Positions 1 through 43,644 of a stretch of 43,644 bases of DNA are shown one piece after another. The position numbers were made by a program, and so were the translations under genes. Origin of the DNA: a virus; the IMG/VR virus record IMGVR_UViG_3300025769_000236, positions 1 through 43,644 of that record; one strand, given 5' to 3'. The notes below the pieces were generated by a model. That model made no database searches, had not been told where the DNA came from, and saw only the letters and a program-made list of their open reading frames with translations. Numbering within the stretch: the stretch's first letter is position 1; the number at the start of each line of letters is the position of its first letter.

Positions 1-1
1 A

Positions 2-910
2 TCTGGATTAGAACAACGTGTTGGAACTTTTGATGCAAACAATGGAATCTTTTTTGAAGACACTGGAACAGGTTATCAAATTGTAAGAAGAAGTTATACA
101 TCAGGTTCAAGTGTTGATGATCCAATTGCACAGTCAGCTTGGAATGGTGATAAGTTAGATGGAACAGGAGCTAGTGGATATGATTTGAATCCAACTAAAG
201 CAACTATTTTATTTACGGATTATGAATGGTTGGGAATGGGAAGTGTCAGAGTTGGGTTTGTGATAGATGGTAAATTTATAACTGCTCATACATTTTATAA
301 TGCAAATAATTTAGATACGGTTTATATGCAAACTGCAAACTTACCAATAAGATATGAAATAGAAACGACAGGAACGATATCTGGTGCAGCCGTATTACAA
401 CAAGTATGTTCTTCTTGTATGATTGAAGGTGGTTATTCTCCACAAGGAGTTATTCAATCAATTGGAACTGCTTCATTAGCTGGAGTTACTTTAACAACAG
501 CTGGTACATTTTATAATTTAGGAACTATTAGAATTAAATCAGGAAGACCTTACGCACTTATTATTCCTCAAGGTTTTATAGCTTCTGCTGTAGCTAACTC
601 TGACTTTGAAATACAGTTAAGACAAAACGCAACTCCTTCAACAGCGTTTTCATATACAAGTTATTCTGATGATGTAGAGTATGATTTAGATGGTACTAAA
701 ACCATAACAGGAGGAACGATTATAAATAGAACTTATTTATCTGGTAAAGGAGTTTCTATTGAAAACTTTGGAGATGGTTTTAATTTTGAATATCAACTTG
801 GACAAACAATAGCAGGTGTATCTGACACACTAACTTTATGTGCTAAAGGTGCATCCAATAATGATGGTGTTATTGGTTCAATAAAATGGTACGATACTAC
901 AAATGGCTAA
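2..910 (+). CDS. Virion structural protein, 5'-truncated
   Basis: The reading frame is open from base 2, so the gene begins upstream of the window; the first in-frame ATG is at 185 but coding clearly extends before it. The visible N-terminal part includes RVGTFDANNGIFFED and later ATILFTDYEWLGMGSVRVGF and RYEIETTGT. This style is found in tail or baseplate-type proteins of marine podovirus-like phages (family memory, not a search). The protein is beta-rich with no signal peptide or obvious catalytic motif. Its last bases overlap the start of the next virion gene at 903, so the two are probably co-translated. Exact role in the tail is unknown. Confidence 0.6.
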   Translation, partial: SGLEQRVGTFDANNGIFFEDTGTGYQIVRRSYTSGSSVDDPIAQSAWNGDKLDGTGASGYDLNPTKATILFTDYEWLGMGSVRVGFVIDGKFITAHTFYNANNLDTVYMQTANLPIRYEIETTGTISGAAVLQQVCSSCMIEGGYSPQGVIQSIGTASLAGVTLTTAGTFYNLGTIRIKSGRPYALIIPQGFIASAVANSDFEIQLRQNATPSTAFSYTSYSDDVEYDLDGTKTITGGTIINRTYLSGKGVSIENFGDGFNFEYQLGQTIAGVSDTLTLCAKGASNNDGVIGSIKWYDTTNG

Positions 911-1244
911 TATTTATAAAAACGCTTTCTTTACAGGAACTACTACTGCCGCTGTAACAGTTTATACTGCTCCAGTAAATGGAAGAGGTATTGTTCAAAA
1001 CATACAAGTTACTAATGAAGCTGGAAGTAAAGTAGTAAAAGCAAAAATAAACGATAGTTCAAATTCAAATACTTCTAATTTAATCGCATATGCATCTATT
1101 ACTGGACCCACTATTTGTAACATAGCTAAAGGACCAATCATTCTAGAAGAGAACGATGCATTGACATTGGAGACAAGTGATACTACAAGTGTTACTGCAG
1201 TATGTTCAATATTAGAAATTTCTAGAGAAGACCAGAATGGCTAA
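903..1244 (+). CDS. Small beta-rich virion protein
   Basis: 113 aa, starting 8 bp before the end of the preceding structural gene. It is Thr/Val/Ala-rich, predicted mostly beta, with a pattern like small phage tail- or head-accessory proteins (VYTAPVNGRGIVQNIQVTNE). It resembles in size, composition and C-terminal ending (DQNG) the 106 aa protein at the other end of the window (43264-43584, ending GQNG), so the two may be distant paralogues. That relationship is inference from appearance only. Confidence 0.6.
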   Translation: MANIYKNAFFTGTTTAAVTVYTAPVNGRGIVQNIQVTNEAGSKVVKAKINDSSNSNTSNLIAYASITGPTICNIAKGPIILEENDALTLETSDTTSVTAVCSILEISREDQNG

Positions 1245-1368
1245 ACAAAAGTTTACGCATTTCGTACCTAGACCAAAACCTCGTAAACGCCCAGGTCGTC
1301 ACAAAAAAAGTCTTTCCAAAAACGAAAAAAGAGATTATAAGAAGTATAACCGACAAGGAAGAGTATGA
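1237..1368 (+). CDS. Lys/Arg-rich 43-aa phage peptide
   Basis: A short ORF beginning MAKQKFTHFVPRPKPRKRPG and ending NRQGRV. It starts inside the last codons of the previous gene and its TGA overlaps the ATG of the next (ATGA junction), which supports real translation. About 40 percent of residues are K or R. Short peptides with a very similar FVPRPKPRKRPGRHKKS core recur at this place in marine phage genomes as I remember them. The strong positive charge suggests nucleic-acid or virion binding, but no function is established. Confidence 0.7.
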   Translation: MAKQKFTHFVPRPKPRKRPGRHKKSLSKNEKRDYKKYNRQGRV

Positions 1369-1562
1369 GTGATTTAATAAAAATACCTGCTGAAGCAAAA
1401 GAAATAATTAAAAATAAAAGAACTGGTAAAGTTTATGCGTCTAAAGATGAATTTCAATCTGATGTTTTAGATCCAAATACCGATACCACTGCAGAAGATT
1501 TTAGACAAGACTTAGAAATTAAAGTGACAAGAGTCACAATGGGTGCTAAAACAAAAGAATAA
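1365..1562 (+). CDS. Small hypothetical phage protein
   Basis: 65 aa, coupled to the upstream peptide by ATGA and to the downstream glycosyltransferase by TAATG. The sequence contains KNKRTGKVYASKDEFQSDV, reminiscent of short proteins encoded near phage tail genes. There is no membrane segment or recognised domain. Its position in a run of overlapping genes suggests a late virion or assembly role, which is inference. Confidence 0.65.
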   Translation: MSDLIKIPAEAKEIIKNKRTGKVYASKDEFQSDVLDPNTDTTAEDFRQDLEIKVTRVTMGAKTKE

Positions 1563-2497
1563 TGAAACCCAGAGGAGCCACTGAGCTACAAATGGAAATG
1601 CTGCACAAGCATGTTCCCAAAAAATTATTAGACCAAGTACAAATCTGTACTTCTATTCCTGGTAAAGTTCCTTTATCCAAAAAGAAATTAAATATACTTT
1701 GGCAAAAAAATTCATACGATCAACCTAACTTACAAGAATTTTTTGGTAATAAAAAAAGACATAAGGAATATGATTGGTACGTATTCAATTCACATTGGAA
1801 TTATGAAAAATTTAGATACTTCTTTGATATACCAACAGACAGATCTGTAGTTATTAAAAATGGTTGTACATCATTTCCTAAAAGAAAAATTTATAAAAAA
1901 GGAGATCCTATAAAAATTATACATCACAATACTCCGTGGAGAGGACTGAATGTAGTGTTACGTGCAATGCAAGAAATAAAAAATCCTAATATTACATTAG
2001 ATGTTTACTCCTCTACACAAGTTTATGGAGATGATTTTAAAAAAGAAAATGATGATCAATTTAAACCATTATATGAACAAGCTGAAAAATTACCAAACGT
2101 AAATTACATTGGATATAAATCTAATGAATATATTTTAGAGCATATGACTGATTATGATTTATATGTTTATCCAAGTATATTTGAAGAAACATTTTGTGCA
2201 TCTGCATTAGAAGCCTTAGCTGCAGGTGTTCATGTAATTACTAATAATTATGGTGCTTTATATGAAACTTGTTCTGAATGGCCTGTGTATGTAAACTATT
2301 CCGATGACTTTGAACAAATGGCTAGAGATACTGCTGCAGGTATTGAAATAGCAGCAAGCTATTTACATGAAGACTATATTCAAAATCATTTAGAAAACCA
2401 ACAAAAGTTTTTTAAAAGATTTTACAATTGGGAAAAGAAGGGTCAAGAATGGGAAGGTTTTTTAAGAGGAGCATTGAATGAACGAAATAAAGCCTAG
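1562..2497 (+). CDS. Glycosyltransferase, GT-B fold (GT4/group 1-like)
   Basis: 311 aa. The C-terminal half carries the nucleotide-sugar-binding signature of GT4-type enzymes: YPSIFEETFCASALEALAAG with the E-x7-E arrangement, followed by GVHVITNNYGAL. Before it are KIIHHNTPWRGLNVVLRAM and NVNYIGYKSNEYILEHM, typical Rossmann elements. The N-terminal domain is short for the family, so acceptor binding may be reduced. Start is coupled by TAATG to the upstream gene and the end overlaps the next glycosyltransferase. Probable role: adding sugar to phage DNA, a virion protein or a host glycan; the substrate cannot be read from sequence. Confidence 0.85.
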   Translation: MKPRGATELQMEMLHKHVPKKLLDQVQICTSIPGKVPLSKKKLNILWQKNSYDQPNLQEFFGNKKRHKEYDWYVFNSHWNYEKFRYFFDIPTDRSVVIKNGCTSFPKRKIYKKGDPIKIIHHNTPWRGLNVVLRAMQEIKNPNITLDVYSSTQVYGDDFKKENDDQFKPLYEQAEKLPNVNYIGYKSNEYILEHMTDYDLYVYPSIFEETFCASALEALAAGVHVITNNYGALYETCSEWPVYVNYSDDFEQMARDTAAGIEIAASYLHEDYIQNHLENQQKFFKRFYNWEKKGQEWEGFLRGALNERNKA

Positions 2498-3335
2498 ACC
2501 AAAAATTATTGATGGGGCAAAAAAGATTACCCCAATGTGGAAAACGGACAACGGACAACTGAAACCCGTTAAAAAAAGAACAGACATTTCTATATTCGTA
2601 GCAACTCCAGTACATAGCGATTGTTCTATTCATTATGCACAAGGACTATTAGAATTTCAAAAACTTTGTATGAATAAAAATGTAGATGTATCTTTTCAAA
2701 TAATGAAATCATCTTTGGTGACTCAAGGTAGAAATTTATGTGTATCTGGATTTATAGAATCTGGTTATACTCATATGTTATTTGTAGACTCAGATATAAT
2801 TTTTAATGCTGAATCCATATTTAAAATGATTGAAAGAGATAAAGATATTATCTCTATACCTTATCCATTGAAGACTATGAGATGGGATAAAGTGTTTGAT
2901 AAATTTCAAAAAGGTAAAATTAAAAATGCTGACGATGTAAGTAAATGGACAAATGTTTATCCTATGAAAATAGCGGATAGCCATGATAATGTACAAGTTG
3001 AAAGAGGAGTTATCGAAGTAACTCATAGCCCAACAGGTTGTATGTTAATTAAAAGAGGTGTGTTTGATAAGTTAATAAAACATTACCCAGATAAAGAAAT
3101 AATACAAAAAACTGTAATCAATGGTGAGTACGTAACTAAACCTCATATGTGGAACTTTTTCGACTGTTTACATGATCCAGTAGAAAAGACTTATTTAGGT
3201 GAGGATTTTGCTTTTTGTAAGCTATGGAGAGACATAGGCGGCAAATGTCATGCCTTCATAGATGATCCTATTGCACATATTGGTGAACATCAGTACGAAG
3301 GTTGTTTTGCAGACGAGTTGATATTACCTGAGTAA
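2478..3335 (+). CDS. Glycosyltransferase, GT-A fold
   Basis: 285 aa. It begins with a charged segment and then ISIFVATPVHSD, RNLCVSGFIESGYTHMLFVDSDI, where DSD is the metal/nucleotide-sugar-binding motif of GT-A enzymes; DIISIPYPLK and a late LGEDFAFCKLWRDIGG (ED motif, catalytic-base region) follow. A Shine-Dalgarno AGAGGAG lies 7 nt before the ATG, which overlaps the upstream glycosyltransferase by 20 bp. The tandem of GT-B and GT-A enzymes next to tail genes suggests a joint glycosylation role, possibly on virion or receptor-related molecules; this is inference. Confidence 0.85.
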   Translation: MNEIKPRPKIIDGAKKITPMWKTDNGQLKPVKKRTDISIFVATPVHSDCSIHYAQGLLEFQKLCMNKNVDVSFQIMKSSLVTQGRNLCVSGFIESGYTHMLFVDSDIIFNAESIFKMIERDKDIISIPYPLKTMRWDKVFDKFQKGKIKNADDVSKWTNVYPMKIADSHDNVQVERGVIEVTHSPTGCMLIKRGVFDKLIKHYPDKEIIQKTVINGEYVTKPHMWNFFDCLHDPVEKTYLGEDFAFCKLWRDIGGKCHAFIDDPIAHIGEHQYEGCFADELILPE

Positions 3336-3368
3336 AATGGTAATATTTGCTATTAAAGATCTTTAATA
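3321..3368. repeat. Two consecutive inverted repeats before a virion gene
   Basis: ATATTACC (3321-3328) pairs with GGTAATAT (3339-3346), spanning the upstream stop codon. The perfect 18-bp palindrome TATTAAAGATCTTTAATA follows at 3351-3368 and touches the Shine-Dalgarno AGGAG of the gene at 3384. There is no T-tract typical of a terminator. Likely an mRNA-processing or translation-control element, or an operator. Confidence 0.5.
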
Positions 3369-3383
3369 GGAGAAATATACTAG

Positions 3384-4385
3384 ATGTTACAATTTTTACC
3401 TTATGCTTTAGCTGCCTACGGTGGATATAAAGGTTATCAAGCAAATAAGGAAGCAGGAGCTTCTGGATTAGAAAGAATTCTTGGTGGAATTACTGGAGCT
3501 GTTGGTGGATATTATGGTGGTAAAGGAATATTAGGCGGAGGTTCTAAATTTGGTATTCCTGGTTTTGAAACTGCTTCAAGTAAGTTTACTCCTTTTACAC
3601 AAATTCCTGGTATATCTCAAATGTTACCTGCATCTATGAGACAACCAAAAGTAATAGGTACAGATAAATTTGGACAAGACATTCTTGAAAGAACCCCAAC
3701 TAGTGGTGACGAAAGAAGTTTATTACAAAAATTATTGTACAAAAAAGACGACACTAGTGAAATTGATCCTTTAAAATTATTTGCAGGGGTATCTGGTTTA
3801 AGTTATTTATCGGGTGCATTCAAACAAGGTCCAGTTGATGTGTATCAACCAACTTATAATGTTGGTTATGATAGATTTTCAGAAGAAAGACCTGCATACT
3901 CATATATTGATCCTGCAACAGGAGAAGAAAAACAATACGAAGAAATTTATAAACCTGAAGCTGATCCAAGAAACAGAGGTGATTATGTTTCAGGACCTTA
4001 TGCAATGACTAAGACAAGATTAAAAGAAGGTGGTTTAGCTGAAGTTAGAAAATTTAATGAAGGTGGTATAAACTATCTTCCATCAAAAGTTTCTCACGAT
4101 GAATATGATGCAAACAATTATGTTAGAGCATCAGGTTATGTTGAGGATGGATCTGGAAACGGAGATAAAGACGAAGATACGATGTTAGCTCAATTAGCAG
4201 ACGGAGAGTTTGTAACAAGAGCAGATGGTGTATTAGGCGCTGGAATCATAGCTGGAGCGAATCCAAATAGCATGAAAGATATGAGAGAAAAAGGTGCCCA
4301 ATACTTTTATGAACAACAAAAAAGATTTAAAAGAATCTTTGATTTATTAGAGAAAGCAAATGGGCAGAACAGCAAAACAAACTAA
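3384..4385 (+). CDS. Virion-associated protein with Gly-rich N-terminus
   Basis: 333 aa. The N-terminus MLQFLPYALAAYGGYKGYQA and the run GGITGAVGGYYGGKGILGGG form a Gly-rich, moderately hydrophobic region that could contact membrane. The C-terminal part has DTMLAQLADGEFVTRADGVL then GAGIIAGANP, a motif I associate with tail/ejection-region proteins of marine podovirus-like phages. AGGAG sits before the ATG. Neighbours are a GNAT-like core protein and the large internal-virion-like proteins, so a role in the ejectosome or tail is probable. Not a recognised enzyme. Confidence 0.6.
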   Translation: MLQFLPYALAAYGGYKGYQANKEAGASGLERILGGITGAVGGYYGGKGILGGGSKFGIPGFETASSKFTPFTQIPGISQMLPASMRQPKVIGTDKFGQDILERTPTSGDERSLLQKLLYKKDDTSEIDPLKLFAGVSGLSYLSGAFKQGPVDVYQPTYNVGYDRFSEERPAYSYIDPATGEEKQYEEIYKPEADPRNRGDYVSGPYAMTKTRLKEGGLAEVRKFNEGGINYLPSKVSHDEYDANNYVRASGYVEDGSGNGDKDEDTMLAQLADGEFVTRADGVLGAGIIAGANPNSMKDMREKGAQYFYEQQKRFKRIFDLLEKANGQNSKTN

Positions 4386-4821
4386 ACCTCAAGTAAACGT
4401 TGTAGCAGTGGCTGCTAAAGACGTTCAAAAGTTTTGGCCTTTATCTGAATTTATGGTGGCTGAAGCTTTAAAATATTCAGGTGAATATGCAGATCCAAAG
4501 CACATCTATGACGAATTAGTTGCAGATAAGATGCAGCTATTTATTATGTTTGGTTCTGATGAATCAGAAGAAAATAAAGTTTTTGGTACATGTGTTACAA
4601 ATATTTCATCAATGCCTAACTACGATCAATTAGAGATTGTAATATGCACTGGTAAAAGAAGAGACTTATGGGAAGACAAAATTGTTGCTACAATAACAAC
4701 ATTTGCAAAAGCAAATCAATGTAAAAGACTTTGTATTTGGGCAAGACCTGGTTGGGAAAGGGTTTCTAAAAAATGGGGTTGGAAGAAAAAACATGTACAA
4801 TTAGTAAAGGATATTAAATAA
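4360..4821 (+). CDS. Putative internal virion protein, GNAT-like
   Basis: 153 aa, overlapping the end of the previous gene by 26 bp. The pattern FWPLSEFMVAEAL, then LFIMFGSDESEENKVFGTCV, YDQLEIVICTGKRRDLWEDK and CKRLCIWARPGWERVSKKWG resembles the degenerate GNAT acetyltransferase fold seen in small core proteins of podovirus-type phages (T7 gp13 position). The acetyl-CoA-binding R/Q-x-x-G-x-G/A signature is not evident, so catalysis is doubtful. It directly precedes three long virion proteins in one operon. Confidence 0.6.
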   Translation: MGRTAKQTKPQVNVVAVAAKDVQKFWPLSEFMVAEALKYSGEYADPKHIYDELVADKMQLFIMFGSDESEENKVFGTCVTNISSMPNYDQLEIVICTGKRRDLWEDKIVATITTFAKANQCKRLCIWARPGWERVSKKWGWKKKHVQLVKDIK

Positions 4822-5696
4822 TGAGTTTTATAACTAATCTTTTTAAAGGTGGTAAATCATCAGCACCAACTTCAAAAGCTTCAACTCCTGCATCACAAAC
4901 ATCATTTGTAAGAGAAGCTCCAGGTATTGAAGAAAGAAAATTAGAATTAATGGACATTGCGAGACAAGTCGCACAAAAACCAATTCAATTACCAGCTATG
5001 CAGGTTGCGGGTAAAGGTTTAGGATCTGCATTACAACAACAAGGTTTAACTGCAGCAGGTACAACCGGTGTTGGTGCTCCAACAGTACAACAAGGTATTG
5101 GACAAGTTTTAGGAGCAGCAGCTCCAGTAGGTGCTTCACAAATTTCGCAATATTTAAATCCATATCAATCATATGTGACTAATGAAATTGCAAGACAAGG
5201 TCAAATGATGCAAAACCAATTAGCTGCTCAAGCAGTTGGACAAGGTGCATTTGGTGGTGGGAGAGAAGGTGTTCAACAAGCTGAATTACAAGCCAGAACA
5301 TTAGAAGCCATGGGTAGAGCACAAGCTCAAGGATTTGGAACTGCCTTAGATGCAGCTCAAAGACAACAACAATTTGGATTACAAGCAGGACAACAACTGG
5401 GACAACTTGGTTTAGGACAACAACAAATGGCTCAAGCTGATATTTCTCAATTAATGGGTGCTGGTGGTATTCAACAACAACTTGCACAACAAGCATTAGA
5501 TGCTGCAAGACAAACTCAATTACAACAACAATACGAACCTTATCAAAGAGCAGAGTTCCTTGCGAACTTATATGCTGCAGGACCTAAATCACAATCTGGT
5601 ATTACAATGACTACGACACCAGGTACAAGTCCGTTAGCACAATCTATTGGTACGGGACTAGGAGCATTCGCAGCATATCAAGGTGCACAACAATAG
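4821..5696 (+). CDS. Gln/Ala-rich putative internal virion protein
   Basis: 291 aa with very high Q, A and G content. A central region contains GQGAFGGGREGVQQAELQ and repeated QQ-rich amphipathic helices. Position and composition match the T7 gp14-type ejection protein slot in podoviruses: a short, helical, Gln/Ala-rich protein upstream of two very long proteins. TAATG couples it to the upstream gene. Sequence identity to gp14 is not visible; assignment rests on synteny and composition. The N-terminus MSFITNLFKGGKSSAP looks like a short amphipathic anchor. Confidence 0.6.
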   Translation: MSFITNLFKGGKSSAPTSKASTPASQTSFVREAPGIEERKLELMDIARQVAQKPIQLPAMQVAGKGLGSALQQQGLTAAGTTGVGAPTVQQGIGQVLGAAAPVGASQISQYLNPYQSYVTNEIARQGQMMQNQLAAQAVGQGAFGGGREGVQQAELQARTLEAMGRAQAQGFGTALDAAQRQQQFGLQAGQQLGQLGLGQQQMAQADISQLMGAGGIQQQLAQQALDAARQTQLQQQYEPYQRAEFLANLYAAGPKSQSGITMTTTPGTSPLAQSIGTGLGAFAAYQGAQQ

Positions 5697-5704
5697 GAGG
5701 TTAA

Positions 5705-7900
5705 ATGGCTATAGATAAAGTTTTAAATCGTCCTATATTCAGACAAGCCGCACTAAAGAAAGGTCATTTAAAACCTATTAAAGCAAGAATTGGTCAAATG
5801 GTTGGAATGCCAACTGGCGGTAGCACAGCTTATAATCCTAGAAGAGTTCCAGCTGTAATACCAGGGCAAGGACCATATACTCCAAAAACTCCAAACATGT
5901 TTCAAAGAGGTTTAGGTGCAATTAAAAAAGGAGGAATATCTGCTTTAGGTTTACCTGCATATGCAGGATATACTGCTATGTCAGAAGGTTTAAATGCATT
6001 AGGTTTAAGAGATAGACCTGAAGTAACTGTACCTCTTTCACTAGCTGCAGGCTACGGTGCAACTAGATTACCAATATCAGCTGCTTTAGCAGGAACAGGA
6101 TTTATACCAGGTGCTATAGGTGTAGCAGGTATTGAAGGATTAGCTGCATTAACAAGAGCAGGAGTTAGAGAAAGAGAAAGAATTAAAGCGATGTCACCTG
6201 AAGAAAGGGCAGAGTTTGAAAGAATGAATAGAATAAAAGCTTTAGAAGGAGAAGCGGGAGGATATACTGACGAAGAATTATTTGGAAAATTTGTACCTAA
6301 ACAAAAACTACCATCTGTTTCAGATGTTAAACCTAAAACAGATTTGGAAAAAAGAAAAAGAGTTAGAGGGGTAAGACCTGAAACTGAATCTGTTGTAGAT
6401 CAATTGACATTACCTGATAACAAAGCAACTGTCGATAATAATCTAGTTGATATAGATAAAGTTGTTCAAAACCAAGGACCTTCAATGTTGGATATTGCAG
6501 GGCCTAGTGAACCTAAAAAACCAGAACAAGTTAAAGTTGTATCTAAAGAACAAGAAGAGGACAAAAAGAAAACAAACGAGCAAGCGAATGCTGCAGTAGT
6601 TACAGCAGGGGCTAAAACAGATTTAAATAAACCAGGTAAAATAACAGCGGCTGACGGAACACAAGTTACTGATAATGTTATTGAAAGAGCAAAACAAATA
6701 AGAAAAGAATTAATGGCTGGTCAATCTTCACAAGCTAAAATGGTATTTTTAGCTAATCTTGCAGCGGGTTTAATGTCAGGAACTACAGCTAAAGCAGGAA
6801 TAGGTGGAGCATTAGAAGTATTTGGTAAAGCACTTGGACCAGCTGTAAATAATTATGCTGCAATTAAATTAAAAGAAAATGAATTAGAAAATGAATTTAT
6901 GTCTGATGCTTTAGAACTTGCACAAGAAGAAATTGAAGCAAGAAATGCTTTATTAGAAGCACCTGATTTTCCAGATGCAACTGCAGGTATTATACAATTC
7001 TCTGATGAAAGAGGTAATGTAAGAAATATGTCTGCAAGACAACTTAAAGATGGAACTATTCAAATAGCTGTTCCAGGACAAATGGATCAGTATGGAAGAC
7101 AATTATTCCAAACAGCACCTGTTGGAACATTCGATAGATTTGTAGAGGCTAAATATGCAACTAAAGAACAAGGTGAAACTTTAAGAAACTTATCTGGTAA
7201 ATATAAAGCATACAACCTTGGTAGAAGAACAATTGATATTTTAAGAGAAGCTGAAGGTGCAGATAAAAAGTTTGCGGGTCCTGCTGGTCGATTCAACTTA
7301 TTTACTACACGTTTAGGAGATGCATTAGATGACTTAGGTTTAAGTTTTGCTGGATCTAAAGAAGATGGTTTAAGAAGGATAGAAGAACTTAAAGATGACT
7401 ATGTAAGAGATTTAGTAAATGATGGAATGTCAGAAGAAGAGGCTAGAAATTTCTTAGATAAAAACTTTGGTAAAACAGATAAATTATTTGCAGATACATT
7501 AAAATCAATGGGTATGTTTAGAGATGAGACTGATGCTGCTAACCTTGAAAGATTAGCGATCAATGAAACGATACTAACATATGCGTTAGCTAACTCATTG
7601 AAAGACAAAGACAGATTAACACAAAAAGACATTGAGATGGCTAAAGATCTAGTTAACATCTTCCCATTATTAAGAGGTCAAAAACAAGTTATTAAATCAC
7701 TTGAAGCAGTTAATGAAACAATACTTGCTGATATATCACGACTTGAAAACGATTACCAATTCTCATTCTTTGGTGATTCATCAACAATTGATAACTACAG
7801 AAGAAAATATGGTTTAATGGGTCCTGAAGCTACATCAACTAATCAAATAGTAAATCCATTTAAAGATCAAAGCACACAAGAATTATTGGAGGCTTTCTAA
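5705..7900 (+). CDS. Large putative internal virion protein
   Basis: 731 aa, started by a strong Shine-Dalgarno TAGGAGG 4 nt before ATG. Residues about 75-160 are Gly/Ala-rich and hydrophobic (LPAYAGYTAMSEGLNALGL, LSLAAGYGATRLPISAALAG), consistent with membrane insertion during ejection. A charged linker follows (about 200-310), then a helical C-terminal half with EARNFLDKNFGKTDKLF and a C-terminal hydrophilic tail. No lysozyme or transglycosylase motif was seen. By order it occupies the T7 gp15-like slot; the next gene would be the gp16-like one. Confidence 0.6.
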   Translation: MAIDKVLNRPIFRQAALKKGHLKPIKARIGQMVGMPTGGSTAYNPRRVPAVIPGQGPYTPKTPNMFQRGLGAIKKGGISALGLPAYAGYTAMSEGLNALGLRDRPEVTVPLSLAAGYGATRLPISAALAGTGFIPGAIGVAGIEGLAALTRAGVRERERIKAMSPEERAEFERMNRIKALEGEAGGYTDEELFGKFVPKQKLPSVSDVKPKTDLEKRKRVRGVRPETESVVDQLTLPDNKATVDNNLVDIDKVVQNQGPSMLDIAGPSEPKKPEQVKVVSKEQEEDKKKTNEQANAAVVTAGAKTDLNKPGKITAADGTQVTDNVIERAKQIRKELMAGQSSQAKMVFLANLAAGLMSGTTAKAGIGGALEVFGKALGPAVNNYAAIKLKENELENEFMSDALELAQEEIEARNALLEAPDFPDATAGIIQFSDERGNVRNMSARQLKDGTIQIAVPGQMDQYGRQLFQTAPVGTFDRFVEAKYATKEQGETLRNLSGKYKAYNLGRRTIDILREAEGADKKFAGPAGRFNLFTTRLGDALDDLGLSFAGSKEDGLRRIEELKDDYVRDLVNDGMSEEEARNFLDKNFGKTDKLFADTLKSMGMFRDETDAANLERLAINETILTYALANSLKDKDRLTQKDIEMAKDLVNIFPLLRGQKQVIKSLEAVNETILADISRLENDYQFSFFGDSSTIDNYRRKYGLMGPEATSTNQIVNPFKDQSTQELLEAF

Positions 7901-10900
7901 TGGCTATTACAAAAGAAGAACTTCAAAAAAGATTAGATGATAAATCTTTAGATCCATCTAAATTAAATCAAAGACAAAGACAAATCATTGATGAGTTAAT
8001 TGATAGAGGTGAATTAAAAGGCCCTAAAATGTCTGTGCTTGGTGCACAAAGACAAACTGCTGCTAAAGAAGTAGCACGTAGAGAAAGTTTTTATAAAGAT
8101 CCAATCGCTGCTGCATTAGAAGCAGAAGATTCTATTTTTAAAGGTAGACCAACCGCAGAACTTGCAGGTGACTTATCGGGATCTATTGCACCCTATGTAA
8201 CCATGAGAAAAAAAATATTTGGTGCAGCCAGATCAGGTAACTTATGGCAAAGAGGACCAGGAAAAATGTTACAAGCTGCTACAAAAGTTGCAGATAAACT
8301 ACCAGGACGATTTAAATTATTAGGTGGTGCATTAAAATTAGTTGCAAGAGTTGCTGATACCCCAGCTAAAGTATTACAAAGTCCATTAGGAAGAGCAGAA
8401 GCTTATTCAGTGTTAGGAGGTTCTGTTGGTGCAGGTGCAGGTTCAGTTACTTACGATATGTTAAATGAACAAGCAGGATTAACAATTGCTAATGCAATCA
8501 CAGATGAGTTTGCAGATTTACCTGATAGAGACATTGATCAAGATATATTACTAAATGCTGCACAAGCTACAAAGACTGCTGCATATTGGAATGCAGGAGC
8601 TGCAGCGCTTACTCCATTTATTAGTGGGCCATTAGGTAAATTAGGTTCAAAATTATTTGGAACCAAAGGAACTAAAGCTAAAGAACTTGCAGAGTATGCA
8701 AGAGATAAAGGATTACCATTACCACTTAACACAGCTATTGAAGATGGTTTGTTATCAGATGTTGGTAGAAACTATTTTAAAACTGTGGGTGTATTTCCAT
8801 TTATATCTGGAATTGGTAGATCAGCATTAGAGGGAGCTGAACAAGCTGCAGGTAAACAATATTTAAATTCATTAGCAGAGTTTGCACCTATTATGAAAAC
8901 CTCAGCATTATCATCATCAATCTACAATCAAGCAGCTAAAGTGTTCCAAGAAAGATCAGCATTGATTGGTGCTAAGTATAAAGCATTTGATACATTAGCT
9001 GACACTGTAGGTAACCCAAAAGTCATTAGAATGACAAACTTGCAAAAAAGAGCTAAAGAATTTTTAAATGAAAATACACAAATGTTTCCTGAATTAACTG
9101 GTTATGTTTCGGGTTTTAGAGAGATAGATATAAAAAACATAGATAAACTTTTAAAAGCTGAAGGTGATCCATTAAATTTATTCATGCAAGCATCTATAGC
9201 TATAAGTGATGAAATGATTACTCCAAAACAATACAAAGGTTTGATGCAAATGATGAATAGAGCTATTGAAGGAACACAATACCAAAACGTCAGAGCATCT
9301 ATTTGGGGTTTAAGAGAAGCTATGGAAAATGATTTAAATGCATTTGGTTCTAATTTAACCAAAGATAATTTTTTAAAAGACCAAGGTATAAGAGAAACTT
9401 ACGAGGAAATGACCAAGCAACAAGGTAAAGAATTTGCTGATGCATACATTGCTAAAAATGTTGCTGATTCAGAACAATTGTACAATAAACTTTATGATGC
9501 TAATGCCACATTCTCAAGTATTATGGGATTCTATCAAAAAATGGGTGTCCCTAAAAAACTAAGAGCATTTGATAGCACATTATTTACTAATAAAGGTGTT
9601 AACAATATTTTAGGTACAGAAAGATTATCAAGAGACCAAGTATTTCAAACAATGGAAAGAGATGTATTTGCATCTAATTCCCCTGATGCCATAGAACAAT
9701 TTAAAGTATTGCTAGGTGCAACAGGAGCAAAAGCAACGGACAATGGAAAACGGTTATTCGATGCAGCTAAATCAAGATATATGTTTAATGCATTCTTATC
9801 TTCATTTGATACTGCAGGAAGTCCAGCGGCTCAATCAATCTTTAAAGATGTAGTTGGTCAATCTGCAGGAGTTAAAGCAGGAACTGAATATGCACAAGAC
9901 GCAATGAAAAGATTAGGAACAGAGGAGTTACAAGCTGCAAGACAATTTAGTATTGATGATGTTAAATTAAACAACGGTATTTACGACATCAGTCAAATTA
10001 GGTTTAGCCCAAAAGATTTTGCTGATTTCAACATTAATAAATTCATGAACAAACTTGGTATTGGTGAAGCGACTTCTGATATTGGTAGAGAGAAGATGGT
10101 TAAATTATTAGGCCAAGATGGAACTAATGAGTTTTACAAATTTACAAATTATATGAAAGCGATTTCGGATGTTCCTCTGTCCGATACATCTACCTTCCTA
10201 CAGAGAAGAATGACACTCGGATCATTTGGATCTGTAGCAGGTGGTATGTTTGTTGGAGCAGGGATGTTTACAGTAAATCCATTTGCACCAGCAATATTTT
10301 TATTATTAGCTAGACGTGCAGGAAGAATGTTAACGGATCCAACTGCAATTAGATATATGAACGATGCATTGTTACCTGAGGAATTGATTAAAGGTTTGAA
10401 AGGTAAGAAGATTGGATTTGATAATAAGTTTAGTATTAGAAGTATTAATCCTAAATTAACTGCAGCAGGCTTAACACAAAAGAGAGAAGCTTTTGCAAGA
10501 CTAATGAATTACTTATCTGATGAAGATAAAGATTTACCTAAAGTAAATCCTAAAACAGTTGATCCAAAAGCAATACAACAAGAATTATTAAATCAAAGTT
10601 ATAAAATTGAACAACCAATTTATGATGAAAAGAATCTACCAAAAGAAACTGTTGAGTCTATGTTTGCACAAGACTTTACAGGATCATCAGGTAATGTTGA
10701 AACAGATAATCAAATGGTTAATTACTTACAATCATCATTAAGAAACAGACAAGAAGTAGAAATTGATGAAGCAGCTAGAGATGAAGAAGCTGATCAAGGT
10801 ATGATTACTGAAGATATAGAACAAGAACTAGTTGATCCAACTGCAGCGATGCAACCCCCAGCAGCACCGGCTACCGGACAAGTGACACCGCAACAAGTAC

Positions 10901-10962
10901 AAGCTTTATTTCCTAACGATCCATTAAGTGCTCAAATAGCTGCTAGGAGAGGACAATCATAA
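7900..10962 (+). CDS. Very large putative internal virion (ejection) protein
   Basis: 1020 aa, the longest protein in the window, coupled to the previous gene by TAATG with GGAGG upstream. Mostly helical. Hydrophobic Gly-rich segments occur near residues 165-185 and again near 775-810 (GSVAGGMFVGAGMFTVNPFA, APAIFLLLARRAGRML). The C-terminus has VQALFPNDPLSAQIAARRG, a motif I recognise at C-termini of ejection-type proteins in marine phages. Probably forms part of the channel that delivers DNA. No catalytic lytic transglycosylase motif is visible, unlike T7 gp16. Confidence 0.65.
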   Translation: MAITKEELQKRLDDKSLDPSKLNQRQRQIIDELIDRGELKGPKMSVLGAQRQTAAKEVARRESFYKDPIAAALEAEDSIFKGRPTAELAGDLSGSIAPYVTMRKKIFGAARSGNLWQRGPGKMLQAATKVADKLPGRFKLLGGALKLVARVADTPAKVLQSPLGRAEAYSVLGGSVGAGAGSVTYDMLNEQAGLTIANAITDEFADLPDRDIDQDILLNAAQATKTAAYWNAGAAALTPFISGPLGKLGSKLFGTKGTKAKELAEYARDKGLPLPLNTAIEDGLLSDVGRNYFKTVGVFPFISGIGRSALEGAEQAAGKQYLNSLAEFAPIMKTSALSSSIYNQAAKVFQERSALIGAKYKAFDTLADTVGNPKVIRMTNLQKRAKEFLNENTQMFPELTGYVSGFREIDIKNIDKLLKAEGDPLNLFMQASIAISDEMITPKQYKGLMQMMNRAIEGTQYQNVRASIWGLREAMENDLNAFGSNLTKDNFLKDQGIRETYEEMTKQQGKEFADAYIAKNVADSEQLYNKLYDANATFSSIMGFYQKMGVPKKLRAFDSTLFTNKGVNNILGTERLSRDQVFQTMERDVFASNSPDAIEQFKVLLGATGAKATDNGKRLFDAAKSRYMFNAFLSSFDTAGSPAAQSIFKDVVGQSAGVKAGTEYAQDAMKRLGTEELQAARQFSIDDVKLNNGIYDISQIRFSPKDFADFNINKFMNKLGIGEATSDIGREKMVKLLGQDGTNEFYKFTNYMKAISDVPLSDTSTFLQRRMTLGSFGSVAGGMFVGAGMFTVNPFAPAIFLLLARRAGRMLTDPTAIRYMNDALLPEELIKGLKGKKIGFDNKFSIRSINPKLTAAGLTQKREAFARLMNYLSDEDKDLPKVNPKTVDPKAIQQELLNQSYKIEQPIYDEKNLPKETVESMFAQDFTGSSGNVETDNQMVNYLQSSLRNRQEVEIDEAARDEEADQGMITEDIEQELVDPTAAMQPPAAPATGQVTPQQVQALFPNDPLSAQIAARRGQS

Positions 10963-11141
10963 TGCCTAGATCTAAATCTGCCTTAGAAAAAATAGAATAT
11001 CATGAAAAAGTCTGTAGAATCATGCAGAAACAAACATTTGATAAGATAGAAAAAATGGAAGCTAGAATTCTAAGAATGGAAAAATTTATTATTGGTGGCT
11101 TAACTGCAATACTTTTAGCTGTACTTTCAAATCATCTGTAG
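10962..11141 (+). CDS. Small membrane protein, XhlA/holin-like
   Basis: 59 aa, missed by length cut-offs. It starts MPRSKSALEKIEYHEKVCRI, continues with an amphipathic KMEARILRMEK helix, and ends in a single hydrophobic helix FIIGGLTAILLAVLSNHL. That layout (charged coiled helix then one C-terminal transmembrane segment) is the layout of XhlA-type hemolysin/holin accessory proteins. TAATG links it to the long virion gene. A lysis role is inference; a second holin candidate lies at 36040. Confidence 0.65.
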   Translation: MPRSKSALEKIEYHEKVCRIMQKQTFDKIEKMEARILRMEKFIIGGLTAILLAVLSNHL

Positions 11142-11153
11142 TATTAATGATGC

Positions 11154-11822
11154 ATGAAGCTCATTAAAAAATATCCATACAAACATTACAATAGATTCTC
11201 AGATACCACAGGACGTAAATATTTAGTAGATAGTATTAAAGTACCTAGTGTAACAACAATATTATCTGCAACTAAAGATAAAAGATTTTTAGACAACTGG
11301 AGAAGAAAAGTAGGTAATGAAGAAGCTGATCGTATAATGAACCAGGCATCTACAATTGGTACTGAAATGCACCAAGTATTAGAGTATGCATTGAATGGAC
11401 AAGGATACTACAATGCATCTGAGGAAGGTGCTAAGCCTAGAATGATGGCTAAAACCATACTTAAAAATATAGACATAACTGAAATATGGGGTAATGAAAT
11501 AAGTTTAGAATATCAAAATAAATTTGCAGGTACATGCGATTTAACTGCTGTAGCTTACGGAAAGCCTAGTATTGTAGACTGGAAACAAGCAAATAAACCA
11601 AAAAAAGAAGAATGGGTAGAAGACTATAAACTACAGTTGGGTGCCTATTATTTAGCCCATACAGCCAATTACGGCCCCATAGAGCAGGGTGTAATAGCAA
11701 TCTGTACCCGAGACCTACAATACCAAGAATTTAAGCTCTCAGAGCCTGATTTAAAGGAATATGGAGATAAATTTTTAGAGAGAGTAGAACAGTTTAATAA
11801 GTTAAATCAACCAGCTCTTTAG
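11154..11822 (+). CDS. PD-(D/E)XK exonuclease (RecB/Cas4-like)
   Basis: 222 aa. Motifs in order: PSVTTILS near residue 31, STIGTEMH with His73, ISLEY near 117, GTCDL with Asp129, VDWKQ (Asp142, Lys144) and the QLGAYYLA helix. This is the standard order of RecB-family phage exonucleases. Such enzymes process DNA ends for recombination or degrade host DNA. Its 3' end overlaps, tail to tail, the minus-strand helicase gene by 21 bp. No Shine-Dalgarno is visible before the ATG. It opens the DNA metabolism module. Confidence 0.85.
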   Translation: MKLIKKYPYKHYNRFSDTTGRKYLVDSIKVPSVTTILSATKDKRFLDNWRRKVGNEEADRIMNQASTIGTEMHQVLEYALNGQGYYNASEEGAKPRMMAKTILKNIDITEIWGNEISLEYQNKFAGTCDLTAVAYGKPSIVDWKQANKPKKEEWVEDYKLQLGAYYLAHTANYGPIEQGVIAICTRDLQYQEFKLSEPDLKEYGDKFLERVEQFNKLNQPAL

Positions 11823-13229
11823 TTCTTCTTCACCCAAAGTCTTAGCAGCAACCCTACCTTTTTTAGTTAAAGACTTCATGATAGCTTCATCTAAAGTACC
11901 TTTGGCTACAATATCTACATAGACAACAGTACCCTTTTGACCCATTCTATGAGCTCTATCTTCAGATTGCATTCTGACTTCAAGATTATAATTATTTGAA
12001 TAATAGATTACTGTGTTACAAGCAGTAAGAGTAAGACCAAAACCCCCAGTAGTTGGATTACCAACAAGGAACCGTACCTTAGGGTCCTTTTGAATTTTCT
12101 CGACAGCTTCTTTTCTAGTCTCAACATCTATAGCTCCATAAATACTTACTACTGATTCTTTACCGTATTTTTTTTCTAAGAAAGAAATAATTTCTTGGAT
12201 ATTGTATATATAGTTAGCCCATATAATAACCTTGCCATCTGTTTCTTCAAGTATCTCCTCTAAAGCCTTTAGCTTTTGGGTATGTAACTGCATAATCTCA
12301 CCATCATCATTTTTGGTAAAACCATTACAGACTTGGTGGAGTTTAATTATTTCAGTAAGTTTATTTGAAAAGGATATTGTACTGTCTTCAACAATAGCTA
12401 AAGCATTTGTTCTTAACTTCTCATATATTTTTTTAGCATCCCCCTCTAACTCTATATTTCTTTTCAATCTAACCTTAGGCTCTAAATCTAGACACTCATC
12501 TTTACGAACGCGGCTAGAAAATCCTTTAAGTTTATTTTCTAATTCCTCTAAATTTTTGTAGTATTTAGGTATAGATATCCAACGATTCGATCCAACGGGA
12601 ATATCACCCATTTCTGCATATCTATTTCTAAAAGTTAAATAACTAGTAAAGCCTAAAAGTTCTGGATTTAAGAACGCACATTGTGTATATAGATCCAATG
12701 GAGATTTTGTTATTGGCGATCCTGTTAGGATACGCCTTATGGCGGATAGTGTTCGTAATTTTAATATGTTTTTTGTTCGTATTGCTGTTCGGTTTTTTAT
12801 TGTTGTGGATTCATCCAATACTACCATATTTAATTTATTAGCTTTTAAATAATTCACACAAGCATCCAAACCTCTTTTAGTTGACAAGGCTTCAACATTA
12901 ATTAAAAATATTTTTAAATCTTTTGATTGTTCAAATTTGTAATAATCTTTTGGTTTATCTAAATTCCATCTAAAAACATCATACTTAGCTACATCAGGTA
13001 AATGTGTTTCAATTTCTGTTTCCCAATTAGTATAAACTGATTTAGGAGCAATAATTAATGACGCAGTTATCTTTCTTTGAAAAAATAACCAAGCCATGTT
13101 ATCAATTGTAACTTTTGTTTTGCCTGTACCCATCTCCATAAAATAAGCGTATTCAGATTTATCTGCTGAATTTTTTAACGCTAATCTTTGGTGCTCGTAC
13201 GGCTCAGTCTTATACGGGTATTTCCACAT
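11802..13229 (-). CDS. SNF2-family DEAD/DEAH helicase
   Basis: 475 aa from the ATG at 13229; an in-frame TTG at 13259 would add 10 aa, but it overlaps promoter-like hexamers. N-terminal EPYEHQRLAL (Q-type motif), Walker A MEMGTGKT, motif II VVLDEST, motif III LTGSPITKSPLDLY, then the C-terminal RecA domain with VIIWANYIYNI, FLVGNPTTGGFGLTLTACN and AHRMGQKGTVVYV. All SF2/SNF2 motifs are intact. It is the only minus-strand gene inside the plus-strand replication block. Likely acts in replication or recombination remodelling of protein-DNA complexes. No Shine-Dalgarno; the start lies about 10 nt from a -10-like TATAAA. Confidence 0.9.
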   Translation of the reverse strand: MWKYPYKTEPYEHQRLALKNSADKSEYAYFMEMGTGKTKVTIDNMAWLFFQRKITASLIIAPKSVYTNWETEIETHLPDVAKYDVFRWNLDKPKDYYKFEQSKDLKIFLINVEALSTKRGLDACVNYLKANKLNMVVLDESTTIKNRTAIRTKNILKLRTLSAIRRILTGSPITKSPLDLYTQCAFLNPELLGFTSYLTFRNRYAEMGDIPVGSNRWISIPKYYKNLEELENKLKGFSSRVRKDECLDLEPKVRLKRNIELEGDAKKIYEKLRTNALAIVEDSTISFSNKLTEIIKLHQVCNGFTKNDDGEIMQLHTQKLKALEEILEETDGKVIIWANYIYNIQEIISFLEKKYGKESVVSIYGAIDVETRKEAVEKIQKDPKVRFLVGNPTTGGFGLTLTACNTVIYYSNNYNLEVRMQSEDRAHRMGQKGTVVYVDIVAKGTLDEAIMKSLTKKGRVAAKTLGEEELKSWLI

Positions 13230-13239
13230 CTGAAAACTT

Positions 13240-13281
13240 TTTATATTTTTTTGTTGCAACCGTCAAATAAATATTTATAAG
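13240..13281. promoter_or_regulatory. Divergent promoter pair between helicase and replication operon
   Basis: Plus strand: TTGCAA (13254-13259), 16 bp, TATAAG (13276-13281), feeding the gene at 13300. Minus strand: TTGACG (13266-13261), 15 bp, TATAAA (13245-13240), with the helicase ATG 10 nt later. The two promoters overlap. Hexamers are read directly; activity is inference. Confidence 0.45.
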
Positions 13282-13299
13282 GCGGTTAAGGAGGAAAAC

Positions 13300-13845
13300 A
13301 TGGATATCGAACAATTGTCAAAAATTGACATTAGCACAGATAGTGTCAATTCGATAACTCAAAAATGTGACGAACTTCAAAAGCTGCAAGCAGAAGCTGA
13401 ACAGCTTGAAGAAAAACTTTCTTCTATAAAATCTAAAGCTAGAGATTATGAAGAGAGAATAATACCTGAAATGATGCAAGAGGCAGGTGTGTCTAAGCTT
13501 GAATTAAAAGACGGTACTAAGGTTGAAGTAAAACCTTTTTACGCAGCTAAGATACCTGAGTCTAGAGTTGAGGAAGCTTTCAGTTGGTTGAGAACTAATG
13601 GTCATGAAGACTTAATAAAAAATACTATTACAACTCAATTTGATAAAGGCCAAGACAACCAAGTATCAGAGCTCATAAATGTTTGTGAGAAATTTGGATT
13701 TAACTACAACCAAAAACAAAAAGTTGAACCAATGACTCTAAAAGCATTCGTAAGGGATCAAGTCGAAAATGGAAAAGAACTACCATTCGACATGTTTGGA
13801 GTGTATATTGCTAACAAGACTAAGATAACAAATAAGGAGAAATAA
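13300..13845 (+). CDS. Hypothetical coiled-coil protein of the replication operon
   Basis: 181 aa, preceded by AAGGAGG 5 nt before the ATG. Residues about 22-55 form a heptad-rich coiled coil (CDELQKLQAEAEQLEEKL). A conserved-looking middle (SKLELKDGTKVEVKPFYAAK, then SWLRTNGHEDLIKNTITTQF) and the C-terminal FDMFGVYIANKTKITNK follow. I recall similar proteins next to ssDNA-binding proteins in marine podovirus genomes but know no function. The operon suggests a replication or recombination accessory. Confidence 0.65.
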   Translation: MDIEQLSKIDISTDSVNSITQKCDELQKLQAEAEQLEEKLSSIKSKARDYEERIIPEMMQEAGVSKLELKDGTKVEVKPFYAAKIPESRVEEAFSWLRTNGHEDLIKNTITTQFDKGQDNQVSELINVCEKFGFNYNQKQKVEPMTLKAFVRDQVENGKELPFDMFGVYIANKTKITNKEK

Positions 13846-13848
13846 CAA

Positions 13849-14649
13849 ATGATAACAAAAGACGAAAAACGAACGACTAAAGACGTAGAAGTGATGGCTA
13901 AAAAAGGAGGAGCATTAGCAGCAATTGATTTAGAAAACTTTGCTGATGAAGGGTTTGAAAATGTAGACTCAAAGAGTATGCAATTACCATTCCTAAAAGT
14001 CCTTGGACAGCTATCACCACAAGTAACCCAAGGTGATAGTCAATTCATGGAAGAAGCTAGACCTGGAATGATTTTTAATACTGTTACAGACCAGTTATAT
14101 AATGGTGCAGCAGGTATTACAGTTATTCCATGTTATTATAAGCTTGAGTACATTGAATGGAAAGATAGAGATAAGGGAGCAGTAGCACCTGTGAATGTCT
14201 ATCCTGCAACTTCTGACATTATGTCAAAAACGACTAGAGGCGATGATGGTAAAGACAGACTCGATAATGGTAATTACATTGAAGAGACTGCTTCTCATTA
14301 CGTTTTAGTTTGTGAGGAAGGTGCACAATCAACAGCACTTGTGACTATGAAATCCACTCAAAGAAAAAAATCTAAGAAGTGGAATTCTATGATGATGTCT
14401 TTAAGACAAAAGAAAAAAGATGGTTCTGGTTTCTTCAAACCTGCACCATTCACGCAGCAATACAGAATGAAAACTGTATTAGAAAAGAATCAATTAGGTT
14501 CTTGGTATGGTTGGGAGATTGAACATATTGGCCCTGTGGCTGATGCCTCAATCTTAAATGCTGCACATAGCTTTTATGAAACTTGTAAAAAAGGATCAGT
14601 AAAAGTTAGTCATGGAAACGAAGAGAGCGCAGAAAAAACTCCATTCTAA
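13849..14649 (+). CDS. Putative single-stranded DNA-binding protein
   Basis: 266 aa with AAGGAG 8 nt upstream. It has a beta-rich core (AAGITVIPCYYKLEYIEWKD, HYVLVCEEGAQSTALVTMKS) and a C-terminal tail NEESAEKTPF. An acidic tail ending in Pro-Phe is the protein-interaction signature of SSBs and T7 gp2.5-type proteins. Position just before primase, helicase and polymerase fits. The family link is from tail and synteny; a structure comparison would decide it. An internal ATG at about residue 16 (MAKKGGALAAIDL) is an alternative start. Confidence 0.55.
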   Translation: MITKDEKRTTKDVEVMAKKGGALAAIDLENFADEGFENVDSKSMQLPFLKVLGQLSPQVTQGDSQFMEEARPGMIFNTVTDQLYNGAAGITVIPCYYKLEYIEWKDRDKGAVAPVNVYPATSDIMSKTTRGDDGKDRLDNGNYIEETASHYVLVCEEGAQSTALVTMKSTQRKKSKKWNSMMMSLRQKKKDGSGFFKPAPFTQQYRMKTVLEKNQLGSWYGWEIEHIGPVADASILNAAHSFYETCKKGSVKVSHGNEESAEKTPF

Positions 14650-14652
14650 TCT

Positions 14653-16227
14653 ATGGACATACTTGACAAAACCTTGGAAGAGTTTGTAGAACTCTTCCAG
14701 GGCTCTTCCACATATTTTGGTGCTAGTGTTCCATTAGGTCAAAAGCGCGACCGTGATGGAAAACAAGAATTCAGACATTGGGTTGAACCTAATCCAATGA
14801 CCAAGGAACATTGGTTACAACATTTAAAAGGAGAAGCTTACTATGGATCAGTTCCCATTAGAGATGATAATACATGCTCTTGGGGGGTCATCGATGTTGA
14901 TCGTTATAATATACAGCATAAGGAAGTTATATCGATTATACGGAAAAGAAAATACCCATTAGTACCATTTAGATCTAAATCTAATGGTATGCATTTAATA
15001 TTATTCATTGATGGTGTTGTTGCAGCATCTGAAATGAGAAAAAAATTAATTGAGATTGCATCAGACTTAGGTGTTAATGACACCACCACAGACATATATC
15101 CTGCACAGGATGAAGTAGATCTAACTCCTGAAGATTGGAATAAAAAAAGAAAAGGTAACTTTGTAAACTTACCTTATCAAAAAGCTCACATGACTACCAG
15201 AGTTGCTATGGATAATGAAGGTAACTCAGTAAAATTAGAAAACTTATTTAAGTTTGTATCTGAATATAGAATTAATCCAAAAGAATTTAAAAAATTAAAA
15301 GTATTTCAAGATGATGAAACAAAAGATTACCCACCATGTGTAATTAATTTTATGAAAAATAAAGTTAAAAAAGGTGAAGGTAGAAATGATGCAATGTTTA
15401 ATGTTGCAGTGCTAGCTAAAAAAATAAATCCAGATCCAGTTATGTATCAAGATTGGACTAGAAAAATGATGAATAAAGTTTGTAGTGAAGAGTTACATCC
15501 AAAAGAATTAGAAAATATATTTAAAGGTGTTGAGAACAAGGAGTATGCTTATAAATGTAAAACATCAATTGCAAGAATGCATTGTTCATCAAGCACTTGT
15601 TTAAGACGTAAACATGGTATTGGTAATAATGAAGCTTTACCTGAAGTCGGTAAATTATTAAAAGTAAATTCGTATCCAGAACCTTATTGGATACTGCCTA
15701 TTCAAGGTAAATCAATTCGACTATCAACTAAACAACTCTACCAGCAGCAACTCCTTGGAGAACAATTATTAAATTATGATATTGTGTGGCGAACACTTAA
15801 ACCAAGTAAAAGGGATCCAGATCCATATAGAGATTGGTTAGAGGAATTGATTGCAAACAAACAAGACATGGAAGGGTTTGATGCACATGAAGAGCAATCT
15901 GATGTGTTTAATTCTAGAATGACAAGATTTTTAGAAGATGTTGAGGATACTACTGAATTTGATCAAATAGATAATGGTAACATTTGGAAAGATGACACTG
16001 AAATGAGATTCAAATTAGAAACCTTTAAAAATTTTATGAAAAAAATGGGTTACAATTGGAATGAAAAAGAGTGTACTAAATTTTTAGAATCTGGTGGAGC
16101 TAAACCTAAAAAGAAATTTCAAAGTATTGATAGCAGACACTGGCTTGTAGAACTACCTAAACAAACCGAACATAAAAATAAAGATGTCAAATTCGTTAAA
16201 GCAAAAGCTGCATGGGAAGACAATTAA
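14653..16227 (+). CDS. AEP-type primase (TOTE/primase-polymerase-like)
   Basis: 524 aa. N-terminal archaeo-eukaryotic primase core: WGVIDVDRY with Asp81 and Asp83 (motif I), RSKSNGMHLILFID with the S-x-H-like motif II (His114) and Asp120 (motif III), and TDIYPAQ. A Cys/His cluster around residues 300-320 (KTSIARMHCSSSTCLRRKHG) looks like a zinc site. The C-terminal part, about 360-520, is DNA-binding-helix-like and of unknown role. No Walker A is present, so unlike T7 gp4 it has no fused helicase; the separate UvrD-like helicase overlaps its 3' end by 44 bp. Confidence 0.75.
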   Translation: MDILDKTLEEFVELFQGSSTYFGASVPLGQKRDRDGKQEFRHWVEPNPMTKEHWLQHLKGEAYYGSVPIRDDNTCSWGVIDVDRYNIQHKEVISIIRKRKYPLVPFRSKSNGMHLILFIDGVVAASEMRKKLIEIASDLGVNDTTTDIYPAQDEVDLTPEDWNKKRKGNFVNLPYQKAHMTTRVAMDNEGNSVKLENLFKFVSEYRINPKEFKKLKVFQDDETKDYPPCVINFMKNKVKKGEGRNDAMFNVAVLAKKINPDPVMYQDWTRKMMNKVCSEELHPKELENIFKGVENKEYAYKCKTSIARMHCSSSTCLRRKHGIGNNEALPEVGKLLKVNSYPEPYWILPIQGKSIRLSTKQLYQQQLLGEQLLNYDIVWRTLKPSKRDPDPYRDWLEELIANKQDMEGFDAHEEQSDVFNSRMTRFLEDVEDTTEFDQIDNGNIWKDDTEMRFKLETFKNFMKKMGYNWNEKECTKFLESGGAKPKKKFQSIDSRHWLVELPKQTEHKNKDVKFVKAKAAWEDN

Positions 16228-17797
16228 GATCTTTGGACCACCAGGCACAGGAAAAACAGAAAATTTACTTAAGCGTGTGCAGCGCTATCTTAAACAAGGA
16301 TATTCTCCCGATGAGATCTGTTATATATCATTTACCAACAAAGCAGTTGATGAATGCGTTGCAAGGGTTAGGAAAAGATTTAAAGAATATGACGAAGACG
16401 ATTTTAAATATTTTAGAACCTTACATTCTTTGGCACGACAACAGTTTGCTGAGATTCCCGTTTTAGATCCTAAGGTGGATATGTTGATGTTTCATACACA
16501 GTACGGAACAATTAAAGTTAATTTTAAAGAAGGCCATGATGAACAAAAAGTTTATAATAATTGGTCTTTACAGATATATGACCGAGCTAGAAATATGAAG
16601 GTGGATCCTGTGTGGTTATATAAACAGCAGCCCAGAAAAGCGGTGAGGTTGCAGCAGTTCAAATCTATTATTGCAGGTTACGAAGAATTTAAAACAATGG
16701 AACTGGAGAACGGACACCGGACAGCGGACAGGCTTGATTTTACAGACATGGTACAAAAGTTTATTGATGATGGTGTATCCATACCCTTTAAAGTATTAAT
16801 GGTGGATGAAGCTCAAGATTTAACACCGTTGCAATGGGATTTAGTTGTGAAGTTAGCTCAAGCAGTTGAAAGAGTTTATATTGCAGGGGATGATGATCAA
16901 GCAATCTATGAATGGAATGGTGCAGAAGTAGAACACTTTCAAACGTTTCCAGGAAGAAAATTAATTTTAAAAAAATCTGTAAGGTTAAATAAGAATATAC
17001 ATTTCTTTTCTAAATGTATTTTAAATTCTATGGGTGACAATCGAGTAGAAAAAGAATTTTATTCTAATGGTAAAGAAGGGGCCATTTATAGATGGAATGG
17101 ATTAAAGAAAGTCCCTTGGGATATGGATGGATCTTGGATGGTGTTGGCTAGAATTAATGATGTTAAGAGAGAACTGCAGCAAGAGGCACGTAATTTATCG
17201 TTGTATTATCAAGATGTTAAGGGAAATAAGTCCTTTGATCCGAATCAGTTTGCAGCTATTCAACATTGGAATAAAATATGTGAGGGTGGGAGTATTACCA
17301 GAGAAGAAGCTACAGTCATGTATGAGTATTTATTAAACATAGATCACGGATACCGGTCAGCGGAAAGTAAAAAATGGAGCTTTGCTCACCCCAATCAAGT
17401 ATTTAATTTTGATGAATTACACCTCAGATGTGGTATGAGAGATGAACGAGGTGAATGGGAAGATGTTTTTAAAAGAAAATTTAAAGAAAAAGATAAACAA
17501 TATTTTAAAAAACTTATGAAAGAAGGTGTAGACTTATCACAACCACCAAAAATAATTATTGATACGATACATCAAGTTAAAGGTGGAGAAGCTGATAATG
17601 TTGTCCTGGCGAGCAAATGTAACTTTCCATCTCATTATGACAAAAAGAATTTGCAGGATAAAGTAAAAGAACTTAGGGTTTGGTATACAGGTGCCACTAG
17701 ATCCAAAGGTACGCTGCATTTATTAGGTACCAATCATCAATACAATTTTCCACTTGGAAAATATTATAAACTATATGAGGCTAACTATGTCAAATAA
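16184..17797 (+). CDS. UvrD/Rep-like SF1A DNA helicase
   Basis: 537 aa. Walker A GPPGTGKT near residue 18, motif Ia YISFTNKAVDECV, motif II VLMVDEAQD, motif III GDDDQAIYEWNGA, motif IV region KKSVRLNKNI, motif V TIHQVKGGEADNVVL and motif VI VWYTGATRSKGTLHL. It is shorter than bacterial UvrD (about 720 aa), lacking large 1B/2B insertions, as in phage versions (compare T4 Dda). It overlaps the primase gene and is probably the replicative or recombination helicase of the phage. No Shine-Dalgarno is evident. Confidence 0.9.
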   Translation: MSNSLKQKLHGKTIKIFGPPGTGKTENLLKRVQRYLKQGYSPDEICYISFTNKAVDECVARVRKRFKEYDEDDFKYFRTLHSLARQQFAEIPVLDPKVDMLMFHTQYGTIKVNFKEGHDEQKVYNNWSLQIYDRARNMKVDPVWLYKQQPRKAVRLQQFKSIIAGYEEFKTMELENGHRTADRLDFTDMVQKFIDDGVSIPFKVLMVDEAQDLTPLQWDLVVKLAQAVERVYIAGDDDQAIYEWNGAEVEHFQTFPGRKLILKKSVRLNKNIHFFSKCILNSMGDNRVEKEFYSNGKEGAIYRWNGLKKVPWDMDGSWMVLARINDVKRELQQEARNLSLYYQDVKGNKSFDPNQFAAIQHWNKICEGGSITREEATVMYEYLLNIDHGYRSAESKKWSFAHPNQVFNFDELHLRCGMRDERGEWEDVFKRKFKEKDKQYFKKLMKEGVDLSQPPKIIIDTIHQVKGGEADNVVLASKCNFPSHYDKKNLQDKVKELRVWYTGATRSKGTLHLLGTNHQYNFPLGKYYKLYEANYVK

Positions 17798-18035
17798 AGA
17801 TATGTTCGATGAAGTATTTCCGCAAAATAAACAGATAGGCGGGAATCACTACAAGGACTTTACCATTCAACCCTATGAATTTATTTCAAAAAATAATTTA
17901 TCGTTTTTCCAAGGGAACGTTATTAAATATGTTTGTAGATATTTAGGTAAAAATGGAATAGAAGATTTAGAAAAAATTAAACATTATTGCGACTTAGAAA
18001 TCTTAAAGTTAAAAGATGGAAAAAGAAAAAAGTAA
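17787..18035 (+). CDS. DUF3310 protein
   Basis: 82 aa from the ATG at 17787, chosen because GAGG lies 6 nt upstream; an earlier in-frame ATG at 17754 lies deep in the helicase gene. The signature IGGNHYKDFTIQPYEFI, then FQGNVIKYVCRYLGKNGIED, is the DUF3310 pattern (GGxHY, QP, IKYxxR, DL) common in tailed phages. Function is unknown; the fold has been linked to nucleotide kinase annotations without biochemical proof. It sits between helicase and polymerase genes. Confidence 0.85.
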   Translation: MSNKDMFDEVFPQNKQIGGNHYKDFTIQPYEFISKNNLSFFQGNVIKYVCRYLGKNGIEDLEKIKHYCDLEILKLKDGKRKK

Positions 18036-18147
18036 AGTTGACTGTGAGTTTTGTAAAACTAAAAAAGCTATTGTAATCGAGGATAAAAAATACTACTGTC
18101 CCGAGTGTTACATCAAAATAAAAAAAATAGATGACCCATCAACTTAA
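18016..18147 (+). CDS. 43-aa zinc-ribbon protein
   Basis: Short ORF overlapping the end of the DUF3310 gene and the start of the polymerase gene. It has Cys10-x2-Cys13 (CEFC) and Cys28-x2-Cys31 (CPEC), a minimal treble-clef/zinc-ribbon spacing, in a Lys-rich chain. Overlap on both sides supports translational coupling. May bind nucleic acid or partner with the polymerase; this is inference. Confidence 0.65.
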   Translation: MEKEKSKVDCEFCKTKKAIVIEDKKYYCPECYIKIKKIDDPST

Positions 18148-20005
18148 TTTTATTTACAATGACTCAGACTGGGTATGTCCTTCTGAATACCCTGATTTAT
18201 CTCAAGCAAAAGAAATAGCAATTGACTTAGAAACTAAAGATCCAAACATTAAAACAAAAGGTTCGGGTTGGGCTACATTTGATGGTCACATCGTTGGGTT
18301 TGCAGTAGCAGCATTTGATCAACAATGGTATTTCCCTATCTCTCATGATGCGGGAGGTAATATGGATTTATCAATGACCACTGCTTGGATGCAAGATATA
18401 TTAAAAACTCCAGCTACTAAAATATTTCATAATGCAAGTTATGATGTTGGTTGGTTACTTGTAAATGGTTTTGAGATTAGAGGTAAAATTGTGGATACCA
18501 TGATTGCTGCAGCTCTAATCAATGAGAATAGATTTAGTTTTAGTTTAAATGCCTGTGCTAAAGATTATTTAGGTGAAATTAAAAATGAAACTTTTTTAAA
18601 TGAAAAAGCAAAAGAATGGGGAATAGATCCTAAAGCTGATCTATGGAAATTGCCTGCAGGTTACGTAGGTTTTTATGCTGAACAAGATGCAGCATTAACT
18701 TTAAAACTTTGGCAACGATTTAAAACAGAAATAACTAAACAAAGTTTACATGATGTTTGGGAAATGGAAATGGAACTTCTTCCTATCTTAATTGATACAC
18801 GAAGAAGAGGAATTAGAGTGGATGAAGAGAAAGCTCTTCTGTTAAAGAAAGAATTTAAAACTAAAGAAAAAAATGTTTTACATAAAATTAAACAAGAGAC
18901 AACGATTGATGTAGATATTTGGGCTGCTCGATCGGTAGCGCAAGTGTTTGATAGAATTGGGGTAGACTACCCACGGACAACGAAAACCGAAGAACCAAGC
19001 TTTACCCAAAATTGGCTAGTAAATTGTGATAACCCGATAGCGCAACTAATAAGACAAGCAAGAGAAATAAATAAATTCCATTCAACATTTATAGACTCCA
19101 TTTTAAGATATACCCACAAAGGTAGAATTCATTCTGAGATTAATCAGTTACGATCTGACCAAGGTGGAACTGTATCTGGACGTTTATCATATTCAAATCC
19201 TAACCTCCAGCAAATTCCTGCAAGGAATAAAGAGATGGGTGATAAAATTAGAAGTTTGTTTTTACCTGAAGAGGGAAGACAATGGGGTAGTTTCGACTAC
19301 TCACAACAGGAGCCTAGGCTTGTTGCACACTACTCTGCAGCGCTTAATGATAATTATGCATTAGAAAGTGCTGCGGAGTTTATAGAAGCTTATCAAAATG
19401 AGGCTGCTGATTTTCATCAAATTGTGGCAGATATGGCAGGAATATCGCGAACTCATGCCAAAACTATCAATTTAGGGTTATTTTATGGCATGGGTAAGTC
19501 AAAATTAGCTAGAGAATTAGGGATTGACAAAGATAATGCTGAAAGATTGTTGCAAACTTACAATAGTAGAGTACCTTTTGTTAAAAGATTAGCTACTGAG
19601 GTATCTAACAGCGCATCTAAATATGGCTTTATTCGAACAATAAGGGGTCGTAAATGCCGATTTGACATGTGGGAGCCTGCTACTTTCGGAATGAACAAAG
19701 CGATGGATTACGAGGCTGCTAAGGCCCATTATGGTAATAATATACGTAGAGCCTTTACTTATAAGGCTTTAAACAGATTAATTCAGGGATCTGCTGCTGA
19801 TCAAACTAAACAAGCTATGATTAATTGTTATAAAGCAGGTTACAAACCATTGCTGCAAATTCATGATGAATTATGCTTTTCAATAGACAGTGAAAATGAT
19901 ATTAAAGACGTTAAGGAGTTAATGGAAAATGCAATCGAACATCTCAAAGTACCTTTCAAAGTTGATATTGCCCTCGGAAGATCCTGGGGAGAAGCTAAGG
20001 AATAA
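18131..20005 (+). CDS. polA: DNA polymerase I (family A) with 3'-5' exonuclease
   Basis: 624 aa. Exonuclease domain: IAIDLETKD (Asp32, Glu34), FHNASYDVGW (Asn101, Asp105), YAEQDAALT. Polymerase domain: RLSYSNPNLQQIPAR, motif A SFDYSQQEPR (Asp389), motif B THAKTINLGLFYGMG, motif C QIHDELCFSI (His578, Asp579, Glu580). No 5' nuclease domain, as usual for phages. The residue equivalent to E. coli Phe762 is Leu448 (codon 19472-19474). Leucine there has been linked in the literature on marine phage PolA to slower, higher-fidelity replication and often temperate lifestyles. It is the replicative polymerase of the module. Confidence 0.95.
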   Translation: MTHQLNFIYNDSDWVCPSEYPDLSQAKEIAIDLETKDPNIKTKGSGWATFDGHIVGFAVAAFDQQWYFPISHDAGGNMDLSMTTAWMQDILKTPATKIFHNASYDVGWLLVNGFEIRGKIVDTMIAAALINENRFSFSLNACAKDYLGEIKNETFLNEKAKEWGIDPKADLWKLPAGYVGFYAEQDAALTLKLWQRFKTEITKQSLHDVWEMEMELLPILIDTRRRGIRVDEEKALLLKKEFKTKEKNVLHKIKQETTIDVDIWAARSVAQVFDRIGVDYPRTTKTEEPSFTQNWLVNCDNPIAQLIRQAREINKFHSTFIDSILRYTHKGRIHSEINQLRSDQGGTVSGRLSYSNPNLQQIPARNKEMGDKIRSLFLPEEGRQWGSFDYSQQEPRLVAHYSAALNDNYALESAAEFIEAYQNEAADFHQIVADMAGISRTHAKTINLGLFYGMGKSKLARELGIDKDNAERLLQTYNSRVPFVKRLATEVSNSASKYGFIRTIRGRKCRFDMWEPATFGMNKAMDYEAAKAHYGNNIRRAFTYKALNRLIQGSAADQTKQAMINCYKAGYKPLLQIHDELCFSIDSENDIKDVKELMENAIEHLKVPFKVDIALGRSWGEAKE

Positions 20006-20132
20006 AGACTGCAAGACCTGCAACAACACAAGAGTTATTCTTGAGGTTGAGGATCTTGAGATTCATTCGAAGAGTCCTTGTCCTGATTGTTCTCCGACTC
20101 CTGATTATTTTCGGAAGCTTGCTGCTCTTTAA
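19929..20132 (+). CDS. Small zinc-finger-like protein overlapping polA 3' end
   Basis: 67 aa if started at the ATG 19929, which has AAGGAG 10 nt upstream but overlaps the polymerase gene by 77 bp. Beyond the overlap it carries Cys28-x2-Cys31 (CKTC) and Cys51-x2-Cys54 (CPDC), a zinc-ribbon spacing like the 43-aa protein upstream of the polymerase. Its 3' half lies antisense to a minus-strand small gene (20035-20172). The zinc motif makes it credible; the exact start is uncertain. Confidence 0.5.
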   Translation: MQSNISKYLSKLILPSEDPGEKLRNKDCKTCNNTRVILEVEDLEIHSKSPCPDCSPTPDYFRKLAAL

Positions 20133-20172
20133 ACTGTTTATAATAATTTGGGTGTTTCCATACAAACGTCAT
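20035..20172 (-). CDS. Acidic Q/N/S-rich 45-aa protein
   Basis: Starts MTFVWKHPNYYKQFKEQQAS with AGGAG 7 nt upstream, and continues as a disordered acidic Gln/Asn/Ser tail ending DPQPQE. An extended -10 TGTTATAAT lies 29 nt before the start. It overlaps the plus-strand zinc-finger ORF by 98 bp. The good ribosome site and promoter argue it is real. Function is unknown; disordered acidic peptides of this type occur among early phage genes. Confidence 0.6.
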   Translation of the reverse strand: MTFVWKHPNYYKQFKEQQASENNQESENNQDKDSSNESQDPQPQE

Positions 20173-20201
20173 TTTTTTTCTCCTAAGTTATTTTTTTACC
20201 A

Positions 20202-20210
20202 ATTATAACA
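20202..20210 (-). promoter_or_regulatory. Extended -10 promoter for the 45-aa gene
   Basis: Minus strand reads TGTTATAAT (20210-20202), a perfect extended -10 (TGn-TATAAT). No good -35 is present at 17 bp, which extended -10 promoters tolerate. Read from sequence; activity inferred. The rest of 20173-20270 shows no gene. Confidence 0.5.
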
Positions 20211-20270
20211 TGGACGTTTTTTCAAAAATTTATTTTATTGAATTCTAGAGGGTTGACAAGATCAGGGGTT

Positions 20271-20459
20271 TCATTCTGGCTGCGACACTGGATGCTTTTT
20301 GGTGACTCTGTTATTTTTATCACGAACTCTGTCTTTCCATCTTAAATCTATCTCTAAAACTTGATCATTGTTGCCATGACAAATTTTTATTAAGTGACCT
20401 TGAGATGTATCACTTATCCAATATTTTTTATAATTATTTATTACAATTGATTTTGCCAT
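20271..20459 (-). CDS. Hypothetical phage protein
   Basis: 62 aa, coupled by TAATG to the upstream minus-strand gene. Contains MAKSIVINNYKKYWISDTSQ and HLIKICHGNNDQVLEIDLRW, a small beta-rich, basic protein ending in RVTKKHPVSQPE. Not recognised. Part of a minus-strand block of small genes that may be expressed early against the replication operon. Confidence 0.55.
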   Translation of the reverse strand: MAKSIVINNYKKYWISDTSQGHLIKICHGNNDQVLEIDLRWKDRVRDKNNRVTKKHPVSQPE

Positions 20460-20746
20460 TAATTTAATTTTTCTCTTCTAACTTCATCAACCGTGTCCTG
20501 GTCAAGCTTCATTCTAACACCTGCTCTAATTAATTTATACTGTTTTGGATTGGTGTGTTTTTCTATTTGTAATAGTGAACTAATTAATTTTATTGCAGCA
20601 CTCACTTTATCATTTTTGTATGGTTCATAATCATGGACAATCATTAACTTGTGCAGCTCATAAAACTGGCCCCACTTAACAAAAGATTTTTCCCATTGTT
20701 TTAATTTGGTTTTAGTCCAATAGTTTTTAGGTTTTTTTCGGGACAT
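20459..20746 (-). CDS. Hypothetical basic helical protein
   Basis: 95 aa beginning MSRKKPKNYWTKTKLKQWEK. Strongly basic and helical (LHKLMIVHDYEPYKNDKVSA, KLISSLLQIEKHTNPKQYKL). It directly follows a minus-strand terminator (20767-20802) and is followed by a TAATG-coupled gene. No domain recognised; the basic N-terminus suggests nucleic-acid contact. No clear Shine-Dalgarno. Confidence 0.6.
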   Translation of the reverse strand: MSRKKPKNYWTKTKLKQWEKSFVKWGQFYELHKLMIVHDYEPYKNDKVSAAIKLISSLLQIEKHTNPKQYKLIRAGVRMKLDQDTVDEVRREKLN

Positions 20747-20766
20747 GGGTAGCCTAGAGAATAATT

Positions 20767-20802
20767 GAAAAAAAAATAAAAAGCTAGTTTTTTTTAACTA
20801 GC
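20767..20802 (-). terminator. Rho-independent terminator, minus strand
   Basis: On the minus strand GCTAGTT and AACTAGC form a 7-bp stem with a 6-nt loop, followed by a long T-rich run (plus-strand A-run 20767-20782). The hairpin begins at the stop codon of the gene ending at 20794. Confidence 0.75.
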
Positions 20803-20982
20803 AATATCGTAAAGACCTTTTTTAGCGTCTTCAACACTTTGATCATTAATCTTTTTTTTAAGATCTTTGATCTTTATATCGATCCACCTCATGTCAGATG
20901 TTACTCTCCCCTGTGCCAACGCTTGTGTTGCCCACTTGGACTCCAACTGAAGCTTTTCCGATATTAACTTTTGTAGTTGCAT
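20794..20982 (-). CDS. Small helical protein
   Basis: 62 aa from the ATG at 20982, chosen because GAGGAGG lies 9 nt upstream; a TTG at 20991 directly abuts that site and is less likely. Reads MQLQKLISEKLQLESKWATQ and ends in DLKKKINDQSVEDAKKGLYD, a coiled-coil-like pattern. Its 5' third overlaps the upstream gene by 89 bp in another frame, an unusually long overlap. Function unknown. Confidence 0.6.
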   Translation of the reverse strand: MQLQKLISEKLQLESKWATQALAQGRVTSDMRWIDIKIKDLKKKINDQSVEDAKKGLYDIAS

Positions 20983-21172
20983 CTCGGTCAACCTCCTCGA
21001 AGGTTATAAACAGAAAGTCCGGGTTATGAAAACCAGCACCTTCATGCTCTGTTACATCTCCTGAGTCAACCTTCTTTGAAAACGTCTCAAGAGCGGCCTT
21101 ATCGTTCTCAGCCTCAAGCATCTCATTAATATATATATTTTTATAGTTTGCTTGGACGCGATATAGCTTCAT
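20894..21172 (-). CDS. Hypothetical protein, possibly leaderless
   Basis: 92 aa: MKLYRVQANYKNIYINEMLE, then ENDKAALETFSKKVDSGDVT and NPDFLFITFEEVD. Looks like a small alpha/beta protein; the last 30 residues (VGVQVGNTSVGTGESN) lie in the overlap with the next gene and are low complexity. No Shine-Dalgarno: a -10 TATAAT ends 5 nt before the ATG, so the mRNA may start at or near the start codon. Confidence 0.55.
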   Translation of the reverse strand: MKLYRVQANYKNIYINEMLEAENDKAALETFSKKVDSGDVTEHEGAGFHNPDFLFITFEEVDRDATTKVNIGKASVGVQVGNTSVGTGESNI

Positions 21173-21177
21173 AAGGG

Positions 21178-21207
21178 ATTATATATCAAAACACACAGTA
21201 AATGCAA
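21178..21207 (-). promoter_or_regulatory. Promoter at the start of the 92-aa gene
   Basis: Minus strand TTGCAT (21207-21202), 18 bp, TATAAT (21183-21178), then 5 nt to the ATG. It implies a leaderless or near-leaderless transcript. Confidence 0.5.
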
Positions 21208-21456
21208 CTATGAGGGTGTTCCAGGCTTAGGAAGGGGTATAATTGGCTTTTTGCCTACCTTTTTGCATTCAAATTTTACCGCTAATTCTGCATCATTTAC
21301 ATCTTTAGGGTTTAATTGTTCTAAAGATTTACCTGCAATATCATAACCTGCAAGGGCACAGGATCTATGATCGTTAAATTCCATGTTCACATGTAATGAT
21401 TCGTAACATTGATTTGTTAGCAAGGTGCATAAGTGCAGTATTAAAATAAACTTCAT
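21208..21456 (-). CDS. Small secreted/exported Cys-containing protein
   Basis: 82 aa with a signal-peptide-like start MKFILILHLCTLLTNQCYES, then the segment CALAGYDIAGKSLEQL and VKFECKK, ending in a Pro-rich tail. I recall similar short proteins with a hydrophobic N-terminus and a CALAGY-type motif in SAR11-virus-like genomes. Probable destination is the periplasm or membrane; Cys pairs may form disulfides. Function unknown. Preceded by a promoter that shares its -35 with the divergent gene. Confidence 0.6.
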   Translation of the reverse strand: MKFILILHLCTLLTNQCYESLHVNMEFNDHRSCALAGYDIAGKSLEQLNPKDVNDAELAVKFECKKVGKKPIIPLPKPGTPS

Positions 21457-21464
21457 AGTCCTAT

Positions 21465-21514
21465 ATTATCCTATCTTATTTAATCCTTGCAATTATTATT
21501 TTAATGTTTATAAC
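21465..21514. promoter_or_regulatory. Divergent promoters sharing one palindromic -35
   Basis: TTGCAA at 21487-21492 is its own reverse complement. Plus strand: TTGCAA, 16 bp, TATAAC (21509-21514). Minus strand: the same TTGCAA, 16 bp, GATAAT (21470-21465). The two genes read away from it; the minus ATG is 8 nt past its -10, and the plus transcript would begin near 21521, 9 nt before AAGGAG. Confidence 0.5.
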
Positions 21515-21541
21515 TATTGCATGACTAACAAGGAGTGTATC

Positions 21542-21817
21542 ATGAATGTAATAAAACTTAAATCCAATAGTGAAACATTTACTAATTGGATTAAAGAAGT
21601 TGATGATATCTTGAGCAAGACTCAGATCAACAACGTTAATGGTGAACCGTTAGAGTATAAGGACGATCACTTTCAAGAGCAAATGCGTAGGTTGCAGCAG
21701 TGCTCTATGAACTTTGAAATGCATCCTATCTATCCGATAAATGAGCAGGTCGCGATGGATTTAATCTACAGCCACATTGAAGGAGAGAAGAATAAATATG
21801 ATCAATCAGTTTTATAA
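21542..21817 (+). CDS. Hypothetical small protein
   Basis: 91 aa from the ATG at 21542, selected because AAGGAG (21530-21535) lies 6 nt before it; an in-frame ATG at 21521 coincides with the predicted transcription start and would add 7 aa. Reads MNVIKLKSNSETFTNWIKEV, then EQMRRLQQCSMNFEMHPIYP. Helical, no known domain. First gene of the plus-strand run after the minus block. Confidence 0.6.
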   Translation: MNVIKLKSNSETFTNWIKEVDDILSKTQINNVNGEPLEYKDDHFQEQMRRLQQCSMNFEMHPIYPINEQVAMDLIYSHIEGEKNKYDQSVL

Positions 21818-21905
21818 ATTCTGTTTTTTAATCATGCTGCTAGTGATACCACCTAAAATATTTTTACTTTTAGTTGGGGCACTGCTTTACGTAACATTTA
21901 ACTAA
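21798..21905 (+). CDS. 35-aa membrane peptide
   Basis: MINQFYKFCFLIMLLVIPPK followed by a second hydrophobic stretch IFLLLVGALLYVTFN. It overlaps the end of the previous gene by 20 bp; AGGAG lies 12 nt upstream. Nearly entirely hydrophobic with a central PPK turn, so it could span the membrane as a hairpin. Could be an inner-membrane effector or lysis accessory; inference. Confidence 0.5.
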   Translation: MINQFYKFCFLIMLLVIPPKIFLLLVGALLYVTFN

Positions 21906-21923
21906 CCAATAAGGAGAAAAAAA

Positions 21924-22715
21924 ATGTCAGTTAAAGAAATAAAAAATAAATACTTTGCAACGAAAGATTATTCGTTGTTTAAAAAATCTAGAGGTAATCG
22001 TGAAGTTGATCACACTCATGTTGAAAGAATCAAACGATTGATTGCTGATAAAGATACGAAGGCTGCAATTACTGTAAATAAAAATTATGAAGTAATTGAT
22101 GGTCAACATACCTTGCAAGCTAGAAAAGAGTTAGGTTTAGAAATTTACTTTATCATTTCTGAATCGGATGATGCTCTTGATACTGCAAGAATGAACACCG
22201 GAAAACGGAACTGGAACTTGGATAACTTTTTAAAGTTTCACTGCGATCGTAATAGACAAGATTATAAAATCTGCAGATCGAAGATGGAACAATTTGGGAT
22301 GCCAGTTGCAGAAACACTTGCATTACTAAATGGTAAAGCAACTGTGTCTAAAGATATTACTGAGGAATTTAAACTTGGTAATTTTTCTATTCCATCTGGT
22401 AACATTGCAAAGTTTGATCGGATTGCAAAAGAGATGACACACATCGCTAAACAAATTGATCCGTCAACTACAAAGTTAAAAAGACAATTGATCAGAGCTT
22501 ATTTAATTTTGTGCAAACATCCAAAGTTTAGTTTTGACAGGTTAAAATCTGCAATGCGATCTAAAGGTGGAAAACTTAATGCAGTTACATCAAAAGATGA
22601 ATACATTGAACAACTCGATAGAGTGTATAATGGTGGATTAACCAGAGATAAAAAAATCGATCTACTAAAATTTGCACTTGACCGAGACTTTGATAAAAGA
22701 GAGGATGCAGCATAA
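21924..22715 (+). CDS. ParB/sulfiredoxin-fold protein
   Basis: 263 aa, AAGGAG upstream. The N-terminal domain contains VDHTHVERIKRLIA and VNKNYEVIDGQHTLQARKEL, the ParB/Srx-type signature (IDGQH-x-LxA), followed by an all-helical region with putative HTH helices. Such phage proteins act as DNA-binding or nuclease-like regulators; ATP/CTP use is not shown here. It is TAATG-coupled to the RHH-like gene downstream. It may help DNA partition, regulation or host takeover; the sequence does not discriminate. Confidence 0.8.
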   Translation: MSVKEIKNKYFATKDYSLFKKSRGNREVDHTHVERIKRLIADKDTKAAITVNKNYEVIDGQHTLQARKELGLEIYFIISESDDALDTARMNTGKRNWNLDNFLKFHCDRNRQDYKICRSKMEQFGMPVAETLALLNGKATVSKDITEEFKLGNFSIPSGNIAKFDRIAKEMTHIAKQIDPSTTKLKRQLIRAYLILCKHPKFSFDRLKSAMRSKGGKLNAVTSKDEYIEQLDRVYNGGLTRDKKIDLLKFALDRDFDKREDAA

Positions 22716-22930
22716 TGGACATAAATAAATGGAAATCCTGTGCAGTGGATATTGACTCTTATTGTATAATTCGAGCTATGGGTAAGGAAGGGTTTAGACG
22801 ACCTGGTAACATGATAGCTAAATTAGTCGATGAAGAAGTTAAAAAAATTGCCAAAAAAGAAGGCAAATCTACTGAAGCGATGAGAGAGAATTTACTAAAG
22901 CAAGGGCGCGCACTGCTCAATAGTAAATAA
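22715..22930 (+). CDS. Small RHH-like regulator
   Basis: 71 aa: MDINKWKSCAVDIDSYCIIR, then RPGNMIAKLVDEEVKKIAKK. A short beta strand followed by two helices matches the ribbon-helix-helix layout, and similar phage proteins with INKWKSxAV-type starts are common in marine phages as I recall. Coupled to the ParB-like gene, and followed by a strong terminator. May autoregulate this transcription unit. Confidence 0.6.
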   Translation: MDINKWKSCAVDIDSYCIIRAMGKEGFRRPGNMIAKLVDEEVKKIAKKEGKSTEAMRENLLKQGRALLNSK

Positions 22931-22961
22931 GTTAGATCGGATCTGATTACTAACTGAAGAA

Positions 22962-22990
22962 GGGGCTGGGAGATCTGGCCCCTTTTTTTT
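22962..22990 (+). terminator. Rho-independent terminator
   Basis: GGGGCT (22962-22967) pairs with GGCCCC (22977-22982), followed by eight T (22983-22990). It ends the ParB-like/RHH unit. Confidence 0.85.
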
Positions 22991-22992
22991 GC

Positions 22993-23021
22993 TTGCAATC
23001 TAAAATTTAATTCTATATTAA
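22993..23021 (+). promoter_or_regulatory. Candidate promoter after the terminator
   Basis: TTGCAA (22993-22998) with TATTAA (23016-23021) at 17 bp, or TATATT at 15 bp. It would drive the gene at 23136 with a leader of about 110 nt. The remainder of 22931-23135 is A+T-rich with no supported gene; AAAGTG/CACTTT near 23052 could form a weak hairpin. Confidence 0.4.
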
Positions 23022-23135
23022 TCAATTAACGTATTCCTAAGCCTAAATGAGAAAGTGGGGCTTTTCAAAACACTTTATTTTCACAATAGCAACGAATAAT
23101 TAGTTTTTAAATTAACAATTTAATTAGGAGACTAA

Positions 23136-23390
23136 GTGGCGAAACAGAAACTTAAGGCTAGTCCTGAAGCGTTAGAAAACACGTTAAGGAAATTGGTAAT
23201 GATATGTCCTGATAAAAAGACATATGATGAACTAACGAGCTTGATGTTTCAGTTGTATTGTGGGAATGATTTTGGTTTAGGAAATTTCAGTCTTTCATTC
23301 ATTGACAAAGTTGATGAGTGTTGGAAGATCGGTCGTAAAGCTGCAGCTAAGGCTAAAGGCATTAAACTGGTCTTTAAAAATGATGCGTGA
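23136..23390 (+). CDS. Hypothetical protein (GTG start)
   Basis: 84 aa beginning at GTG 23136 with TAGGAG 5 nt upstream. It is helical, with PEALENTLRKLVMICPDKKT and FGLGNFSLSFIDKVDECWKI. No domain recognised. The next ORF starts with GTGA overlapping its stop. Confidence 0.6.
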   Translation: MAKQKLKASPEALENTLRKLVMICPDKKTYDELTSLMFQLYCGNDFGLGNFSLSFIDKVDECWKIGRKAAAKAKGIKLVFKNDA

Positions 23391-23641
23391 TTGCAGAGTA
23401 TTTCCATATCGATATCTTTTCCCTCTCTGCAGTCACGTTTATCATGGACGATGAAACTTATCAGAATTTAGTTAATTACCATTATCATGTAATTGAGTCC
23501 TTAGATGGTGTAGGTAAGATGCGTTTCATTGAAGGGGTATTCGATGATTGGGTAGAAATACGAGAGCTGCAGTATCCTAAAAAGGAGCAATCTCAATACA
23601 GTGAACTACTCACCGACCTTATTAAAGATTTTGGGCACTAA
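23387..23641 (+). CDS. Hypothetical acidic protein
   Basis: 84 aa if begun at GTG 23387, which overlaps the upstream stop as GTGA; an ATG at 23444 (MDDETYQNLVNYHYHVIESL) is an alternative giving 65 aa. Contains GKMRFIEGVFDDWVEIRELQ. No Shine-Dalgarno for either. Acidic, helical; unknown function. Confidence 0.5.
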   Translation: MIAEYFHIDIFSLSAVTFIMDDETYQNLVNYHYHVIESLDGVGKMRFIEGVFDDWVEIRELQYPKKEQSQYSELLTDLIKDFGH

Positions 23642-23642
23642 C

Positions 23643-24026
23643 ATGTCCGAAAAGATTGTGAATGTAAAATACCCTGAGCAAAGGTTGTTCCAGGCAATCA
23701 TTGTCCAGGCGTTTGAAGATTGTGTATTTAAAACGTATTCTAAAGTGGATGCTTATAATAAGGAAGATTCTTATAATTGGTTTAAAGATGGTGGAGAGGA
23801 TTTTGATCGAGTGTGTTGGTTTGCGGATATGGATCCGAGTTTTGTAAGAGACCGTTTTTTAAAATTAAGAAAAGAGGGTGTAATAAAATTTTCTAAATCT
23901 GAACTTACTTGGATGGAGTATAGAGATAGATATAAACGATATCGAGCTGCCAATGATAAGGAATCAAGAAGAATTATTAAAAGACAGATAGACAGGTTAA
24001 CCCTACCAGGCAAAAAAGAAAAATAA
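23643..24026 (+). CDS. Hypothetical DNA-binding-like protein
   Basis: 127 aa from the ATG at 23643, placed 1 nt after the upstream stop; an earlier in-frame ATG at 23601 lies inside the upstream gene. Contains RLFQAIIVQAFEDCVF, a middle WFADMDPSFVRDRFLKLRKE that looks like a recognition helix, and a basic tail RYKRYRAANDKESRRIIKRQ. May be a small HTH regulator; low-level inference. Confidence 0.6.
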   Translation: MSEKIVNVKYPEQRLFQAIIVQAFEDCVFKTYSKVDAYNKEDSYNWFKDGGEDFDRVCWFADMDPSFVRDRFLKLRKEGVIKFSKSELTWMEYRDRYKRYRAANDKESRRIIKRQIDRLTLPGKKEK

Positions 24027-24036
24027 CCTGGCAGGG
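24001..24036 (+). terminator. Hairpin over the stop codon
   Basis: CCCTACCAGG (24001-24010) and CCTGGCAGGG (24027-24036) pair over 9 of 10 positions; the stop codon lies just before the right arm. There is no T-run after it, so it is either a factor-dependent terminator or a 3' mRNA stabiliser. Confidence 0.45.
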
Positions 24037-24310
24037 AATTTAACTAACCTAAGAGAGCATAATGAAAAAAGATGCTCAATATCCATTGTACGTGAATCGG
24101 TAAAATTTAGCAAGGGTTATGTGAGAAAGGTTAAGGAAGAAAGGTTACCGGCCACCGGAAACCGAACCAGTTAAGGTAATCCAGTGGCCGCATATTTATA
24201 AAAAGCATATAATTATTATCATTTTCTGTGATTTGCTGCAATATTAAAAAATTTCTCTATATAGATATTCTAGAGTAATTGAAAAAGAAAAGTGCTCAGG
24301 GGGTAAAAGA

Positions 24311-24442
24311 GGTGTCCCTGGTGTCCCCGAAGAAGAATAATGTATATATATCAATACTTTAAGTACGTTTTTATGGTGTCCCTATGGTGTCCCTATGGTG
24401 TCCCTAAGGGACACCTAATCAATAAAAGTAATATAGGGTGTC
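24311..24442 (+). repeat. GGTGTCCC repeat array
   Basis: GGTGTCCC occurs at 24311, 24320, 24375, 24386 and 24397. The last three are in perfect 11-bp tandem units TATGGTGTCCC (24372-24404). An inverted copy GGGACACC at 24408-24415 makes GGTGTCCCT-A-AGGGACACC a perfect palindrome (24397-24415). A partial GGTGTC is at 24437. Confidence 0.9.
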
Positions 24443-24474
24443 TTGCGGGAACTCAACTTTTGCTTTTTTGAAAG

Positions 24475-24504
24475 TTGGACAGGGGTTAAAATAATCTATA
24501 TAAT
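24475..24504 (+). promoter_or_regulatory. Promoter of the small terminase gene
   Basis: TTGGAC (24475-24480), 18 bp, TATAAT (24499-24504); the ATG is 11 nt downstream with no Shine-Dalgarno. The segment AAAATAATCTATATA here also occurs before the methyltransferase gene at 38244. Confidence 0.5.
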
Positions 24505-24515
24505 AGAAAATTATT

Positions 24516-25040
24516 ATGCCACTGAAAAAGAAAGAACTGCGAACTGAAGATGACTTGACTTTAAAGCAAAAGCATTTCATCGATATCTATGTTAAGAATT
24601 GGGGCAACATCACAAAAGCTGATGCTCTAAAACAGGCTGGCTATGATTGTAAGAATGAGAATGATTATTCTGTAATTGCATCTAGGTTAACAAATAGAAA
24701 ACTAAATCCTCATGTTGTTAAATACATGGACAAAATTTACAAAGAAGAATGTGCTAAATACGAAGGTGACAACCTTAGACGTTATAAACGATTAGAACGT
24801 ATAGCTCTTAGTGCGGAAGCTGATAAACAATATGCTGCTGCAATCAATGCTGAATATAGATCTGGTCAATTGGCTGGTCAATATGTTGATAGAAAAGAAG
24901 TTAAAGTAACAGGGTTGGAGGGCATGTCACGTGAAGAACTTGAAAACAAACTCAAGGAACTTTCAAACAAGATCGATGGTTACAACGCAAAGACCATTGA
25001 CGTTGTCGAAAGCACAACTGAGCAAATTGAAGAAAGCTAG
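24516..25040 (+). CDS. terS: Terminase small subunit
   Basis: 174 aa. The N-terminal part LTLKQKHFIDIYVKNWGNIT followed by KADALKQAGYD and ASRLTNRKLNPHVVKYMDKI is the HTH DNA-recognition region of Terminase_2-type small subunits (LTxKQxxFxxxY, AxxxAGY). A helical middle and acidic C-terminal tail would form the oligomerisation part. It recognises the packaging site on phage DNA. Only 3.8 kb downstream comes the large subunit, an unusual separation. The GGTGTCCC array lies immediately upstream, where pac or cos sites often are. Confidence 0.8.
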   Translation: MPLKKKELRTEDDLTLKQKHFIDIYVKNWGNITKADALKQAGYDCKNENDYSVIASRLTNRKLNPHVVKYMDKIYKEECAKYEGDNLRRYKRLERIALSAEADKQYAAAINAEYRSGQLAGQYVDRKEVKVTGLEGMSREELENKLKELSNKIDGYNAKTIDVVESTTEQIEES

Positions 25041-25140
25041 TTGGTCTGATTGGATTGTTACTTTTAACAAAGTACATAACCCACAACTTTATACATCTGT
25101 AGGAATTGTTAATGTAAGGACTAAAAATGAAAAAAAATAA
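25027..25140 (+). CDS. Possible 37-aa peptide
   Basis: Read from TTG at 25027: KKASWSDWIVTFNKVHNPQL, then YTSVGIVNVRTKNEKK. It fills the 86-bp gap between the small terminase gene and the next start, overlapping both. A longer in-frame ORF from ATG 24931 lies inside the terminase gene. Trp/Asn-rich and not random-looking, but no Shine-Dalgarno. Confidence 0.35.
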   Translation: MKKASWSDWIVTFNKVHNPQLYTSVGIVNVRTKNEKK

Positions 25141-25540
25141 ACATTTTAAAAAGAATATTACTCCAATTGTAGTTGATGTTAAAGGTTTACCTGATAAAGT
25201 TAGAATTGGTTACAAGGATGTAAAAATTAAATATGTCAGACCTGATTTTAAAAAATGGCAGATGACTGATTGTTTTGGTGAATATGATTATAGACAAAAT
25301 GTAATTCACATACAGCATGATTTATGTGGGCAAGAGAGAGCCAATACAACAATTCATGAGATAATGCATGCAGCTGTTCAAGTTGCAGGACTTAACCAAG
25401 AAAAAGCTCCATTGGAAAAAGAAGAACATGAAGAAGCTGTAGTTAATCAACTTACAAACGTGATGATGGGAGTTTTTCGAGATAACCCTTGGATAGTTGA
25501 AATGTTAAGAACTCAACTAGAAGATTCCGAACAATCTTGA
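25127..25540 (+). CDS. HExxH zinc metallopeptidase-like protein
   Basis: 137 aa with TAAGGA upstream. NTTIHEIMHAAVQVAG carries HExxH (zinc ligands and catalytic Glu), preceded by VIHIQHDLCGQERANTT; a later EEHEEAVVNQLTNVMMG could supply the third ligand, as in ImmA/IrrE or SprT-type proteases. Roughly the length of small phage metallopeptidases. It may cleave a repressor or virion precursor; substrate unknown. Lies in the terS-terL island. Confidence 0.7.
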   Translation: MKKNKHFKKNITPIVVDVKGLPDKVRIGYKDVKIKYVRPDFKKWQMTDCFGEYDYRQNVIHIQHDLCGQERANTTIHEIMHAAVQVAGLNQEKAPLEKEEHEEAVVNQLTNVMMGVFRDNPWIVEMLRTQLEDSEQS

Positions 25541-25547
25541 CTTCAAT

Positions 25548-25961
25548 ATGGCTGCTAAAAATCGTGAGTCATTACTTTGGCAAAGAATAAAAAAACATAT
25601 CAATGATGTGTTCTTTACCCGCATAGAATCTAGCACAATCAATGGAATACCAGACATTCATGGTGTTGGTTTTAATAAAGTTTTTTGGTTAGAATTAAAA
25701 TCAGACTATGTCAGTTATCCTAAGCTAAATAAATGGCAAATTGTTTGGATCAACAAGTATGTTAAAGCTGGTGGTATTGTGATTATCTGCAATGAGGCCC
25801 TCTTGGAGAGGCAGCTTAAACTCTACAGGTGTCCTGTATCCGGTTTTACTGATCCTCGGACACTGAAACCTCGTTTCTCGTTCTCGTTTCCCGTTCACTG
25901 GCCAACGGTGAAGAGATCGCTTCGCGAGCTGGTGCAGCAGGATCCTGAAGCAGAGGAGTAA
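25548..25961 (+). CDS. VRR-NUC-like PD-(D/E)XK nuclease
   Basis: 137 aa. NGIPDIHGVGFNKVFWLELK contains Asp of the GIPD motif and the E-x-K catalytic pair, then PKLNKWQIVWINKYVKAGG, the core of VRR-NUC/Holliday-junction-resolvase-like nucleases. The fold is complete by about residue 100. The last 35 residues are encoded by G+C-rich CTCGTT repeat sequence (FSFSFPVHW) and look like a repeat-derived extension. Probably resolves replication branches or cuts host DNA. No Shine-Dalgarno. Confidence 0.7.
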   Translation: MAAKNRESLLWQRIKKHINDVFFTRIESSTINGIPDIHGVGFNKVFWLELKSDYVSYPKLNKWQIVWINKYVKAGGIVIICNEALLERQLKLYRCPVSGFTDPRTLKPRFSFSFPVHWPTVKRSLRELVQQDPEAEE

Positions 25962-26183
25962 TCTCGTTTCTCGCACCAATTCTCGTTCTCGTTCAATAAA
26001 GAAACACGGCCACCGCTGGTCCTGCAGAGTCAGGGTCTCCAGCAGCGTAAGCTCGTTCTCGTTTGACAAACTATTTGGGTAAGGTATATATGTGATATGG
26101 GAGCTGGGATCAGGGAAACACCGACAACCTTCTTCAGCTCTCGTTCTCGTTCAATGAAGAAACCTCGTTTCTCGTTCTCAACC
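25869..26183 (+). repeat. CTCGTT(T)CTCG repeat cluster
   Basis: Blocks of CTCGTT/CTCGTTT occur at 25869-25890, 25963-25973, 25980-25994, 26051-26064, 26138-26152 and 26163-26179, all in the same orientation. More distant copies are near 26332, 26831, 26856 and 27688. The sequence is locally G+C-richer than the genome. Imperfect copies of GCTGGGATCAGGGAAA also occur at 26103 and 26213. The 323 bp between genes (25962-26284) has no firmly supported gene. Confidence 0.8.
26063..26090 (+). promoter_or_regulatory. Near-consensus sigma70-type promoter
   Basis: TTGACA (26063-26068), 16 bp, TATATA (26085-26090), the best -35 match in the window. An ATG begins exactly 6 nt after it (26097), matching a +1 at the A of ATG; the next well-supported gene start is at 26285. 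Confidence 0.55.
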
Positions 26184-26264
26184 TTGAGCTTCCCCCGCAG
26201 AGTAGAAGCAGGTCGCTGGGGATCAGGAAATTTATCTGGACAGCAGGGAAGAAATGTGGGATAA
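26097..26264 (+). CDS. Candidate 55-aa leaderless ORF in the repeat region
   Basis: Begins MGAGIRETPTTFFSSRSRSM and continues with Ser/Arg/Phe-rich sequence generated by the CTCGTT repeats, ending QGRNVG. Its only support is the strong promoter placed for a leaderless start. It may be a chance ORF in an untranslated leader of the gene at 26285. Confidence 0.25.
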   Translation: MGAGIRETPTTFFSSRSRSMKKPRFSFSTLSFPRRVEAGRWGSGNLSGQQGRNVG

Positions 26265-26284
26265 GATAAGAAAGGAGAAAAGAT

Positions 26285-26479
26285 ATGGCCATTGATTTTG
26301 ATGCATTAGATTTCGTTCGAAGCCAGAACAAATCTCGTTTGTATGATACAAGACTGAAGACCCTGCAGAAGGAGAACAGTGAGGTACACGAGCTGGCGTT
26401 ACAGATGCTAAAGGAGTTACCAGATGAAAAGAGATGGAGCTTCGAAGAAAGATTAAAAAAAATTAAAAATAGTTCTTGA
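26285..26479 (+). CDS. Small hypothetical protein
   Basis: 64 aa, with AAAGGAG well placed before the ATG. MAIDFDALDFVRSQNKSRLY, then helical KTLQKENSEVHELALQML and a basic end. Its TGA overlaps the -35 of the next promoter (TTGACA at 26476). Unknown function. Confidence 0.6.
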   Translation: MAIDFDALDFVRSQNKSRLYDTRLKTLQKENSEVHELALQMLKELPDEKRWSFEERLKKIKNSS

Positions 26480-26504
26480 CAGGAAGCCCATCGTATCTTA
26501 TCTA
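26476..26504 (+). promoter_or_regulatory. Promoter with consensus -35
   Basis: TTGACA (26476-26481), 17 bp, TATCTA (26499-26504), 33 nt before the ATG at 26538. The -35 overlaps the previous stop codon. Confidence 0.55.
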
Positions 26505-26537
26505 TACGCTGCTAACAACTAACCAAGGAGAAACAAT

Positions 26538-26762
26538 ATGCCGAAACAAAAGCTAAGCACATTAATTAAACAATTGAATGAAGAGAATGCGCCGCCTGAG
26601 GGATGGACCCCGAAGGACTCGGTAGATAAACCAGAGGCTGGAAAAACATATGCGTTGACCGGTGGCCCCGGCTCGCGTTGCATTGCGAATGGATTCTCGT
26701 GGAAGGACAGTGAAGTGCAGCAGGAGGAGCTGCAGCCGAAGCTGGGATCCAGGTGCTCGTAG
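26538..26762 (+). CDS. Small hypothetical protein, G+C-rich
   Basis: 74 aa with CAAGGAG upstream. MPKQKLSTLIKQLNEENAPP is phage-like, whereas the second half (LTGGPGSRCIANGFSWKDSE and a Cys-ending tail) is encoded by unusually G+C-rich DNA, suggesting part of the gene is repeat-derived or imported. It ends CS; no domain recognised. Confidence 0.5.
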   Translation: MPKQKLSTLIKQLNEENAPPEGWTPKDSVDKPEAGKTYALTGGPGSRCIANGFSWKDSEVQQEELQPKLGSRCS

Positions 26763-26767
26763 GAGCT

Positions 26768-26851
26768 ATGATTGTCTTATGGCTACTTTTTCCAAATGTC
26801 ACTACGGTGGCGTTTGGACTGATCCTTCTCTCGCTCGTTGGCATACTCTAG
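26768..26851 (+). CDS. Candidate 27-aa membrane micropeptide
   Basis: MIVLWLLFPNVTTVAFGLIL followed by LSLVGIL. AGGAG sits only 2 nt before the ATG, close to the stop of the previous gene. Fully hydrophobic. The region is G+C-rich and repeat-bearing, so chance is possible. Confidence 0.3.
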   Translation: MIVLWLLFPNVTTVAFGLILLSLVGIL

Positions 26852-26969
26852 TTCCCGTTCTCGTTTCTCGTCTAGAGCTGGTGCACGGCAGAGGAACTTC
26901 AGGTCTACCACTGGGGGCGTCAGCGAAGCAGTCGTACCCTACAGGATTTGGTGTGGCTTACCTTTCTAG

Positions 26970-27021
26970 TTTAGAATGATTCTAAAAGATAGTTGTTGCA
27001 TTAGTCATAAGATATGATAAG
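26970..27021 (+). promoter_or_regulatory. Operator-like palindrome and promoter
   Basis: TTTAGAAT-G-ATTCTAAA is a perfect 17-bp palindrome at 26970-26986. It is followed by TTGTTG (26993-26998), 17 bp, GATAAG (27016-27021). The palindrome abuts the -35, a usual operator position. The rest of 26852-27052 has repeat traces but no supported gene. Confidence 0.45.
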
Positions 27022-27052
27022 AGAGAGAATTAACTTAACAAAGGAGAAAAAA

Positions 27053-27655
27053 ATGGGAATGGACGTTTATGGAATAAACCCAAAAATAGTTGGGCAACAA
27101 CCAAAAGAGCCGACTAACCTATACAATGGTAAAGAGCCTAAACCAACCGAGAAAGAAGTAAGAGCATACTACGACCAAAAGGAAAAGTTTGAAGAACAGA
27201 ACTGTGGTGTGTACTTCAGAAATAATGTGTGGTGGTGGAGACCTTTAGCGAGTTTCATCTTTGAGAAAATACAATTCAAAGATTGGTTTACAGATGAACA
27301 TGCTGAGGCTTTAGCAACAAATGGTGGTATGGAGTGGTCAGAAGAACAAGCCTTAGAGATTGCTCAAATAATCGAAGACGCATACACCATTGGCGAGCTA
27401 GACGATAGAGAAGTGCAACATAAAAAGAAAATGAAAGTTGCAGAAGATTGGAACGCAAAGCTTGAAGTAGAATTTCAAAAGCTACGAGATAAGCATAAGG
27501 ATATTGCACCTATTGATTACCCACCAGAAGACAAAAAAAAGTGGGACGAACTATACGAGAGTACCGACAGGTATGCACACTATCCATTTAGTGCAGATAA
27601 TTGCATGAGGTTTTGCAAATTTCTAAAAGAATGTGGTGGGTTTAAAATATGCTAG
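27053..27655 (+). CDS. Conserved phage protein of unknown function (MGMDVYG family)
   Basis: 200 aa from the ATG at 27053, selected for AAGGAG 6 nt upstream; an earlier in-frame ATG at 27014 has none. The start MGMDVYGINPK and NCGVYFRNNVWWWRPLASFI are hallmarks of a protein family found in many phages and some bacteria, function unknown. C-terminal SADNCMRFCKFLKECGGF has several Cys. Follows the palindrome-controlled promoter. Confidence 0.75.
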   Translation: MGMDVYGINPKIVGQQPKEPTNLYNGKEPKPTEKEVRAYYDQKEKFEEQNCGVYFRNNVWWWRPLASFIFEKIQFKDWFTDEHAEALATNGGMEWSEEQALEIAQIIEDAYTIGELDDREVQHKKKMKVAEDWNAKLEVEFQKLRDKHKDIAPIDYPPEDKKKWDELYESTDRYAHYPFSADNCMRFCKFLKECGGFKIC

Positions 27656-27828
27656 GCATTAAGAAAGAGGGCTCGCAAGAGCCCTCGCCTCGTTCTCGTA
27701 AAACTATTAAAGGTTGGGCTCTAAACTTAGCATGGTCAGACGGCACCGAAGAAATTTTAATCGATTTGCCAGATGATGTTGCAGAAAATATAGACAACTA
27801 TTTAACCGAATATGAAAGTAAAAAATGA
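27649..27828 (+). CDS. Small acidic hypothetical protein
   Basis: 59 aa overlapping the previous stop by 7 nt. The N-terminal MLGIKKEGSQEPSPRSRK is encoded by a perfect hairpin plus a CTCGTT repeat; the remaining part (IKGWALNLAWSDGTEEILID, DDVAENIDNYLTEYE) looks like a normal small beta/alpha protein. The repeat may have altered its start. Confidence 0.5.
   Translation: MLGIKKEGSQEPSPRSRKTIKGWALNLAWSDGTEEILIDLPDDVAENIDNYLTEYESKK
27667..27686 (+). terminator. GNRA-loop hairpin inside a gene start
   Basis: GAGGGCTC-GCAA-GAGCCCTC is a perfect 8-bp stem with a GCAA tetraloop, followed by a CTCGTTCTCG repeat rather than a T-run. It could attenuate transcription or hold translation of the small gene it lies in. 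Confidence 0.5.
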
Positions 27829-27884
27829 TATTACCCTTATTGATAGACCTATTAAAAAAACTTAAAAAAAAATAAATTATTATG

Positions 27885-27912
27885 TTGCATAAGATATAAT
27901 AAGATATATATT
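27885..27912 (+). promoter_or_regulatory. TTGCAT-class promoter
   Basis: TTGCAT (27885-27890), 16 bp, TATATT (27907-27912), 44 nt before the ATG at 27957. Contains AAGATATAATAAGA, similar to AAGATATGATAAGA at 27010-27023. Confidence 0.45.
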
Positions 27913-27956
27913 AAATCTGTATTCATAAGAATACATAACTAACTAATGAGGTATAT

Positions 27957-28283
27957 ATGACTAATGCAGTTAAAAAGCTAAAGCAAGATGAGAAAAAAGT
28001 TATTCTTGCTTATGCTCAATTAAAGCTAAAGTCTAATAGACTAGCTAAAGAGTTAGACACACTTAAACAGAATGTTGTTGATGTGTTTAATAGAACAAAC
28101 CAAAATTTTATTGTTGTGGCAGATGAGAACAACAATAGTTTTGGATTGCAGAAAATAAATCGTAAGAGAAAAAAGTTTGAGACAGCAAACTTTAAGATTG
28201 CTCATAATGATTTATATAATCAGTTCACAACTGATATTGAGTATTGTGAATACAAAGCAGTAGGGGGCGACCATAATGCCTAA
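27957..28283 (+). CDS. Hypothetical coiled-coil protein
   Basis: 108 aa with TGAGG 6 nt before the ATG. The N-terminal half is helical (VKKLKQDEKKVILAYAQLKL, LAKELDTLKQNVVDVF); the second half is basic and beta-like (LQKINRKRKKFETANFKIAH). Overlaps the next gene by 8 bp. Function unknown; may be an accessory regulator in the terS-terL island. Confidence 0.6.
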   Translation: MTNAVKKLKQDEKKVILAYAQLKLKSNRLAKELDTLKQNVVDVFNRTNQNFIVVADENNNSFGLQKINRKRKKFETANFKIAHNDLYNQFTTDIEYCEYKAVGGDHNA

Positions 28284-28533
28284 TACTGATATGATAGCTA
28301 TACTTAATCAGCTAGAAACTAGATTAAATAACCAACGACCAACTACTCATGTTGATGTTGATTTGAGTAGTGAGCAGAAAAAAGAAATCAATTATGAAGT
28401 GATGTATGCTCTACTTTACAATAGAGTTGAGAAGTTCATTATTGAAAATTCTGGCAATCAAGTCGTAGATAACTTTAAGGACAATCTACTTAACGACCTT
28501 GCCCCTGCTGTTAAACATCTACTAACTAGATAA
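28276..28533 (+). CDS. Hypothetical small protein
   Basis: 85 aa, helical: MIAILNQLETRLNNQRPTTH, then EVMYALLYNRVEKFIIENSG and LAPAVKHLLTR. A GGGGG stretch lies upstream. Overlap with the preceding gene suggests co-translation. No domain recognised. Followed by a strong hairpin. Confidence 0.55.
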   Translation: MPNTDMIAILNQLETRLNNQRPTTHVDVDLSSEQKKEINYEVMYALLYNRVEKFIIENSGNQVVDNFKDNLLNDLAPAVKHLLTR

Positions 28534-28542
28534 CACACGACA

Positions 28543-28569
28543 ACACCACGCGATAACTTCGCGTGGTGT
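28543..28569 (+). terminator. Strong hairpin after the accessory island
   Basis: ACACCACGCG (28543-28552) and CGCGTGGTGT (28560-28569) form a perfect 10-bp stem with a 7-nt loop. No T-run follows. Likely factor-assisted terminator or mRNA 3' end. Confidence 0.55.
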
Positions 28570-28702
28570 ACCCACCACTCGCCTACTAGAAGGCTCACAC
28601 CAAACACCAAACAACTTTTAAGATTACCAGATTTTTTTTCGCGTCAGGCTACCCCAATTCCTGAGCAGTCGGGGTTTACTAAGCAAGATATATAAATGTA
28701 GT

Positions 28703-28768
28703 AGGGTCCCAAACGGTATGAAATAGTTGAAAGTGTTTTTGTATTAGTCTATTGTAAAAAAGGACCCT
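28703..28768 (+). promoter_or_regulatory. Promoter within a long stem-loop before the large terminase
   Basis: TTGAAA (28727-28732), 17 bp, TATTGT (28750-28755) lies between AGGGTCC (28703-28709) and GGACCCT (28762-28768), the latter followed by TTTGTTTTTT. An upstream ACCCC/GGGGT pair sits near 28652-28678. The 279 bp from 28534 to 28812 holds only such elements. A GGGGG run precedes TATATATATTTT and the terL ATG. Confidence 0.4.
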
Positions 28769-28812
28769 TTGTTTTTTAGGTACCATACGCACCCAGGGGG
28801 TATATATATTTT

Positions 28813-30291
28813 ATGGATTTAGATCGACTTAGTGACGAAGAACTTAAGGATATAATTTTAAAAAAGCAGCTAGAATGGATTAAGCTGTGCCAGGATAATT
28901 TTTTAATTTTTGCTCAAACTGTTTGGCAAGATTTTATATATCGTAAAACTGATGATCCTAAGAAATATGGACATCATCAAATTATTGCAAACGCGTTTCA
29001 AGATATCGCTGATGGCGATGCAAAGAGGCTCATCATTAACATGCCTCCTAGACATACTAAATCTGAATTTGCATCTTATTTATTTCCTGCGTGGTTCATT
29101 GGCAAGTATCCAAAGAAAAAGATTATGCAGGTATCTCACAACGCAGAACTCGCATCTAGGTTTGGTAGTAAGGTTCGTAACTTAATGGCGACCAAGGAGT
29201 ATAAACAGATCTTTGGAAATGTTACACTTCGAGAAGATAGTAAGGCTAAAGGCCGTTGGGAGACCAATCATGGTGGAGAATATTTTGCAGCGGGGGTAGG
29301 CGGTTCTATTACAGGACGAGGGGCGGACTTACTTATTATTGATGACCCACATACTGAACAAGATTCATTATCCGATACTGCTATGGAGAGAGCATATGAA
29401 TGGTATAGCTCTGGTCCACGACAACGTTTACAACCTGGTGGAAGAATCTTAGTGGTCATGACTCGTTGGGCAACTGATGATTTAACAGGAAGACTAGTTA
29501 AGGCTCAAGCAGAAACCAAAGCTGATAAATGGAAAGTGATTGAGTTCCCAGCGATACTGGACAACGGAAACCCTGTGTGGCCTGAGTATTGGTCATTAGA
29601 AGATTTAGAATCAGTTAAAGCATCTATTTCAACAAAGAACTGGAATGCACAATACATGCAAGATCCAACTTCTGAAGAAGGTGCAATTATCAAAAGAGAG
29701 TGGTGGCAAGATTGGGATAAAGATTATTTACCAAAATTATTACATGTCATTCAAAGTTATGATACTGCATTCAGTGCAAAAGAAACTGCTGACTATTCTG
29801 CTATCACTACTTGGGGAATCTTTGAACCTGTAGAAGGTTATGAGAAAGCAATCATATTATTAGATGCAATCAAAGGTAGATATGATTTTCCAGATTTAAA
29901 AAATATTGCGTTAGAGCAATATCGATATTGGGAACCCGAAACTGTTATCATTGAAGCCAAAGCTTCTGGTCAACCGTTAATTCATGAATTAAGGCGAGCC
30001 GGTATCCCTGTAATTGATTTCGTTCCTGCAAGAGGACGGGACAAGCATACTAGAATAAACAGCTGTTCTCCGGTGTTCGAGAGCGGCAATGTATGGGCAC
30101 CTTTGGACGAACACTGGGCACAGGAAGTTATTGAGGAATGTGCAGCATTTCCAAACGGCCAGTATGACGACTATGTTGATAGTATGACACAGGCTGTGTT
30201 AAGATATCGACAAGGTGGATTTGTTTCTACATATTCAGATGACTGGGATGATCCGCCAATGAAAGTAGAACGAGATTATAAATATTACTAA
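28813..30291 (+). CDS. terL: Terminase large subunit
   Basis: 492 aa. ATPase: Walker A-like NMPPRHTKSEFASYLFPAW (residues about 76-94; Thr82 replaces the usual Gly), Walker B LLIIDDPH (Asp177, Asp178), coupling motif VVMTRWATDDLTGRL. Nuclease (RNase H fold): QSYDTAFSAKETADYSAITT with Asp317, then IIEAKASGQPLIHELRRAG and DYVDSMTQAVLRY. Length is normal for phage TerL. It packages DNA into procapsids through the portal two genes on. TAATG couples it to the next gene. Confidence 0.95.
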   Translation: MDLDRLSDEELKDIILKKQLEWIKLCQDNFLIFAQTVWQDFIYRKTDDPKKYGHHQIIANAFQDIADGDAKRLIINMPPRHTKSEFASYLFPAWFIGKYPKKKIMQVSHNAELASRFGSKVRNLMATKEYKQIFGNVTLREDSKAKGRWETNHGGEYFAAGVGGSITGRGADLLIIDDPHTEQDSLSDTAMERAYEWYSSGPRQRLQPGGRILVVMTRWATDDLTGRLVKAQAETKADKWKVIEFPAILDNGNPVWPEYWSLEDLESVKASISTKNWNAQYMQDPTSEEGAIIKREWWQDWDKDYLPKLLHVIQSYDTAFSAKETADYSAITTWGIFEPVEGYEKAIILLDAIKGRYDFPDLKNIALEQYRYWEPETVIIEAKASGQPLIHELRRAGIPVIDFVPARGRDKHTRINSCSPVFESGNVWAPLDEHWAQEVIEECAAFPNGQYDDYVDSMTQAVLRYRQGGFVSTYSDDWDDPPMKVERDYKYY

Positions 30292-31340
30292 TGAGCAAAA
30301 TTAAACTAGCAGGCAAATCTATATCTGAGATTCTTAAAAGAATTAAAAGAGCTCAAAGAAATAAGAGAGCAACTAAAAATCAAGAGAAGGCTGGCCTTAG
30401 TACTAAAAGTGTCAAACCATGGAATTACAGAGCTGGGGCAAGAGATGAACAAATTGTGCCTGTAAAAAAACAGTCTCAAAAAGGGAGCTCATTTCAACCC
30501 CATAGAGTAAGAGGTAAACAAGGGGCTGCGTCTATTAAGGAAACTTCAGAAGGTTCTGCTGCTTCTTGGAGAGATGAGATGGATAAATACTTTGGTGATT
30601 TGAGACCAAGTAAGTTCTTTAAAAAAGCCTCTGGAGGTGATATAAATACAGGTATGAAAAAATTATCACCAAAACAAAAAGAGATTGCTAGAATGGCTCC
30701 GCCACCAGATCAAATTACTGGTGCAGATTTCAAAGCTATGAAAGCAAGAACTGGAAAAGCAATCAAAGCTGATCCAACTAAACCAATTAGTTCAGTTGCA
30801 CCAAAAGTAACTGATGCTCTTAAAAAGAAAAAATTACCAGGAAGAATTGGAACTGCATTAGGTATTGGTGCTATGATGGTACCTGCTGCATACGCTGCTG
30901 CTAAACAATACAAAGATTATAAATCTGCTAAGAACAGAGATGAAGCTAAAGTAAAAAAAATGGTTGGTGGCATGGCTAAGAAATATTCTGTAGGCGGTGG
31001 TGCTGATACAGGTAGAAGAACATATTCTTCAATGGAAGAAATGAGAGCTGCAAAAGGATTTAAACCTGGAGAAACTCCAGCACAATTTAATAAAAGAAAA
31101 GCTGCAATGGAAGTTGCTAAGAAAGCAGCCAAAGCTACACGATTTGGAAAAATCGCTGCGGGTATAGGTGCTGCAGGTGTTGCTGCTTCACAATATTTAA
31201 AAAAGAAAATGGAAGAGAAAAAAGAAAATAAAAAAATGGGTGGTGGCATGATGAACAAACCTATGGGTTATAAAAAAGGTGTCATGGTCAAAGCTAGAGG
31301 TTGCAAACTAGGTAGAACAAGACCTACTAAGATCACATAA
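30291..31340 (+). CDS. Lys-rich virion/packaging-region protein
   Basis: 349 aa, coupled to terL by TAATG. Basic N-terminus (EILKRIKRAQRNKRATK), a hydrophobic Ala-rich segment (IGTALGIGAMMVPAAYAAAK) and another IAAGIGAAGVAASQYL. The C-terminus has MGGGMMNKPMGYKKGVMVKA then RGCKLGRTRPTKIT, a recurring tail motif I know from SAR11-virus-like proteins. It may be a minor head or ejected protein; not an identified enzyme. Confidence 0.55.
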   Translation: MSKIKLAGKSISEILKRIKRAQRNKRATKNQEKAGLSTKSVKPWNYRAGARDEQIVPVKKQSQKGSSFQPHRVRGKQGAASIKETSEGSAASWRDEMDKYFGDLRPSKFFKKASGGDINTGMKKLSPKQKEIARMAPPPDQITGADFKAMKARTGKAIKADPTKPISSVAPKVTDALKKKKLPGRIGTALGIGAMMVPAAYAAAKQYKDYKSAKNRDEAKVKKMVGGMAKKYSVGGGADTGRRTYSSMEEMRAAKGFKPGETPAQFNKRKAAMEVAKKAAKATRFGKIAAGIGAAGVAASQYLKKKMEEKKENKKMGGGMMNKPMGYKKGVMVKARGCKLGRTRPTKIT

Positions 31341-31350
31341 GGAGGGACAC

Positions 31351-33306
31351 ATGTCCCTAAAGGCAATCATTCAAGGGATTGGTAAGAAGATACTTGGAGG
31401 TAAGAAAGTATCAAGTTCACCGGCCACCGGCAAAGAACAAAAACTTTTAACTTACGAAAAAGAATCTTTACAGAAAACTGGACAAGAGTTAGCTGAACAA
31501 GAATTCAATGCTCCAGTAATTTCAAGACCACTTAAAAAAACTAAACCACTTCATATGGGTGATGATCAAGCTCCTATATTTGGATCATCAACTTATGACT
31601 GGGTAATGAAAAAAGGTAGAGGAGAATTTTCTGCAGATGAATGGTTAGATCATTTAACTTCAACTAGAAAAGTAAACTTTAAAGTGTTTGGTAAACCTGC
31701 ATCAAGAACTGAAAGAGGACCCAAGCAATTTAAATATGACAATGGCCCGTTTGCCGGTAAAGAAGTTACGATTAATAAAGAAGAACTTTTTGATTCCAAC
31801 CTAGCTGTGTTTAATGAAGCTGGAGACTTAACAGGTGGGTTATTGTATGCAGCTAAAAAGTTTGGATTAAAATTAGATGCAAATACTTTAGGGGATATGA
31901 TCAAACTAAACCCTGTAAATAGATTACAACCTGTAGAACTTGGAATACCTAAAGGGGCTATGGAGAAATTAAGAACTAAAGCACCTGTTATTCAAAAACA
32001 AATTGATAGCTTAAAAGAAAACTTCAGACAAAGAAAATTATTTGCACTTGAAGATGAAATGATTGATGCACAATATAAATCAAGATTGTTCACGACACGA
32101 ACAGATGCAAACTCTTTTAAACAAGCAAGTAAAAGTATTACTGATAGTTTAAATAGAATTAAACGATCTGACAATTTAAATGCAGATGAGAAAAGAATTA
32201 TTAATCAATTAATCGGTGAAGTAGATGATGTTGCAAAACCTTTTACAGATAAAACTATGGCAACAAGATACAAAGGGGAAAGAAGTTATACACTTGAAGG
32301 TGGTGATGATTACCGAGAAACAGTTTGGAGATTGAATGAAGATATTCCTGGTAACTCAGCTGCTAGAAAAACATTTGGTCACTTTGACGGTATTAATGAA
32401 AACATGGTTTACCATGTAAGATACGATACACGATATACTCCAGATGGAAAAAAGGTTTTCTTAATTCATGAAATTCAATCCGATGCAAACCAAAAAGTTG
32501 CAAAAGCTTTAACCAAAGCAGAACAACTATCGGGGGAAAGAAGAATTAATCCTTTCCAAAAAGATATTGAACTAAACTTATTATCTCAAAACAGATCTAA
32601 GATGTTAAAAGATATGGACGAGGCTATTGAAGCAGGTCTAACGAATAAAGCAAATGCAATTGCAAATGATTTAAAAGATATAAATGATAAAATTAGAATG
32701 ACATATACAAGATCATCTTCTTATGGCTCTTCAGAAAAATATGATTACTTTCCATTAGTCGAGGCTGATGCTTATGGAGATCATGCTCTTAAATACTTAT
32801 TGAATAAAGCTGCTAAAGAGAATGTCGATTACGTAGCCGTTGCCCCGTTTGACAAATTAAGTTACAGACAAGGATACAAAAAAGGGAATGAACGATTTTA
32901 TGGTTATGCTAGTGGTAAAGGAATTGATAAAAAAGGTAAAGCAGTGATGCCTGAGATTATGAAGAAGACTGCAAGATTTTATGATTCAAAAGCAGGAGCA
33001 CAAAAAATATCTTTGTCCGATCCTAAAAAACCATATAAAGAAATAGATAGAGATCGATTTAAATATCCAGAGACTCACAAACTTAAAGGTAAAGAATTAG
33101 ATAATAAATATCACAGAAATGCTTTATCTAAAGAAGAATACGAAGGTATGTCTGATCGAAGTGCATTTACTTATATGGATCCGTCAGATCCGAACTTGTA
33201 TTTTGATGCATTTGCGATTAAAGTGTCCCCATTAATGAAACAAACTTTGAAGACCTACCGTAGTGAAGGCGGATTAGTAGTAGATATATTTAAACCAATA
33301 AGGTAG
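31351..33306 (+). CDS. EIQSD-domain (polyvalent-protein-associated) protein
   Basis: 651 aa, AAGGAGG upstream. Residues about 321-545 resemble the domain found in large polyvalent phage/plasmid proteins: YRETVWRL (321), YHVRYDTRYTPDGKKVFLIH then EIQSD (374-378), DHALKYLLNKAAKENVDYVA, FYDSKAGAQKI. Those proteins are thought to enter the host with the DNA. The N-terminal segment includes LHMGDDQAPIFGSSTYDWVM. The start codon sits in a GGGACA/TGTCCC palindrome (31344-31357). Position between terL and portal suggests packaging in the head. Catalytic activity is not established. Confidence 0.6.
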   Translation: MSLKAIIQGIGKKILGGKKVSSSPATGKEQKLLTYEKESLQKTGQELAEQEFNAPVISRPLKKTKPLHMGDDQAPIFGSSTYDWVMKKGRGEFSADEWLDHLTSTRKVNFKVFGKPASRTERGPKQFKYDNGPFAGKEVTINKEELFDSNLAVFNEAGDLTGGLLYAAKKFGLKLDANTLGDMIKLNPVNRLQPVELGIPKGAMEKLRTKAPVIQKQIDSLKENFRQRKLFALEDEMIDAQYKSRLFTTRTDANSFKQASKSITDSLNRIKRSDNLNADEKRIINQLIGEVDDVAKPFTDKTMATRYKGERSYTLEGGDDYRETVWRLNEDIPGNSAARKTFGHFDGINENMVYHVRYDTRYTPDGKKVFLIHEIQSDANQKVAKALTKAEQLSGERRINPFQKDIELNLLSQNRSKMLKDMDEAIEAGLTNKANAIANDLKDINDKIRMTYTRSSSYGSSEKYDYFPLVEADAYGDHALKYLLNKAAKENVDYVAVAPFDKLSYRQGYKKGNERFYGYASGKGIDKKGKAVMPEIMKKTARFYDSKAGAQKISLSDPKKPYKEIDRDRFKYPETHKLKGKELDNKYHRNALSKEEYEGMSDRSAFTYMDPSDPNLYFDAFAIKVSPLMKQTLKTYRSEGGLVVDIFKPIR

Positions 33307-33314
33307 TATAAGAT

Positions 33315-35642
33315 ATGGCTGTAGAAAAGAACAACGAGACAATCACTGAAGAAGATTTAATTGAAGAGACAGTAGAAGAACAACCAGAGGGTTTACCTGA
33401 GGTTACTGTTGAAGGTGAAGAAGAAGTGGTTGAAACTCCTGAACAAGATTTTAATGCAAACTTAGCATTAGAAATGGACGAGCGTACGCTTAGATCTATG
33501 GCTAGTGATTTGATTGATGAATACAAAAAAGATAAATCATCCAGAAAAGAATGGGAAGATGCATACATTAAAGGTTTAGATTTATTAGGTACTAAGTATC
33601 AAGAAGTAACTAAACCATTTAAAGGAGCTTCCGGTGTCACGCATCCGTTACTCGCTGAGTCTGTTACACAATTTCAAGCACAAGCATATAAAGAACTTGT
33701 ACCATCAGATGGTCCTGTACGAACACAGGTCATAGGTTTACAAACACCGCAAACCGAACAACAAGCAGAAAGAGTTAAAGACTACATGAACTATATGTTG
33801 ATGGAGGAAATGGAAGAATACACAACTGATATGGATCAGATGTTATTTTATTTACCTTTATCAGGATCAACATTTAAAAAAGTTTACTACGATGCATTAT
33901 TAAATAGACCCGTATCTAAATTTATTCCTGCAGAAGATTTAGTTGTTCCATATTATGCATCTGATTTAAAAGATTGTGAGAGAATTACTCATGTCATTAA
34001 GATGACTCAAAATGAAGTCATTAAAAAACAAGCAGCAGGATTTTATAGAGACATTGAACTCATTCAATCAGACAATGAGCCAGATTCATTACAGAAAAAA
34101 TTAAATGAATTAGAAGGAATTAAAAAAACTGAAACTGATTACATGCATAATATTTTAGAAATGCATGTCGATTTAAATTTAGATGATTATGAAAACTTTG
34201 ATGACAAAGCAAAGAAAATAAAAATACCTTACATCGTTACAATTGATGAAGGTAGTGGAGAGATTTTATCTATCTATAGAAATTATAGACCTGATGATAT
34301 CGCTTTCAATAGAATTGAATACTTTGTTCATTATAAATTTTTACCAGGATTAGGATTTTATGGTTTTGGTTTAACTCATATGATTGGTGGACTGTCTCGT
34401 GCAGCAACACAAGCATTAAGACAATTGATGGATGCAGGAACTTTAAAGAATTTACCTGCAGGATTTAAGTCGAGAGGTATTAGAGTTAGAGATGATGATC
34501 AACCTATTCAACCTGGAGAGTTTAGAGATGTAGATGCACCTGGTGGAAACATCAGAGATCAGTTTTTTAACCTACCATTTACTGAACCCTCAGTAACTTT
34601 ATACAATCTTTTAGGTTTTGTAGTACAAGCAGGACAAAAATTTGCTGCAATAACCGATTCAAACATTGGAAATGATGTCCAAAACAGAGCTGTTGGCACA
34701 ACAGTAGCTCTAATGGAACGTGGAAGTAGAGTAATGAGTGGTGTTCACAAGCGATGTTACTATGCAATGCGTTTAGAATTTAAAATTTTAGCAAGAATTT
34801 GTGCTCAATCACTACCACCAGAGTATCCATATGATGTTTACGGTGGTCCAAGACAGATTAAAGCGGTAGATTTTGATGATAGAGTCGATATTTTACCTGT
34901 TGCAGATCCAAATATCATGTCTATGGCTCAAAGAGTAACGTTAGCACAAGCACAATTGCAAATTGCACAGTCAAATCCGATGATGCACAACCTTCATGAG
35001 GCTTACAGACGTGTTTATGAAGCTTTAGGAACTAAACAAATTGAAACTTTACTTAAACCACCGCCAAGACAACCAGAACCAATGGATCCTGCTAAGGAAA
35101 ATGCACGTGCGTTGCAGATGAAGTTTGCAACAGCGTTCGAATTCCAAGATCATGACGCTCATATTGCTGCACACATGGCATTTATGCAATCGAGAATGGT
35201 TCAAATCAATCCTCCAGTGTATGCTTTACTGCAAGCACACGTTTCTGACCACGTTTCTTTTAAAGCTAGAAAAGAAGTTATGGAACAAATGATGCAAGAT
35301 GAAAATTTGATGGCTTTACAACAACAAGATCCTGAACAATTTAAAATTGCATTCGATAATGCAGTTGCAACAGCCACTGCAGAGATTACTGAAGAGCTTG
35401 TTAGGGGTGAAATGATGCAACAACAAGGTAAAGAAGATCCATTAGTTAGAATTAAACAACAAGAAGTTGATTTAAGAGCCATGGATCTTCAAAGAAAAGC
35501 TGAAGAGACAAGATTTAAAGCTGAACAAGAGCAAATGAGAGAAGCAGCAAGATTAGAATTCGAATATGATCGACTCGCACAACAAGATCAGCAATCTGAT
35601 GAACGTTTGGAAGTCGCTAGGGAGAAGATGAAAAAAAAATGA
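33315..35642 (+). CDS. Portal protein
   Basis: 775 aa. Acidic N-terminus (ITEEDLIEETVEEQPEGLPE), then the portal core: PFKGASGVTHPLLAESVTQF, QAQAYKELVPSDGPVRTQVI, LPLSGSTFKKVYYDALLNRP, FIPAEDLVVPYYASDL, and RAATQALRQLMDAGTLKNLP. The C-terminus is helical and Gln-rich (barrel/crown). This is the large podovirus-type portal of marine phages. Forms the dodecameric DNA entry ring. Downstream small genes and the capsid operon complete the head module. Confidence 0.85.
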   Translation: MAVEKNNETITEEDLIEETVEEQPEGLPEVTVEGEEEVVETPEQDFNANLALEMDERTLRSMASDLIDEYKKDKSSRKEWEDAYIKGLDLLGTKYQEVTKPFKGASGVTHPLLAESVTQFQAQAYKELVPSDGPVRTQVIGLQTPQTEQQAERVKDYMNYMLMEEMEEYTTDMDQMLFYLPLSGSTFKKVYYDALLNRPVSKFIPAEDLVVPYYASDLKDCERITHVIKMTQNEVIKKQAAGFYRDIELIQSDNEPDSLQKKLNELEGIKKTETDYMHNILEMHVDLNLDDYENFDDKAKKIKIPYIVTIDEGSGEILSIYRNYRPDDIAFNRIEYFVHYKFLPGLGFYGFGLTHMIGGLSRAATQALRQLMDAGTLKNLPAGFKSRGIRVRDDDQPIQPGEFRDVDAPGGNIRDQFFNLPFTEPSVTLYNLLGFVVQAGQKFAAITDSNIGNDVQNRAVGTTVALMERGSRVMSGVHKRCYYAMRLEFKILARICAQSLPPEYPYDVYGGPRQIKAVDFDDRVDILPVADPNIMSMAQRVTLAQAQLQIAQSNPMMHNLHEAYRRVYEALGTKQIETLLKPPPRQPEPMDPAKENARALQMKFATAFEFQDHDAHIAAHMAFMQSRMVQINPPVYALLQAHVSDHVSFKARKEVMEQMMQDENLMALQQQDPEQFKIAFDNAVATATAEITEELVRGEMMQQQGKEDPLVRIKQQEVDLRAMDLQRKAEETRFKAEQEQMREAARLEFEYDRLAQQDQQSDERLEVAREKMKKK

Positions 35643-35761
35643 GGAAAGGATTAAGTGGAGGAGTTAAATCTGGGCCACCGCCTAAGAAAGGACCTAATCC
35701 ACAAGGAATAAAACTCAAAAATGCAAAAAAGCTCCTACGAAAAACTCTCAAAAAAAAGTAA
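35639..35761 (+). CDS. 40-aa GPPPKKGPNPQ peptide
   Basis: MRKGLSGGVKSGPPPKKGPN then PQGIKLKNAKKLLRKTLKKK, overlapping the portal stop (ATGA). Short proteins with GPPPKRGPNPQ are common between portal and downstream genes in marine phage genomes as I recall. The basic tail overlaps the homing endonuclease gene by 41 bp, hinting that the endonuclease insertion remodelled it. Confidence 0.65.
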   Translation: MRKGLSGGVKSGPPPKKGPNPQGIKLKNAKKLLRKTLKKK

Positions 35762-36071
35762 AATTATCTGGCTCTCTGGTTTATTTGATGGCGAGGGTAG
35801 TTTTGGCATTTGGTCTAAAGGTGTAGGTAAAAAAAGAGCCTTTGCAGCTACGATTGAAATGGGTGATGAGGATATTATCCAAAGATTTCAAGATATGTTC
35901 GGTGGTGTTGTTTTCAAAACTAAAAAAAAGGAAGAAAGATTCAGACAATTATGGCGATGGAGATGTGTAGGTGATAGGGCTTACGATTGTATTGATAAGA
36001 TGATAGAATATATGGGAATAAGGAGACAGAAAAAATACAATGTGGTTAAAAGCGATATCTCTAGCCGTTAA
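35721..36071 (+). CDS. LAGLIDADG-type homing endonuclease
   Basis: 116 aa. IIWLSGLFDGEGSFGIW is the LAGLIDADG motif (LSGLFDGEG) with the metal-binding Asp/Glu region, followed by AATIEMGDEDIIQRFQDMFG and WRWRCVGDRAYDCIDKM, the usual layout of single-motif enzymes that act as dimers. Only one motif and about 116 aa, normal for LAGLIDADG_1 homodimers. It sits free-standing between portal and holin genes, overlapping both neighbours. Spread by cutting endonuclease-lacking phages is the family role. Confidence 0.8.
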   Translation: MQKSSYEKLSKKSKIIWLSGLFDGEGSFGIWSKGVGKKRAFAATIEMGDEDIIQRFQDMFGGVVFKTKKKEERFRQLWRWRCVGDRAYDCIDKMIEYMGIRRQKKYNVVKSDISSR

Positions 36072-36417
36072 AGCAGGTTCTCACATATATCAGAACCGTC
36101 AGAAGACTAAAATGTTGATGTCTGATGCTCAAATGCATCATGCTGAAAAGATGGCTCGGGGGGAAAGTGAGTACCAGGGCAAATTACTTGAATCTAGAAA
36201 TTCGGACTGGAAAGACGAGTTCATTTTATTATTACTTTCGGCTCCCATAGTAATGCTTTCTTGGGCAGTATTTTCGGATGATCCAAGTGCAATGGAGAAG
36301 ATGCAATTATTCTTTGAATATTTTTCACAACTACCATTTTGGTATCAGACAATTTTTGTAGGCGTGATTGCAAGCGTATACGGATTAAAAGCAACAGATT
36401 TAATTAAGAGGAAATAA
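36040..36417 (+). CDS. Putative holin (two or three TM)
   Basis: 125 aa. Two clear hydrophobic helices, DEFILLLLSAPIVMLSWAVF and FWYQTIFVGVIASVYGL, and an amphipathic N-terminal helix (MWLKAISLAVKAGSHI). The layout and the place in the genome match the 3-TM holin family of marine phages. Overlaps the endonuclease gene by 32 bp. It would time host lysis; no endolysin is recognisable in the window. Confidence 0.65.
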   Translation: MWLKAISLAVKAGSHIYQNRQKTKMLMSDAQMHHAEKMARGESEYQGKLLESRNSDWKDEFILLLLSAPIVMLSWAVFSDDPSAMEKMQLFFEYFSQLPFWYQTIFVGVIASVYGLKATDLIKRK

Positions 36418-36980
36418 TGACAAAACTTTGTGCAAGAGGTAAATCAGCAGCTAAAAGAAAATTTAAAGTCTATCCTAGTGCCTATGCAAATGCTTATGCA
36501 TCTAAAATATGTGCTGGTAAAATAAAAGATCCATCAGGTGTAAAGAAAAAAGATTGGGGACCTAAGAAAGCTTTTTTAGGTGGTTTAATGGGTAAAAAAG
36601 ATGAAAAGAAAAAAGAAACAGAAAAAACAGAAACAGCTGTAGGCAAAGCTAAAAAAATTTTAAAAACAAAAGAAGAAAGACTTAAAGAACTTAGAAAAGA
36701 AATAGGTATGAATAAAGGTGGTTACTTTGATGAACAAAAAACAAATGTTAAAGGTAAAAAAACTACAGGTCCTGTACAAGGTGGTAACACTCCAGAAGTA
36801 CCACCATCAGAATATATGAAATATAAAAAATTTAAAAAGAACAAAGTTATTTCTGCTAAGGTTGGAATAAATGTAACTGCAGGTGGTGAATCTGCTATGG
36901 GTAGATTACAAAAGTCTGGTCTTAAAATGCGTGGTGGTGGAATAGCAATTAAAGGAACAAATTTTAAAGGAGTATTTTAA
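36417..36980 (+). CDS. DUF5872-like protein
   Basis: 187 aa, TAATG-linked to the holin candidate. N-terminal KLCARGKSAAKRKFKVYPSA followed by YANAYASKICAGKIK is the DUF5872-type signature (RGKxAAKRKFKVYPSAYANAYA). A Lys/Glu-rich linker follows, and the end MRGGGIAIKGTNFKGVF matches the end of the protein at 37836-38207. Very basic; abundant in marine phages, function unknown. Likely virion-associated or DNA-contacting. Confidence 0.75.
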   Translation: MTKLCARGKSAAKRKFKVYPSAYANAYASKICAGKIKDPSGVKKKDWGPKKAFLGGLMGKKDEKKKETEKTETAVGKAKKILKTKEERLKELRKEIGMNKGGYFDEQKTNVKGKKTTGPVQGGNTPEVPPSEYMKYKKFKKNKVISAKVGINVTAGGESAMGRLQKSGLKMRGGGIAIKGTNFKGVF

Positions 36981-37204
36981 TGTATAGAAAAATGATGTTA
37001 GGTGGCTTACTAAGCACAGGAATTAAAGCGGCTGCTAAAAAATATTTTAAAATGTCTGGTAAAAAAATTACAGACCTTACAAAATCACAACCACTTAAAT
37101 CTAAAACATCTGCAAAAACAGATTATGCTAGAGCATTACAACTTCATTCATCTGATAAAAAAGATAAAATGAAACTACAACAGTATATTCGAAAACAAAA
37201 GTAA
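36980..37204 (+). CDS. Small basic hypothetical protein
   Basis: 74 aa, linked by TAATG on both sides. MYRKMMLGGLLSTGIKAAAK then KYFKMSGKKITDLTKSQP and a Lys-rich tail. N-terminal hydrophobic patch plus basic remainder; no domain recognised. Member of a packed run of small basic head-region genes (36417-38207). Confidence 0.6.
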   Translation: MYRKMMLGGLLSTGIKAAAKKYFKMSGKKITDLTKSQPLKSKTSAKTDYARALQLHSSDKKDKMKLQQYIRKQK

Positions 37205-37536
37205 TGAATAAAAAAGGATCATGTTGGGAAGGTTATGTTCAAAAGGGCATGAAGAAAAAAGGCAACCGAATGGTACCTAACTGTGTTCCTGCAATGAGAA
37301 CTGGTGGATTAACAAAATGGTTTAATGAAAAATGGGTAGATATTGGAGCAAAGAAAAAAGGTGGCAAGTATCAAGAGTGTGGAAGAAAATCTGCCAGTGG
37401 TTCAGACCGCAAGTATCCAAAATGCGTACCACTTGCAAAAGCCACAGCAATGACAAAGTCGCAAAAGGCCTCTGCTGTTGCCAGAAAAAGATCGGTGAGT
37501 AATGCAGGACCTAAACCAACAAATGTGAGCACATAA
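37204..37536 (+). CDS. DUF6321-like protein
   Basis: 110 aa. The N-terminal motif GSCWEGYVQKGMKKKGNRMV and PNCVPA is common in phage tandem units; the C-terminal WFNEKWVDIGAKKKGGKYQE then CGRKSASGSDRKYPKCVPLA is the DUF6321-type domain as I remember it. Four Cys residues could bind zinc or link chains. Highly basic. Linked by TAATG to both neighbours. Function unknown. Confidence 0.75.
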   Translation: MNKKGSCWEGYVQKGMKKKGNRMVPNCVPAMRTGGLTKWFNEKWVDIGAKKKGGKYQECGRKSASGSDRKYPKCVPLAKATAMTKSQKASAVARKRSVSNAGPKPTNVST

Positions 37537-37679
37537 TGTGGAAATGGATTAAAAAATTATTTACACCTAAAAAACAACAATATGAAGAAATTCGTATTGA
37601 TTATTCTAAATTAACTAAAGGGGATTTGAAAAAGCTTAAAGCACAAGGTAAAATAAAAGATATATATGAGAGACACTAG
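37536..37679 (+). CDS. 47-aa basic peptide
   Basis: MWKWIKKLFTPKKQQYEEIR followed by IDYSKLTKGDLKKLKAQGKI. Amphipathic Trp/Lys-rich start suggests membrane-surface binding. Coupled by TAATG upstream and overlapping the next gene by 14 bp. Confidence 0.6.
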   Translation: MWKWIKKLFTPKKQQYEEIRIDYSKLTKGDLKKLKAQGKIKDIYERH

Positions 37680-37836
37680 AAGTATAGAAAAACATTTAAA
37701 AGATGTTGCTGTAGAAAATAAAAAAAAGCAACTACATAAAGACCTTAGAAAAGAGGTTGAGGTAGGGGCTAACGGTACGCAGCAATATGTGATAAAAGAA
37801 GGTATAAACAAAAATAAAATTGCAAAGGTAAAATAA
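37666..37836 (+). CDS. 56-aa helical peptide
   Basis: MRDTRSIEKHLKDVAVENKK then KQLHKDLRKEVEVGANGTQQ and a basic end. Charged single helix plus short strand. Overlaps the upstream gene and is TAATG-linked to the next. Unknown function. Confidence 0.6.
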   Translation: MRDTRSIEKHLKDVAVENKKKQLHKDLRKEVEVGANGTQQYVIKEGINKNKIAKVK

Positions 37837-38207
37837 TGCCAAGAAAAATTGATAGAAGACACGGATCTGGTAAAATTATGATTGACGGCAAAGCTGCAAT
37901 AGATCCTAGAACAAGAGGTTCAAGAGATCCTAGAAAAGGAAACAAATATAAATATAGAATGAGTGGAGCTCCTGAAAGATCTGTAAATACTCAGTACGAA
38001 GGTAACGCAAGAGATATGGCTGTAGGTGATAAAAACATTTCATATGTTGGAGATCCATTTGTGGTTGATGGTAAAAAATTTGACCCTGCAAAAAAATTCC
38101 CAAAAACTTACATGAGACCTGAAGGTGCTAAAACCTTCAGTGGTGGTGGCATGGCTAGAGGTGGTGGAGCAGCTATTAAAGGCACAAAATTTAAAGGCGT
38201 TTTTTAA
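37836..38207 (+). CDS. Basic protein with GGG-IKGTxFKGVF tail
   Basis: 123 aa. Basic start MPRKIDRRHGSGKIMIDGKA, repeated DPRTRGSRDPRKGNKYKYRM, and the tail GGGMARGGGAAIKGTKFKGV plus F. The same terminal motif ends the DUF5872-like protein, pointing to a shared binding or sorting function. Last gene of the small basic cluster; a promoter follows. Confidence 0.6.
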   Translation: MPRKIDRRHGSGKIMIDGKAAIDPRTRGSRDPRKGNKYKYRMSGAPERSVNTQYEGNARDMAVGDKNISYVGDPFVVDGKKFDPAKKFPKTYMRPEGAKTFSGGGMARGGGAAIKGTKFKGVF

Positions 38208-38208
38208 T

Positions 38209-38237
38209 TTGCATCCAGATTTAAAATAATCTATATA
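38209..38237 (+). promoter_or_regulatory. TTGCAT-class promoter with leaderless start
   Basis: TTGCAT (38209-38214), 17 bp, TATATA (38232-38237), then 6 nt to the ATG at 38244, placing +1 at the start codon. AAAATAATCTATATA is shared with the small terminase promoter. Confidence 0.55.
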
Positions 38238-38243
38238 TTTGCT

Positions 38244-38825
38244 ATGACCATCAGAGGTGATAGCACAGAATACGATCTACTTAAAAAGTGGTGTGAGACA
38301 TTACCATTTTTTGAAGAACCAAAATCAGTAACAACTTGTGAAATAGGTGTAAGAGAAGGACTTGGATCTAAAGTTATTATGTTAGGTTTAAGAGCAAGAT
38401 TAGGTAATAAAACACCTTATCAACATATTGGTATAGATCCTTATGGAAATTTAAAATACCAACACTACGATAACTCACCTGAATACACAGCTGATTATAC
38501 AGATGAGATGAGATTAGAAATGCAAAAAGATTTTTCTGATCATCCAGAATTTACTTTCTTTCATATGAAGGATACTGATTATATGAATTTCTTTGCCGCA
38601 CAGGATAAAATATATGATCTTGTTCACTTTGATGGACCTCATATGACTAAAGATGTAATTACAGAAGCTATCTGGTTTGCTAATAGATGTAGAAAAGGAT
38701 CCAGATTTATATTTGATGATTACAAAAAATATACAATGGAAGATATATCTAAAGCATTAACTCACTACGGTTTCAATATTATGCAAGCTGGTGAAAACAA
38801 AATAATGCTACAAAAATTAAAATAA
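38244..38825 (+). CDS. Class I SAM methyltransferase (Methyltransf_24-like)
   Basis: 193 aa. TCEIGVREGLGSKVIMLGLR is the SAM-binding motif I; GIDPYG (motif II-like acidic end), YDLVHFDGPHMTKDVITEA (motif IV) and GSRFIFDDYKKY follow, the layout of Methyltransf_24/class I O- or N-methyltransferases. Substrate cannot be read; phages carry similar enzymes near glycosyltransferases or head genes. No Shine-Dalgarno; leaderless start predicted. Opens the head operon that continues to the capsid gene. Confidence 0.75.
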   Translation: MTIRGDSTEYDLLKKWCETLPFFEEPKSVTTCEIGVREGLGSKVIMLGLRARLGNKTPYQHIGIDPYGNLKYQHYDNSPEYTADYTDEMRLEMQKDFSDHPEFTFFHMKDTDYMNFFAAQDKIYDLVHFDGPHMTKDVITEAIWFANRCRKGSRFIFDDYKKYTMEDISKALTHYGFNIMQAGENKIMLQKLK

Positions 38826-39043
38826 TGGATATTGATACAATATCACTGGTTCAAAAGAAAATTAAAATAGAAGTTCATAAACTCAAAGAGCACGCTATAT
38901 ATAGTGTTGACACAATAGAGAAGCTACAATATATTAGGGGTCAAATCAGATCACTAGAGGATCTGCAACAGAGTCTTAAAGACCTGCTGTCAACAACGGA
39001 GTATGAAGATGAACAAGTCCACGGAGACACCGAAACGGACTGA
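38825..39043 (+). CDS. Small coiled-coil protein upstream of GroES
   Basis: 72 aa, TAATG-linked to the methyltransferase. MDIDTISLVQKKIKIEVHKL, then EKLQYIRGQIRSLEDLQQSL and an acidic tail. Typical short helical protein of this locus in marine phages. Overlaps the GroES-like gene by 41 bp. Function unknown. Confidence 0.65.
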   Translation: MDIDTISLVQKKIKIEVHKLKEHAIYSVDTIEKLQYIRGQIRSLEDLQQSLKDLLSTTEYEDEQVHGDTETD

Positions 39044-39455
39044 AGCGCTTCTAAACGCTTATAAAGAACGCGAAGAAGTAGAAACAGTCCTAGACCCTAA
39101 AGCGGTCGATAAATCAACCTTAGATAAATTACCGACACCTACTGGTTATAGAATTTTGGTTTTGCCTTATGCAGGTCCAAAGAAAACTAAAGGTGGAATT
39201 TATTTATCTGACACAACACAGGAAACAATACAGATGACAACCGTCTGTGGTCTTGTGCTAAAAATGGGAGATCTTTGTTATCATGATAAAGATAAATTTC
39301 CAAAAGGACCTTGGTGCAAACTAAATGATTGGGTAATTTTTAGTAGGTACGCAGGTTCAAGATTCAAAATAGAAGGTGGTGAAGTAAGGGTACTGAATGA
39401 CGATGAAGTTATTTCTACAATTGCTAATCCAGCTGATATTTTGCACCATTATTAA
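39003..39455 (+). CDS. GroES-like co-chaperonin
   Basis: 150 aa. PTGYRILVLPYAGPKKTKGG then IYLSDTTQETIQMTTVCGLV is the Cpn10 core with the mobile loop (KTKGGIYL) and the roof region; KLNDWVIFSRYAGSRFKIEG and NDDEVISTI end it. About 50 aa N-terminal extension beyond bacterial GroES. It would pair with host GroEL to fold phage proteins, as T4 gp31 does for capsid protein; the capsid gene lies downstream. Confidence 0.8.
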   Translation: MKMNKSTETPKRTEALLNAYKEREEVETVLDPKAVDKSTLDKLPTPTGYRILVLPYAGPKKTKGGIYLSDTTQETIQMTTVCGLVLKMGDLCYHDKDKFPKGPWCKLNDWVIFSRYAGSRFKIEGGEVRVLNDDEVISTIANPADILHHY

Positions 39456-39467
39456 GGAGGACAAAAA

Positions 39468-40475
39468 ATGGCTGAAGATAATAACTCAGTAGAATTAGAT
39501 ACTGACAACGTAAACGAAGAAACAATTAGTATAGAAACCCCTGAAGATAAAACATCTGCTTTTGATAAAAAAGAAGAAGTTGATTTAGGTTATACTGATG
39601 TATCAAATCAAAAAACTGCAAAAGAACTTTTAAACGAAGCAAAACAAGTTGAAGTTGAAGAACAAAAAACTCAACCTAAATTTGAACAAAAAGAGGAATC
39701 TGATAGTTCAGTTGAAGGTGATGACTTGCAAGGGTATTCTGAAAAAGTTCAAAAGAGAATTAAAAAACTTACTTTTCAAATTAAGGAAGCTGAAAGAAGA
39801 GAAAGAGCTGCAGTTGAATACGCAAAAGGTTTGAAGAATAAGTATGAAACTGTTCAAAGTAAATTTGAAGAGACAGATACCAATTATCTCAAAGAGTATG
39901 ATGCAAGAATTGATGCAGAAAGAGAGAAAGCAAAAAATGCTTTAAAAGCTGCAATGGATTCTCAAGATACTGATGCGATGTTAGAAGCACAAGATACGCT
40001 TACTAAATTAGCTGTTGAGAAAGAAAAAGTTTCTATGACTTTAAGTGATAAAGAGTCAAGAAAAAAACAAATGGAATCACAACCTGCTCAAGAACAGGAG
40101 CCTGTACAACCAAGAATTAGCCCAAAAGCTCAACAATGGGCTGAGGATAATGAATGGTTTGGATCAGATCGTGTTTTAACTTCTGCTGCAATGGGAATAC
40201 ATGAAGACCTTATACAGCAGGGAATTGACGCAGAGAGTGATGAATACTATAATCAAATCAACAAACGTATGAAGGAGTATTTCCCTCAGAAATTTGCTCA
40301 AGAAACGACTGAAGTAAAACAGGCTACAAGAGAACCCGTCCAAAATGTAGCTTCTGTTAGTCGTAGATCTGGAGGACGCAAGTCTGTGAAGCTCACCAAG
40401 TCGCAGGTAGTTATCGCTAAGAAATTAGGGGTGCCACTAGAGGAATACGCAAAATACGTGAAGGAAGGAGCATAA
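39468..40475 (+). CDS. Putative scaffolding protein
   Basis: 335 aa, AAGGAGG upstream. Acidic N-terminal third (NSVELDTDNVNEETISIETP), long coiled-coil centre (QKRIKKLTFQIKEAERRERA, DARIDAEREKAKNALKAAMD), and a basic C-terminal end SRRSGGRKSVKLTKSQVVIA then KKLGVPLEEYAKYVKEGA, typical of podovirus scaffolds that contact capsid by a basic helix. Position before the capsid gene supports it. Confidence 0.75.
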   Translation: MAEDNNSVELDTDNVNEETISIETPEDKTSAFDKKEEVDLGYTDVSNQKTAKELLNEAKQVEVEEQKTQPKFEQKEESDSSVEGDDLQGYSEKVQKRIKKLTFQIKEAERRERAAVEYAKGLKNKYETVQSKFEETDTNYLKEYDARIDAEREKAKNALKAAMDSQDTDAMLEAQDTLTKLAVEKEKVSMTLSDKESRKKQMESQPAQEQEPVQPRISPKAQQWAEDNEWFGSDRVLTSAAMGIHEDLIQQGIDAESDEYYNQINKRMKEYFPQKFAQETTEVKQATREPVQNVASVSRRSGGRKSVKLTKSQVVIAKKLGVPLEEYAKYVKEGA

Positions 40476-40479
40476 CATT

Positions 40480-40947
40480 ATGACAAATATAAAAACTTCA
40501 CGCGAGTCTAGTACGAGAGAAAAATTAACTCGTAAAAAAGATTGGACTCCACCATCCAGTTTGGATGCGCCAGCTGCGCCGCATGGGTATGCACATAGAT
40601 GGATACGTACATCGGCAAATGGTTTCGAAGATCCAGGTAATGTATCTAAGAAACTTAGAGAAGGTTGGGAATTCGTTAGAGCTGACACACTGAAAAGTGA
40701 AATCGGTGAAAATGATTACCCAGTTATTCATCAAGGACAACATGCTGGTTTAGTCGGAATTGGTGGCCTTGTGTTGGCAAGGATACCGGAGGAGATTTTG
40801 AAAAGTCGTGCTGAGTATTTTAGAAAAATTACTCAAGACAGAACAGACGCGATAGATAGAGATCTTATGAAGGAGCAACACCCGGACATGCCGATCAATA
40901 TTGATAGGCAGTCTAGAGTTACCTTTGGTGGTAGTCGTAAAAAATAA
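40480..40947 (+). CDS. Head-associated hypothetical protein
   Basis: 155 aa, AAGGAG upstream. SRESSTREKLTRKKDWTPPS, then APHGYAHRWIRTSANGFEDP and REGWEFVRADTLKSEIG. I recall similar WIRT...REGWEFV proteins between scaffold and capsid in marine podoviruses. No enzyme motif. Probably a minor head or assembly factor. Confidence 0.6.
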   Translation: MTNIKTSRESSTREKLTRKKDWTPPSSLDAPAAPHGYAHRWIRTSANGFEDPGNVSKKLREGWEFVRADTLKSEIGENDYPVIHQGQHAGLVGIGGLVLARIPEEILKSRAEYFRKITQDRTDAIDRDLMKEQHPDMPINIDRQSRVTFGGSRKK

Positions 40948-41009
40948 TTTTTTTGCATTACCTACCCGAGATAGCTTGGATAATATAAACATAATAGGAG
41001 AAAACAACT

Positions 41010-41594
41010 ATGGCAAACGTAAGTGAAAAGTTCGGTCTAAGACCGTACAGAAAACTAGACGGTACACCATTAGTAGGAGCTCAAAATAGATACACTATTG
41101 CAAGTGGTCACACTACTGCAATTTTCCAAGGCGACATGGTTATTCCATTAGCTTCTGGAAATATTGACAGACACACTGCTGGCAATGGTACTGCTATCTT
41201 GGGCGTTTTTAACGGATGTTTCTATACAGATCCAACTACTCAAAAGCCAACTTACAAAAACTACTACCCAGGTGGAGTTGCTGCGAGCGATATTACAGCG
41301 TTCGTAGTCGATGACCCTGATGCAGTGTTTCTTGTAGACGCTGATTCGGCTTTTACTAGAGCAAGTCTGTTTGCAAACTATTCAGTTACAAACACTACAG
41401 GTGTAACACAAACAGGAATATCAAAAGTACAATTGGATGTATCAACAGCTGATACGAAGACTACATTCGCTGTACAAGCAATTGACATTTCGCAGGACCC
41501 AGATAATTCTGATACTACGACTGACAATGCTAATATTCTTGTTAGAATCAACAACCACTTCTACAAAGGTGGTACAACAGGCATAACTACATAA
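41010..41594 (+). CDS. Virion accessory/decoration protein
   Basis: 194 aa after TAGGAG. MANVSEKFGLRPYRKLDGTP, IFQGDMVIPLASGN, GVFNGCFYTDPTTQ and YKNYYPGGVAASDIT. Beta-rich, resembles head decoration or minor capsid proteins encoded just before the capsid gene. A short gap (40948-41009) upstream contains TTGCAT but no well-spaced -10. Abundant late expression is likely. Confidence 0.7.
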   Translation: MANVSEKFGLRPYRKLDGTPLVGAQNRYTIASGHTTAIFQGDMVIPLASGNIDRHTAGNGTAILGVFNGCFYTDPTTQKPTYKNYYPGGVAASDITAFVVDDPDAVFLVDADSAFTRASLFANYSVTNTTGVTQTGISKVQLDVSTADTKTTFAVQAIDISQDPDNSDTTTDNANILVRINNHFYKGGTTGITT

Positions 41595-41608
41595 TAAGGA
41601 GTTAAATT

Positions 41609-42526
41609 ATGGCTATATCACGATCACAACTAGTTAAAGAACTAGAGCCAGGTTTGAATGCCTTATTCGGCCTGGAATACAGTAGATATGAAAATCAGCA
41701 TGCTGAAATTTTCTCTACTGAAACATCTGACAGAGCTTTCGAAGAGGAAGTAATGTTAAGCGGTTTCGCTTCTGCACCAACTAAACAAGAAGGTGCTGGA
41801 GTAGTGTTCGATCAAGCAGGTGAAACTTTCACAGCTAGATACAACCACGAAACAATTGCTTTAGCATTTGCTATCACTGAAGAAGCAATCGAAGATAACC
41901 TATACGATAGACTTGCGGGCAGATACACAAGAGCTCTTGCAAGATCTATGGCAAATACGAAGCAAGTTAAAGCTGCAAACGTATTGAACAATGCGCAAGT
42001 AACTACAGTTACTGGTGGAGACGGTGAATCCCTAATCGGAAACGCTCACCCATTAGCAACAGGTGGAACTTTCTCAAACGTTCTTGCAACTGCTGCAGAC
42101 TTAAACGAAACTTCACTAGAGCAGTCATTAATTGACATTGCTGGATTTGTCGATGAAAGAGGCTTGAAAATAGCTGCTCAAGGTAGAAAAATGATAATTC
42201 CAAAAGAATTACAATTTACTGCTGAGAGAATCATGAAGTCTCCAATGAGAGTTGGAACTGCCGACAATGACATCAACGCAATTAATAACATGGGAATGGT
42301 ACCAGAAGGTTACAGAGTGAATAACTTTTTAACTGACACTGATTCATTCTTCTTGTTAACTGATGTGCCTAATGGACTAAAAATGTTCGTTAGATCACCT
42401 ATCAAAACTGCGATGGAAGGTGACTTCGATACTGGCAATATGAGATTTAAAGCTAGAGAAAGATACAGCTTTGGTTGGTCAGACCCTAGATGTATTTTTG
42501 GTAACGGAAACTTACCAACTAGCTAA
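41609..42526 (+). CDS. Major capsid protein (HK97 fold)
   Basis: 305 aa after AAGGAG. Core segments LNALFGLEYSRYENQHAEIF, NHETIALAFAITEEAIEDNL, YTRALARSMANTKQVKAANV, and the P-domain/C-terminal GLKIAAQGRKMIIPKELQFT, FFLLTDVPNGLKMFVRSPIK and ARERYSFGWSDPRCIFGNG. This is the HK97-type capsid pattern of podovirus-like marine phages. No delta-domain extension, consistent with a separate scaffold gene. Ends at a strong terminator. Confidence 0.85.
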   Translation: MAISRSQLVKELEPGLNALFGLEYSRYENQHAEIFSTETSDRAFEEEVMLSGFASAPTKQEGAGVVFDQAGETFTARYNHETIALAFAITEEAIEDNLYDRLAGRYTRALARSMANTKQVKAANVLNNAQVTTVTGGDGESLIGNAHPLATGGTFSNVLATAADLNETSLEQSLIDIAGFVDERGLKIAAQGRKMIIPKELQFTAERIMKSPMRVGTADNDINAINNMGMVPEGYRVNNFLTDTDSFFLLTDVPNGLKMFVRSPIKTAMEGDFDTGNMRFKARERYSFGWSDPRCIFGNGNLPTS

Positions 42527-42552
42527 TAAATACTAATCAGTATTAATTAAAA

Positions 42553-42581
42553 GGGGCGGTGTTCACATCGCCCCTTTTTTT
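42553..42581 (+). terminator. Terminator after the capsid gene
   Basis: GGGGCGGTG (42553-42561) pairs with CATCGCCCC (42566-42574) around a TTCA loop, with one G-T pair, and is followed by seven T (42575-42581). Confidence 0.9.
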
Positions 42582-42610
42582 ATGTATAATAAAAATACCT
42601 AGATAAAATT

Positions 42611-42666
42611 ATTTTGTAGACTGGCTAGGCAGACGGTATAGAGACTACAAAATACAACCGCTATAC
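42611..42666 (+). promoter_or_regulatory. Pseudoknot-like structured leader
   Basis: Stem 1: ATTTTGTAG (42611-42619) with CTACAAAAT (42645-42653). Stem 2: GTATAG (42636-42641), inside the first loop, with CTATAC (42661-42666) downstream. This gives H-type pseudoknot topology. Stem 2 directly abuts the Shine-Dalgarno AGGAG of the gene at 42680, so it could control translation. Confidence 0.5.
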
Positions 42667-42679
42667 AGGAGAAACTATT

Positions 42680-43216
42680 ATGGCAAACACAACATTTTCG
42701 GGTCCGGTAATATCTAAAAATGGATTTTATTCAACAGGCCCAGGTAACGTAGTTGATGCAGATGCAAATACTTCATTAACAGTTGCAGATCACGCAGGCA
42801 GAATTATACACAATGATGCAGCGGGTGCAGTAACTTATACTTTACCAGCTCTTAATGCTAACGCTAACGCTGCAGTTGCAGGAGACGTAGATTACAACAA
42901 TAAAAGTAATATTGGTGCTAAATTTACAATTGTATCATCAATCACAAAAACAGGAAGTTTGATTGTTAAAGTTGCAAATGCAAATGATATTATGACAGGT
43001 ATGGCAACTATCGTTGACACTGATACTGCTGATAACATGGAAGGTTTCATGACAGCTGCAACATCAGATACGATCACATTAAATGGATCTACAACTGGTG
43101 GTGTAACACATGCAACTATTGAATGTGTGGCTTTGAGCTCAACACAATGGAAAGTTTCAGTAAATACTGGTGGAACTGGCGATTTAGCTACACCATTTAG
43201 TGCTACTGTAAGTTAA
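42680..43216 (+). CDS. Virion surface/fibre-like protein
   Basis: 178 aa after AGGAG. MANTTFSGPVISKNGFYSTG, then HAGRIIHNDAAGAVTYTLPA and a Thr/Ala/Asn-rich beta body ending TPFSATVS. The NTTFSGPVxSxNGF start is known to me from head-fibre or decoration-type proteins of marine phages. Preceded by a terminator and a structured leader, so it is separately controlled from the capsid. Confidence 0.65.
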   Translation: MANTTFSGPVISKNGFYSTGPGNVVDADANTSLTVADHAGRIIHNDAAGAVTYTLPALNANANAAVAGDVDYNNKSNIGAKFTIVSSITKTGSLIVKVANANDIMTGMATIVDTDTADNMEGFMTAATSDTITLNGSTTGGVTHATIECVALSSTQWKVSVNTGGTGDLATPFSATVS

Positions 43217-43226
43217 TAATATAATC

Positions 43227-43246
43227 GTGGCTCCTTCGGGAGCCAC
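43227..43246 (+). terminator. UUCG-tetraloop hairpin
   Basis: GTGGCTCC-TTCG-GGAGCCAC, a perfect 8-bp stem with the very stable cUUCGg loop and no T-run. Lies between two virion genes; may act as an mRNA processing or stability element or a weak terminator. Confidence 0.6.
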
Positions 43247-43263
43247 AAATTAAGGAGAACACC

Positions 43264-43584
43264 ATGGCAGCAAAAGCTGATATACAAGCAACAATAGTTA
43301 CCGCAACTACAGTAAATGCAATAATTGCACAACCTGTAAGATTGAAGGGAATTATTTTAGCAGGCTTAGCTACGTCTGGTACAGTTCAATTAAAAACTAC
43401 AAGTGCTACTGGAACTACACTATTTGAAGCAGATGTTCCTGCGGGAGATATTACATCTTTGAATATACCTGAAGATGGAATTTTATTTCCTTATGGAGTT
43501 TATGTTTCTACATTTACTGTAGCGAAAGCAACATTGTTAACTGATAAGTACTCAGGACCTAATTTAACTGGTCAGAATGGCTAA
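43264..43584 (+). CDS. Small beta-rich virion protein
   Basis: 106 aa with AAGGAG upstream. ATIVTATTVNAIIAQPVRLK, GIILAGLATSGTVQLKTTSA and LNIPEDGILFPYGVYVSTFT indicate a small beta-sandwich like phage accessory virion proteins. Its ending GQNG resembles that of the 113-aa protein at 903-1244, a possible paralogue. The last gene begins 3 nt after its stop. Confidence 0.6.
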   Translation: MAAKADIQATIVTATTVNAIIAQPVRLKGIILAGLATSGTVQLKTTSATGTTLFEADVPAGDITSLNIPEDGILFPYGVYVSTFTVAKATLLTDKYSGPNLTGQNG

Positions 43585-43587
43585 CAA

Positions 43588-43644
43588 ATGAATGGTATGA
43601 ATAGAGCAATACCAGGTTTTAAAAGAGGGGCTGATGTTCAGCCC
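43588..43644 (+). CDS. Start of a 3'-truncated gene
   Basis: Begins MNGMNRAIPGFKRGADVQP and runs off the window end after 19 codons. No Shine-Dalgarno. It could be the start of another tail or head protein. Its frame does not join the open frame at base 2. Confidence 0.45.
   Translation, partial: MNGMNRAIPGFKRGADVQP

Follow-up and report, generated by a model that had tools for sequence, protein, structure and literature searches.

Genes at the terS locus

The window (the whole stretch of DNA that was analysed, 43,644 nucleotides) is a virus contig in which the small terminase gene, terS, was located at 24516-25040 on the plus strand. Its product has an N-terminal helix-turn-helix of the SF6/SPP1 G1P-like kind and was matched to PHROG 51 (E 1.1e-7). 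In structure comparison, residues 13-76 of the TerS model resembled the domain with which SF6 G1P binds DNA (2cmp, Z 7.7 over 56 residues; 4zc3, Z 7.5; rmsd 1.7), and 3zqq, 6w7t and 7joq were also among the best structural matches, a set that includes solved small terminases. Foldseek alone returned no match for the TerS model at E ≤ 0.001. A Z below 8 is moderate by itself, and the PHROG 51 match supports the assignment of TerS as a small terminase of the SF6/SPP1 type. The large terminase gene, terL, lies further down the same operon (28813-30291, plus strand; Terminase_6N/6C above cut-off), and its product weakly resembles DNA maturase B (E 0.0014).

The array described below is preceded by a gene for a small all-helical protein (23601-24026, plus strand, with its start at the GTG at 23601 or later), which was considered as a candidate partner. 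The AlphaFold model is helical with very high confidence (pLDDT 94); comparisons of the fold gave Foldseek E values above 1 and a best Z of 5.9 over 43 residues, and neither a fold nor a family was assigned. This gene precedes nearly all arrays for which enough sequence was available, is found in HTVC023P, and was also located at 10226-10666 of relative L190.

Several other features of the window were recorded. The segment 26001-27000 has a GC content of 0.47 against about 0.34 around it and is of unclear coding; it is possibly acquired DNA. At 35721-36071, amid structural genes, a weak LAGLIDADG endonuclease match just under the Pfam cut-off marks a possible homing gene. The replication region contains an AEP-TOTE type primase gene (14653-16227, plus strand) and, on the opposite strand, an SNF2-type helicase gene (11802-13259, minus strand).

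Source and relatives

Within the phage collection, the DNA of this region matched a single entry, Pelagibacter phage HTVC023P, and the match lies at terS. The two resemble each other in gene order around terS, and TerS of the HTVC023P type is about 50% identical to that of the window. HTVC023P-type phages have been described as widespread SAR11 phages, and genomes assembled for this group from viromes were circularised through end overlap of contigs (PMC9599517). A scan of bacterial genomes gave 11 hits, mostly in unrelated organisms. One of the hits was to the Pelagibacteraceae single-cell assembly AG-919-D18, in which a contig has the array with terS downstream and probably comes from an infected SAR11 cell; the phage group was tied to SAR11 because of this contig.

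Repeat array and its geometry

A gap without coding extends from the conserved small gene to terS (24027-24515) and measures 489 bp, slightly more than the 480 bp given in the preliminary description. Within it, exact copies of the 8-mer GGTGTCCC form two clusters. The left cluster consists of R1 (24311-24318) and R2 (24320-24327, 9 bp from R1), and the right cluster of R3 (24375-24382), R4 (24386-24393) and R5 (24397-24404), all on the plus strand, followed by the inverted copy R6 (24408-24415, minus strand). R5 is also the left arm of a perfect 19-bp palindrome (24397-24415). These five direct copies and one inverted copy, the 11-bp tandem at 24372-24404 and the palindrome all lie where they had been reported. 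The clusters are separated by a 47-bp AT-rich spacer (24328-24374), in which TATCAATACTTTA at 24349-24361 agrees with the IHF consensus WATCAANNNNTTR at every position. The whole module of about 230 bp reads R1-R2, spacer, R3-R4-R5 in 11-bp steps, inverted R6, TCTTGCGGGAAC, a -10-type promoter element and the terS operon.

Only one further copy of GGTGTCCC occurs in the 43.6-kb window, at 9544. The total of seven compares with 0.25 expected, and none of 100 dinucleotide shuffles reached seven; a chance origin was ruled out by this test together with the 187 unique arrays found in viral contigs. The array is genuine and well beyond chance. An RNA element was also rejected, as an Rfam search of the window gave no match and no terminator-like hairpin was present at the array.

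Two elements that had been attached to the array were separated from it. The supposed sixth partial copy (GGTGTCTT, about 24437) overlaps the separately conserved TCTTGCGGGAAC element, which in most relatives has no GGTGT in front; its source is the downstream conserved element TCTTGCGGGAACTCAAC (24441-24457, plus strand), kept in many relatives. The supposedly related palindrome GGGACACATGTCCC at 31344 is imperfect and corresponds to a ribosome-binding site plus Met-Ser-Leu codons, the relatives having a Shine-Dalgarno sequence (AGGAGGGAC) and ATG-TCC-CTN at this site. It was rejected as a member of the array system because TGTCCC stays where the array uses the variant word GGTGTATC, so that the motif does not depend on the array word.

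Conservation and linkage to terS

All viral contigs were searched with the DNA pattern GGTGTCCCTATGGTGTCCC alone, and 116 stretches were returned. Where terS was found it lay downstream on the same strand in every case (111/111), at a distance of 100-1301 bp. The remaining five stretches stop 48-1022 bp after the match, short of the maximum spacing of 1301 bp, so that terS could not be judged in them. One of these five comes from a 128-kb record (L169) that has an isolated copy pair only and is probably unrelated to the array family. Broader scans brought the array-bearing loci to 272, a figure in which some contigs count twice, and yielded 187 unique arrays; the long genomes examined have one array each plus scattered single copies. 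The check proposed in the preliminary description, for the same array before terS in relatives, was thus strongly positive, which supports a terminase-linked site. This linkage does not distinguish a pac or cos site from a promoter-control site.

The geometry is rigid. The step from R1 to R2 measures 9 bp in 174/175 arrays, R2 and R3 are separated by 55 bp (140 arrays), 53 bp (21) or 54 bp (9), and in 153 arrays the inverted core comes 3 nt after that of R5. A GC-rich palindrome with arms of at least 5 bp precedes the array in 77/114 unique relatives, where shuffles gave about 5%, and its usual place is 19-18 bp before R1; most relatives have TACCCCnnGGGGTA at this position, and the window has a degenerate form (GTGCTCAGGGGGTA, 24292-24305). 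The IHF consensus was matched with at most one mismatch in 51% of spacers of the window's clade versus 17% in shuffles, and no such enrichment was found in HTVC023P-clade spacers. Bending by IHF is therefore put forward as a suggestion.

Promoter of the terS operon

A promoter-like site, TGGACA-17-TATAAT, lies at 24476-24504 on the plus strand and has 11/12 consensus matches. Its conserved part, AATAATCTATATAAT (or the same ending in GT; 24490-24504 in the window), immediately precedes the operon's first ORF and, judged by its sequence, looks like a -10 region. Alongside the 187 unique arrays the form ATCTATATA[AG]TA occurs 173 times, and the rest of the 1.44 Mb scanned contains two further instances. 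The promoter element usually lies 75-78 nt past the last direct repeat, with distances of 85-101 nt also seen. In many relatives further genes, taking up to about 1.7 kb, are inserted between promoter and terS, so that terS can lie over 1.6 kb away, and it is therefore the promoter and not terS that keeps a near-constant distance to the array. This element, like the concerted switching of the repeat word described below, had been missed in the preliminary description. A second perfect AATAATCTATATA is present at 38225-38237, just before an ORF at 38244 (193-aa gene); as the sequence is perfect only here and in the terS copy within the window, this site is a possible second promoter of that type.

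Word variants

Arrays of the window's clade consist wholly of GGTGTCCC (115 unique) or wholly of GGTGTATC (72 unique), with no mixed arrays. Positions 6-7 are invariant within each word type when counted on R2-R5 (R1 was excluded for R1/R2 misassignment). Arrays of the HTVC023P type use the word CTAGGAAA with R1-R2 at 8 bp and R2-R3 at 43 or 44 bp, which is shorter than in the window's clade by about one helical turn, and have the same 11-bp tandem and inverted copy; one relative has CTAAGAAA instead of CTAGGAAA. In the sequences compared, the geometry is thus constant across clades and the word changes.

Two relatives (L064 and L065) have 100% identical TerS, one with GGTGTCCC and the other with GGTGTATC. 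In this pair, about 330 bp before terS, the DNA from the downstream element to terS differs by few bases and the array word differs. From these sequences the array looks to have been swapped as a unit, one junction of the exchange lying near TTGCGGGAACG.

Candidate readers of the word were compared between the word groups. Within TerS, residues 53-54 (modelled helix 48-58) were the internal positions that best separated the groups, Ile54 being the commonest residue with GGTGTCCC (60/81) and outside the six commonest with GGTGTATC; per-residue phylogenetic contrasts rested on few independent switches. A simple base-reading code of TerS fails because of the pair with identical TerS and different words, which contradicts TerS as a strict base reader: either this TerS tolerates both words or TerS is not the reader. 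For the upstream small protein, residue 59 was promising on few sequences and not on a larger set, and two of these proteins (from L217 and L062) that are 94% identical are found with different words and an unchanged residue 59. The ParB-like protein was rejected as it is 99.6% identical across words. No word-exclusive gene was found among 14 long genomes, which are few and partly incomplete. By these sequence comparisons no neighbouring protein tracks the word.

Interpretation of the array

The array was read, at a probability of about 0.55, as the core of an SPP1-like site of the pac type, at which packaging would be initiated and whose DNA would also belong to the late promoter region. This reading was favoured because SPP1 pac is the closest organisation. 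SPP1 pac spans direct repeats, late promoters and the terS start, and gp1 binds it at two regions that flank the cut (PMC6316719; PMC4737164). The array and the SPP1/SF6 pac sites thus share direct repeats in two regions, at or next to a late promoter and the terS start, and the modelled TerS has the DNA-binding fold of G1P. They differ in that the array consists of six near-perfect 8-mers, rigidly spaced, one of them inverted, upstream of the promoter, and has two interchangeable words that never mix.

On the packaging-initiation reading, a TerS ring with one helix-turn-helix per subunit would engage two repeat clusters, the left comprising R1-R2 and the right R3-R4-R5 with the inverted R6. 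R3, R4 and R5 would lie on one face of the DNA, because the 11-bp period is about one turn, and the AT-rich spacer would let the DNA bend, perhaps with the help of IHF or HU. TerS would then bring TerL, which would make the first cut nearby so that packaging starts, and occupancy of the array could couple terS and late transcription to packaging. These steps of binding, bending, cutting and coupling are what we infer from the arrangement.

Contig ends were analysed in 134 whole contigs found via the symmetric repeat pattern. Contig starts within 135 bp upstream of R3 numbered 13 against about 2.7 expected, an enrichment of about five-fold (P about 5e-6), and ends within 135 bp downstream numbered 2, near expectation. 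Packaging that begins at a pac site could produce an excess on one side only, and the result lends this reading weak support. It was given little weight because the ends are scattered over 130 bp, left and right do not differ significantly (Fisher P 0.064) and assemblies also break at short sequences that strains have in common. Two further points count against the packaging-initiation reading: identical TerS proteins are found with either word, and what stays at a near-constant distance from the array is the promoter element and not terS. The SF6 TerS domain binds pac with little sequence preference, and the small terminases of SPP1 and SF6 are interchangeable although SF6 lacks the SPP1 boxA repeats (PMC4737164). 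In these phages, too, the repeat sequence can therefore vary independently of TerS, a further likeness to the present case; the weak preference leaves the strict copy uniformity unexplained.

Pure control of transcription was regarded as the main rival, because it accounts well for both the spacing of the promoter and the strictness of the word, and was itself considered rather unlikely. A base-specific phage or host regulator on R1-R6 would switch the AATAATCTATATAAT late promoter, and packaging would start elsewhere. Such a regulator predicts that words are not mixed within an array, as was found, and the conserved promoter does stand near-constant from the array while the distance to terS varies with inserted genes; in SPP1, late transcription also requires an unidentified early factor (PMC6316719). 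R1-R2, however, lie about 180 bp before the promoter, which is far for a simple activator, and the candidate regulators (the upstream and ParB-like proteins) do not track the word, with no exclusive gene in the 14 genomes.

The terminase association proposed in the preliminary description was supported, and its other option, an iteron origin, was weakened. A site of fixed ends was judged improbable, whether as a cos site of the lambda type, in which the copies would be R sites as in cosB, IHF would bend the spacer and the palindrome would correspond to cosN, or as the limit of a direct terminal repeat. The order palindrome, repeats, IHF-like spacer, repeats and terS recalls the lambda order cosN-cosB-Nu1, in which repeats likewise flank an IHF site upstream of the small terminase gene; the palindrome is common in relatives, the IHF consensus is enriched in the window's clade, and TerL has its weak likeness to a maturase. 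Against this, TerS matches a different type from Nu1, the window has no kept cosN-like palindrome, its own being degenerate, the IHF site is not kept in the HTVC023P sister clade, and the contig ends spread over 130 bp and not at one base, giving no sign of fixed ends. Genomes circularised through end overlap (PMC9599517) are ill-suited to cohesive ends; they suit terminal repeats. Least probable of all, and very doubtful, is a replication origin of the iteron type, at which the AT-rich DNA would unwind. As in the iteron origins of plasmids and SPP1 oriL/oriR, tandem short repeats adjoin AT-rich DNA, with one array per genome, and the array lies between replication and packaging genes. The cumulative GC skew minimum suggested as a check was absent, skew being positive on both sides of the array; skew follows gene direction, which makes this a weak test for a phage. 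Unlike an iteron origin, moreover, the array has no recognised initiator nearby, the upstream genes being without family match, and it is always beside the terS-operon promoter and not tied to a replication gene. The readings were accordingly ranked with packaging initiation above control of transcription, a cos site or terminal repeat less likely and an iteron origin last.

Significance

No description of the packaging or late-promoter site of HTVC023P-type phages was found in the literature searched. The array is a site resolved to single bases whose word varies naturally among relatives, and it bears on the question of how a TerS ring selects the genome of its own phage when its helix-turn-helix domains have weak specificity; pairs of phages that share an identical TerS and differ in word are ready-made for tests. 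A more tentative proposal, which we hold to be rather unlikely, is that the array acts as an exchangeable identity cassette, in which the mutually exclusive words GGTGTCCC and GGTGTATC are block-swapped among co-circulating SAR11 phages whose flanking DNA is otherwise almost identical, and a reader other than TerS, encoded by the host or at another phage locus, distinguishes the words. If this were true, late activation and/or packaging would be label-specific, and the genomes of co-infecting phages would not be served by each other.
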